A stretch of DNA of 64,000 nt, taken from Geosiphon pyriformis (taxonomy: Eukaryota > Glomeromycota > Glomeromycetes > Archaeosporales > Geosiphonaceae). The notes under the pieces are model-generated. The model worked only from the letters and a program-made list of their open reading frames with translations. It was not told the DNA's origin and did no database searches. The position numbers were made by a program, and so were the translations under genes. The DNA lies in the NCBI GenBank assembly GCA_016748015.1, contig JAAOMT010000258.1, positions 706,840 to 770,839 of the forward strand, written 5' to 3'. Below are positions 1 to 64,000 of the stretch, piece by piece. Every line of letters begins with the position of its first letter. Position 1 is the stretch's first letter.

Positions 1-325
1 ATCTTAAGCTAACTCTTTTTTGTACGATATTCTCTTTTTCACATATATAATTTTTTCGAATAACAATAATTCTTAATGTATTATATGTTTTTCAAGGTGA
101 TCAAAAAATAATCAGATTATTACATTTATCAGACTTAAATTTAAATATAATCCATCATGGAAATTTTAATTTAATTTAATTTAATAAGTCTTTTGAGATA
201 TAAGGTAATTATAGGAATCAACAACAGCAGTTTACAGAATCTTTTGTAATTCAAATGCCTGTCAAAAATGCCGATACCTATCAACCTAACATATAATGAG
301 TTAATTGCATCTGTTCGCCTTTTGT
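1..325. other. Intergenic, downstream of the Elongin-A-like gene
   Basis: AT-rich non-coding sequence on the 3' side of the minus-strand Elongin-A-like gene. No conserved open frame or RNA gene was seen. It probably holds that gene's 3' UTR and polyadenylation signals. Confidence 0.5.
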
Positions 326-1959
326 TCATTTTCTGATACGCTTGGCAGGGGGTTGTGCAGAAGCAGAAGAACTAGGTGCGGAACGGATGCGGCCTGCAGA
401 GGTTGGTGGGGTTCGAGGAGCTGAAGTTGGACGAGATGATACTAGAGATTGAGAAGTCTCATTTGACAGAGAGGACGACGCCACAGGACGAGTAGCTGCT
501 ATTTTTCGAGATCCAATTTCAACGGAACGAGGAGCCACAGTTTGACGAGAAGTGGTCGTCATAGATCGAAGCGCTTCCTGACGAGATGAGGTTCCCAAGG
601 AACGAGGAGGCACTGCTTTAAACACTCCAGGCCGAGGGCTTATCTCCTGACGAGATATAGTCACAGCAGGGCGAGGAAGCACTGTTGGACGAGAAGGAGC
701 GACTGAGGTACGAGTTGTTGTAGATCGGGTAGTGCCCATAGTTGAGGAGACCTGCGGGCGAACTGTGTGGGAACGAGTGGCCGCCGTGAAGCTGGATGAT
801 GCTCCAGCAACTGTTCCTCCATATGGAGAAAACTGTGCTGACGAAGCGACATGTCTTTTCATTGGACTCCCATTAAACAAGTTTGAAGAGGTTGTTGTAC
901 GATGAGAGGACATTATTGGCGTCACAAATGTTCTCTTTGGCGTCGAATTCCAAAGCTTTTGAATGGTTGATTTAGGTTGTCGAACACGGGCTATCATTGT
1001 AATGAATAAGTTTTAAATTAATCAAAACTTGCCAGGATCTTATATTTTCAAACAAATAAACTTACTTTTCGCTGGGATGGCAGCAAATTTAAGAAGCTTT
1101 GTCTTTTTTCGGTCCTTCTCTTCTTGAATCTTGTCATAACTTGAGGACGAAATAAATTAGACAAAGTAATTAACACCAGTAAATGTGAAGTATTTACCGT
1201 GCTCGTACACGTTCACCGAGAAGACGTGCTTTTCGTTCGTGTTCCTGTTGTTCTTCCTCTCGCTCCCTGCACATTCGCTAAATGATACAAAACTCACAAG
1301 TATTAATCATTGAAAAGTTTCGTCTTAGAACAAGTTCAACCAATTTACATACTTCATAGACCTGTTGATGGCCAAATTTTCTGCCTTCGAATTCTGCTCG
1401 CCGATGATAAAAATCAGAATGACACAGATGCAGCCAGAATTCTAAATTGAGAAATGATGTGAATATTAAATATAATGCAATATACCCTCCAAGAAAATTG
1501 ACCAAAGAAAGGCATACCATTTGATTGTTTGGCGAAGTTCTATAGGAAAAGAAACAATAAAATTACCCTCACCTTTTGACCAAAGCCATAGGAACTAATC
1601 GGGCAGCTAAGCAAAAAACATTAGTTCTCACCTTCGAATTACGCTGTAAAATCTTCAAACGTTTTGCGTCGGCACGTCGAAGTGCCGGCCTTAAAACATC
1701 AATTGGGACTTCTCCGATATCATCCAACACTTTAAAGATGGTAAAGCCCAATGGTGAATAATAAGCAGTTGTTCCCAAATTGCGGACGTAAATGGCGCAC
1801 ACAGCCTTGGTTATACTAACTATCTAGATTCTTCCCGATAGTTTCAACGCATATGTCTATCAAAGATTTAGGTTGACGAAAAAGGGTTTTCGCCCAACGC
1901 GGTGAAGTAAGGTCCCCCGGTAAGGGCTTGCGATGGGTATTCGAAGCTTGATTTTCCAT
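326..1959 (-). CDS. Elongin-A-like transcription elongation protein
   Basis: Likely the Elongin A (SIII subunit A) homologue, which binds Elongin B/C and either stimulates RNA polymerase II or acts as a ubiquitin-ligase adaptor. Seven exons join with consistent phase: 1959-1821, 1729-1632, 1539-1518 (22 nt), 1441-1353, 1277-1198, 1139-1066 and 990-326, giving 388 aa. The N-terminal part has the BC-box/F-box-like core of the family: SLIDICVETIGKNLD, then DDIGEVPIDVLRPALRR, then a linker leading to EFWLHLCHSDF, where metazoan Elongin A has an LWxxHCxxDF element. A charged helix (REREEEQQEHERKARL) follows. The Arg/Lys motif TRVRQPKSTIQKLWNSTPKR opens a long Ser/Thr/Pro/Arg low-complexity tail encoded by the last exon. 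The start is the first ATG before the conserved core. The family call rests on pattern, spacing and motif order; the tail is not diagnostic. Confidence 0.75.
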
Positions 1960-2289
1960 GGTCTTCGTCGAAATTTGATTTTCTAAGTGTTTTACTATGA
2001 ATGACTGTGGCTTAATTGCTGTGGTTGATTGAAAGTAGTATTTAAAAACAGCAACTAGTCAAATCGAAAGGTATTTCTTAAATAGAACAACTCTATAATA
2101 AACGATAGATTTGTGACTTTTTACGATTCATGTAATAGTCCTCAATCAGTTAGCTTGAATTACAAATGGTCGCTAATTTAAAACCAAAAATATTTTTCTC
2201 GGGAAAAATATATTTGAATGTTACTTGGTCTGCAAACTATTGGCCAATCAAAAAAATTAATTTTTTGGTAGAAATTCAATTTTATAATG
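1960..2289. other. Intergenic spacer between two minus-strand genes
   Basis: This spacer carries the presumed promoter of the Elongin-A-like gene and the 3' end of the ZRANB2-like gene. A plus-strand frame at 2166-2396 overlaps the RS-domain exon antisense and is a shadow. No specific regulatory site was recognised. Confidence 0.5.
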
Positions 2290-3499
2290 TCAACGGTGCC
2301 GATCTCGAGATTTCGAACGTGATCGACCTCGATAAATGGGTTTTCTTGGACGATCAATGGACCTCGAACGAGATCTACTTTGTATGTCCCTTGTAATCGA
2401 CCTCGAACGACCTCGATAAGATCGTCTCAAATCACGTGAGCGAGATCTCGACCTATTTCGAATGTCGTTTCCAGACCGCCTCCACTCTCTAGAACGAGAT
2501 CGAGCTTTTCTTCGATCATTAGATCTTGATCGACTTCTATATGGTGAAAATGAACGATCTCGTCGATATGGTGAGCTAGAACGGGAGGAACGGCGGCGAG
2601 AAATTCCTTGCCGCCCTTCACTTTTTACTTTCCACCCATCGCTATCTGTTTTGAAACCAGAATTCTTTTCATCTTTTCCAATAATATCATCCCAAGTATT
2701 CCATCTATAATGAAACGAGACAATAAGTCAATATTTTAAACATGAAGAAAGGCCCATTATAAAACAGAAAACTACCTATCATCATCATCGCCTTCCTCCT
2801 CTTCTTCCTCAATTTTATTTGTTGTTTTGCCTTTATGAAGAATTTCAGAATTACTTTCTTCCTTTGATAACATTTTAATTTCGTCCCCACTATTCTTACT
2901 GATGTTACTGCTATTACTACTCCAATTATTATTGTTAGTTCTACTTCCCTGCGTTTTCTTTTTCTTTTTTCGACCAAATTCATCCCATTCGTCATCTTTT
3001 TCAGCATCTCTGGATTTACGATATTCTACAACCTCATCTCTTTCTAAAAAACCACCACCACGCCCTTCTCGTGATCCGAGTGTAATTTCTAGTCCCGGTT
3101 TGGGGGTTTTGCACTGATTACACTCATTGCGACGTGCCCAGTTAATATTAGAACAGCTAAAAAGCCATAATTTAGTAAGAGTGGGATTTATTGTTTTGCA
3201 AAAATGTGCTTTTTTGACAACTGAACTCACATCGAGCATTTCCAGTCCTTTTCTGAAAAAAGACCCTGAATAAAACATTTGTTAAGCCCAAATATATATA
3301 ATAGATACGAACTCTATTTAAGGATCTTTTTTCCGTCTACACGTAACGAAAACGATACCCCATAACGGTTGGCGAATTCCCTCCCAACCTCCCCACTAGC
3401 CGGACTAGTCTCTTCGCGTAGACGCCTGGAAGAACCACCCTCACGATCCCGATCTCTGTCTCTCCCGCGATCTCGATCATGCCGACTTCCACCGGCCAT
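2290..3499 (-). CDS. ZRANB2-like RanBP2-type zinc-finger/RS-domain protein
   Basis: Predicted RNA-binding splicing regulator of the nucleus. Four exons join in phase: 3499-3343, 3252-3231 (22 nt), 3156-2776 and 2704-2290, giving 324 aa. The N-terminus is Arg/Asp-rich with alternating RDRD dipeptides. Splicing across the 22-nt exon builds one RanBP2 zinc finger, KDWKCSICSNINWARRNECNQC, with cysteines at about 58, 61, 72 and 75 (CX2CX10CX2C) and the N-x-N-W-A-R-R RNA-recognition core. It is followed by GRGGGFLERDEVVEY and DEWDEFGRKKKK, matching the GGGFNERE and EYDEFGRKKKK segments of ZRANB2. Then come acidic runs (EEEEEEGDDDD) and a long C-terminal Arg-Ser domain in the last exon. Animal ZRANB2 has two zinc fingers; only the second has a counterpart here. 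The first exon supplies FANRYGVS in place of the first finger. Confidence 0.88.
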
Positions 3500-6400
3500 T
3501 GGTTAGGTGCTTTAGGGTAGAAGGTGATGTATTAGCGAGGGGGCTTGCGTTGAGAAAGTTTAAGATTCAAAATTGAGGAATTGAGAAGTTTACCAATCGG
3601 TAACACATAAATTTAATGATGACATCATGTGATCTGGCTAGTTTCCCCAAAGATTGGCGATGTGAGCGAAGATCTTTTCAGATTTTGAACATTTATAAGT
3701 TGTGTATTCTCTAACAAACAAAAATACGTCTCAATGCTAATTTCAAGTAGTTTTAAAAACTCATCTCGGAAATTGCTAAAATCCAGAAATACTGAAATTT
3801 TAGCAAAATATTGTACAAAATAAATTTAATTTGGTTTTATTATACAAATGTTAATTGGTATTAAGTTTTGTTGAATAATTAATTGGTTTTTGAAATATTA
3901 ACAAAATTTGCATAAATAAAATGTGTTAAATTTTTTATTAAAAGCATATTTGAATTAAGCTGAAGAAATTAAATTTTAAATATAAATAAATTCTTTAATA
4001 TTAATTATAAAACTATTTTTATTTTGGTTAGTTTAAATAATCTCTTAAGTATTTAACTTGTTGTTTTACAAAAACAATAAATAAAAATAGATAGAAATAC
4101 AATATTAAAGATACAAATATTAAAAAGTAGATTCATTTTAAGAATGTTTTTTTATTAGAAATAATTATTTTTTTTACAATTTTAAAAAAACTGTAAATTT
4201 GAAATTAATATAAACTTTTTTTTATAATATTATATGTAATTTAACTAATAAAATATTTAAAAAAAAACTTGGTTTTATGGTATTACAAATGGATGTTTGG
4301 GTTTTTATTGAGTTTTTATAACTTAGTGCTTTGATTAGTTAATACTAAAATTTGAAATTTTTTTTTTTTATATAATAAATAAAAGTTTAATAAAATATTA
4401 GATAATACTTGGTGTTTAACTTTTTTAACATAATAACTAGTTTATTCTGGTATTTACACTCTTTTAATAAGCAATTTTAGTTTTTATAATATTTTTTACC
4501 AAACAATCTTTGATATTATAATCTTAATACTTTTTTTTAATCAATTAGTAAAATAAAATAAATAATTAAAAAATATAATAATAGAAATATAAATTAGTAT
4601 TCTATTAATAATATTAAAATCAAAAAATCATTTAAATTTTAAGTTAAAACTTTTGTCATTTAAAATTATTAAAATATTTAATTTAAATTCTTAAAACAAA
4701 TTTTTTGTATTATTAGAATATTAATTATATTTTAATATTATTATTATTTTGTTTATTGTATTTAAAGTCAAAAAAAGATACAAAATAGCTAAACATTATA
4801 AATTTAATTTGTTTTAAATTTGAAATTCAGTTGGCTATTTTTAAATATATAAAAAACTTTGTTATTAATAAAAATTAAATAATTTAAAATATATTAGAAT
4901 ATTTATTTTATTGTTTTAATTAAAATTACTAAAAATATTTTTAAAAAATTTTGTTTAAATATATATTAACTACTTATAATAAGTTTAATGTATTTTATGA
5001 AAATAATTTCTCAGTTTTAAAAATATTTTAACTTAATTTTTAATTTTTGTAGTAGAATTTATTATAAAAAATACATTAAAAAAAATTAAAAACTTTGATA
5101 ATATTGCAAAATATATAAAAATTTTATGATTTTTGTTAATTAGTATTATTTACAAAAAATTTTGATTAGAATTAAAATATGTAAGAGATTTATTAAATTT
5201 TTTAAAAATTTTTACAATAATTATGTTAATTAAATTTTTAATTTAATTAATAATTATATAATATATAATAATTTAAATTAAAATAAGAGTTTTTTTTTAA
5301 ATGATTTTTTATGATTTTTTTTGTGTAAAATTAAAAAACATAAGCATTTATATAATTATAGAATAAACACTAAATTTGTTTTTAAAACTGGCAAAATTAA
5401 AACTATAACTGGTTTAATATTTTACTTGGATATTAAAACTTTTATTAATAATACAATTTAAATTGAAAATAATTAAACTATTATTTAATATATTTTAAAT
5501 ATTATTAATAAGTTAATAATATTTTAATTAAAAAAAAATTAAGATCTAAAAGTTAATTTACTAAAAAACGTTTTTATTTAAAATCTTATATTATCTATTC
5601 TTTTATAATTTAAATTTTTTAAGCAAATTTAATCTAAAAATAAAACGTTGTATTATATTAGATAGTAATTGGACTGTATTTATAAATAAAAAAATAAAAA
5701 AATTTAACCAAATTATTAATGTAGTTACTGATCTAATTATTAAATCTTTTTTAAGAGTATATAAATAAGATTTTTCAAAATTGTAGAAAGTAAAATTTAA
5801 AACAAGAATTCACATTCAGATTAATTTATATAAAACAAAAATTTTGTTAAGTATATTAAATAAATATTTACTAAAAAATACAATTAATATCTAATATTAA
5901 ATTCTAAAAATGCTAATATAAAGTATAGAATTATATTAATGTGTTATCTTTTGTTAACTGTATAAACTATTTTTCTACTTTCAGATTCTTTTGTTATTTT
6001 TTGAAAAGAATAATGACAGAAATATTTATAAGACTGATTTTATATATTAAATTTTTATTAGTTTAATTCACTTATTAAAGTTGAATTATTTTTATTATTA
6101 TATAATACAATTTTTTCTTGCTATTTGTTAGTGTGTTATTTTTGACCATAACAATATTTTTATTTATCTTATAATTAAAACTTTCTAAATTAATTTTTGT
6201 ATTATATTATATTTTTGATTTTGTTTTTACTTAAACTTTTTTAATTTATCTTAATAAATCTTTTATTGAATAATATTATAGAACAAATCTTGATATTTAC
6301 AATTAATTGTAATATAATTAAATATAATTTTTTTTATCTGTATTATAAAAAATAGCAACTTCATTAATAAAGCAACATTTAACAATATTTTTTAAAAAAA

Positions 6401-9400
6401 AAACAGAAAAACAATATAAAAATACTTCATAATACCAACTTTAATTTATTAGTAGACACAAAAATAATGGTTTTTAAAAAAATAAAACGAATTCAAAAAA
6501 AATGGTCAAATCAATTTCTTTAAACATTGATGGCTTAATTTTAAAATATTGTTTCAATTTATTATAAATTATTATAGAAGAATCGAAGGTTACTTTTTTC
6601 GGTTTTGAAATCAACATCATGTTTTAAAATTTACTTGGTCAATATATTGCTAATACAATTTAAATTTACAAAAGTACTAACACAAAGCATTTTTTCAATT
6701 CCTTTAATATTTAAATGTTCTTGAATGAATTAGTTTTATTTCTATTAATAAATTTAATATTATTCTTAATAAATAGATAAATATAATGTCTTTGAATTGT
6801 TTTAATAAGGCATTAATTGCTCAAGAAATGATAGCTAATATATCAAACAAATTTTATTTAATTAACAATTCAATAATTATTTTATTAATTTTAAAACTTG
6901 GTTTACAAAGTCTTTTTCATATTAATAATAAATAATATCATGCGTGTAATTGATGAAAATTATGAAATAAGTTGTTTAAAAGATTACATTAAAAATTGCA
7001 ACATGCTGGTTATCATAAAACACATAAAGCTGTAAGTCATAATTTTATTTAATTTTAAATTTAAATATTATATATTAATATTTTAGGTTATTACTCAATA
7101 TAATTGGGCATCCGAAGTTTTATTAAAAAAGTTTAATACTACATATAATATATGTACAAATTAGTAACATTATTAACATCAACATCTATAAAAGTGATAA
7201 TTTTATTAGAATTTATGTTATGTTGCAAAAATAAGAAATTTATTAATTTATAGATCAATTTTAGATAGAAATATAAATGAATTGTACATCTAAAAAATTA
7301 TTTTACAAGATACTTATAAATATTTTCATTTTTATAAGAAACAAAATATCTTTTAATAAATAAAAAGTCACAAAAAGTAATTGGTTTACATAAATAGTAA
7401 ACGCAAAAATCAAATTGAAGATGATTAGACTTTTCCTTCCGGTCCCGGCGATTTTTAAATCTATAAGATTTCTCATATTTAATATTTAATGTTGATACTT
7501 TGAATTGATACCATATTATAAAAGCTAATCCATATTTCGATTTCGTGCTGTGACATAACATTTACATGAGTGAAGGGTAAGACTAATTAGTTTGACAATC
7601 TTAGTTGCATTAAAGACTTCATAGTTCTAATTAAGAAATTAGAATACATTAGGCAAATGAAAAAATAGGTGGATAAACAAAATGAGTGGCGGCAGGAATA
7701 AATAAGACTTATATTTACATTATTGCTTTCACGCTTTGCAAAGAAAAGTAAATAAAGTTTTTGGCAATCAGCTTTTTAAATGAATATATTACTTCATTAG
7801 GCTATTTGCCATAGAAGACCACATTCTGTTTAATGATAAAAATATTTTAGATTACACAAAATAAACAAGGAGATAGAAATAAATATACTTGAATATTTTT
7901 TAGTGCTAAATCTCAAAACTCCTTTCAAAAACCTATCTTTTAAATTAGTTCATCGTCGAGACTTAAGATTTTCTAATGAATCGTAAACCGCAAAAATTTT
8001 TGATCTCATTTTAAAATATCTTTAATTTATTCTTCAAATTCATATTGAATTTAATTAACAAAATAGGGAACCACTTTAACATATATTTTTGTTTCTTAAT
8101 TTTCATCTCCACGATGGTAAGTCTCTATAAATTTTTTTATATTAAAAACGGCATAAATAATAAATATGATTTCAAAATTTAAAGGGGACATTCAATGGTA
8201 CTCATAAGTAAACAAGTAAGAAATAAAAATTTATGTGTACAATCCTTTTGGAATTAATAGAAAAAGATCAAAAAAGAGATGGATTGAAAATGGGAATTTC
8301 AACATTCTTTCTTATATATGTATGGAGGAAACAAAATCTCAGCCGATGGAACCTATTAGAGTACGCAACAAAGGAACTCTGGGCACTTGATATGTCAATA
8401 CCTTTTCAGTAGATTCACCACACCTTAAATATTATGCTACGATTAGAAAGTGTTTTAATTAAAACCTTTAAATCTCTAAAAACCTATTATTGACTTTTAT
8501 CTTAAAATTATAGTGGAAAATAATCTTGAGATTTAAAAAAATACATTATATATAATTAATAAACTAATTACAATATTCCTAATTGTTTGTGCACATTTTT
8601 TAGCTTCGTAATTTAATATACATACATTATTGAATTAATTTCAGTTAATAAACTTAATTCAACATTTTAGAAATTTATAAATAAGCATTAATTATAGTGC
8701 TTAAATACTTTTAATCATAAATAGAATAAATTTTGATAAGATATTAATACCTTTATTTACTATATTTTTTAATAATAATAATAATAATAATAAAGCCTTT
8801 TTAATTTAAATTGATTAAACATATTAGTATTTTTTATAAAAATTTTATTTATATATATTGTTTATATAATTTAATAAAATTAAATATGGTATTGAAATTT
8901 TACAATATAATTGATTTTGAATTAAATAAAAAGATTTCCAAAATATAAATTTAAAAACTTGTATCAAATCATATTTAAGAATATAGATTTTTCTAATCAG
9001 AATAATTTCTAATTAAGTTCATTAATATTTTTTATTGCTCATTCAAAAAATATAAATCTAGCATAATAATGCCTACTTTAACACTGACACAAATATATTT
9101 TGTTCATTCTAGTTTAAAGGTTTTCTGCTTTTTAAAGGCTTTTAAGTTCAAAATAGAAAGTATAGTTTAAATTCGAATAAAATCAAACATTCGATGGATT
9201 TGAAAAATTGCTTAGAATTGAATTTTCTTCAGAAGAGATATTAAGCACACAAAATTAATTGATTAAATTATTTAGCTTTCAGCAAATACAAAAAGAATTG
9301 GTGCAAAAAATTTTCTCTTTATCAGTAGATAATTCGGTGAACTTAAGAGCTATTTAAATAAGGCCCTATAAAACTAAAAAACTAAAATTAATTTATTTTT

Positions 9401-11705
9401 AACATATTGAAACATATAAATAAATATTCCTATTTTTTTTAAAAGAACTCTCTTTTCCAAATATATATTTTTTTTAACAAATAGATTTCATTAACTAGAG
9501 ATTAAAATATTTTAACATTGCTTACTATACAAATATTTTATATTTCTATTAATTTATGTACAATAATTCTTAAATATGAATAATAAAGAATGAATACTTT
9601 AAATACATTTCTTTAAATCTATATTGTTATTTGCATTATTCTACTATTCTCGCATAATCAAAATTTAGGGTAATGGTTTTTAACATTTTACGTGAACAAA
9701 TAAATATTAGTGCATTTTTAAGAGGATTCTTTCAAAAGCTGAGATTTATCGCTTCTGCCAAAGGTTCTATTGAAGAACCTAGATGATTTAGTAGCACCAG
9801 TCAATGTTCAATTATGCAAAATTTGAAGATTATTGCCATTTGAAATTCTCTTTCCTTGACTATTATCATTCTTTTCTGACATGGAACCGAAATTTGAAGA
9901 ACCAAGGTCATTATCTTAATCAAGAAAAATTTAAACAAAGTTTCAATTCTTTAAATGATTATCTGAACCTCACAAATGAACACAATTGTAAAAGTTATTA
10001 AGATATTTTCTCTTTTAATTTGAATTGTTTTTTATATAATGTAATTAATTTTACTAAATATCTAAGAAAATAGTTCTCATATTAAATTGGTAACCAAATA
10101 TTACAAAAAAAGGTTAATTTCATTGGACTTTCGAATATGGCAGGAAAATATTATTAAATCGAAATTAAACTTTTATATTTTACAAAATTATATTTTGAAT
10201 TAATTAAACAAACAATATACCAATTCGAAACAATTTATGTTAAAAAAATTTAGGTATTTATTTTATTTAATTAGAAAAAACCTGAATCTAATGTTTCATA
10301 TATATTCATAATTTCAATAGAATTTATTGTTTCATGTTAAAGATGAATAAATTAAAAATGAGAATTACATAAATTTAAAATACAATTTTATATTAAAATA
10401 ATTTATATTTTCAAAATTAAGTGTGGCACACTAAATAAATTATTTTTCAAAAATTAATTCTTAATATTTTTACATACAGATTTTTAATGTTATTAGTAAA
10501 ATATTAACTATTTTGTAATTAATAAATTGTTATCTAAGTGATTGTGATCAATATTTATACATTAATTATAGGGTGAAAAAATGAATTTTAGTTTCCCGCT
10601 AATAATAATTTTCGTGCAAAGATTAAATTCTATCTTCTATCAATTCATGAAATGATTAAAAGCAAAGAATGAAAATGAATCAATGAATCATAAAAATTGC
10701 TATATGTTTTACTCGATTTAGAAAATCTGTTAAGAACTACGAAATAGTGATTTTAACATAAACTTCTAATAAAATTTAAGATTAAAGAATGTGCAGACTT
10801 TTTATGCATATTTTTCTTCAGTGAAAAAAGCTTATTAAAATCAAATTTAAATAAACTCAAAATCTTTGGAGTTTTCTGCGGGAATCTGTTAATTTGTAAT
10901 TTAAATAAATTTATAATTGTTTAAATATTTTGAATCATGAAATTAAATATGAATTTGATACTAAAAAATACATATATATAATTGAAAATAATTATTAATA
11001 ATAATATTAAAAATTATGAAACTTGTCATTATTAATTGTAAAATAAACTAAATTTCAATTTTTTATAATATTTGTTTTTTTACTAGGATTTTTAATATCT
11101 TTATTAAATTGAATAAATAAATAAAAGACTTGCACAAGTATTCGTCAAATAGTTCAAGATTTTGGAGTTTGTTTCTATAATTATGTTAATTAGTCGATAT
11201 TGATCCTTAAAACGGTTTGAACTTAAATCAAGGCAATATATAATAATAGGATTTTTTGATTAAAAGCAGTTTCTAAAAAATAATTAATTTGTTTTATAAC
11301 TTTTTATTGAAATCCAAGCTAAAAAAATTATATTAAACTTGTTATTAAGATACCTTATGAATTTATAAAAGTCTCAAAGAAATTTATTAATAAGTTATTA
11401 AAACTAGCAATCACCAATCAATGTGTAACTCAATTTTACGTTTTCATTTAAACTGAAAATAGCAAAAAGACAATGCAAAGCATAGTTTCTTACGCCTTTA
11501 TCATCATTTGAGTTCTACTTATTTAACCATTCTCAGAACTTTCTAACATTTCAGAATTCTTCAAGGTCTAGCCTTTTCGGGAATGTGATTTATTAAAATT
11601 ACAGTTGAAATTCTTATTTATTGGCAAGATGAACTCTTTAAAAATCTTTCTTTACCTTTCTAAAATATTAGAAATTTGATAATCTATTTTTTTTGCTTAA
11701 AAATC
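3500..11705. other. AT-rich gene desert
   Basis: About 8 kb of very AT-rich sequence dominated by A/T runs, with no gene I can support. Small less-biased islands near 7430-7570, 7660-7760, 8220-8400 and 9660-10000 contain short open frames (for example a 50-codon frame ending at about 8391 and a 65-codon frame at 9804-10001). These lack recognisable motifs and splice-linked partners and may be relics of genes or transposons. Around 6990-7130 a possible splice pair lies between two short coding-like pieces, but a stop interrupts the frame just upstream. Confidence 0.6.
8771..8793. repeat. (AAT)n microsatellite
   Basis: Uninterrupted run of the trinucleotide AAT, about seven units, within the AT-rich desert. 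Confidence 0.85.
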
Positions 11706-12726
11706 ATGGCTTCAACTTCATTAATTGAAAATGTAACTTCACTCTTTGATTGGCTTAAAGGAGCATTGATTGTTATAAAAGAAAATTTATCTATTTCCTA
11801 GCTAGAAAATATTCAAAAGTTGCTGACTTGGTAAAAAAATATCTTGTGCACAATCAGAAAAAACTTGAAGATTTATTTGATTGTTTGAATAATAAAAGTT
11901 CAAAGTGTTCGATAGATTATATTTTACTCGGTTTTTCTTTAGAACATAGGATTGGAACTATTCTTAATTCGACAAAAGCATTTTTAGAATTTCAGAGAGC
12001 AGCAAATCCAGAAGATCCTTTAGATCAATCTTTCTTATATCATTGTTACAGCATTGGAATTAGTACTTTACAAGATTGAGGAAAAGCATTTAAGCTCTAT
12101 TCAAAAGTAGCAGAAGCAAAAGATTTAAAGGCACAATACAATCTTGCACTTTGTTATGCTAATGGAGAAAGAACAATAAAAAATAAAGAAAAAGCATTTG
12201 AACTTTATTCAAAAGCAGCAGAGGCAGAATATTTAAATGCACAATACAATTTTGCAAATTGTTATGCTGAAAAGAAACAACAAAAATTTAGAAAAAGCAT
12301 TTGAACTCTTTTCAAAAGCTGCAGAGGCAGGACATTTACTTGCACAAATTGCGCTTAGAGCATATCATCGAAATTGATTGGAAACAACAAAAATCTGGAA
12401 AAAGGGAGAAATCCAAGTCCACAAACCAGTATTGGAACATATTATCGAAATAAATGGAAAATAATAAAAAATCTAGAAAAAACATTTCAATTCTATTTAA
12501 AAACAGCAAAGACAAGAAATCAAAATACACAATATAACTTTGGATGGTATTATCAAAATGGATGGGAAATCACAAAAAACCTTTGAAAGCAAAAGAAGTA
12601 AATAATTTATGTTTTTCAAGTAATTTTCCTGATTTGAATATCGATGACCTTACTTTAAAGGATCAAGACAATCTGGAATATGCCATATTACGATTCCAAA
12701 ATCGAGGCTTTAAATACCCTAAATAA
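11706..12726 (+). pseudogene. Decayed Sel1-repeat protein gene
   Basis: Remains of a Sel1-like (TPR-related) repeat protein, a family greatly expanded in Glomeromycotina and generally used as a protein-interaction scaffold. An ATG at 11706 opens an N-terminal segment (MASTSLIENVTSLFDWL) that reads into a stop. The sequence continues in another frame with KVADLVKKYLVHNQKKLEDL. Canonical repeat units follow: KAFKLYSKVAEAKDLKAQYN, KAFELYSKAAEAEYLNAQYN, KAFELFSKAAEAGHLLAQ, then weaker units ending near AQYNFGWYYQNGW. At least one frame change near 11800, an in-frame TGA at about 12077, another frame change near 12280 and a TGA near 12376 break the reading frame. No intron with normal signals removes all of these, so I call it a pseudogene. 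Sequencing error could explain one break but not all. Confidence 0.8.
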
Positions 12727-12779
12727 TTTGAAAGGAAAATTTTTAAATTTTGAAGCCTTTTTTGAACCAGCTCTCAGAT

Positions 12780-12845
12780 GAATTCAAGTGTTTTAAATGT
12801 GGCAACTTGGGTATAATCATTAATGGATCTCCTATATGTCCATTT
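12780..12845 (+). pseudogene. Zinc-knuckle (CCHC-like) remnant
   Basis: A short plus-strand stretch reads FKCFKCGNLGIIINGSPICP. This resembles a CCHC zinc knuckle with the histidine lost and a displaced last cysteine. It sits just after the Sel1 pseudogene and has no flanking open frame. It may belong to the same decayed element as the minus-strand zinc knuckles further on, but it lies on the opposite strand. Confidence 0.35.
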
Positions 12846-13419
12846 TATGATACCCGTATCTACCACTATTATCGTTAAAGCCTCCGTTAATAGTACCCTG
12901 GGAATTCTGGCTCTCCTTTTTAATTTTTTACACTGATGATTTTCATTTGTTGGTTTAGGAGCTGTTGGTTAGGAAGTTTAGAGCAGTGCAGTTAAATGGC
13001 AAAGGTAAATTAGCCAAGATGAGTTTTATTTCCTTTTTGCAAAAAAGTCAAATACGGGAATGCTCCTAATCCCCAAAAAAATTTGGTTTCATATAATGAA
13101 ATACATACCTGTGTCAATGACCTCACTTTTAATGTCTCGACTAATATCTATTTGTGTTTATCAAATAACATGTGTTATTCAGCAATAGTTCCCAAAACTC
13201 TAAATCTGTGTATCGAGTCGCTTTTCTGTACACGGTGATCTGGGTTACATGAAGATTTACACAGTAATTTTGAGTCCAGATTGTTTTTTAGCAAAAGAAT
13301 GATATTTAGAAATGAGAAGTGCTCGAAATGATGCATCGTTAATTTTTATATTAATTAACCAAGTCTTGAATCGGAAAGGTAAAATTTTAAAAGAACAGAT
13401 CCTAAGAATCAGGATTAAT

Positions 13420-14990
13420 AAACCATTATTACCACCAGGCATCAACATTGTCAAGATCAGGACGACCACTTTTATTCATTGATTCTTAGAATGGCGTACA
13501 GATTGTTTAGCGGTTATTTTCTGATTATGATTAGTATCCCCGTTGGGCAAAAGATGAAGTAACTATCAGTTCGTCTTTATCATTGCTTCGTGGCGTCCAA
13601 AAAGTTCTTTGCGTTGAACACTACAACCGCGAGGTGGTTCATTATAGGAAGAGCCAGAGTTTGTGAATTGACTTAGCCATGGTCTAATTCCATCATCAGC
13701 TTCCCTTTTATTTCTCCATGGTATATCAGGGCAATTTTCATTAATGTCGCTCCGTAGCCTATCTTTTTGGGATTCCCTTGCAGGCCATAGACTCCTGAGA
13801 AAAGGTTCGTTGATTAAATATCGGTTCAATGACTTCCTGACTTCCTTTATTGAATAAAAGTTACCGCCACTTGGATAGTTCCCAGCTTTATTTTCTAGTC
13901 TAGTCTCTCACGGTTTATTATTATTATTATTATTAAAATTCCAGTCTCCACCGAGGCATATTCGAGTTCCAATCACCTTTAGGACTTAATCGCTCTTTAT
14001 TAGCCCTGGGCTTATGATTATTTCCCAGGGCACATTCTTACTCCAGTCGTCACTACTCAGGTTATGATTGGAGCCCATCCGTCACCAGAAGCATCATGGA
14101 CTGATTTTGTTTCGTTTTTTGTTTTCCCAAGGTACTTTATGTGAATTCCAACCGCTCCCATCACCAACATCATTTGCACAAGGCGCTTTTTCAGTTTCCC
14201 ATGAAGCTTTCCAGGATTCCAATTATTATCACCATCTCAAAAAGGATCACTACCTCTTTCAGAAGGACAATCTCTAATCGTATGTCCTTTATGCAAACTA
14301 GTAATTAGATTTTTACTCTGATTTGTATTATAAATCGAAAAAATCAATAATTGAAATCTACCTTTGCCACTTTTAGTACAGATGATTGGACACCTTTCGA
14401 ATCACATGTATGATTTTGAGAAAAGAGGCATTAGTTACTAGTATCCGAGAGAAGGACAAGATTATTGCTTTTGACCTATATTCAGCGTAATAGTCGGGCG
14501 CTCTTCTTAATTGGATTTTCAAGTGATCAGTTTAAGAGGAATTTTTCAAAGTTTTTTGTCTTACTTTGTCCAATGATCACAAGAACCATAATTTTGGTAA
14601 GTCAAGGGAGGTACTTCTAAAAGTTAATAATGAATTTAAAAGATTTGGTTCAGGACAATCCCTAAAAGCGAGTATATAAAATAAATTAACATTGATAAAT
14701 TAATCAAAAGAAACCATTTGATACATACTTTCCAAGATGGCCTTTGGCTTTACAATTGAAGCACATAGCTTCGTGATTATCTCTTAACGGGATCTGAGGC
14801 GCCAACACCGACAGTTCGGGGAAGCCAAGAATCGCCCATTACAAGGTTGGCAAGATATCTTTCCTTTCAAGCCGATATAGGTTATTATTAGAGCTGATGT
14901 TAATTATCACTGTACGTCTAATCCAAAAAAACTTCCCAAGGCCACAATGTGAGCAATACACTTCGAGTCTCTGATGAAAACACTATTTGT
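13420..14990 (-). pseudogene. Decayed zinc-knuckle and Trp-rich repeat protein gene
   Basis: Several CX2CX4HX4C-like fragments lie on the minus strand in different frames. CSHCGLGK is near 14950, CQPCNGRFLASPNC near 14850, and CFNCKAKGHLGK near 14730, which splices across a GTATGT...TTTTAG intron to DCPEPN to make a perfect knuckle. CDHWTK is near 14580 and KGHTIRDCPSERG near 14270. Downstream comes a Trp/Asn/Pro-rich repeat: GSGWNSHKVPWENKK, DDWSKNVPWE, GGDWNFNNNNNNKP and DIPWRNKREADD, ending with DNVDAWW near 13440. Stops and frame changes separate most units, so the gene looks dead. The intact 87-codon frame at 13566-13829 is the best-preserved piece. The original was probably a nucleic-acid-binding protein with a W-rich tail; the exact family is unknown. 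Confidence 0.5.
13918..13935. repeat. (TTA)n microsatellite
   Basis: Run of TTA units, read as poly-Asn on the minus strand (the NNNNNN stretch of the Trp-rich pseudogene). It is a natural expansion-prone site. Confidence 0.7.
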
Positions 14991-15401
14991 AAAATTTTTA
15001 CCCTAAAAACCCACCTGCAGACCGATTTTCATGGTCCAATTCTGGGAAAACGAAATATATAATTAATGCATTAGTACTTAAGAGAAATGTTCCAATAATC
15101 GTTTTCAATAACTATATAGCATTGAACCAGGAACTATCCTTCAGACTAGCAGTCCCAGCTTGCATCAGCGTCGAACTAGCAGTTCATTACTGTTGGACTA
15201 AGTTCTTAACTCATTCAGGCATCAAATTAACATTATATCCCTAATAAACAAATTCAGAGAACTCTTACCCTATCTTGTTAACAGCAAAATTATGATAGAC
15301 ACCTGACGCTCAATAAATTTTGGTGCCACAAATGCATGTGAAAAGAAGATTTTTGTAAAAATTTTTCTAGTCTCATTTTTCACGGTTACGCGTCTTCAAA
15401 A

Positions 15402-18076
15402 ATGTCGAACGATAATGAACCTTACTCAGGTTACTCCGGTAAGTTTTATATTAAATGACTCAACTTCCGATCCAAAATTTCTTTCTAATAGATCCTCTTC
15501 AGTTCTCGCCTCCTACTTAAAGGACCGTGAAGCTTGGTCATTCTATGGTTTCCTAAAGTCTCACCGTAATGTTATTGTAAATTCACCACCCTTTTCAGAA
15601 AAATGGGAAGGCCTTGAGAATGCATGGGCTACTCGTTTTTTGAGGGCCGTCCAAGAAATTATTCCAAATAACTATAAGGCTTTGGGAATAAAGGTTTTAT
15701 CTTTCTATTTATAAAGATTCTTATTGCAAAATCAAATATAGCGAAAGGGGGCTCCTGAACGGTTGTCGGTCGTTCAGGGGTATTCGGTTGTCGGTCGACC
15801 CAAGTAATGATGGTTGCGCTCCTGGTCGGTTGTCGGTCGACCTTGGGTATCCGGTTGTCGGTCGGGCGCCATCATTGCGACTTGCTAAGATTTGCAAGAT
15901 CGAGAAAATCTTTCATAATTTGGTGTTTGAAGTTTTTATGTTACAGTCACAAAACGTTGTCATTCTATTGTCTTCGCAATAGGTAAAGTCTGAATGCTTA
16001 AATCAAGGGTTAAAGCTTTATTGGGATGAAATAGTGCGTGAGCGAAAAGAAGTGAGTCAAATCTTAGATGTCATTTGATTGCTCTGATTATTATAACTAA
16101 CGTAATCTATTATATAAAATAAGTTGTCGGTTGAGAACATACATGTTACTGGCAGTCTCGATCTGTTAGGTAAAGTCGGGAAGTATAATATTCAAAAATT
16201 AGGATCAAAATATCCTGAAAATCCGAAGCCAGGAGATGGTTGTCCAAAAAGGTAAGATTATTTGGGACTTATTAAATTTAAAGTTTATCCAAAGCTTTTT
16301 ACTTACACTCTGGACATGATCTTATATTTTGATGAAGCTTAGAACAACCCACATTGGGGAAAAGACGAAACACAAGCCATTGTGAGGAAGAGGTACAGAT
16401 GCATATATTTTTAGCTACAATTATTTTGTCATTTATTTATAATGAAAACTACACTTTAGAATGATCAAACTGAGCAAAACATTCTGTCAGAGACAAAACG
16501 GACGAAAACTACAATTGTGGATGATCATAAAGGCAAGACAGATATTGTGGAGGACCATACAGATGAGATCGAAGACAATGAAAATATTGAATTTGATCTC
16601 GATTCACTTATCAGGAGTCTGCAACAAGAATTAATATACGAAGTATTAAATTTTGGATTCCTTATTTTCCTGTTTTATTTTTATTAAGAGTTCTTCACAT
16701 CAAAAGTTGCGGACGTATTTACACTTCGACTGCCAGTGTCATAGTTTTACTGGCGGCCCAAGCTATTGCCTTGGATATTAATCCCAATGACTTTTTTTGT
16801 GAATTAGTGGAAAGTTGGGAATATAAACGTTTCACAAAAATTTCGTGAATATCAGCAAGAAGTTCTTAAAAAGCTTAAGACAACTAAATTAACTTGGCAT
16901 AATACATATGAAATATTGTAAGTGTTGTGAAATTTATAAGTTTGAAAATCACAATTATGCTCACATGTAAATGTAATTTCGCATTCACTTTAGGGCACTT
17001 TCATCCATTATTGTGCTTTGCCGAAGCTGTCCCTATCCAAATTATTTTACTAATGAAGAATGGCAGATGATAACTCAAACAAATCCACATACAATCCATG
17101 AACAAGTGATACCAGCCTCAGCATCAATTGCTTTACATGAGGCTGTGGTCAAACATTTGTCAGGCCAGGACAGTTATATGCATGCTGATGAAACTCCAAT
17201 GAGCAGAGCAGTTGCACGAACTTTCAATGAGTTGTAGGTTGATGTTCTTTTTATTTTAATTTATTTAATAGAATTTAGTCAACAGAATTTATTTAACATA
17301 TTCAGACGAGAAAATGTACCTGATCTTGCACCACAAAAAACTTCAGAGGATGAACATTGTTGTCAATATTTGCATCCTTATATACGTCCAATTTTTCTGA
17401 AGAAATACAAGGATTATGAAGTGCAGTTGAATCGTGCTATCAAGGGCACAAGGCAAAGACCTGATCTTTCTTGTACCGTGGATACGGTACCTTTATTAAA
17501 TTCTGAAGTTAAGCCATTAGGGTCGAGTACCCTAAAAAAGAAAAAGGATTTTGCAAAAGTTAATTTGCGAGCAAGGAAGACAATCAATCAGCTATTGACC
17601 TTGAAAGGTGGTCCAGGAAAAACAGCAATGCTCCTTAACTTTGGTCTGTTTTATTATATTGCTACCAGCTTGTTATCTTTTATTACTAAACAATTTATTG
17701 GAATTAAAGGTGATATCGTTCAAACATATTTTATGGACCTACAATTTGATGGATTATATCGATCATGGCCTTTTCTCACAACAAAATTGGTAATTGACGA
17801 GCCCAGTTTACCTTTGATTGAGTCAAATATTGCTCATTTTGTGGCCTTGGAGGTATTTCATATTTTTCTTTATATATATATCATGTATTATTCTTTATAT
17901 ATATATATCATGTTTTTTTATTTTAAAATTTTCAATAAATATCTGCCCAGAGATGTGTAGGTGAACTTGCGAAAGATTATAAAAGTCGAAGGGTTCCATT
18001 CACACCACCTTTACAAATTCGGTATATGCGTAGTATTCCAGACTCTCCACAGATCCGTAACATGTTAGGTTTATAA
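15402..18076 (+). pseudogene. PD-(D/E)XK-like multigene-family protein, probably disrupted
   Basis: I can chain exons 15402-15438, 15503-15693, 15983-16051, 16124-16251, 16338-16392 and 16460-16642 in phase. After this the frame breaks near 16735 (VFTLRLPVS, then VIVLLAAQAIALDINPNDFF in another frame) and again near 16845 (before SQKFREYQQEVLKKL). It then continues as 16994-17233, 17306-17643, 17710-17852 and 17951-18076. The N-terminus is MSNDNEPYSGYS followed by LASYLKDREAWSFYGFLKSH. The C-terminal half has a RPDLS...SEVKP pair (Asp codon near 17463, Glu/Lys codons near 17505-17513) with a following helix containing INQLL, and then a conserved-looking strand TYFMDLQFDGLYRSWPF. This order suits a PD-(D/E)XK nuclease-fold domain, inferred from motif spacing only. 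The two frame breaks argue for a pseudogene, unless unseen micro-introns or sequencing errors explain them. Confidence 0.55.
15751..15880 (+). repeat. GC-rich cluster of a 13-bp repeat with hairpins
   Basis: The word CGGTTGTCGGTCG occurs four times, starting at 15760, 15785, 15827 and 15852 (spacing 25, 42, 25). The first copy forms the loop and inner edge of a perfect 8-bp stem (CCTGAACG with CGTTCAGG). ACCCAAG at 15798 pairs with CTTGGGT at 15843, and AATGATGG at 15806 pairs with CCATCATT at 15869. The block is far more GC-rich than its surroundings. It lies inside the 289-bp intron (15694-15982) of the PD-(D/E)XK-like gene, suggesting insertion of a small mobile or structured element. Confidence 0.75.
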
Positions 18077-18681
18077 GGGATTGTATGAAGAATGTGGTTT
18101 TGATTTTTAACTATATGCCTATTTTATTGTGTTTAAAAAAATAAAATTTTTGGCAAATGGACTCATGTGTTGTACTGAATTGTGTGAAGTCAGTTTTTTG
18201 TTGAAATCAGATGTCGTCAATCTGGCTAATATATTAAGCTATTATTAGTAAATTACAAAAATAAGGTCATTTTTAAGACATTTTGGTATGAATTAATTCT
18301 CATTAAATAACTAGTTATACGGAACAAGGCAATAAAAGGCTTTAACCATTATTTAGTTTTAGACCTGTTCATTTTGAGTTCGTCTTGCTTTAATCAAAAT
18401 TAACCAAAAGGTTTATTTTTAGACTAAAGGGATAAGGGAAAATCCTTATTTTTCGATAAAAAAAAGGAGGGTCTTTGTCCCGAGGGATGTTCAAAGTTTT
18501 GGAGAGTATAGGTTTAAGATAGGATGGAATGGGAGCTATTCGGTCGTAAAGCTCAAATATATATATCGAGTTTAAAAACGATTAATTGTCGCTGTTTGGA
18601 CTAGTATTTTCTAAATAAAAACTTTAAAATGTCTGGATTAATTAAATGAAATAAATTAGACCTAGCAGTTGAAATTCCTTT
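18077..18681. other. Intergenic between convergent genes
   Basis: AT-rich spacer between the end of the PD-(D/E)XK-like gene and the stop codon of the minus-strand ArfGAP. It presumably holds both 3' ends. No coding or RNA feature seen. Confidence 0.5.
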
Positions 18682-20329
<1,648 letters not shown>

Positions 20330-21450
20330 AGTTCCTAGAGGTTGTAAAAGGCAAAAGTAGAGGTGGAGAATTTATTGGAAGAGTAAAAGATGGAAAGAAA
20401 AGGGGATTATTGAAAGGATATAATTTTTTCTACTCGAATTTCAACACTGGTTCCAATAATGCGACTACCAATCATATTCCTCTAGTCACACGATAAAACA
20501 TGATATAAATAATAAATGATGGGGTTTTTATTATTATTATTTCGGGGACCACTTACCATAACAAATCACTTTTTAATTCAAAAGAACATCGAATAAACCT
20601 TTGCCAAATTCAATTTTACCAAAAATTTCACCTTGAGTTTTTAATTATAATTATTTTCTTAACCTGAATTCCCAAAGGTTTGTTTTTCAACGATAAAATG
20701 GGCAAAATTTTTTTATATACCTTTTGTTTGAAATATATCTTATCAAATTGTACACTTGACAATATTTAAATCACACGTGATAAAAACAGCTCCATTTGAA
20801 TCTTTTTGCTAAACAAATATTCAAAATTTTATTGAAAGATTATTATCCGGCATAAATTATGAGAGTGACAATTAAAAAGTTATAATTATGAAATAAAGTG
20901 TCTTTCTTTGCATTTGATTAAGATGGCTAAACTTATTCAGAAAAACCTAGATGTTCCAAATTTTCTAGAATTATGAAAATGAGAAATATATTTACAGATA
21001 AATTTAACAATCAATTAATATAACATACATAAAATTTACGAAATAGGAACACAATTCAAAATTCGTGTCGTTATATGATCAAGTCAATTGTTCTAATTTT
21101 CGACATCAATATGATGCGAATCGAAAACTTCGCTCTAATTAATCAAACTTTCTAATTCTCGAGCTATTTTTCTCTTATAGTCAAAGAATCGCTGAAATTT
21201 ACATTTATTTAAAGAAAAATTCATAGATTAACATCACTTGGGCTTCCATAAATTTTCTTTAATTTTGCCTCTCTCTGTCCCCAACTTTTTTAACTTTGCA
21301 ATTTTTAAATCTAATCGGACTACTTTTGACGAAAATATTTAAATCTTTATATTTGTAAATAGTTTCTAAAATTTTTCACGAATTTTTTGTCTTTTCAAAC
21401 CAAAATTTTCTCTCTATTATAAATTTAAATTTTAGATCATTATTCCCCTA
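20330..21450. promoter_or_regulatory. Divergent intergenic region, ArfGAP / PB1-like gene
   Basis: 1.1-kb AT-rich spacer between two divergent start codons. It must contain both promoters. No distinct TATA or factor site can be singled out against the AT-rich background, and no open frame of note was seen. Confidence 0.45.
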
Positions 21451-22999
21451 ATGTTTTCAAATTATCCCAGATCTTTTATGATGACGAGGCAAAATGAACG
21501 TGACGAGCGGTTCTCAAATACTCAAGGATTCCCTGTTAAATATCAGCCGCAGCAAGGAACTTCAAGTTTCATGAACCAACCTATTCCTATATCACGTCCA
21601 AATCCACGTAAGTTGCATCAAATAGGTGACTACTATTGAAAATTTCTACCTAAATTTAACGAGACTTTTACCGTATACAGCTTACGCTAAACTCTATCCA
21701 AATTACAAAAATTACAACAAACCAATCCAAGATGGATCTTTCCAACAATCACTACCTCAAAAACAAATTTACCTTCCACCTCAACGCCGCCAATTCTTAA
21801 ATTCTCATCATCTCAATTCACCTTTTCATTCGAACCATCAAAGACTTTTTGTTCAACCAGACTGGAGGCTTATAGAACAAGATATTTTTGGCAATGAGTT
21901 GATCCCTGCAGCTGTCATGCCAATCAAACATGAGTACATCCCATTCAGACTGCAAGAAGTTAATTTAGGATCTCATGAAGTTTTGGGTCTTTCCAAGTAC
22001 AAAGAAGATTATGCGAATTTCCAGTATCGCTATTTAAATGGTATTATCGCTATTGAATTACCCCAGAAAACAGTAAAAATCTATATTCCATTGGAAGCGA
22101 TCCAGGAGATTCATCAAATTGGACGAGATACTTTGGTGTTGTGCTTGCATGCTGATCGCAAGCATATGGTATTTTAATTGAATACATGTATTATGTAAAT
22201 TTATGCCGTTTTTATTTTACTAACTCATTTTGCTTTTGCAGATTCAATACAAAATTTTAGATCAGAATCATGACCACCAAAAATTTCCAGTGATGATTGG
22301 TATTAGGGCTCGATTCTACGACATAATGGTTTGATTTTCTTTTTACTATCCCCTAATATATTCATTCTTTAGACCATTCCTCTACCATTCGATTCGTAGC
22401 CGACCCAAATACCCCCCGGCAAAAGGTTGACCTTATCAGAATACATGTCAACTTTGAAATCCAAAAAAGTCGCGTCTTGAAAGTCCCATCCCTAGTTTGT
22501 GTAAAAGCTCATAAATTTCATCCTCCCGGTACCATTTTTTCGGCGGGTGACGAAGTAAATTTTTCTCGAATTCTAAAATTATACTTCATCTTGTATTCTC
22601 TGCACACTAATCATTTTTCTTGATGGTTTTTTTTAGATGGCCAGCATCACGACTAATTCTACCACTGATGGCATTAATCCTAGTGGAAATCTTTTAATTA
22701 AGTTCCATTATAATGGTAAAGGTTCAGCAGCTAAGGGCGAGTCCGAAGCCGAGATTCAAGCACAAGAAGACGAAATTCGTTTATTTAGTTTCTCGCCGTC
22801 TATAAAATATGACAGTGTTAAAAAGATCATTCAACAATCCTACGACATCCCTGAAATCAAAGAAATGGCTTGTCGCGTTAACCAGAATGATGGAGTTTCG
22901 CCCGAATTGTTCGTGATTCGTAGTGAGAATGAATGGAATACAGCTCTTACACTTCATGTCCAACCTAATAAGAAATTTGAGTTGTGGTGGATTGAGTGA
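21451..22999 (+). CDS. Unknown protein with C-terminal PB1-like domain
   Basis: Five exons join in phase: 21451-21607, 21681-22168, 22242-22299, 22373-22554 and 22637-22999, giving 415 aa. The N-terminal third is disordered and rich in Gln/Asn/Pro/Tyr (for example QQSLPQKQIYLPPQRR). A folded middle region starts near LFVQPDWRLIEQDIFGNEL and continues through KVDLIRIHVNFEIQKSRVL and HKFHPPGTIFSAGDE. The last exon looks like a PB1 domain: LLIKFHY (basic first strand with Lys), IRLFSFSPSIKYDSVKKIIQ, then CRVNQNDG and LFVIRSENEWNTAL, in the position of the acidic OPCA loop, ending KKFELWWIE. PB1 domains mediate heterodimerisation in signalling and autophagy scaffolds. The PB1 call is by pattern; the middle domain is unrecognised. 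The third exon uses an internal GTATTA donor at 22300, which alone keeps the frame open. Confidence 0.7.
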
Positions 23000-24177
23000 T
23001 TTTACTTCTTCCCTTTATAGATTTTATTAATTTTTAAGATTTTTGTTATTACTATTTTCTTATAGCGATATCATTTTCACTTTTAATTTTTTCCATAGCG
23101 TGAGAGAAAGGAGAGAGTAAAAAAGTAAACTGAATTTATTATAAATTGTTAATTATAAGCTACAAAGATACAATAGGATAACTTATTGGTTTTTTCAAGT
23201 TTTGCTTAAGAATAAAAAATACTCCTTTAATCAGACATTTTTATATATTATTATCAGGCTTTGATTTCATATTATTATTTTTAAGAAAAAATAATTGCGA
23301 CTTATTTTTGTATTTTTTTAATTGCAATTATCTATATATTTAAGATAAACACCAATTTTTAATAGATTTCCTTGCCTTTTTCTTTTTTTAAACTTTACTT
23401 TTATTTAAAAAGTATTATCAAAAAACACTTATTAACAACATTTTCTACTGATTCAACTTTATTAAAAAAAAGTAGTCGGCCCTAAAAGACGTGGAAATAT
23501 ATTATTTGGATTTATGAAGTTTGACTGAAAAATAAACTTAAAGTAAATTGAGAAAGGACTAATCAATCATATATTTATTCTTGAGAACACAATTTATAGC
23601 AATCCCCATATTAGAAATGTAGGAATGGTTTTGCTGTGAGGACTACATCCATGAGAGTCAAAATTGAATTAGATTTTTGATATTCAATAATGGTTAGTCA
23701 TAATTATATTCTACTGATTAAATTAAAATATCCGTAATTAAGAAATTTGTAAAACCATTTTGACAAAAATAAAAAATCCTGTTTTTTATTAAAGTATTCC
23801 AACGATCAAAGTAAATTCTTATCAAAGAGAGAAGCAAATATCTACCTTCACCACTGGCCCTAAGAAATCGTCATATTAGATAACAATTATTTGGCCTTTG
23901 TACAAAAAACGCTCTAAAATTCTAGGTTGTGAGGTACAATTAATGTCAAGTAAAACTTTGAAACAGGCTGAATCTCACAGCTGTTTAATCCGAAAACTCT
24001 TCCCATCTCATATTTTAGTCCAGTGCTATAGAAAATTGTTGAAGGAAAGAGGTTTCGGTTGCATCGCTTTGACCATTGAAGAGTTTGTCAAACTGGATCA
24101 ACATTTTTTTTCACTAAAGTATCAATTTACATGTATTTATTATAAAGAAATTTTGGCTGCATAAGATGAGTTATATT
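23000..24177. other. AT-rich spacer with a weak open frame
   Basis: Mostly non-coding 3' flank of the PB1-like gene. An 88-codon plus-strand frame at 23898-24164 (containing LFPSHILVQCYRKLLKERGF and IEEFVKLDQHFF) has no ATG at its 5' end and no recognised family. It could be a gene fragment just upstream of the tRNA. Not called as a gene. Confidence 0.4.
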
Positions 24178-24259
24178 GACGGCGTGTCCGAGCGGTTAAG
24201 GAGTGTGACTAGAAATCACATGGGCTTTGCCCGCACAGGTTCAAATCCTGTCGCCGTCG
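24178..24259 (+). tRNA. tRNA-Ser (anticodon AGA)
   Basis: 82-nt type II tRNA without intron. The acceptor stem GACGGCG pairs with CGCCGTC, with G as discriminator base. The D-arm has GAGCGGTTAAGG. The anticodon stem-loop TGTGACTAGAAATCACA carries AGA, which reads UCU codons. A long variable arm (TGGGCTTTGCCCG) follows, then the T-arm ACAGGTTCAAATCCTGT. The long variable arm together with the AGA anticodon identifies serine. Confidence 0.96.
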
Positions 24260-24662
24260 CGAAACTATTCTAATCCGAGAGACTATTACCTATTGGTAAA
24301 AATTTTTGACATATGATGGTTTGTAATTTAAAGTTTTAAAATTATTGAAAATCTTGATAAAAAATAATTTTATATTATTTTACTATTTATATTGAAATTT
24401 TTTGTTATTTGAATTTGAAATGTATTTTTATTTATTATTTTATTTATTAAAAAATATAATTCTGATTTGCAAATTGTATAATTATAACTAATATAATTTA
24501 CGAAAAATTAAAAGTTAAAAAATAAATATGTTCAAAAATAAATTTTTTAATTCTAAATTTTTTTATTTGGGGCCCAGGCCTTCTCGCAACACACATGACC
24601 AATCAAAAGTCATTTTTGGTAATAAATTACTTAAGTAGCTCTAATTTTTTATATTTAAAGTC
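24260..24662. other. Intergenic spacer
   Basis: AT-rich sequence after the tRNA with no feature recognised. Confidence 0.5.
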
Positions 24663-24986
24663 ATGAACTTGGATTGGGGTTATGAATTTGGTCTTGCAGA
24701 AAATGCTGGCGTTAAGTCTGAAAATAAAAATAAAATGTCAAACTATTTATTTAAAGCGAAGAAAAACTTACGAGACATGTTACGATCACTTGATTACCTT
24801 CCTGATAGAGGCAATTCCTCAATTATTGATATGGCCAGAATGCAAAGCACTTCTAGCTTTTGTGTAAGTATTGTTTTTAAAAACAAGTTATGACAATGTT
24901 GTTATTAGATTCCACCCGGTGCGGGTAGGCTCCTTTACTATTCCGCTAACATTCACCGAGTTTCATCATTCTGCGCGTTCGGATAG
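24663..24986 (+). CDS. Possible small two-exon protein, unknown
   Basis: Tentative. An ATG at 24663 opens a 67-codon frame (MNLDWGYEFGLAENAGVKS..., with SLDYLPDRGNSSIIDMARMQ) that ends at a good GTAAGT donor (exon 24663-24863). A short 45-nt intron to an AG at 24908 would continue in phase as IPPGAGRLLYYSANIHRVSS and stop at 24986, total about 92 aa. No family recognised. The intron is short for this genome, so it may equally be a fragment of a decayed gene or a transposon relic. Confidence 0.25.
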
Positions 24987-25540
24987 GTCTTTTTTTTTAC
25001 TGTATTTGCTACTTAGTTTCTGAAATAACTTCAACTTTATTGGTCCCAACATCAAACCATAATCAATGGACGCCCTCAAAAGGCAAAACAAAACAGCAAT
25101 CTATTTTACAATAAAATTTATAATAAAAATATATATATATAACAACGCATTTATTTTTAATTTAAAAACTAATTTTTGCTTTATCTTATGAAATTTGAGC
25201 CATACAACTTAAAAATTCTCTCTAGTCAGCAAAAGTTTTAGAAATGGTAAATTACAAGCTCAAAGAATTCTATCTTATTCTACTTTTCCTACTTTAAACT
25301 GACTCATCAATTTAACAGTCTCAGCTCCTAAGGCCTCTCTCTACTGTTCTATATAAGTGTGGGCAGTTCAGCTTGTCTAAAGTCATTTTGTAAGCTTCTG
25401 ATTCCATCTGCCACGGTTCATGTCTTTGACATAGTGTCGCTATGTTCATAATGATTCTCGAGTTTTTATGGGAAAATCATTAGTTCAACTCTCTCATTTG
25501 TAGAGGAAGTTGTCCTTCCTTTCCTTTTGAGAATTGTCAG
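24987..25540. other. Upstream region of bL12m, first exon not resolved
   Basis: This stretch should hold the promoter and the mitochondrial-targeting start of the bL12m gene. One possibility is a 15-nt exon at 25468-25482 (MGKSL) with a 58-nt intron ending at CAG 25540; other starts cannot be excluded. In another frame a basic hydrophobic run [16 protein letters not shown] (about 25522-25570) resembles a presequence but is out of frame with the domain. Confidence 0.35.
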
Positions 25541-26252
25541 TTTAAAATCGAGAAGCAATCGTATCATTACGCCACTGAAGCTATCGCAAAATCGAAAGAA
25601 AGGTTACCAACCCCAGGGTCACCTGTTGCTAAAACTGGATCGAAAATCACGAAAATTGTTGATCAAATCGCTTCCTTGACCTTACTGGAGACGGCTGATC
25701 TTGTTCAAGAACTGAAGGCATTTAATCAAAATCTAAAATTATTTTCAAGTCATACTCTAATCCATTTTTATTATATTAGACCCGCCTCAATATTCAAGAT
25801 ATATTAATGCCAGTAGGCAACATTTCTAACGCAACATCAGCTCCCACAACAGCTGCGCCTGTAGTCGAGGTTTGTGATTTTTAATTATTATCAACATAAT
25901 GTTTTTTTGAGCAACTTATACAGAATATTATTACTTGATAGGAAGAAAAAACCCCAGAGAAAACCGAGTTCAAAGTGAAATTAGAGAAGTATGATGCTGC
26001 TGCTAAAACTAAAATAATTCGAGAAATTAAAAATATAATCACGGGAATGAATTTAGTAGAGGTAAGAAATAATATAATTTCTTACTAAAGAATGAATATA
26101 TTTCACCGCATAAAATGATTGACATCGTCTTTTAGGCTAAGAAATTTGTAGAGGGAGCGCCAAAAGTAATCAAAGAAAGTGCAAGTAAAGAAGAAGCAGA
26201 AAAAATCAAAAAAACGATTGAGGCACTTGGTGGCTTTGTTGTATTAGAATGA
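25541..26252 (+). CDS. MRPL12: Mitochondrial ribosomal protein bL12m (L7/L12)
   Basis: Stalk protein of the mitochondrial large ribosomal subunit, recruiting translation factors. Exons 25541-25717, 25780-25869, 25942-26061 and 26136-26252 are in phase; the 5' start lies further upstream and is unresolved. [16 protein letters not shown] resembles the processed N-terminus of fungal L12. The dimerisation domain is [20 protein letters not shown] plus [11 protein letters not shown]. It is followed by an Ala/Thr/Pro hinge ([18 protein letters not shown]) and the factor-binding C-terminal domain, with [39 protein letters not shown] and [20 protein letters not shown] as its end. The first intron appears to use a GC donor (AAG then GCATTT), since no GT keeps the frame. 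It lies tail to tail with RhoGDI, 144 bp apart. Confidence 0.93.
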
Positions 26253-26396
26253 TTGGATGAAAAAAATTACAAGGTTCGTGATGACTTTAATTTTTTTCCA
26301 AGTGATAATTAACTAATTTAACAAAATTGAGAATTAAATACAATTATGATTTCTTATTTTTTTCTTGGTTAGCAGTCAGAGTTGATTGTTCGAAAT

Positions 26397-27614
26397 TCAA
26401 TCCCAATCTTTCTTGATATCAAAGGACTGGGATAGACGGATAAATAAATAAATTCAAGGTAAGCCTGTGATATTAGTGATGAATTAAAGTAAAAATAATT
26501 ATCAAGTTAATTAATCTTACCCAAGCCCATTCAATATGGGTGACCCCATCATCATCAACGAATTTACTCTAAAACCACAAATGGATGATTAGTTCAGGTA
26601 TAATAAAATGAAAAATATTTCCAAATTTCAAGGAATAGTTCTTTACCTTGGCATCATAATGACCACGAGCGAGCATACCACTGGGTGCCTCCTCAGGAAT
26701 AAACTGTTTACGAATGCACAGGAAAATAAATCATGACATGTATCTCAAGCAAAATCAATCTGTGCTAACTTCACCTTTTTTTCATAGGGATCTTCGCTAG
26801 GACCGTAACTGCCAATCATCTCTTCAGTTTTATCGACTATTAAATTGCGAAAATAATTTCATGTATTTTTATTATGCGAGATCGAACGGAGAACAAGGTA
26901 CCAAGTTTAGCTAATTGTATAATACCTCGGATTCCTTTTCTCTTCACGACTTGCAGATATTTAAGACCGGAAACTACATCATGTTGAATTCTTTAAAGAG
27001 ACATAAGTCAAATTCATGAATCCCAGAGTGTTCCAAATTCAAACCCTTGGGTTTACTTACCTAAATTTGACTTTCATGCGGTATTCAACACCTTCTTTGA
27101 TCACAAAAGGTTGATTTTTGAGAGATGCGAGGGCCTCTATTTATATTAAAATATGAGGTCATTTTATATTCGCAGTATCTATAAAGGGAATTGTCAGGAA
27201 TGCTATTCACCTTTACTCGACAAATCCAAAGCAACATCTGGTCTGCCTTTAACCTCCAAGGCAAGTTGCAAAATAACAACCTAGATTTTGTGAGATTAGG
27301 TTTGGTTTATGCATAAAGCGATTCACAGTTTCGATAAGTCTTACCTTACGGTCATCATTCGAGGGTCCTGTAGTAGTGTTCGTCGAAGAGAAGGTTATCC
27401 ACTTATTGTTTCAAAATGAACTTCTAAAGTGAGTCTAAAAAAATGATATATGCTTACCAGCGACTTGACCCAAACCAAGAGACGCTTTCCATTTATTAAG
27501 TGATTCGTCAGCAGCGTCCAAATCCTTATATTCATCTATTGACTTCTTTTCACCGGGCCTATAGCCTGCAGTTGTAGTAGGAGCGAAATCATCATCTTCA
27601 ACATGTTCTGACAT
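26397..27614 (-). CDS. RDI1: Rho GDP-dissociation inhibitor (RhoGDI)
   Basis: Cytosolic chaperone that extracts prenylated Rho/Cdc42 GTPases from membranes and holds them in the GDP form. Nine exons join in phase: 27614-27458, 27367-27345 (23 nt), 27280-27211, 27136-27061, 26990-26926, 26836-26775, 26703-26647, 26568-26521 and 26426-26397, giving 195 aa, the usual size. An acidic N-terminal arm with YRPGEKKSIDEYKDLDAADE is followed by LNKWKASLGLG. The immunoglobulin-like prenyl-binding domain follows: VVILQLALEVKGRPDVALDL, FVIKEGVEYRMKVKFRIQHD, VVSGLKYLQVVKRKGI, MIGSYGPSEDPYEKKFIPEE, APSGMLARGHYDAKSKFVDD, and the terminal HIEWAWSFDIKKDWD. All conserved RhoGDI blocks are present and no stop interrupts them. 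Confidence 0.96.
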
Positions 27615-27907
27615 TGCGGCAGAGTTCTTAGGGCTCGGTATACGCAGATGAGAAAAGGTGCGGTTAAAAGTATTAAAGACCAGTAGTGCGAAAGACGTGC
27701 CCGCCGCTACAGTACTGGAACTAATAGCATCAAATTATCTGTTATGGGAGATACAAGCCACCAAATGCATGCAGAAAAAGGTGCGCAACTATATCAGATG
27801 TTTTTAAGTTTTGTTTGTTGTACATTGTAAAAGCTGTTAACCAATTCGTTAAGTGTAAAATCGACTTTAATTGCGCACCCAGTTTTAGAAAACAAATTTT
27901 GTGAATA
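27615..27907. promoter_or_regulatory. Divergent promoter region, RhoGDI / Arf-GEF
   Basis: Only 293 bp separate the start codons of the divergently transcribed RhoGDI and GBF1-like genes, so both promoters must lie here. It is richer in GC than the surrounding intergenic DNA. No individual site can be assigned with confidence. Shared control of the two trafficking regulators is an inference. Confidence 0.6.
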
Positions 27908-30900
27908 ATGAGCGGCAAAAATGTTGCTTCAATTCATTATCCAAGTTGTCAAGTGAGCTGGTTAAATTTAGTTTATGCCGAAATCATTTCAGTTACAAGT
28001 GCCATGAGAAAGAATTCAAGGTGGTCGGGGGTGAGCATCAGTCGGCTAAACATGGGTGGACTTGGCATGAGCATGGGTTTACGAGGAAGAAGTGCGATCA
28101 CAGAAGATTCTTATCAAAGCCAGGTATTAAACTAACTCATATAGAGGGCACACGAAACTCTCCATAACCTTTGAGCTTGCCTACCTCAAGTCAACAACCT
28201 TTACGTCTTTTAGGAGAGCCCTTTGATGACAGGTTTCTCTAACCTAAGAGTTCAATTATCTAATGTATCTGGTCTGTATAAGATAAATTAGTCGTATGAT
28301 TGCATAAAAAAATTTATTGATCCCAGGTTTCTTTTTTCAGATGTTCGTGAAATTGATGCCCTTGCCTTACTGGAACCGTTTTTGGAGGTGATTCGTTCTG
28401 GAGATACAAATGGTCCAATAACAGCGACAGCCCTTAGTAGTGTAGAAAAATTTCTAACATATGAAATTATCAATATCAATTCGCCAAATATTTCAATTGC
28501 GATGTCTACCTTGTCATCCGCTGCTACACATTGTAAATTTGAACCAAGTGACTCGGTTTCGGATGAATTTGTACTTTTGAAGATTTTGCAAATATTACGA
28601 TTGGCGTTGACCAGTGATGTTGGGCAGGTTTTGAGTGATGAAGCTTTATGCGAGATGATGGAAACAGGCTTGAGCATGTGCTGTCAAATGCGTTTAAGTG
28701 GTACGACCTCCGATTGTTGAATCGTTTACGGAATCCTTTATTCTCCCATCCTTTTATTTGCTTAAAATCGATTTAGTTGAAACATCTCCCACCTATAAAG
28801 TGATCTGAATAAAATATTTTATATATATTTAGAGATGCTTCGTCGCTCTGCTGAACACACAATGATTGTCATGGTGCAATTCATGTTTCAAAGATATGAT
28901 GATTATGAGAAGGGAAAAGATAAAGGTACAACTCTTGAAGCACTTTATAATCCCCATAAATTCCTCAAATGGGTAATTTTGAAGTGCTATTTTTAAGGTT
29001 TGCCTTGTTTAAATCTAATTTATATTCAGACATAAAGACTTTCGGCCTTCCTTCAATAAAAGAATTGCTCCGCGTCCTAATTTCCTTACTTGATCCTCAT
29101 AATCATAAGCATACCGATACTATGCGTCTAATGGCACTCAGCATTTTGAATGTGGCATTCGAAGTGGGTGGTCGAACTATGGGTCATTTTGAATCTTTGA
29201 GGAATCTTGTCGCAGATGAACTTTGTAAATTCTTATTTCAGGTGAAACATTGAGGGCTTAGCACTAAAATACCAAATATTTCTGTATTTTTGCGCTAATT
29301 TATACTAATACCATTCAAATGCTCTAGCTTGCACGAACAGATAACATATTACTACTATTGCTCACTCTTCGTGTAATATCAACGGTTTTTGATACACTTC
29401 GCCCATACCTCAAACTTCAACAAGAATTATATTTATCTTTTCTTATTGAAAGATTGTGCCCGCCCACAAACAATTTTCGTAACTTAGAGATCAGCTTAGA
29501 ATTTAACGGTTCTCTAGTCAGCATTGATTCCCCGCTTTCGTCAGGAATGTCGACCCCACTTCATGATAGAAATTTGCGTTCTAGTGGAGATTCTTCGATA
29601 GCGACGGGAGAAGCTCGAGAACTCTTATTAGAGTCTTTAGGGCAATTGGCTCGAATGTCCACTTTTATGGTTGATTTATGGGTGAATTATGATTGTAATT
29701 TATATTGTGGGGATTTATTTGAAGAAGTAGTCAAATTCTTAAGCTGGGTGAGTTTGATCTTCTGCAAGAACTTTTATCATTCATTTTCTAAATGCCATTA
29801 TCGTTGATGTTTTAGAACTCCTTCCCTGATTCAACAGGGTATTCCGCTAGCAACTCGCATATTCTTTGTCTTGATGCTCTCCTACTTTATGTAAACTATA
29901 TGGCTGACCGCTTACAAACTGAGGTATTATCAGGCTCATCTACATTTCTATGAAAGATAAGTTTTTATAATGAGATTTCATTAATAGAAAATAGGGGAAG
30001 ATTTCCTGACCTCTGAATTATCGTGGGATCCATCATCTGCAACGGATTATAAATCTGAGTCCTCGGTAAGTAATTATTAACTGAATTTGATAGGCCTAAA
30101 GAAAAATTCTTTTCTAGAATTACCGTCGCCTTTTTTTTTTGGTTCGATTGACTTCTCATGGATCTCAATATTGACCACTTGCTCACACTTTAACTTTATT
30201 GGCTCTTACTTTTATTCACATATTGGATAATAAGAAATACCCTTCCCCCGTCGATCTTTTGGAGAAAAAGAAGAAAAAGCGAATTTTGATAGAGGGTGCT
30301 GCCAAATTTAACGAAAATCCTAAAGTTGGTCTGGAATTTCTCGAAGGTAAATGACGTGAAGAAATGAATCCTTTTGGTTTGTATCTTTGTCCCCTCTCTA
30401 ACATGTGATTGGAAGTAGAATTTATTGAAACTTACCGTGAATAATATCTAAACAGCAAACAAGATTATCTACAACGATCCTTCTATGGACAAAAGTACTA
30501 GTCTTGCATCCTTTCTTAAGGTCACTCCCCGCCTAAATAAAAACCTTTTAGGTGATTTTCTTTCGAAGCCTTCAAACATCGACATTCTCAAAGCCTTTGT
30601 GAAGCTTTTTAATTTCAATGGGGTATGTAACACGGCTCAATCATCAAAAATTGTTACTTCAAATCAATTAAAATTCGAAGATCTTGTAGAAAAGAATTGA
30701 TGAAGCTATGAGGGAAATGCTCGAATCATTTCGATTGCCCGGCGAATCACAACAGATATCGAGGATAATGGAAAATTTTGCCGAGATCTATTTCGCATCT
30801 GGGCCACGTAAGTCTGATATTGAGAATTTTTTCGTATTGATTATTAAATTTCCTAATACTTTCAATATTTCACATCTAATTTAGCTGAGATCGCGACTCA

Positions 30901-33900
30901 AGATGCCACTTTCGTTTTGTCTTATTCTGTCATTATGTTAAATACAGATCTACATAATCCTCAAGTCCGGGTAATAATTACATGATTATAATATTAATTC
31001 GCTTCTTTTCAAAACTAAAAAGTTTTGCATTACTTAAAACAAGTTGTTTTGCAGCGTCGAATGACAATACAAGATTACATGAATAATCTTCGTAATGTAA
31101 ATAATGGGGAAAACTTTGCTCCCGAATATTTGGTGCGTTAATATTAGTGGGACAAATATTTAAAGCAAAAGTTTTGTGCTTTTCTGTATTTGCTGATTTC
31201 CTGAAAATTCTTTTAGCAAGCCATATATGATGCTATTCGACAAAAAGAGATCGTGATGCCAGAAGAGCATGAAGGACAATTAGGTTTCAATTATGCTTGG
31301 AAGGAGCTCTTGCGTAGAGCCGAAACTTCCGGTAATTAGGTTTCATAGTTGGACTTATGGCCATGTATATCTCACAGCTCTATAATTACGCTAATCCCAA
31401 AATCTCTGAAATATAAGGTCCATTGGTCATCTGTAATGTTTCATTGTATGACAAAGACATGTTCACTGTTGTCTGGAAACCTTTAATTGCCGCTATCGCT
31501 TATGGTATCTTTAAAATTTTAGTTTGTTTTAAGGCAAATAACGTTGGTCTTGACAATATTCTTCGAATATATGCAGCATTCAACTCCGCTCCTGATGACA
31601 CCATTCTTCAAAAAGCCATTACCGGATTCCACCAATGTGCTCTTATATCGGCACATTATAATTTACTAAATGTTTTCGATTATATCATTATGTCTCTTGG
31701 TAAAATGACTGGTTTACTTGATAGCCGATATTCGATTGAAACTGCAAATATTCCGGTTAAAGTTCAGGATATTGAGCTACCGGTTAGCAATCTAGCAATA
31801 CAATTTGGAAGAAATTATAAAGGGCAACTCGCAGCTGTTGTATTGTTTGCTGTTGCTAATGAACATGGAAGTGTTCTTAGGGATGGCTGGAAATATGTAT
31901 GTTTTTTTTTTAATGAGTTCTTTATATCTTTCAAATCACTGCTAACCCTTTATAATTCAGCTTTTGGAAATCATCAAAAATCTCTTCCTCAATTCTCTTC
32001 TGCCAAGTTCTATGTTGCAAGTAGAAGATTTTTTGGCTGGTACAACTACAATTCCCCTCAAGCCAAAAAGCGCGTCACTTCCAAAGCAGGAAAGAGCCAA
32101 TGATAATTCTTTACTATCAACACTTTCTTCATATCTGCTATCTCCTTATTCAAGCAATTATGAGTCTACCCGAAGTGACCCCACCGAGGAGGAGATTGAG
32201 TCAACATTATGCACAGTTGACTGTGTTGCAGTTTGTCGCTTAGAAGAATTATTTGCCGATATCAGGTCAGTATTCCAAATATTTTAACGTTCTAACCCTT
32301 CTTCATGCTGATATTAATCTTTAAATTTCAAAAAGGGTATTGGAACAAGAGTCTCTGGAAAATCTTATGAACTCACTTAAATTTATTGCCGATGGAAATT
32401 TAACCGGAGATGCTAAAACAACTCCACGTTCTTCAAGTCCCGTCTCTATAACTCAACCCAACGCTTCACAACCTTCATCTCATAGTAGCGCGATGATACC
32501 CTATGATCCTGCGGCCATCTTTTTCCTTGAACTAATGATTAATGTTACCTTGCAGAATCGGGATCGTATTCAAACCTTATGGTATTTCTCCATTCTTATA
32601 ATTTAATTCTTCAAATTTCCAAATTTCAGGGACCCTATTAACAAAATATTTGTTAATGCTACTTTTAAGGCCCATACTTTTTGAGCATATCTCACAGATA
32701 TTAAAAGAATCCCAAAATCACAGCATTTTGTTGGTAGAAAGAACAGTGGTCGCCCTTTTGAGATTGTGTATTCGACTAACACACAAGGTAAGAAATGTAA
32801 GTTGATTGAAACTTGGTTTTCTTTCTTTGATCCGTTCTATCCTCTAGGATGAAATGGCTTCAGATGTTCTTAAATCATTGGAGCTTTTGAAAGCTTTGCC
32901 ACTTGAAGTAATCAATTCAGTAGGGGAACAAATGATGGCTGGAATATTAAACCTCATAAAAGCGGATGCCTCTTATATCAGGTAAAAGAATTTATTGATT
33001 AATAATTATAAATATTTTTTATTAACGGCAACTGAAATTTTATTAGAGGAAAAGCACTTTCGGAAACTATCTTTGCTCTCCTTAGTTCTACATCAAATCA
33101 TCCTCAAGCATGTAAATATTCTTTTGATGCAGTCGCTTCTTTGGTGATCGAATACAAGAACATCAGTACTCATAATTTTAGTGAGTGCGTTGAGCTTCTG
33201 ACAGATTTTGCCTCGGCGGCAACTTTAGTCGCACAACGTGACAATTACCAAGATAATATAAAAAATCCGAGGATTCGTATAACAAAGACGTAAATAGCAT
33301 TGAATTTTTTTTAACTATTATCCAAAACCAGGTGATTAATTAAATTGGAAATTTAGCCAATCCGCAGTGATTGAAAGGGCTCGTAAAGCTGTCGAGCTAC
33401 TATACCATCTTTATAAGGAAATACCCAAATTGCTCAACGAGACTGAAACCTCATCACGTGAAGGTGAGTCCCGAGGAAACATTTTAACAGTATTGAAAAT
33501 AGTCATTAAATTTTGATATTGGTAGCTTGGTCAACATATTGGCTTCCGATTTTAACTGGCCTCAGTCAACAATCTTACAATCCTTGCCGTGAAGTCCGGC
33601 AATATGCCATAACTTATCTCCAGCGAGCACTCTTAGATCCAGAACTGGTATCACATGGCGTATCTGAATGGGTAGTCATATTCGACGTTGTTCTATTCCC
33701 CTTACTCGATCAACTTTTGAAGCCAGAAATTTTTGAAGCAGACCCTGTTGGTATGGAGGAAACTCGGATGAGAGCTTCGGCTTTATTATGCAGAATATTT
33801 CTGCATTATTTGAACAAACTGATCGAATGGGGTGGATTATTGTCATTATGGTGTCAAATATTAGATGTCATGGAACGGTATATGGATACGGGGGAAAATG

Positions 33901-34428
33901 ATTCATTGGTAAATGAAGAATTTTGATCGTTTTCCTTTCTTATTTCTGCTTTATCTTAACTTCCTCTTCAAACGTTAGGCTGAGGCGATCTCAGAATCTC
34001 TCAAAAATATGCTTTTGGTGATGTCTACTTCGGGCGTTCTCAATCTTCCAGCTCCACCAACATCACCCTTGCCGGAAATATCTGACGAGGTCAAGGGCAT
34101 TGGCCGTACACCTATTGATTTGTGGGATATAACATGGACTAAAATAGGAAAATTTCTTCCTAAGCTTAAAGAAGAATTATTCCCAACAGTTTCCTCATCG
34201 ATGACATCAGCTGAGGCAATCCCCAACGAATCAGCGTCTGGTTCTCAAGCTCAGTCAGGGTTTGAAATTATTGATCGGGATGCGTCTGAAAACTCTAATA
34301 ATGCCTTGACCCTTCCCCTTCAACCAGTCAATATTGTGGCTAAATTCGAAAACTCGACTGCAGGACAATTGCATGATGGTGGTTCTAGTACGAGCACTAG
34401 TGTATCAGATGATGTAATCATCGTTTAG
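27908..34428 (+). CDS. GBF1: Sec7-domain Arf guanine-nucleotide exchange factor (GBF1/Gea type)
   Basis: Large exchange factor that activates Arf at the early Golgi. I could chain 24 exons in phase, 1537 aa: 27908-28123, 28214-28271, 28341-28700, 28833-28925, 29030-29241, 29328-29747, 29816-29923, 29988-30065, 30235-30346, 30456-30622, 30690-30807, 30885-30970, 31055-31132, 31217-31331, 31418-31504, 31577-31896, 31961-32265, 32336-32581, 32670-32787, 32848-32981, 33047-33289, 33357-33463, 33526-33908 and 33979-34428. The N-terminal DCB/HUS region includes [19 protein letters not shown]. The Sec7 domain (about 535-730) has [16 protein letters not shown], the catalytic glutamate in [10 protein letters not shown] (about E627) and [17 protein letters not shown]. 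The HDS regions follow, with [20 protein letters not shown]. The tail is Ser/Thr-rich. Exon boundaries around 28925 and 30065-30235 are the least certain. Confidence 0.95.
31505..31576 (+). other. 72-nt intron without stop in the Arf-GEF gene
   Basis: Removing this GT-AG intron joins [11 protein letters not shown] directly to FNSAPDDT, as in the family. Its length is a multiple of three and it has no in-frame stop, so retention would add 24 residues (starting [13 protein letters not shown]) without truncating the protein. Confidence 0.7.
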
Positions 34429-34992
34429 TTCTACCTTACTATGCTAATGCCCAATATAAAATTTTCATGCAAATTTTCTATGCTGAAAATATTCTTGTGA
34501 TTATGTTTATTAATTTCAGGAGGTATTGGTTAAATTCTGTATCTTGTAGAAAATTTTGAAATATTTCTCATTATCTACGAAAATGTTGTTATTTAGTTTC
34601 TTATTAATTTATTAATTGTATTAGTTTATCTTTTTTTTGACAAACAAAAATATGTAAAATTTAAATTTAAAATATTAAAACCCAAATTGTTAAAACTTTT
34701 CAATTTTAATTAAAATATAATTTGATATTTTTAAATTCTTAATTATTTTGTTTTATTCACGTTTGTGGATCTAAATCTTATTATCTTGAGCAAATCTAGT
34801 TGACATTTATATTATACACTTGTCGCCCTCATTTACATAGTAGAAACTATTATTTCCCACAGTATGCCAAAAGCAAAATATATAGAACCACACAGAAGCT
34901 CGCTTATTTGTCATTAATTGAACCTCGAATGTTACAATATTTCCCTTTGTAATTGATAAATACTTAGATTAAAAGTGATAGAATCTATATTT
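34429..34992. other. Intergenic spacer downstream of the Arf-GEF gene
   Basis: AT-rich 3' flank. No feature recognised beyond the presumed 3' UTR. Confidence 0.5.
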
Positions 34993-35285
34993 CTACGTAT
35001 TAAAAGAATCGTGATTCCACCAGTTCTTCAAGTTTTCAGACTTCAGCGCCTTCACTCCATTAGCCTCATAAGATAATATCCCTAAATGTGCACATAGTTA
35101 GAAAATTGTCGAGATCGAATCATACGGATAAAACGAACATACCACATAGGACGATACCAACTCGAAAACGCCCATATAATCTCCTATGGAAGATAAAGCG
35201 AAAGGAAAAAAGGCGCTTCGTACGTCGACTATCTTACATATTTGCGGCCTGAAGAGTGACGTTTCTAATAATGTAAGCCGATCTT
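34993..35285 (-). CDS. 3' exons of an unknown minus-strand gene, 5' part not found
   Basis: Three short exon-like segments with good splice signals join in phase: 35285-35238 (RSAYIIRNVTLQAAN), 35183-35143 (RLYGRFRVGIVLC) and 35081-34993 (ILSYEANGVKALKSENLKNW, ending before a TAG stop). The island is clearly less AT-rich than its surroundings. It could be the C-terminus of a small membrane protein, since a hydrophobic run VGIVLCGIL is flanked by basic residues. No family was recognised. Upstream exons would have to lie in the AT desert beyond 35286, where I see none, so it may be a gene fragment. Confidence 0.4.
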
Positions 35286-38200
35286 CTAAAAAAATAAAAA
35301 ATTTATTAATTTTCAAAATAGATTTTATTTTGTTGATTTGTAATAATTAATTAATTAATATTATAAATCTAAGATAAGATTTGATTTTTTAAGCGATATA
35401 TTTTTCAAAAAAAAGTTCTTTTTTATATAATTTGTTGTAACATCTAACTTTTTTTCTTTTTTTCTATTATTTTGACAAATTAAATATATGTTTTAGCAAA
35501 CTACAAGTTATTTTAGCAAACTATTAAATATTTTGGTAGACTGTTAAACATTTTGGCAAATTTCTAAATATTATATAATTTAAAATATTGTTTAATCTAA
35601 TTATTACATTTAGATATATTTATGTATTATAAAAATTAGATGATTAATTAAATAATAATAATTGATAATTTGACTAAATAATAAATAATAAAATAAAAAC
35701 AATATTATATGCTAATTAATAATAGGAGTTAGAAGAATAATTTTATACTAATTAATAATTCTATTTTTGTTTAATAATATAATTTTTTCTTTAAGATTAA
35801 AATCCAAGTACTGTCTGTAATTTCTAAATAATAATTCAAAATTATTGAAGTATTTATTTGAAAATTGTTAAAATTTCAGTTTTATAAGCTTTTTAATATA
35901 TTAAATCTTCAATAGTTATAGTACTGAATTTTGTAAAATATTTTTACAAATATTAAAGAAGTCATAAAATTCAAAAACTGCTTTAATTTTATAATGAGTA
36001 TTTATTAATCCAATTGCTGTTTTAAATTCATTTTATCCGTAAATAAGAATATATTCATTATTTTATTTACTAAAACACTATTAAAGTTTCTATTAAATTG
36101 TAATATTCGATAAAATATTAATAGAAAAAAACATTTGTCTTTTTTTAAAACTTGCTTCAAAAATTATGTTAAGTAAATTTCAGAATAACTTTTTGTGTTT
36201 TTTTTAAACGTAATAATTTACTATTAGAGTTGTTGTTTTTTTGAATATAATTAGTTTAACATTCAATAATTGTTATAAATAAGTTAAAGAGTATTTTTAA
36301 TACTAACATTAATTTTTGAAATATTTGTTAAATCTTTTGAAAAATAATTATTAAAAAAATTTTAAAAGAAATAACAAAAATTATTTTTAATATGTGTAAG
36401 TTTTATATATTTTTATTTCAAGAATTTTTTTGATTATTTGATTATTTTTGTTTAAGGTTTCAATTATTTTTTGTTAAATAAATAAAAAATAATATAAATT
36501 ATAATTAAGTATTAAGATTTGAGTACAATTTATTAACAATTATTGGTTTAAAGTTTTAAAAAATATTTTTGGAATTAATTAAAAAAAATTGTATTTCAAT
36601 TTATAAAATTAATAATTTAAGATTGGTTTTTAAATAATAGTATTTTAGTTTATTATTATAAAGTCTTAACTTGTATATTCTATTGCTTAAAACATAGTAT
36701 ATATAAAATAATTTTTTATATTTATAATTTTTTATTATATTGTTTTTTAGTTTTAGTTTTATATAAAAAACTTTATTTTTAACTTTAATTTTTAAATAAC
36801 TAATTAATAAATAAGATTTATCTATTATTTAGTATAATATAATAATAAAATATTTTAAATTAAATACAAATTATGTATTTGTTGTATATAATCTGCTACT
36901 TGAATCAATTAAAACAACATTATAAATTTATTAAAACTCTTATACTATTGCTTATATTAGAATAAAATAAACACAATAAACATGTACTAAAAATAATTTT
37001 ATATATTTTATAAATACCAAGCATACAAATAATTTTATCTAACAACAAAATAAACAAACCAGAAATTAGGAAAAAAACAGAGCTATTTAATACCAAAATT
37101 TTTTTTTTAAGTATTATTTTATGTTTAAATCTAATTAATTATAATTATTACAATAATCAGCAATTATATTATAAACAAAATTAATTATTCTGATTATAAT
37201 CATCTTATTACTATTAAAAATCAAACATATTTTAATTAACCAATTTTTAAAACCAACTTTTTTATAAATAGCCTATATATAATATTTTAAATTATGTAAT
37301 ATTTAAAAATTCGCCAAATATTTAATAATTTACTAAAATAATTTATAGTTTGTTAAAATATTAACAAAAAAAATATTAAATTATAAAATAAAACTATAAT
37401 GAGTTGTATAAAAAAATATTTTAACTTAAATTTATTACAAAAATTAATTAATTATAACAAATTAACAAAATAAAATTTATGTTTTGAAGAACCAAATTTT
37501 TTATAATTATTATTGCTTTAAAATTCACAAATTTTAACTAAAATTTAAAATTAATTAGCAACAAATTTCAGTAATTATTTAGTTAATTCCAAATTTAAAC
37601 CAAACACATTTTTTTAGCATTTTTTTATTATTTATTATTTTTTATATTATTAAATAACTTATAGTTAAGATTATTTGTAAAAAAGTTAACTTTATTATAA
37701 AATAATTATAAACATTAAAATAGTTTATAATTAAAAATTTTTGTAAAAAGTTTACTCCTATTGCAAAGTAACTATATAAATAATTGATATAAAATTGGCT
37801 ATTTTATTTTAAATCTAATAACACAAATTATTTAAAGTATAAAATAATACTTTAAAAATATATTTTTTAAAATTAATTTTATGTTTTAGTTTTATATCTT
37901 TTATTAAATTTTTTAATATTGTAATTTTAATATTAATTTACAATTAGTTAATTTAATAATAAAATAATAACAAAAATAAAAAAATAAAATAAAATAAATA
38001 AATAAATAAATTAGTATATTAATAATAATTATAATTAAAAGCTTTTAATTTAATATATTAAAATTATAAATTTCTGTTTTTGGCATTGATTGTTTTAAAT
38101 AAATAGTATAAATAAATTAAATAATTTAATAATAATAAAAATAATTTATAAATTTGTTTTAATTTAATTAATAAATTTTTATTTTGGTAATTATATATTT

Positions 38201-41200
38201 AAGTTTTAAAAATATTAAGTAAAATCTAAAAACATGAGTCACACTTAATGTAAAATCTTGTACAATTTTATAATTTTTGGTAGTGGTTGGACTGCATTCA
38301 TAAAACATGTAAAAAAAAATCTAAGTTAAGTTAATTAGTTTATATATATATTATTATTAACTATTTTATATTTAAAATTAATTATTAATATAATTATTAA
38401 TTTATTTGTTTATTAGCTTAATTATTAACTTAATTATTGACTTTTTTTATTAAGTTTTAATAAAATATATCAAAACTTTATTTAATACAATATGTCATAA
38501 GATATAATTTAAATTAGATATGTTTTATATATTTTATATACATAATTAATTATTTGAATTAGTTAAAACATTAATTAAGCTGAATCAAAAAAAATCAAAA
38601 ATAAATTTAATCTATTAAGTTTCTTAATAATATTATTTAAATTTTAAGTATTAAAAATAAAATTATTAAAAAATAATTTAATTTTCTTAATATTATTTTT
38701 AATATCGAAATCACATATTTATTATAAAGCAACTATATAATTATATTTTTTTTTATTCAAAATAAGTGTTTTGACAATATTAAGTTTATTTTATTTATAT
38801 TATTAAACTCAATTTTAGTTTTAAAATAAATAAAGTTCTTAAACATGCTAATTAAAAAAATAATAAGTTTTTGAAAATATTAACTATAATAAGCAAGTTT
38901 TTTTTTACTTTGTAACTTTTGTATATATTTTTAGATAAAAAAAATAACCAAATAACTAAAAAACTAATATGTTTAATAATAAATTTTATTAAATCAGTTA
39001 ATTTCTTAATTTATAACTCCAAAAAAATCAATTTAAAATTAAATTTGGAATTAACAACAGAAGTGGTTAAAAAAATTACATAAAAACAAATCAAAAAAAC
39101 AGAAGTTTTAACATAAAATTTCCTACTAATAACAAATAAAAGTAATTGCTATTATTTTTTTGAGTTTTTAATTTTTTTGGCTATTTATAAAGTAATAATA
39201 ATATTAATAATAAGAGCAAAAAAAATTAATTTATTTAATGGCTAGTTATTAAAAACTTTAAGACTTTTAAAAAATATAAAATTAATTCTAAAATTAATTT
39301 GAATATGTTTTTTAAAAAACTTTGATTAAAGAAAAATTACCAATTAAAAATGAAAAAATATTTTAAAAGCTATCAAAAACAGCTTTTTACTATTAGTATT
39401 TAAAAAAATATAGCCAAAATATTTTGCTTAACTGTTTTAAAAAAAAAATCTTCTTTTATTGAAACTTTATTAGTTATTATAAGAAAAGTAATTAATTAAA
39501 ACATAAAATTATATTAGTATATTATTTTTTTATTTTTAAATTATTTTTTATTTTTTAAAAAAAATAATAACTAAAATATTTATAAGATTAATTTTACATA
39601 TTAAATTTTTATTAATTTGATTTATTTATTTAGGTTAAATTATTCTTTAATTGTTTTTCTGTTTTTTATTAGTGTATTATTTTAAATATATATATAATTA
39701 AATATTAAGGTTGAATTATATAAATAAAATAAATAAATAATATAATATAATATTAATTTAAAAATACTTATGTAATTTTTTATAAAAAATAATAATTTTA
39801 ATAATATAATTTAATTTTTAAAAATTAATTGTTAAAAATATGTATTATAATAAAAAATTAACTTTTATATTAATAATTTATATATTATATATATTTAATT
39901 TTTTTGTTGTTTTAATATTAAATTAAGTATATATTTGCAATTTTGTTGTAATAAACTATTTTATAATTTTATAATTAAAATTTTTGTATTATTTTTTTAA
40001 AATTATATTTAATTATTAAATAATTATAAACAAAAACAACATTAAAATTTAAAAAAAAACTTAAAATATAAAATAGTGATAATACAAATAAATAATTAAA
40101 ATTTTTTTAATGTTGTTTTAAATATAATATATAGTTTTTTATCTTAATTAATTAAATAGTTTTTTTGTAATAATTATAAATCTTAAAACAATATCTTAAA
40201 ATTAAATAATTAAAACAATAAATAATAATATTAGTTATATATATTAATTTTACTATAAACAAATATACAAATACTTATTAAAAAAGTTTTTTATAGTCAA
40301 TTTATAAAAAGCTTTTTTAAATTAAGCAAAATTTTTTACTGTTGTTTACAGAATTTAATTTTATATACAATATTTAAAAAATTATTAATCCAAAAATAAA
40401 GTATTTTATAATTTTTTTTAAATTATATATATTTTTATATTTAATTTATTTAAATTATCTAAATTTTTACTTAAATTTATTTATTTATTAATTTAAACTA
40501 TTTAAAAATTACATAAATTTAATAAAATTTTAAATTTTTATAACTTAAAAACTAATATATTAAATAATTTTTTTTTAATTATTAATGTTATTATAAGTGC
40601 TAAAATTTAAAATACTTAACTTTAATTTATAAACCCATTTTTTTGGACTTTTTAAATTATTTTTTAAAATGTTTAACTTAAAAAATATTAATTTAAATTA
40701 ATTTTGTTATATATATGTATATTACTAATAAATTTATTGTATTATTTATAGTTATTAATAAATATAATACAAAGACAAAAAAGATTTTTGTTTTTAATTA
40801 TAACTAATTTGGTTAACTTTATAATATAGTTTATACAAAAATTAATACAATTACATATTAAACTTATAAAATTATAATTATAATTGGCCAAATTTATAAT
40901 TATTATTTTTAAATTCAAAACTTTGAAAAATTATTATATATTAATAAAAAACTTGTGATAATAAGTACTGTTTTAAGTATTAAAAATTTAAATTACTTTT
41001 TTTGGTTTAAATAAAAGTTTTATTTAGTTTATTGTATCTTGTTCAAATGTGTTCAAGCCTAATAAAAAAATTAATTTTTAGAAAAACAAATTCAAGGTAT
41101 GGTTTTGGTTGCAATTGACTAATCATTTAAAAAAATCTGTAAAATTGTAACAAATTACAAAATTTAATCATCTTATGTATCTTTTAGCAAATTTTTTTTT

Positions 41201-42166
41201 TGCTACAAATCATTTTGGCAGAAGCAAATTAATTACTTAGTTTGTTAAAACAAGGTCTTTATAATGTTTCGTTGGAGGTTCAAATCGGATAGCAGTGATT
41301 ATCCTTGCCTTGGGATTATGTTTACGCTGTTCGTCGGTCATAATAATGTAAGACAAGAAAACCCTGAGATATTTCATGGAAAATCTTAATATTTTAAGAT
41401 TTCTTTTCGAAAAGAAGATAACTATTAGTTTTAGCAACTCTCGCGAAAGGCGAGAATTGAATTGAAACTTGTTTAATCTATTTCAACATTCTTAGTTGGG
41501 CTGTTGACATTTATGATAAAATATGAATGTTTTTCAGCGGCAATAACAATTGTGACGCAAACCTCTCATTCAGTCTAGCTCGCCCAGACTTTTTAGCTTT
41601 AATTTTCAATTTCAACTACTTTTCCGAAATTTATTTTCCGAATTAAAACATAAAATAAAACGAATATAATAGGATACTTAGTTTGAGCAGATATTGTAAT
41701 AGGTTTCAGGGTCGTTTTCAGGGGCTATTAGGAATTTAAAGTCTTTTTTCAAAACGGCAAAATCCAGATATGGCTGGACAAACCTTTTTTCTCATTAGAA
41801 GAGAGGCCATAGTTTGCTCTAAAACCACAATTTTTGCCACAACTTCTTCGTGTAGTGATAAGATGCTGAGGAAGATAACTTTTAAGCTTTGAACTACTCA
41901 AAACCTTGAAGTCTTTTTTTGCCAATAATTAGTAGGAAATCTTCTACGAGGTCTGCTTAAAAGGAGTTTTAAATATGATGTGTGGGATAGGCATGTTTAT
42001 AATTTCTACATGGATGTTCGATGATCACCAAATGCAGCTAGTACTTTAGCTCAGCAATAAGTGTAACACCAACTACTTTTTCCCTCTCTTCAAAGCAAAC
42101 GCCGAAGCTTGGTTTTTCAAGGTTAAACTATTTATTAAACCATATTAGCTATAGCTTGCTAGGAAA
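35286..42166. other. AT-rich gene desert
   Basis: Very AT-rich to about 41.2 kb, with simple-sequence stretches such as AATA repeats near 37980-38010. A small less-biased island at 41240-41470 has a minus-strand frame ending MTDEQRKHNPKARIITAIRF..., without recognised homology, possibly the end of a lost gene. From about 41470 to 42166 base composition is more normal and forms the upstream region of the UBE2W-like gene. No RNA gene or transposon end was identified. Confidence 0.55.
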
Positions 42167-43298
42167 ATGTCCACGCCTTTGTTCTCCAAGGTAAAAAAAT
42201 TCTAAAGTTTCCGTAGAGAAGTCTGTAAAATCACATGACTTGAATCCTTATTTTTTTCGCAGAGACTTGCAAAAGAATTTCGTGATCTCTCACTCAACCC
42301 TCCCACTGGTATAGGAATAATAGAGGCAGATACCTTTAAAAGGTGCTAAAACGCGCCAAGCAATAATAATTAGTTTTAAACCAACTACAAAGGTTGTTCA
42401 CCTGCAATAACTACTAAAATGCTTTCATTTTTATTCTGTTTAGCTGGAAGCTTTCACTAGATGGAGTAGAAGATACCTTATATGCAGGCGAGAGTTTTAC
42501 TTTAGAGGTAGTATATTTGCATTAGGTTTTTTTTAACTTAGGGATTCACTATCAGATAATCGGGATATCTTCCTAAAATTTAAATTCATAATTCTAGTTT
42601 CGATTCACTCCCAATTATCCAATGGAATCACCTGAGGTAAGACTGTGTCTAATTGTTATCCAAAAAAATATTTCATATTTTTAAAAGAAAATGTTAATAT
42701 TTGCTGGAACATTAATAATAATAGGTGATTTTTATAAATAACATACCAATACATCCCCATGTAAGTTATTTTTGGATTTATCTCTACATAGTTTCCTTTA
42801 GCAACTCTACTAACTCACTCCTTATTTTCACCCTAAGATTTATAGGTAAAGTGATAAGGTTTTTTGAGCACTATGAAAAATAGTTTTGGTAACATCAAAT
42901 TTGATTTATTCTTTTGTTCTCACCACCTTTAACGTTTAATCCTAGGACAGCAATGGTCATATATGCTTGAATGTATTATATGATCAATGGAGCCCCGTTT
43001 TAAGTGTTAGATCCGTCTGCCTATCATTACAATCAATGCTGTCGAGCTGTACTAAAAAGGTGGGTGAATATTTAATCTCCAATCTTATCGATCATTTGAC
43101 TGCATTCTCAATTACCTTCATATTCATGTACCAGGAGCCCCCACCGGATGATGGTCGATATACGAGATCAGCTAAAGCCTCCCCAAAGCACACCCAATGG
43201 GCTTTTCACGGTAATATAAAAAGATTGCCATTTTTGCTATTTTTGTTTTGATTGAGAATATTTGTTAATCTTTATGTCTTTTAGATGATAGCGTTTGA
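42167..43298 (+). CDS. UBE2W: Ubiquitin-conjugating enzyme E2 W (UBE2W type)
   Basis: E2 enzyme; UBE2W homologues attach ubiquitin to protein N-termini. Eight exons join in phase: 42167-42190, 42263-42342, 42444-42507, 42598-42636, 42725-42760, 42946-43059, 43135-43210 and 43285-43298, giving 148 aa (human protein about 151). It starts MSTPLFSKRLAKEFRDLSLN, then WKLSLDGVEDTLYAGESFTL and FRFTPNYPMESPEV. The UBE2W-specific HPH tripeptide (PIHPH) replaces the usual E2 HPN. The catalytic cysteine is in NGHICLNVL (about C88). WSPVLSVRSVCLSLQSMLSS and the C-terminal PPPDDGRYTRSAKASPKHTQ with final WAFHDDSV match the family's flexible end. The last exon is only 14 nt. Confidence 0.95.
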
Positions 43299-45157
43299 TT
43301 CTTTCGTAACCATCTTAATCCAGCAGATTGGACTTCTGATATGATTACAGAGTAGCTTTTTCTTTTGTATTTAGAGTTTTTAAATATTTTATTGCTCAAT
43401 TCATCCAGTTAAGAGTGGTTTCTTAGTTTTTTAGATCTTATATATTCAGAATAAAGTTTTTTGTTTAATGAAAGTTTGCTATTCAAAACAAAATTTTCTC
43501 TATTGGGTCATATTTTTTTTGGTTTCAAAATTATTGGTATTAAAAGTTATTGGTTTTTCACTGTTATTGACCAAAAACAATTTTTTATTACATTGCGGTT
43601 AAATATGACAAGTAAATAAATTTTTTTTTCAACTGATTATAATATTATTATTTTATAATAAAAATGTTTTTTAAATAAAATAATTTAATATAATTTTTTT
43701 GAATTAAAATACACAAAAATATTTTAATTTAATTAAAAGCTTTAATAATAAATATATTATATTATAATTTTTTTATACAATTAACTTAAAATATATAAAA
43801 ATAAATATAATATATTTAATAATATTTAAAATTAAAAATTTAAAAATGTAATTATAAATATTAAATTTAAATTATTAATATAATTACAAAAATTTAATTA
43901 AAAATAGCATAACAATTTAAAATTACAAATTTTTATATTTGTTAAATTGTTTAATTAAATATAATTTATATATTATTTAATTTTTAAAAATTAAAAATTT
44001 TTGTATTATATTTTAAATCTAAAAAATTTAATTATATTAATTATAAACAAAATAATTTCTAAATTTTATTTATTTTAAAGTTTAAAAATTAATTCTAAAT
44101 TAACTTTTTTAATTAAAATCATATTATTATTGAGCTTTAAAATAAATAAAAAAAATTAAAATTATCAAATATTTTAATTATGCTTTATATTTAATTAAAA
44201 AAGTTTTTTAAAAAATGAAAATTATTTATTTAATAATTATTTTCAAGTACTGATAAATATCTGATGTAATTTTATTTTTCTAACTTACTTTTATAATGTA
44301 TTTTTCATTTTATTAATAATTAATTATTTCATTGTATTTAACTAATTATTATTATTATTATTGTTGTTGTTAGAGAATATGCATTAATAATTTTATAAAT
44401 GTAAATAGGCTTTGAAGATTCTGAATATTTTTACCAAGTCGTATTAAATTTAATGCTAAAATTTAATTTGTTTAGAAATATAAAATATTAAATCTGGTCA
44501 AAAGAACATCCTAAAATAATTCAATACTACAAAAGTTTTTTTATTTTCAATCAATATTTTATGTTATTTAAAATAATTGTTGTTCAGAATTAAATGATCT
44601 AGAATTATCAAAATTTGACAAAATTCTGCTTCATTATTTTTGCGGAAAAACTTTAGATGTCTTTAGCTAGAACTGTTTTTTCGAAAGTTACCGTGCCAAA
44701 AAATTATGTTTTACTTCATTTATGATTACACACAATTCAAATATCAAGTTCACTTATCAAAATGCCAAGAATATCATTTCCAACATTCCAAAATTCCAAC
44801 TATTAAATATTGTATTAATAATCTGTTATGAGAAACTCGAGGCTTCTGAACTTTTTGTAATAAAACAAAAATTCAACAGAGTAAAAGCAAATTTTCAGTG
44901 TTTGAAAAGTTAATACTTAAATTAAGTTGAATCGAGAATTGCTCATTAACATTTTTTAAATCCTTAAAGGGCAATTTTTCAAAGAAGCTTTGATTCATTG
45001 CTTCATTTAGCAACTACTCATTCCACAATTTTTTCGATATTTAAGTTATTTCTAGGCAGAATTTGGACTAAAGCACATTTATTATAAGCGAGGTCTTGAA
45101 AGTCGAAAATGGTAGTTGGGTGTTGAAGAGGCAGACCTTAAAACGAAACATACATAA
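43299..45157. other. AT-rich intergenic region
   Basis: Mainly A/T runs, with an (ATT)n/(GTT)n patch near 44345-44372. A 63-codon plus-strand frame at 44722-44913 (MITHNSNIKFTYQN...) has no recognised motif and is not called. Confidence 0.5.
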
Positions 45158-45821
45158 ATGATGTCTAGAGGGATAATGGCAAAAATGAAATACCTACAAA
45201 TCGCGAAGTACACCTCCCATCGATGTATAGATGATTCTTTCGGAAGTGATAAGTCATTAGAGGTTTCAAGGCTTCACCTAATCCGTTTGAAAGCGTTGGC
45301 ATTCAAAGCCTTCATAATAGATCATTCTGTGCCAGAAAAGGGATCTTGAATCTGTGGTTCCAGTTCATCAAGATCAATCTTGGCAGCGAGTACCGGCTAC
45401 ATACGAATTGTTCAAGGAATCCTTCTGTCACATTCGCAATCATCATCACTATATGGCATGTATAATCATAGAAAGTATTAGAAGTTGTTGCAATAGATCC
45501 TTATGATTGATCCGGTCAACTATAACAGAGCTTTGACTCAATACTGATGGTTGACCTTTTCGAGTTCATCCCTTACTATAAGTTAATACATCCACAATGG
45601 GTGGCCAGAGCGATGTTTTCCAGGCAAGATTACACCAGCCAACTATTGTTGACAAACGCTACTATCCACATCAGCCAATACCCAAGCTCAAAGTCTCAGC
45701 GTTGATTGAAACAAACGCTCACATCAGCGGAACCATATGTAACGTGAATCAAGTTACCGAAACACAATATCGATCATCCTTTTCACTAGTAGAACTACTC
45801 TTCCTCTTTGGTTGTGAGTGA
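45158..45821 (+). other. Coding-like island, unresolved
   Basis: A stretch of near-normal base composition in AT-rich surroundings, with two short plus-strand frames at 45158-45349 (MMSRGIMAKMKYLQIAKYTS...) and 45597-45821 (MGGQSDVFQARLHQPTIVDK...). Between them is a readable but unlinked piece, QRVPATYELFKESFCHIRN. I cannot link them by splicing into one frame and recognise no family. A decayed gene or transposon is most likely. Confidence 0.3.
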
Positions 45822-47276
45822 TCATGTTTACCACAAAATTAAGACCAATGATTCAATTGTATACTATATCCAAACTTATTAAACAAATGTCAATTAAAAA
45901 TTTAATTTTTAAAAATATCTTATTTTATTATCAATGGATTTTTAAATTGATAAATATTAATAATCAAATTTTTAAAGAAATCAAATTTTTAATCAATTGC
46001 ATCTTTATTTGTAAATTTATAATTCTCCATTTAAATATTTTACATTAATTTTATCATAAAAATAGATATAAAAGGTTAAAATATTTTTAAATAATATTTA
46101 AGTGTTTTTCTGTTTTAAATTAGTGAAAAAATTTATATTGCTAACTTGAAACCTTTTAAATCTTGTAATAAAAATAAAAAATTTCAATATATAATACAAT
46201 TTTTATTTAAACATAATTAATATTTTAAAAAAGAATATACAAATGTTATCTAATTTTTATTTGTTATTTATTTAGTTATCAATATCAAAAAAATTACCAA
46301 ATTATAAAATCTATTACCATAAATATTATATTAAATTAGATTTATATATTCAATTAATTAACATTATATATATATTTGCAATTAAATTATTATTTGATTA
46401 ATTTAAAATCATTATTAATTTCAATAAATTATTTGAATTTTTAAAATTATAATTTTTGTGCTTAAAATATTAAATAAATAAAAAATTTTTTAATGTAAAA
46501 ATATTATTAGCTAAATAAGATCAAACCCAAATAAAAGATTTTTAATTTTAATTTTTAATTTTATTAGCAAATGAAAACAATTAAAATAATTTGAAAAAAA
46601 TTAATTTATTTTGTTTTATTATTGATTCATTTAAAATTATTATTACTTTTTTTTAAAAAAGTCTAAAATTTGATAAACAAACTTTTAATTTTATCAAGTA
46701 TTTTTAAAAAACTTTTATTAATTAAAAAATAAATTAATAATAAATAAAAAACCAAAATTTAAAATCAAAATCTAATTTAATAGTTTTTTTCAAAGTATTT
46801 TATAATAAATTTTTAAAAAGACGAATTAAGTTAAAATTTAAATACCAGTTATTTTTTAATGAAAGCTAAATTTATTTTCAGTTTAATTAAATATTAATTA
46901 ATATTTGAAAAATCATTTTTTTTTTAAATTTAAAAGCAATTGTGAAAAAAAATTCCAATAATTTTACAATAATTTGATATTAGATTAAATTAAAAAACTT
47001 TATTTAATAAAAAAACTTTTTCGACACAAAATTTTAATGATGTTTATAATAATAATAATATTTTTATAATGGCATCAAGTATGTTACATTAAAACAAATT
47101 ATTTTTCGTAAATTTTTTGGGAAAAAACAATTAAATTAGGATTTTTAAATCACTTTAAGGTTTACCAGCAGAAACCAATTTTATATGTTTTTATCTGCAA
47201 AAAATGGAAAATCATGATAATGACTTTGAGTACAACTATTTTTTATTAAATATTTATTTAATAATATCAGGTAGAT
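45822..47276. other. AT-rich intergenic region
   Basis: A/T-dominated sequence without a supported gene. It ends where the conserved upstream block of the RNase III-like gene begins. Confidence 0.5.
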
Positions 47277-47280
47277 AGGG

Positions 47281-47394
47281 CTAATAGCGCCACTTTCAGG
47301 TTGATCAAATCACGCAGTTTTTAATAATAATGTCACAATCCCTCATTTTTTTTTTGGAAATGATCAATAAAGGTCTTACTGGTTGTTTGAAGAA
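47281..47394 (+). promoter_or_regulatory. Upstream block shared by the two RNase III-like paralogs, copy 1
   Basis: This upstream stretch shares several runs with the region upstream of the inverted paralog (52806-52915, minus strand): GCCACTTT, CAGGTTGATCAAAT, a T-tract, and TTACTGGTTGTT just before the start codon. The duplication therefore covered the promoter, or the block is under selection. Confidence 0.6.
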
Positions 47395-47958
47395 ATGCTT
47401 CAAAATTCAATTAAACCAATATTTTTCAACAGATTCAATTTTGAAACAACAAAGTTGCTTAAAGAGCTCGGCGCAAATTTTCCGACTGCCGACGGTATTC
47501 ATCTTCCCCCAATTAACAATAACCTCCTCTTCTATTCGGCACTTCTTCATCCAAGTAAAGGAAACCAACTAGATAAAAGGCTTTCATCACTTTTACCCGC
47601 CACATTCTATCGTCTAGCATTTCTAGGTGATGCAGCACTCACATATCATGTGGCTTTTATCTTACAAGAAAAATATTCAGAAGCGACTGTCGGCAATTTA
47701 ACAGCACTTCGTAGTAAGATTGTTAGCCGTAACAATTTAGCTGAATTTTGCAAATCGGTTGGATTGAAGGATAAAATTGTAGCTTCTTCTGGGATTCAGG
47801 AGCAGGTAAACGTGCAGGGGGAAGCTTTTGAAGCGTATATTGGAGCCTTATGTTTAGATTACAACAAGTATTTTAGTCCGAAAAGCAAAACTAATATAAA
47901 ATTAATAGCTAATCGAGTGACGGAGTTTGTAATAGAACAGCATATGCCGGATTTTTAG
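47395..47958 (+). CDS. RNase III-fold protein, catalytically altered (mL57/mL44-like?), copy 1
   Basis: Single-exon 187-aa protein from ATG 47395, the start that matches the paralog's N-terminus (MLQNSIKP against MLRNSIKP). It has one RNase III endonuclease-type domain: SALLHPS, the signature region RLAFLGDAALTYHVAFILQE, then NLTALRSKIVSRNNLAEFCK, and the second motif GEAFEAYIGALCLDY. Active RNase III has ExxxD in the first motif (LEFLGD) and DxxE in the second. Here the first Glu is Ala and the second-motif Asp is Glu, so catalysis is doubtful. There is no double-stranded-RNA-binding domain. Mitochondrial ribosomal proteins mL44 and mL57 are inactive RNase III folds, and length favours an mL57-type protein, but this is inference. 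Confidence 0.75.
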   Translation: MLQNSIKPIFFNRFNFETTKLLKELGANFPTADGIHLPPINNNLLFYSALLHPSKGNQLDKRLSSLLPATFYRLAFLGDAALTYHVAFILQEKYSEATVGNLTALRSKIVSRNNLAEFCKSVGLKDKIVASSGIQEQVNVQGEAFEAYIGALCLDYNKYFSPKSKTNIKLIANRVTEFVIEQHMPDF

Positions 47959-48905
47959 TGCAATACATATTTGTATATTGAAATGTCAAAAGTTTATATC
48001 CTATGAATGTTCAGCCATTTTATATCACAATTTATAATGTATTTAGTTTTCAAGTATTAGTTGATTAGATCTTTAAAGATTGCCAAAAAGCTCAAACCAT
48101 TTAAAAATTCCAAAAATTGTAGAAGGGCTATAAAGGTTCGGTGTGTACGTTTTTAGCAACCAAAGAATAGTTTGATTTTCAAAAATAAAGTGTAAATACC
48201 CTAGCAGAGCATGACAAAATCCTTTTGCAAGAGAAAATGGATTTTACAATTTAGTAAAAGTTATGAGAAAATTATCATGACCTTAGATATATGGACCTTT
48301 TGACCATATATCAATTCATCATGATTCATGCTTGAATCCAAAGTTTAATATATATTCTTAGCACCATTCGTTCAATATTATTTAAGCAAGATGTGTTTCT
48401 ACTTTGCTGACTCCTGCATTCTCCACAGTTTTTGGAATGAAAGCTTAGATTGATTCGACTGAATTCGTGTAGCAATGAGCTTTGGAAAGGAACTGAAAAT
48501 TTTTTTTACCAAATATATATATATATATGTTAAATTTTTTAATTAACCACCAATCCCTTAATAAAATCAAGCAGCGTAATTTAAAAATTTCTATGGTAAG
48601 CTGATTTCTTCGTACTCATCGAATAACCAATCAGTTTCTGGTTACACGATAAGTTGATCAATGCTCGGCTTGTAACTATGATAATAAGTTAAATGGACAG
48701 ATTTTTGCAAACAACATATCCTAATTTGCAACTCTCCAAAATAGCTTTCCCTACAAAAAAAAAAGAATTCTACTGCTAACGCTCCACCTAAGGTTTGTAT
48801 CAAATTCATTCCTGGAAGGCCTTATGGATATGCCCTGAAAGTACGTTATCACATTGATTTGAATAGTCAAAATAGGCTTAGCTGTTTTTGTTTAGTTTCA
48901 TCGCA
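47959..48905. other. Intergenic region
   Basis: No gene supported. It includes a short (AT)n run near 48517-48530 and the presumed promoter of the next gene. Confidence 0.5.
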
Positions 48906-49707
48906 ATGTCGTACCCAGGAAGCGTTGATGAAGGTTTTAGATCGCTAATTAGCTTGACAGAACAGGCATGTTTAATAACTCATTTAATTGATATATTGAA
49001 ACCTTTCCCAAATATCTAAATTCGATTAAAAATTTTCCACTTTAACGGAATTTTTGCAGCTCACGATAGATCAACCAAATAATTTCGAGAATCAAACTCA
49101 AAATTTCCCAAAAAATATTACTCCTCAAGTGCTAAACAGCTTAATCGAGTCAATAAGACCAAAAAATATTAATAGCTCTCGAATATTCCTGCCATCACCA
49201 GCGAATTCCAATTCTGACTTACCACCTCTAGCACCGATACATCCTCGGCTTTCTAGGCGACGAGGGGGAACAATGACACAAATTCGGCTCAGCGTCAGTG
49301 AAAATTTTATATTCCACTACGAGGTTCGAAAAAATCGTGGCTATAGAACTAATACCAATTTTAATGTGGGAATAATCGCCAATGAAATTCTCGCATTAAC
49401 TAAGCCAACAAACAAATTTGCATCAACCAAGTTTGCTAAGCAAGAAATGGAAAACAACCTTATCAAATGGATACAGCGTAAAAAGATTCCGGAGGCAAAA
49501 ATGATACCAATGTTAGAGGATTGGATGGCACAACAAATCGACGCTTTGACCGATGAAGAAAAGAAAGCAAGAGAAATGAAAAGAAAGGTTAAGGTAAATT
49601 TACAGTTTATTTTCAAAAATTATATATTTTTATAAATTGAAATTATCATCTTAAATTGCTATATTTCTTCTATATAGAGAGCTAGAGTTCGCTATGCAAG
49701 AATCTAA
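48906..49707 (+). CDS. Unknown protein with basic C-terminus
   Basis: Three exons join in phase: 48906-48965, 49060-49593 and 49678-49707, giving 207 aa. Start MSYPGSVDEGFRSLISLTEQ. The middle is Asn/Pro-rich and disordered, then LSRRRGGTMTQIRLSVSENF. A helical region follows (VGIIANEILALTKP, KFAKQEMENNLIKWIQRKK). The Lys/Arg-rich end has DEEKKAREMKRKVK and RARVRYARI, possibly a nuclear or nucleic-acid-binding tail. No family recognised; it does not match an HMG box or homeodomain. The first intron begins GCATGT, a GC donor, because no GT keeps the frame. It lies between the two inverted RNase III-like copies. Confidence 0.65.
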
Positions 49708-52208
49708 CAATGAATTTATCACCGCTTGATTAAAATTTTGTTATAAATTTTAAGAAAATTGCCGTCTTTCGCAAAACTGATAGCAACAGTTTACAAAAAT
49801 TTCATGAGCATTACCATCCGTACATTTAAGGTAAAGTTTTTAGAAAATCAAAAAACAAATAAGGGAGTTGCGTTTATTTGCATCATTTTGAAAAAAATCA
49901 AAATTTACAACCATTCACAATATTCCAAGAGTTTTGGCTGTTCTATTAAAGGGTTTTAATGTTTGATATTCTTTTCAAGAAACTCCTTACTTTATAAATA
50001 TCAAATGTGTAATTTACAAAAAAAAAATTCTGTTACAAAATCACTCAATAAGCATATTAGTGAGTCACAATGTTTGATATGGATTCATAACTAAAATTGA
50101 ATTGCTAGATTGCAATCTATTGTTGCTTATCAAAATATTTCGAGTCTCAAATTTGAAATAAATTTCTAATATTTTTAAGGTTTCAGGCATGATATCATAC
50201 GAAATTTATTCAGCCACGAGAAAACAGATACCGATGAAAAGATTTTCTTAATAATCATTTTCAAAATCTTGAAAATAAATATCCCCCTTTTTCTCTTCCC
50301 AATTCCCTCTTCACCGAGCTAACTTCTCAAAATACTGAAACCACCACCGCCACTTCCACGACTACCTCTACTACCAAGAAAGGTTACCTCTACACCCATG
50401 TCTGCAGTGCAAAGAAAAAAGAGGATCTCAATCTACGAACTCCTCGGCGATATTGGATCAGGTATCAATTTCCAACGATTAGAACTTAAGACCCTATTGA
50501 AACAAACCAGCTGCAAATTGATCTCGGAAATTGTGGTCACTCACCGTGATAAATTTTGCTGATTTTCCTTCGACCTCTTCTAATATACCTTTTTTCTCCA
50601 TTCTGCAAAACTCCTGGTTCTCTTCGATGATGCCCTCCGACTAGCATAAACTCATAAAAGACATTCTTGCCATCAACACAGTCTTTATATGCCACATGCA
50701 GGGGCAGGAGACCATCACAACTAGCTTGGATAAAGCCTCAATTAATCAAAGATAAATTAAGCTTTACACAGATATTTGGACAGAAAAAGACGTTAATGAG
50801 CATGAAGACGAGAAGCTCCGAAAAGCTGCAATATGGGCGAGGGCAAGTTCATGCGAACTGTTCTATGTCTTCGAATGTTGCTTCGGCATGCTTCGGGCAT
50901 GCATGGCAAAGTGCCCGCAAATATAATCGATAAAGCAATCGATGAAGCATTGATTGCTAGGGAAGTAATTGAGAGGCAGGGTCAATCATTTTGAGCTTGA
51001 AAAGATCTGCAACAAAGAAAAACAGAATTTTTCGAAATCTTCATGGAACCGTTTTTATGTCACTAATCTCCATAATTCGTTGATGCTTACTACATATCTT
51101 TATAAGACTGCCACCATTCTAGATAATGAAAAGCGTGGTTTTTAGGCTCTTTAGTTCGAAAAAAAGAGACATAATAATAGGTGGCCTGTTCCTCACAAGA
51201 TGATGTCGGATGACAAGCTCACTTATTATCACAAAACTAAAGGTGCAAATTTGTTTGAGTATACGAGGCATGAGTTTGCCAATAGTAGAAGTTTAGCCAA
51301 AAGTTTCCGTCCGCTCGATAATTTTGAAAGCCTCAAAAGGGTAATGCTCTAATTTGCCAAGAATATAAAGAAAAGCACCAAGTTAGGATGACCCATATCT
51401 AGTTTTCAATTTAGCAACAAATGTATTTGATTAATCAAAAGTGTGATTGTTTTTTGAAGAATATCTCAATAAAATCTTTGGTTAAGGATTTCAGCCTCGG
51501 GGAAAGGAGATAGAATATATCAAGTCCTTTTCCTTTGAAAAAATAAAGTTAAAAGGTTTTTTTTTAAAATTCAAAACTTTGATCATTGAGACACTCCTGA
51601 AGCTAAATCTATCAAACGGTCCACATTAAGAGCAAAAAACTATCTATATTTTTTTTTTTAGAAAAGCCCATTAACAGAAAATAAAATAAAATACTATCTA
51701 TAAAAAGCATTTTTTTAACCGACATCAATGGTTGAAAATTACAAGATTCTACCAAAGCAAATTTATTTGTTCAAAAATTTGAAAATCTTACCAAGTTTTG
51801 AATTCTTGAATGAATATTTTTTTATAAAAAAATGAACTCAAACCATTTCAAAGATATAATTCATAAGAATTTTTTTTTTCAATTACAATATTCTTTTTAT
51901 AAAGACTCCAGAACAAAAATACAATCCACTGAAACAAGATAATCATTTGAGAAAACAGTAGGATAACTTCTAATTTGCCATAAAAGAAAACAGATAAATA
52001 TTTTAATATCGTTCAGAAATTCAAAAATTAAACAAAAAGGCCTTTTCCCTTTTACAATCATGACTAGCTAAATCGTCATAATTACCTGAATTGTAAATTT
52101 TTAAAAGAAAAATTTAGGGAAAATGGAAAGATATAATGCAAAAAAACATTTGGCAATCAGTAAATGTATCAATTCCTTGATTAAAAAAAGAAAATATAAC
52201 TTATCAAA
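49708..52208. other. Intergenic region with a coding-like but broken island
   Basis: From about 50270 to 51350 base composition is more gene-like, with readable pieces such as KRISIYELLGDIGSGINFQR (near 50415), TDIWTEKDVNEHEDEKLRKA (near 50770) and an 88-codon frame at 50667-50933. These sit in different frames and are broken by stops. I could not join them or assign a family; a decayed gene or transposable element is likely. The rest (49708-50270, 51350-52208) is AT-rich with nothing recognised. Confidence 0.35.
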
Positions 52209-52805
52209 CTAAAAATTCGGCACGTGCCCTTCTACTGCAAACTCCGTTACTCGTTGAGCTATTAATTTTACATTGGCTTTGCTATTCGAATCAAAATACT
52301 TTTTATAATCTAAACATAAGGCTCCAATGTACGCTTCAAAAGCTTCACCCTGCACGTTTACTTGGTCCTGAATCTTTGAAGAAACAACAATTTTATCCTT
52401 TAATCCAACTGATTTGCAAAATTGAGCTAAATTGCTGCGACTGATAATCTCACTACGAAGTGCTGTTAAATTGCCGACAGTCGCTTCTGAATATTTTTCT
52501 TGTAAGATAAAAGCTACTTGATATGAGAGTGCTGCAGCACCTAGGAATGCTAGACGATGAAATTTAGCGGGTAAAAGTGATGAAAGTTTTTTATCTAGTT
52601 CGTTTCCTCTACTTGGATGAAGAAGTGCCGAATAAAAGAGGAGGTTATTGTTAATCGGGGGAAGATGAATTCCGTCGGCAGTCGGAAAATTTGCACTGAG
52701 CTCTTTAAGTAAATTCTTTTTTTCGAAGTTAAATGTGTTGGAAAATATTGGGGGTAGAATTTTCAAGAATTTCACGTTCAAAGGCTTAATTGAATTTCGA
52801 AGCAT
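52209..52805 (-). CDS. RNase III-fold protein, more degenerate inverted copy 2
   Basis: Single-exon 198-aa paralog of the protein at 47395-47958, in opposite orientation. Most positions are identical, including GNLTALRS, QVNVQGEAFEAYIGALCLDY and the spacing of all blocks. The signature here reads RLAFLGAAALSYQVAFILQE: the remaining acidic residue of copy 1 (LGD) is Ala, so both acids of the first RNase III motif are lost. The N-terminus is longer by an insertion (PLNVKFLKILPPIF). The frame is fully open, suggesting selection for a structural rather than nuclease role, or recent duplication. Confidence 0.75.
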   Translation of the reverse strand: MLRNSIKPLNVKFLKILPPIFSNTFNFEKKNLLKELSANFPTADGIHLPPINNNLLFYSALLHPSRGNELDKKLSSLLPAKFHRLAFLGAAALSYQVAFILQEKYSEATVGNLTALRSEIISRSNLAQFCKSVGLKDKIVVSSKIQDQVNVQGEAFEAYIGALCLDYKKYFDSNSKANVKLIAQRVTEFAVEGHVPNF

Positions 52806-52915
52806 TTCTTTAACAACCAGTAAGATCTTTATTTATTTGCTCATCAAAAAAAAAATGGAGATCATGATACTGCATTATTTGATCAACCTGAAAAGTGGCT
52901 TCATATTACTCGATT
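52806..52915 (-). promoter_or_regulatory. Upstream block shared by the two RNase III-like paralogs, copy 2
   Basis: Read on the minus strand this region carries GCCACTTTTCAGGTTGATCA, a T-tract and TTACTGGTTGTT ahead of the ATG, in the same order as upstream of copy 1. Similarity fades beyond about 110 bp. Confidence 0.6.
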
Positions 52916-53887
52916 TAAACTTTTATTGCTATTAATTATTAATTATTTAGTAATTTAAATTTATTTATAATTAATAGAAATTCAATAAGATTGAAAGGTT
53001 AATTTTGTTTATTATATTTGTTAATATATTATTAACTAGATTGTTAACAGTTAAGTTTTTTAACAAATTATAAATGATATATTTTTTGTTATAATTTGGC
53101 ATATTTTATAATTATAAAATAATATAAAGTTTTTAAATTGATAACAAAAAATTCAATTCAAACAAAGTTGTTTAATAAGCTTAATGTAATTTTGTTATTT
53201 TTAATAAAAGATGTAATTTTAAGAATAATAATATATATTTAAAAAATCAAGCTTATTAAAATATTTAAACTTTGTATTTAAATAATTTTTTTTGTGCAAA
53301 TTTATCCTAATATTCTAATCTTATCTCCTTTGTCTCAATATTCTCATCCAATTTAGCAACTTCCTCATTTCAAAATCTTAAGCTTATCACTGTCCATTAT
53401 TAAAACATCAAAAATAATTTTTTTTATATGATAGATCTAATAATTTTTTTTAATTGCAAGATTATTGTTGTTAACTTTAAAAAATTTCAAAGAAAAAAAA
53501 TATTTTATAATTTGTGGTACAAAATGCTTTATTTAGGTGATAGATTATATAATAAATATATATTTACAAATATGTTTAAGTAAAAAATCTTGACAAAACT
53601 CAATTTATTTAATAAAAATTATATAAGTGACATCCTTCTATCTTCATGAGGATTAAATAGTTTCTACAAAAAAATTGAATTTGAGTCAGTTTAGAATGGC
53701 TGATTCCCTACCTAAATTTATTCATAGTTAAAACCTGTTTAATCAATTTTTGAGTAAGATTTGTAGGTGGCGGTAGAATTACATTTTTTAAGTTTAAGGC
53801 GTAAATAATTAAATTTATTGCGTTCATATTAAGAAACAGCATAAAATACCAACCCAGCCTTTAAGAAAATCCTCTTTTTATAATATT
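52916..53887. other. AT-rich intergenic region
   Basis: No coding or RNA feature recognised. The segment from about 53600 may contain an upstream exon of the following kinase gene, but none could be assigned. Confidence 0.45.
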
Positions 53888-55282
53888 TTGTCACATTTTA
53901 TCCAAACACATTATGGAAAACCTTTGAAATTAAAAGGACTCGTCCAGAAGCTCATGATTGCAACGACTGTAAAAGGTGTCAAGATAGTATCAGAAATAAT
54001 AAAGGAAGGAATCACTGTGGCGCATGCCGATTCTTATTTTTTGAAAAACTTTACAGACTTTACAAGTGGCAATAAAATGGTTGATGAAATAATTAAGAAT
54101 CCAATCTATATTCCACCTAAGAGTAATAATAAATATGATTCTGGTAGAGTTCATTATTATGAATGGATTCCATGGGAGAGTTTAAAGAATATTAACAAAA
54201 TTGCAGAGGGAGGATTTAGCACAATTTATAAAGCAACCTATATTGATGTATTTATTGAAAAGTGGAGCATGAAGCATTATGGTAAAATCCAATATATAAG
54301 GGAATATGAAGGAAAATTTATGAAGACACCTGTAGTAATAAAATTTATGAAAACATCATTCCAGAAGAGCTAAGAAGTCTTTAAAGAGGTAATCGAATTA
54401 TTATTTTATATTCATTTGAAGTTTAATTCCTACTTATTTATTTATTTAAATTCTTTACATTTATTTAAATTTCCCTTTTAATAGTTAAATAATATAAGAG
54501 CTATTTTCATTAATAAAGGAGATATAGATGATATATCTCGAATAAGAGGAATTACACAAAACCTTGAAACATTTGATTACGGGATTGCGATGAATTTTGC
54601 CTTATATGGAGACATGCGAAAAAATTTATCATCAAGATTTTATTCTACTAGTTGATCTCGTAAAGTAGATATCGCGGAGTCTATAGCTTCTGGACTTTCA
54701 CAAATTCATAGAGCTGGTATGATTCATCGTGACTTACACTCAGGCAACATTCTACAATATGCAGTTGATAAGGCATCAATTGGAGACCTCGGATTATGTC
54801 AACCTATAAACAATCCAACATTAAAGTCAGAAACAACAACAACAGAAGAGAACAAAATATTTGGAGTGATTCCATACATTCCACCAGATGTTTTAAGAGG
54901 AGAAAAGTATACGATGGCAGGTGATATTTATAGTTTAGGAATGTTATTATGGGAATTAGCAACAGGAAAGCCTCCCTTTCATGATCTTCCTCATGACCAC
55001 TTTCTTGTGAATGACATATTAAAGGGCAATAGACCTGAAATTACCTTCCCTCTTATTCCACCTTGTATTGCTGAAATAATTGAAAAGTGTTGGGATGCCA
55101 ATCCATTCAATCATCCTACTACTGAACAAGTTGCAGAGAAATTGGGAAAGCTTGAACGGTCAATGATAGAGTTTAAGGAATCAGATAAATACTTAAAAGA
55201 AATTACAGAAAACAAAAACCTCAACAGCCATTCATCCAAAAGCAATTTATACAAGTCGTATTTTAACAGCTCAAATCGTTAA
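53888..55282 (+). pseudogene. TKL-type protein kinase gene with two premature stops
   Basis: Glomeromycotina-type tyrosine-kinase-like kinase. The first segment contains LKNFTDFTSGNKMVDE, then KINKIAEGGFSTIYKATY-like glycine-loop sequence (NKIAEGGFSTIYKAT) and the lysine strand VVIKFMK. It stops at about 54371, just before EVFKE and an intron (GTAATC...TTAATAG). The second exon reads LNNIRAIFINKGDIDDIS, GITQNLETFDYGIAMNF and YGDMRKNL, then hits TGA near 54656, where family members have Trp. Afterwards it is intact: IHRAGMIHRDLHSGNILQ (HRD Asp present), ASIGDLGLCQPI (DLG for DFG), YIPPDVLRGEKYTMAGDIYS, LWELATGKPPFHDLPHD and a closing CWDANPFNHPTTEQV. The frame at 53888 has no ATG at its 5' edge, so an upstream exon may be missing. 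Otherwise the kinase core is complete. Confidence 0.8.
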
Positions 55283-57455
55283 TTTTTCTGAAGGTTAGTT
55301 TAAAAGAGTTTTTACATTGATTAATTCTTAAATTTAATTATTATATATTAAAAATTTAATTTACTTTTTAAAAGAATTAATCTATTTGCCTGAAGGTAAG
55401 AAATTACTATAAGAATGTAATTTTATGTTTATTCTATTTTTTAACATTTATTTATATATTGCCATATATTTAGATGATCAGCAATCCTACATGAGATTTG
55501 ATTTTTTATTTGATTAATTTATTATAAATTGTATTTTTCACACCAAAAAATATTAAATTTAAATTCCTCACAAAATATTTAAAATAAATGCAAATTTGTA
55601 ATTTTTATAATAAAAACTGCAATTCCTCAAATACATATAAAAATTGTATAAATAATGCCATTTTTATAAAATTAATTTTAATTACTAAATTATAGTATTT
55701 TTAAATCAATATTTTATGTATAGATAATTATTAAAACTAAATTTAAAATTACTTGGTTATCAATATAATTTTTTTTTGTTTTTAACTTATAATAATTATC
55801 AAATTTATTATTAATTTTCATTTCTAACTTAAATTATTGAGTTAAATTTTTTTATGTATTTATTAATGTTAATTATTCTTTTCGAAAAGCATAAAATCGT
55901 TTTTTTTAAATTAAAAACAAGTATGAAAAAAAAATTTGTCATCAAAATAAGATAAGTTCATAATTTTTTTGTTCATTAACATATGTGATAGGATTATTTT
56001 TATCAATAAATATTTGATAAGAAAAAGATTAATATTTTTAAAAATTTAATTTTGAATGGATTAAAACTATAATGTTATTTAATAAATAATAATAAAATTT
56101 GTTTGTACTTCGATTTTCAATTTAATGTTTTTTTTTAATTTTTGACTAATTTTTATGTTTTTATAAATGATATCAGTTTGTTTTTTTGAAATATAAATTA
56201 ATTTCTTAGAAGTGGTTTCAATTTTATAGATTCTTAAGATATTTGTATTTATGCCAGAAAAAATCTATTTTCATAAATTTTAAACGAAATCACGTTTTTT
56301 GAGAATATATATGAAAAAAATCTAAAACTTAAAATACAACATTTTTAGACTTAATTTTACTTTAAAAATATTTGTATAAAGTTTTCTTTGGGAGTTAAAA
56401 TCTTTTAAGATTAACTTTGGACATTTTTTTAAAAACATAATGTATATTTATATGTGAATATATCAAATTATATTTCATGTGATCATAAAACAATATATTT
56501 TTTTAAGCTTATTTTGATATTTAAAGTTTTTTTTTAAAAGATAAAGTTCAATTTGTCAAAAGAAATTTTTAATTAAATAAAAAGTGAACAGTTATGTCAT
56601 TTTCGATTATTAAGAATTTTTTTTTTGCAAGCTTAATTAGAAATAAATAAATAAATACAATGTATAATAATGAGCTTTTAAGATATTTGAATATATTTTT
56701 TGTGAAAAATTGACTCATAAGAATTTTATTTTGTTTTTAAAGTGAGGTGAATGAGTAAAACTATTATGAAAAATGTTTAAAATTATCGTCTGAAACTTTT
56801 TAAATCAAATTTTTCTTACTTTCCATAATGTTATGTAGTCTGGTATCTAAAATTGGCTTGATTAAAATTATTTGATTTTTAGGCATAAAGTTTATTTTGA
56901 AAAAAATTTCAGGTTTGTTGAAGAACAAATAGCTTTTATTTTTAAAACACTTAAAATATTTGAATATAGCAATCAACACATTTATTTATATTACTTATTC
57001 ATAATAGACTTAAAATAGAATAGCTTTTTATAGTAAAAATGGTCAAATTTTTGAAACTAATTATTTATAAAAAATCTTTTAATGCTAAAATAAAATATTT
57101 ATTTTCAAAAAAGAAATAAACTTTTGTTTCAATTTACTAAAAGATTTTCTATATAAAATTTTCTAGATCCACTTTTCAAGTCAAATTATTAAAATTTTTT
57201 CCATTTAATATTTTTGGTTTTAAATACTGGTTGAGTTATAACTAAGTGTAAACCAATTATTTAAAAAATTACTCAAATATGCTAAATAAAAGTAAGTTGA
57301 TCATTATATCATAAACTAAACTATCCATATTTTAAATTGATGCAAGCAGAATCAATTCGAGATTAACAAATATTAATTATCAATTTTTTTTTAATGTATA
57401 TCAAATGTCAAAATAAAAAGAATTACCAAGAATTTCAATTATATTTTTTCAATAT

Positions 57456-57497
<42 letters not shown>

Positions 57498-58559
57498 TGT
57501 TTTTAAAAGTTAATTAAGTTTTAGTTTTAAATGTAACTTATTTGTATATATATATAAATTAAAGCTTTTAGTTCATAATTCAAACATTATTTTAAGATTG
57601 TAAAAATTTTAAATTACTTTACTATTTAATGCTTTTAATATAATATCGTGACTTTATTAGCAATATTTTTATATTTTTAGTTTAAAAAATAACCATGTAA
57701 TAATAATCATAATTTTTTATTAAAATATATTAACGCATTAAAGCTATAAAGAAACAAGATATTCCTTCTTTAAATTATATCCTTAGTGGCATTTTGAAAT
57801 CTATATAATTTAAAGGTTCATTTGAAAATAGTGCCTCTTTTTTAAAACCAACAGTTAAACATTGGATGAACAAAATTAGTCTATTTAGTTGCAGATAAGT
57901 ATATTTCACAAAATTAGGTGAAATATAGATTTATTCTGCTTTATTCATTCAAAAAAAGAGGCACGAAAAATCTCTAAGTAGTTTAAAAGAAAGGCTTTTC
58001 TGTGTACAAATATACAAAGACCTAAATTACAGCTTATCACATATCGGAGAAAAGAATTACTCCGAAGATTTGCAGTAAGAGAATTCAATAAGGTAATAAT
58101 ATATAAATTGTATCTATATGAACCTAAAATTTGTTTTGTTCATGAAGTAAAAATCAGTAAACTCTATTAAGAAAGTGTCATTTAATTGTTATATCAGAGT
58201 ATTCTAAATACTTGAGATAAAAAAAGGGCTTATAATTATGTCTTAATGTTTTTCAATTTAAATTTTTTTCTTAAGAATTTTTACATATCAATTTTAGGCT
58301 TGTTTTTTTCCTTAAGCACTCTGATGTTCTGATAAAATGCTTAGATTTAATGAAGGCAAGTAAATGGTATAAGGAATAAGTTAAACCATAGAACTTGCTT
58401 GATAAAATTACAAAGTAACATAGTTGTTTGGTTTAATAGAAGATATTGAGGCTTCAAAATTAGCTTATCTGGAGGGTAATTTTTTGAAAGGCTTGTTTTC
58501 TCATGAAATTGTGGTGGAGAGTATTTTTTAACTACTTAATTAACGATATATCCTTAGCA
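55283..58559. other. AT-rich gene desert
   Basis: A/T-dominated sequence with no supported gene, containing a long (TA)n array. From about 57770 composition becomes less biased and leads into the inverted duplication. Confidence 0.55.
57461..57492. repeat. (TA)16 microsatellite
   Basis: Uninterrupted TA dinucleotide run of about 32 bp, followed a short distance later by a second shorter run near 57546. Confidence 0.9.
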
Positions 58560-59215
58560 TTATCATCATCAGCATACTGGAGAGCTTGCAAAAGAATCTC
58601 TGGTTTTGAAACATTTCGACATGATTCATAAGAATTTGGATTATCACCCGTTTTTTCTCTCAGTAGCATAATTTAGTAAAGAATCCCCTTTATAAGTTTT
58701 TTAAAAATCTACGTTAAATGATTTCAAACTGTGAATTATATGATGACCTTTGTCAAAATTGATTGCGGCAAATAAGGCACTTGGACACGATGCCCATAGT
58801 TTGCGCTATTTGGGGAATATGTTATTGGGATTGGCTTTATTTTTAGTATTGCCTCCAAAATATCAGATTTATTGTTTGGAATAGGGAGAGATTCTCAGAT
58901 ATTTGAATTTGCATCAAGAACCAAAAGTGCATTTTTTATTGCTAGGCTTATTTCGGAAAGCCCTGTTTCTATCACTAAATTCAAAGCAGTATTCTGATCA
59001 TGATAATTAATATCGAGTTTATTTTGATGGAAGTAACTACAAATCTTTTGGAATTTTTCGTCTTGGATATTATTTTTGTTTCGAACAATAAAATGAAATA
59101 AGTTTTGGCCAGACTTAGTCCTATCCATTGTAATCCTGCAATTATCAGATATATCATTAGGATTATCTCCCTTTTAAAGATGCCTAAAAGCTCCAGACAT
59201 ATCACGACTCTTTAT
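58560..59215 (-). pseudogene. Ankyrin-like tail, minus arm of an inverted duplication
   Basis: On the minus strand this reads GIFKRE, MDRTKSGQNLFHFIVRNKNN, YFHQNKLDINYHDQNTALNL and VIETGLSEISLAIKNALLVL, a weak ankyrin-repeat pattern typical of tails fused to glomeromycete kinases. Beyond a stop it continues with a VQVPYLPQSILTK-like segment and an ESCRNVSKPEILLQALQYAD-like segment. The same sequence blocks occur in the same order on the plus strand at 59650-60215. Frame breaks show the gene is not intact. Confidence 0.6.
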
Positions 59216-59232
59216 ATAAAGGAAAAGAATCC

Positions 59233-59395
59233 ATTTACTGCCGGGTAGTTGCATTTTTAGAGCCAGAGTTTTTGAAAGATCAAAATTGCAAGAGGGGCTT
59301 TGCTTCAGATATTTATGCTTTTAGTGTAATTCTTTGGGAAATTTCTACTTGCAGGCCACCATTTTCTTTTACCAGTAAACACTTTTATCATCTAT
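59233..59395 (+). pseudogene. Protein-kinase C-lobe fragment
   Basis: Plus-strand stretch reading RVVAFLEPEFLKDQNCKRGF followed by ASDIYAFSVILWEISTCRPP. This is subdomain VIII-IX of the TKL kinases common in this genome (YxDPxxL...SDIYSxGVLxWEISSGRPPF). No N-lobe or catalytic loop precedes it and the C-terminal part is missing, so it is a relic lying between the two arms of the inverted duplication. Confidence 0.7.
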
Positions 59396-59649
59396 CTGTT
59401 GACTTCATTAGCATATATTTAGCTCTATAAACGATGTTGGAGAAATCCTTAAAAAAGGCTAAATTTGATGAGGTTATTTAATCAAAGGTTTATACAATGT
59501 TTTAAGTTTAGAAATCTTTTTTATTATTTGAACATACATATGTTAATATTATCTGAAAATATTTTTGCATCTATATCATAGGAGCCACACACAAAAAAAT
59601 GTGATGAGTTTAGATCCGGCGGTAAATGCAATCTTTTCCTTCATATAAA

Positions 59650-60215
59650 GAATTGTAATATGTTTGGTACTTTTTGGCATCTTGAGAAGGAGGATGATTC
59701 TAATGATTTGTCTGATGAAGACTTGACCGGGATTGAATATACTCTTTTATTTGAATTAAATGTCATAATTACAGATTATGTTATAAATTTAAGGAATAAA
59801 ATAGTGATTTTTATAACCAGGACTAAGTCTGGCCAAAAAATTTTTCATCTTCTTGTTAAAAGGAAAATAATATCCAACTTGAGCGCTTATTCAAATATCA
59901 AGCCACTAGTAGTATAATGGCCTTTCAAAGACGAATCTGATATTTGGAGGCAATTTTAAAGAATTCCCCAAACAGCACATAATATCCAAGTCCCTTATTT
60001 GCCGCAATCAATTTTGACAATGCTCATTATATTAAAGTCATTCAATGCCGATTTTGGAAAAACTTATGAAGGGTTTTCTTTGCCACTAACAGGAAAACCC
60101 AGGGATGATGATGAAATATCTTGTAGATTCTATCGAAATGTTCAAAAATCGGAGACTCTTTCCCACACTCTCCAGCATGCTGCTGAACATATATTCTTGC
60201 CTAAGGAATAGAAAA
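59650..60215 (+). pseudogene. Ankyrin-like tail, plus arm of an inverted duplication
   Basis: Plus-strand counterpart of 58560-59215. The blocks FWHLEKEDDSNDLSDED, RTKSGQKIFHLLVKRK, VPYLPQSILTMLII and CRFYRNVQKSETLSHTLQHA occur in the same order as in the minus arm. At DNA level a run such as TTATTTGCCGCAATCAATTT (59997-60016) is shared exactly with the complement of the other arm. Frame breaks and stops interrupt it. Confidence 0.6.
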
Positions 60216-60688
60216 CCATATTGGTATTAAACAAGAAGTACAAGTTTGCATAAATCAATGTCCTACTTGTGCTAAAGATATCAATAATGGGTTTTCTTGG
60301 TCCTTACATGTGTTTGTATATATTTTCTCAATTTCTTAAGCCACCGAAAGATATTTTTGCCGTGCTGTTGAATTTATGAAATAGTCATACTTAGCTTCGA
60401 AAAAATCAATAGGTTTTGTATTTTTCTATCCTAACCAATAATTTCATGACAAATAAATTTAGGCAACGAGAAAAAACTATGATTTATAGCTGCAATTTAT
60501 AAAGTATTGCTGTATAAAATTTGTTCTATTTTGATCCTCTTCTTTAATACGATAGAAGATTTGTATTTGACAAAGAAAAACATTACTCTAAAAATGGAAA
60601 ACCTTTAAATAAAAGCGGTTTAATGCTTAGATTTTTCTATGTAATGACTAAAAGAATGGCAAAACCTAATTGAAATTCACTCTGAATT
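60216..60688. other. Intergenic region
   Basis: No gene supported. It includes the 3' flank of the minus-strand reductase gene. Confidence 0.45.
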
Positions 60689-61613
60689 TTATAAAAAGAA
60701 TGGGACAATAGCTTTTCTATCGAGAGGATAATTTTCTTTAAATTTATTTAAATACCATTGATGTGTTTTTAGAGCACGAGGAAACAAATTTGCAGCTGTC
60801 GCAAGAACAAAAACAAGTGCCGGAGGACTCCACCATGCTGCAATAGAAAATCCAATCCATTCAATAAATTCTCCAAAATAACTTGGACAGCTGACGTATC
60901 GAAAATAACCACCATACGGAATTGAATAGTGTTGGTTCTGAGTTTTTTCAAAAGGTGTTTTTATATTCGATTTCAGGGCAGCCTTTTTCCTCAATGAAAA
61001 TAAAATATTGTCATGAGATATATTTATAACCATTCCAGTTAGAAAAATTATGATCCCAATGGCAACTCTTAAATAAATCCAGAAACCATGAAAGTCATCT
61101 CTTGTGTATTTCCCCAGTTCAATAATCCAATAGGTGTTGGTAAAGGCATTAAAGAAATTAAAAGTCATTCCACAGAGTATAGTCAGCAAGTGTATCGGAG
61201 CAATTCGGGGAGCACGAACGACGTAAATGAAGACACGATTGGTATAATGGATTAGCCAAAGTGATATGAGTAAAATCTGAATGATTTTTAAAGACAGAGA
61301 TGATGAAAAGATTGTATAAAGCAATGTTAAGGGGGAAACTACTTCCATTATTATCCAAGATATTTTCCCGGGGAACATTAAGAATTTTGTGTATGACCAT
61401 TCAAATTTCCCTGGAACAAAAAATTTTGTTAGCCTTTCAAGATTTGGAAATAAAATGCTTTCAAAACTAAGCGATTAAATTACCGTATGGGGCATCAAGA
61501 CAAGTCAAGAGACTAATGAAGAGAAGGGGAAAAGTACAGTATATCAAAAAGGCGTTGGCATAAATGTCATGTTTTTTATCAAGCCCCAAAATGTTTGATG
61601 TGCTGTTTCCCAT
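60689..61613 (-). CDS. Steroid 5-alpha-reductase-family membrane protein
   Basis: Integral membrane enzyme of the 3-oxo-5-alpha-steroid 4-dehydrogenase family, NADPH-dependent double-bond reductases. Two exons join in phase: 61613-61484 and 61410-60689, giving 283 aa. Exon 1 gives MGNSTSNILGLDKKHDIYAN and a membrane segment ending CLDAPY; the splice restores APYGKFEWSYTKF, the family's APYGR-like element. Then come PGKISWIIMEVVSPL, the loop LIHYTNRVFIYVVRAPRIAP and several hydrophobic segments. The C-terminal signature is IPYGGYFRYVSCPSYFGEFI followed by EWIGFSIAAWWSPPALVFVL, PRALKTHQWYLNKF, YPLDRKAIVPFFL. Length is slightly above the animal enzymes. Substrate (steroid, polyprenol or fatty acyl) cannot be told from sequence. 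Confidence 0.92.
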
Positions 61614-62348
61614 TACGAATGAAAAGTTCGATTTTTTCAAAACTACATGTAAATGGAAAGGTCATGAATGATCAATAATCCGATTAATCCATTAATAAAC
61701 TGATCGTTGCACTAAGAAACATGTTATTAAGTTAGCTTCATTGAGTCTAAATATTTTGTTGAACTAAAAATCTTGAATGAAAAGGGATAACCATCTATTC
61801 TCCAATTTATTAGCGTCTGATCCTAATAGCAAAATAGTAACAAAAATAATCAAAACTCATGCCGTTATCTATCACAAGGTATATAATAGTAAATAAATAA
61901 GTTGCCGTGCGAATTAATTTTGTTAAAATATAATATATATATCCATGTTTGGCAATGAAGGAGTTCAAAACCGTTATATCTATAGAATTTTGAGGTCTCA
62001 TCATAAAAAACATTAGAATTTTTCAAAAATTAATTTACCAAGTTTCATTGTTAAGAAACGCAATAAGATTTTTGATTTAGAGCTCAGAATCAGATGGAGC
62101 CAATGCCGAATAAATTTCATTTTGAAAATAATGTTCATAATCACAACCTTTACAAAGGAAAAAGATAAATCACAATCATGAAGTTACCACTTCTAACCCT
62201 AATTACATATTAATAGTTTTTTTTAAAGCGAAAAAGTGGTTTGGAGAGATTTCCAAAATGGCAATGATGGACAAGCTTTGTATAAATAAAAGCTTTATTT
62301 GATTCATGCATCAAAAACAAAGCAATTTTCATATTTAAATGTGGGTTT
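61614..62348. other. Intergenic region
   Basis: Upstream region of the reductase and of the following kinase-like gene. A 67-codon minus-strand frame at 61810-62013 has no ATG-supported conserved content and is not called. Confidence 0.45.
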
Positions 62349-63737
62349 TTGCGATCAAGAATTATAGAATCAACAAAATTGAAAGATTTAACCCAACCTG
62401 AGATGCATTCAAAAATAGCTTTTTTAGGTGATTTAATTTTAGACAGCAACATTCCTTTTATTTGTTTCAAAGAATTTTCAAGCCTTGAATATACAAGTCA
62501 AGGTATCACTGGACAATTATGGCAGGCACATTGGAAAACCAGAAATAATAAAATTACCCTTCAAAATTTTACGCATATCCTGGAAAAGCAGGAAATTAGT
62601 ATTCGGGAATTCATTAATGAGGTTGTATTCAGTGACCAAGATGAAATTTTTTAACCAACGACAGATATTTATTTTGAATTTGAAAATGTCACGGATTTCT
62701 CAAAATTGAAAGGTTAAATCGCTGTCTAAAATTCCGAGCCATCCCAATATTATCCATTTCTTGGGAGTGACTCATGGTTTGTTATTCCGTCAAAGGGCTA
62801 AGCATTGATAAATTTATCTTATAATTCTTGAATGGTCTTCCAAAATCCAGATTCCGAAATGCAGAGATTTTTTCTTGTCTTGGAATATATGACTGGCCAA
62901 AATTTATCCCAATTTCTTGAAGAAAATCCTGACCTTGATTGGCAGCAAAAAATTGATATTGGGAAAGAAATTGCAAATAGCTTAAAACATATTCATTCAA
63001 ATGGTCTTATTCATGGAGAATTGGTAGGATTCATGAAGCTCAATCATTTGAAATATTAATATTTGTATGAAAAATAGATAATTTAAATTTTTTTCTCCTT
63101 TGACTTTTATAAATTATTCCCAAAGTATCCAAGTAGAATACTTTTCGCCACAAAGAACTCACTTAAAATAACTGGTCTATGCCTTAACTCGGCGATTGAA
63201 GAAGCCGTAATCAGCAAAGCTCTTTTCGATGGCAGTATGATCTACATAGACCCTGCATTCCTTGAAAACCCAAAATACAAAAAAGTCTCAAGTTCGGATA
63301 TATACAGTTTAGGAATCTTGCTTTGGGAGATCTCTAGTGGCCGACGGGCATTCTCTGTAAGTCAAAATAGAGGAATAATTCAACTAACATATGCGATAAT
63401 TAACGGTGAACGCGAGGCTCCGGTTGATGGGACGCCATACGAATATGTGAGACTTTATCAAAGATGTTGGAATTCTGATCCTTTAATCCGCCCTCATATC
63501 GATGAAGTAATTGAGGCGTTGGCTACCATCAAATTATTTCAACAAATGGAAATAAAAAGTTCCAAAATGAGTGATCCTGAGAAAAATTTATCAGAAAAAT
63601 CTGATACCATGCTGAAAAGTAAAAAAAGAATATTTTTCTTTCGGTCAAAGTCTATGGTCAAAAAATTATATAGATTTTGGCGACAAATCATCAAAAGGAT
63701 TAGAAAGCAAATGACTGAACGGAGAAAGTACTTGTAA
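62349..63737 (+). pseudogene. Pseudokinase / decayed TKL kinase gene
   Basis: Kinase-like gene with several apparent exons. The N-lobe piece has SQGITGQLWQAHWKTRNNK and ISIREFINEVVF; a later piece reads KIPSHPNIIHFLGVTH (near 62740). The exon at 62832 contains QRFFLVLEYMTGQNLSQFLE, KIDIGKEIANSLKHIHSN and GLIHGEL, spliced at GTAGGATT to a C-terminal exon. The catalytic HRD is HGE and the DFG region is LKITGLCLNS, so both catalytic Asp residues are lost. The last exon is intact: MIYIDPAFLENPKYKKVSSS, DIYSLGILLWEISSG, AIINGEREAPVDGTPYEYV, YQRCWNSDPLIRPHIDEVIE. It ends with a strongly basic tail (KKLYRFWRQIIKRIRKQMTE). The N-lobe has stops I could not splice out, so it may be a pseudogene whose C-lobe still reads openly, or a real pseudokinase with unresolved introns. 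Confidence 0.65.
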
Positions 63738-64000
63738 AATCAAGTATAAATGACAACTTTCTGGGCTTTGTCACGAATTTCGTAAGAAAAACATCAGCGT
63801 GTAGAAAATGAGTATCTTTTGAAATTTCTTCAAACCAAATAATTCAATAAGTTTACAGTCATAATACTGAAGAAATTTGCATAATTTGTAATTGAAATTA
63901 AAAATTTCGGGGTTCGAATATATCAATTTTGTTTGAATGTGAACTTTGTAATGCTAATAGCAAAAGAATATTAGAAAATTATTCAAATTCATGTTTTTCA

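Follow-up and report, generated by a model that had tools for sequence, protein, structure and literature searches.

An inverted pair of putatively non-catalytic RNase III-fold genes in Geosiphon pyriformis

We have analysed a stretch of 64,000 nucleotides from the glomeromycete Geosiphon pyriformis (assembly GCA_016748015.1, contig JAAOMT010000258.1, positions 706,840 to 770,839; hereafter the window) that contains two closely similar genes for short RNase III-domain proteins in which the residues of the catalytic center are altered. The pair would have arisen when a gene for a non-catalytic RNase III-fold protein was duplicated locally in inverted orientation, together with about 100 bp of its 5' flank. 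With a paralog on another contig, the two genes would constitute a small lineage that is separate from the other RNase III-type genes named here for this genome, which are those for Dicer, class I RNase III, mL44 and an mL57-like protein. We regard it as an even chance that the products are non-catalytic, dimeric, RNA-binding scaffolds that are perhaps located in mitochondria, with activity, binding and location all being properties that we infer.

Arrangement of the duplicated genes

The features of this region are given below in window coordinates, with the evidence for each in brackets.

47289..47394, plus strand: shared 5' flank, copy 1 side (limits of the DNA match, alignment)
47395..47958, plus strand: copy 1, coding sequence with stop codon, 187 aa (open reading frame, PF00636, catalytic map)
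49030..49632, plus strand: intervening open frame, 201 aa (frame; one genome match with 49030-49730 as query)
50230..51271, no strand assigned: degraded dispersed repeat between the copies (DNA search with 49900-52150)
52209..52805, minus strand: copy 2, coding sequence with stop codon, 198 aa (open reading frame, PF00636, alignment, structure model)
52806..52899, minus strand: shared 5' flank, copy 2 side (limits of the DNA match, alignment)

An earlier note on this DNA described two nearly matching single-exon RNase III-domain genes with fully open frames, and this description holds, as each copy is one open frame that runs from an ATG to a homologous stop codon and each product scores above the Pfam cut-offs for the domain. 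The RNase III domain occupies about residues 45-156 of copy 1, and copy 2 differs in length by 11 extra residues near the N terminus that are inserted in frame. The same note had the two genes facing away from the middle; they are instead convergent, with copy 1 on the plus strand and copy 2 on the minus strand pointing inward. The proposed inverted duplication is itself well founded, with the main inverted arms being 544 nt long, 88% complementary and spaced 4248 nt apart. As a DNA match, 47289-47959 and 52208-52899 are 82% identical, and a search of the 124.7-Mb genome with 47280-47960 returned two places, both within the window (2 of 2 candidates scored). Conservation of about 110 bp upstream, also claimed earlier, corresponds to a common 5' flank of 106 nt in copy 1 and 94 nt in copy 2. 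The flank alignment contains a T run and is identical in 82 of 89 ungapped columns, and in copy 1 this homologous flank is presumed to be promoter or 5' UTR. At the other end, homology between the copies stops at the stop codon. Within the genes, the longest identical run is 63 nt (47653-47715 and 52452-52514), a length equalled in 81 of 5000 codon shuffles, which gives only a hint of possible local gene conversion or constraint.

Copy 2 is unlikely to be an assembly artefact, since the copies lie on one contig on opposite strands, differ at 67 of 561 aligned coding bases and have distinct outer flanks. Additionally, a duplication of DNA in place is preferred to a retrocopy because neither a poly-A tail nor a target duplication was seen by eye and because the 5' flank was included in the copy.

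The open frame between the copies is probably one of the exons of a spliced gene. Its product has a single Pfam match (Sec5, 18 bits against a cut-off of 22.7), and no second DNA copy of it was found in the genome with 49030-49730 as query. The dispersed repeat has at least 85 matches, the window itself included (40 of 117 candidates scored), and the other listed matches are 66-90% identical and fall within positions 331-1372 of the 49900-52150 query. One copy of this repeat (locus L029) runs into an open frame that we take to resemble the C terminus of Fanzor/TnpB proteins, and Pfam and PDB searches with this frame gave no match. A kinase gene is also present near the pair, and the DNA is AT-rich.

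Catalytic residues and predicted fold

Both proteins are members of the RNase III family, with scores of 57.4 (copy 1) and 50.5 bits (copy 2) on PF00636 (Ribonuclease_3, cut-off 27 bits) and of 45.6 and 42.4 bits on PF14622 (Ribonucleas_3_3, cut-off 35 bits). Neither copy has a dsrm match at E <= 0.1 that would indicate a double-stranded RNA-binding domain (dsRBD), and both frames end shortly after the nuclease domain. Searches of solved structures (E <= 1) returned 35 and 33 chains, which are of the RNase III, Dicer and Drosha types. For both copies the top match is 7dey (E 2.2e-9 and 1.5e-9), by its title a Dicer of Pichia stipitis.

Catalytic positions are numbered here after E. coli RNase III as E38/E41/D45/D114/E117; the passages of PMC4395119 that concern this enzyme give E38, G44 and D45 as conserved and name the stretches 38-46 and 114-118. 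In the alignment, the residues at these five positions are Y/A/D/E/E in copy 1 and H/A/A/E/E in copy 2. The set of metal-binding acids, E41, D45, D114 and E117 in the E. coli enzyme, is consequently incomplete in both proteins (A/D/E/E in copy 1 and A/A/E/E in copy 2). Two of these changes had been noticed earlier and are confirmed by the alignment. Specifically, the first catalytic Glu, absent from the LAFLGD motif of copy 1, is replaced at E41 by Ala in both copies, and the Asp reported as missing from copy 2 (LGAAAL) corresponds to LAFLGA with Ala at D45. Beyond what the earlier note recorded, both copies have also lost E38 and carry Glu at D114. Judged by these residues alone, copy 1 and copy 2 would both be non-catalytic.

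The model of copy 2, made with eight sequences that include true RNase IIIs, has a mean pLDDT of 75.8 with domain blocks mostly at 79-96 and displays a complete RNase III helical fold, while that of copy 1, made with three sequences, is poor (mean pLDDT 56.5). Comparison of the copy 2 model with solved structures using VIA-align gave Z 17.5 for Rnt1p (150 residues, 2.8 A), Z 16.8 for E. coli RNase III (141 residues, 2.2 A), Z 14.0-16.2 for mammalian mL44 chains and Z 13.8 over 153 residues for yeast mL57 (5mrc_9), with many nucleases scoring higher than the latter at 15-17.5. VIA-align shows one chain per entry, so that absence of other chains carries no weight; of the yeast mitoribosome, the copy 1 model drew mL44 from both 3j6b and 5mrc, and the copy 2 model drew mL57 from 5mrc. 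The RNase III fold of copy 2 models as intact, and as modelled the fold by itself does not pick among RNase III, mL44 and mL57.

Order of residue losses and fate of copy 2

The nearest paralog found is a 382-aa protein encoded on contig C404 (position 384459, locus L003), which is extended at the N terminus by a long, basic stretch (9 K/R and 2 D/E in 40 residues) and reads R/A/D/E/E at the catalytic positions. Its Smith-Waterman score against copy 1 is 149, as compared with 129 for a class I RNase III gene on C354 and 43 for an mL57-matching gene on C258, both of which are described below. A tree of 14 rows joins copy 1 and copy 2 at 98/95 and joins C404 to both at 83/93, with 8 of the 11 inner forks open and six rows long, C404 included. 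Support for the position of C404 is moderate and its branch is long. The stepwise loss of catalytic residues that was proposed earlier gains from this paralog, which has E41A and D114E but keeps D45. As C404 shares the first two changes with both copies and retains D45, the loss of D45 in copy 2 is the younger step. The ancestor would already have been without E38 and E41 and would have carried Glu at D114, with D45 being lost afterwards in copy 2.

Pairwise comparison of the coding sequences gave dN/dS ratios of 0.33 by NG86 (dN 0.092, dS 0.282; bootstrap 0.18-0.58, 500 resamples), 0.37 by LWL85 (dN 0.087, dS 0.236), 0.40 by maximum likelihood (dN 0.097, dS 0.240) and 0.59 by YN00 (dN 0.111, dS 0.190). 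The 67 differences over 187 codons are distributed as 17/15/35 over codon positions 1/2/3, and the sole change in coding length is the in-frame 33 nt; the 5' flank of about 100 nt has eight gap runs. In the dN/dS comparison called for by the earlier note the ratio is therefore below 1 (0.33-0.59), which indicates constraint in the history of the pair as a whole but is not assignable to each copy. The flank does not provide a neutral yardstick, because its substitutions (7 of 89) are rarer than those at synonymous sites, and it may itself be constrained or converted. Likewise, the open frame alone is weak proof of constraint, since in simulations of random substitution the frame survived 33 changes in 19-22% of runs and 48 changes in 9-12%. 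Retention of both copies by selection, as had been suggested, is possible, but dN/dS, the tree and relative rates do not settle the matter for copy 2.

These data bear directly on a reading that we consider somewhat unlikely, namely that function resides in copy 1, with constraint on copy 2 relaxed and this duplicate heading for loss. D45 is lost in copy 2 alone, the terminal branch of copy 2 is the longer one (0.15 versus 0.037 for copy 1), and the simulations leave its open frame as weak evidence of constraint. Additionally, when sites are polarized with C404 alone, five side with copy 1 and one with copy 2, with 28 of the 34 siding with neither. However, the asymmetry is not clear when eight outgroup rows are used (9 sites with copy 1, 7 with copy 2 and 3 tied), and the single length change in the coding sequence has left the frame intact.

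Other RNase III-type genes and the proposed role of the pair

A genome scan with PF00636 gave nine matches (10 of 10 candidates scored), located on C354, C355 (two, in Dicer), C328, C404, C258 and C330 in addition to copy 1 and copy 2. The C258 match (26.8 bits) is over the cut-off only together with its neighbours, and the C330 match (25.7 bits) is below it. With an mL44 gene on C317 included, the RNase III-type genes found number nine, a count that exon-split genes can escape, as mL44 did. The C330 gene (455365, locus L015) encodes a highly divergent RNase III-like protein of 227 aa with the signature RLSFIGGKLL that lies under the Pfam cut-offs. The C328 gene (826981, locus L012) encodes an RNase III-domain protein for which Drosha is the best solved match, and this protein could be a nuclear RNase III or resemble R3B2.

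The C354 gene (688590, locus L004) is a class I RNase III with a dsRBD, encoded in a single frame, that scores 196 bits on TIGR02191 and has intact acids (E/E/D/D/E). Class I genes of bacterial type are reported for Rhizophagus irregularis in PMC6399891 and PMC5982333. The C354 gene is perhaps of the kind reported in that species as horizontally acquired. The pair has a nuclease domain related to this class (75.8 and 68.1 bits on TIGR02191) but falls far under the cut-off of 166, is devoid of a dsRBD and has lost E41. A bacterial origin of the pair by transfer was considered and rejected. No transfer is claimed because these scores fall among those of the Dicer domains of the same genome (68 and 91) and of the C258 gene (79). 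In scans of genome contigs, P0001 found no relative among 122 pattern matches, and 3 of 75 with alignment A2 were bacterial RNase III-type proteins in a biased set that was picked via one short peptide pattern.

Presence of an active class I enzyme candidate raises the question of whether the pair supplies non-catalytic partners to it or to another active RNase III, such that one strand would be cut in a manner comparable to the trypanosome editing endonucleases. For kinetoplastid RECC complexes, PMC9508840 describes catalytic/non-catalytic RNase III heterodimers as well as KREPB proteins, pseudo-RNase III proteins that are kept for pairing and RNA positioning, and the C354 gene provides a dsRBD-containing enzyme with its acids in place. 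We nevertheless regard this arrangement as unlikely in Geosiphon, given that, according to the same paper, multiple heterodimers of this sort so far seem to be confined to kinetoplastids. The likeness to KREPB proteins is one of fold, whereas the pair has no zinc finger by Pfam and there is no sign of an editing complex.

A placement of the pair in the mitoribosome, as mL57 or mL44 or as recent paralogs thereof, is quite unlikely, although several features are in keeping with it. Fungal mL57 (MrpL15 in yeast) is a non-catalytic RNase III-type mitoribosome protein that is called vestigial in PMC11345376, and the vestigial RNase III fold is also common to mL44 (yeast MrpL3). Like such a protein, the pair has an RNase III domain without a dsRBD in fewer than 200 aa, the N termini are basic, and the copy 2 model aligns with yeast mL57 and the mammalian mL44 chains at the Z scores given above. 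Moreover, a genome scan with the mL44 nuclease model PF22935 gave two matches, both under the cut-off of 27, one being C354 and the other copy 2 (16.4 bits, E 0.64). However, neither window protein matched mL57 or mL44 chains at E <= 1 in the solved-structure search, and a profile of the pair plus C404 did not match them at E <= 10. The sequence comparison with RNase III, mL44 and mL57 that the earlier note proposed is consequently positive for RNase III, where both copies exceed the Pfam cut-offs, but not for mL44, with the pair at 14.1 and 16.1 bits on the RM44_endonuclase domain (cut-off 27), nor for mL57.

The ribosomal role suggested by that note is further weakened by separate candidates for both proteins. 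Unlike the pair, mL44 proteins have a dsRBD. The mL44 gene of this genome is a multi-exon gene on C317 that was located with an mL44-like string as probe. This probe matches solved mL44 chains at E 6.9e-40 (Neurospora) and 2.3e-35 (yeast) and finds two exons on C317 at E 1.0e-10 and 4.8e-8. The first of these exons scores 14.1 bits on DSRM_MRPL44, below the cut-off of 27, and translation of the locus contains more exon-like stretches; a genome scan with PF22892 gave zero matches. The spliced C258 gene matches Neurospora chain 6ywe_9 at E 1.9e-5 and yeast mL57 at E 1.2e-4 and 2e-4. The record name of 6ywe_9 is 'RNase III domain-containing protein', and we infer that it is mL57 since it shares its chain letter with yeast mL57. 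The Drosha and Dicer matches of the C258 gene are stronger than its mL57 matches, its match to the Neurospora mL44 chain is at E 0.38, its score on the mL44 nuclease model is 21.5 bits (cut-off 27), and it is also hit by the mL44-like probe (E 0.03). The case for C258 as the probable mL57 gene, which rests on a chosen splice model, is good without being conclusive. With E/E/E/R/L at the catalytic positions, the C258 gene has its losses in the opposite half of the acidic site from that altered in the pair, and its alignment score against copy 1 is the lowest of the three given above. As the pair matches no mL57 or mL44 chain while C258 matches mL57 and C317 is mL44, the pair most likely represents a further lineage.

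Nuclease activity of copy 1 through a rearranged metal site is very unlikely: D45 and E117 are retained and D114 is replaced by Glu, so that weak or Mn-dependent activity may be conceivable, and the Mucor R3B2 protein of an early-diverging fungus, as characterized in the domain analysis of PMC4395119, has an altered, non-canonical signature and an RNase III-like domain that is nonetheless required for function, but R3B2 has two dsRBDs, whereas none is detected by Pfam in copy 1 or its partner, and copy 1 has lost both E41 and E38.

RNA-binding scaffolds remain the preferred reading. The Phe of the LxFLG signature plugs the partner subunit in RNase III dimers, and this Phe is kept in the pair. 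With the fold and this Phe kept and catalytic residues lost, dimeric RNA binding without cutting is the most likely activity. The dimers, which could be homodimers, copy 1/copy 2 heterodimers or dimers with another RNase III-fold partner, would bind structured RNA. The basic N termini hint at mitochondria, although the case is weak for copy 1, which by a scripted residue count has 4 K/R and 2 D/E in 25 residues. A more specific version, which we offer as distinctly improbable, is that the pair and C404 form a third mitochondrial RNase III-fold scaffold family beside mL44 and mL57, in which obligate heterodimers would organise a mitochondrial RNA (an rRNA expansion or a precursor) and the inverted pair would encode two diverging subunits.

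Vestigial RNase III folds are already known from fungal mitoribosomes in the form of mL44 and mL57. If the scaffold reading is true, then this genome would hold one more such lineage, changed in the opposite half of the active site from the mL57-like gene. This would suggest that a single fungus has repeatedly converted the fold from an enzyme into a scaffold, with the inverted pair catching the loss of one more catalytic residue.
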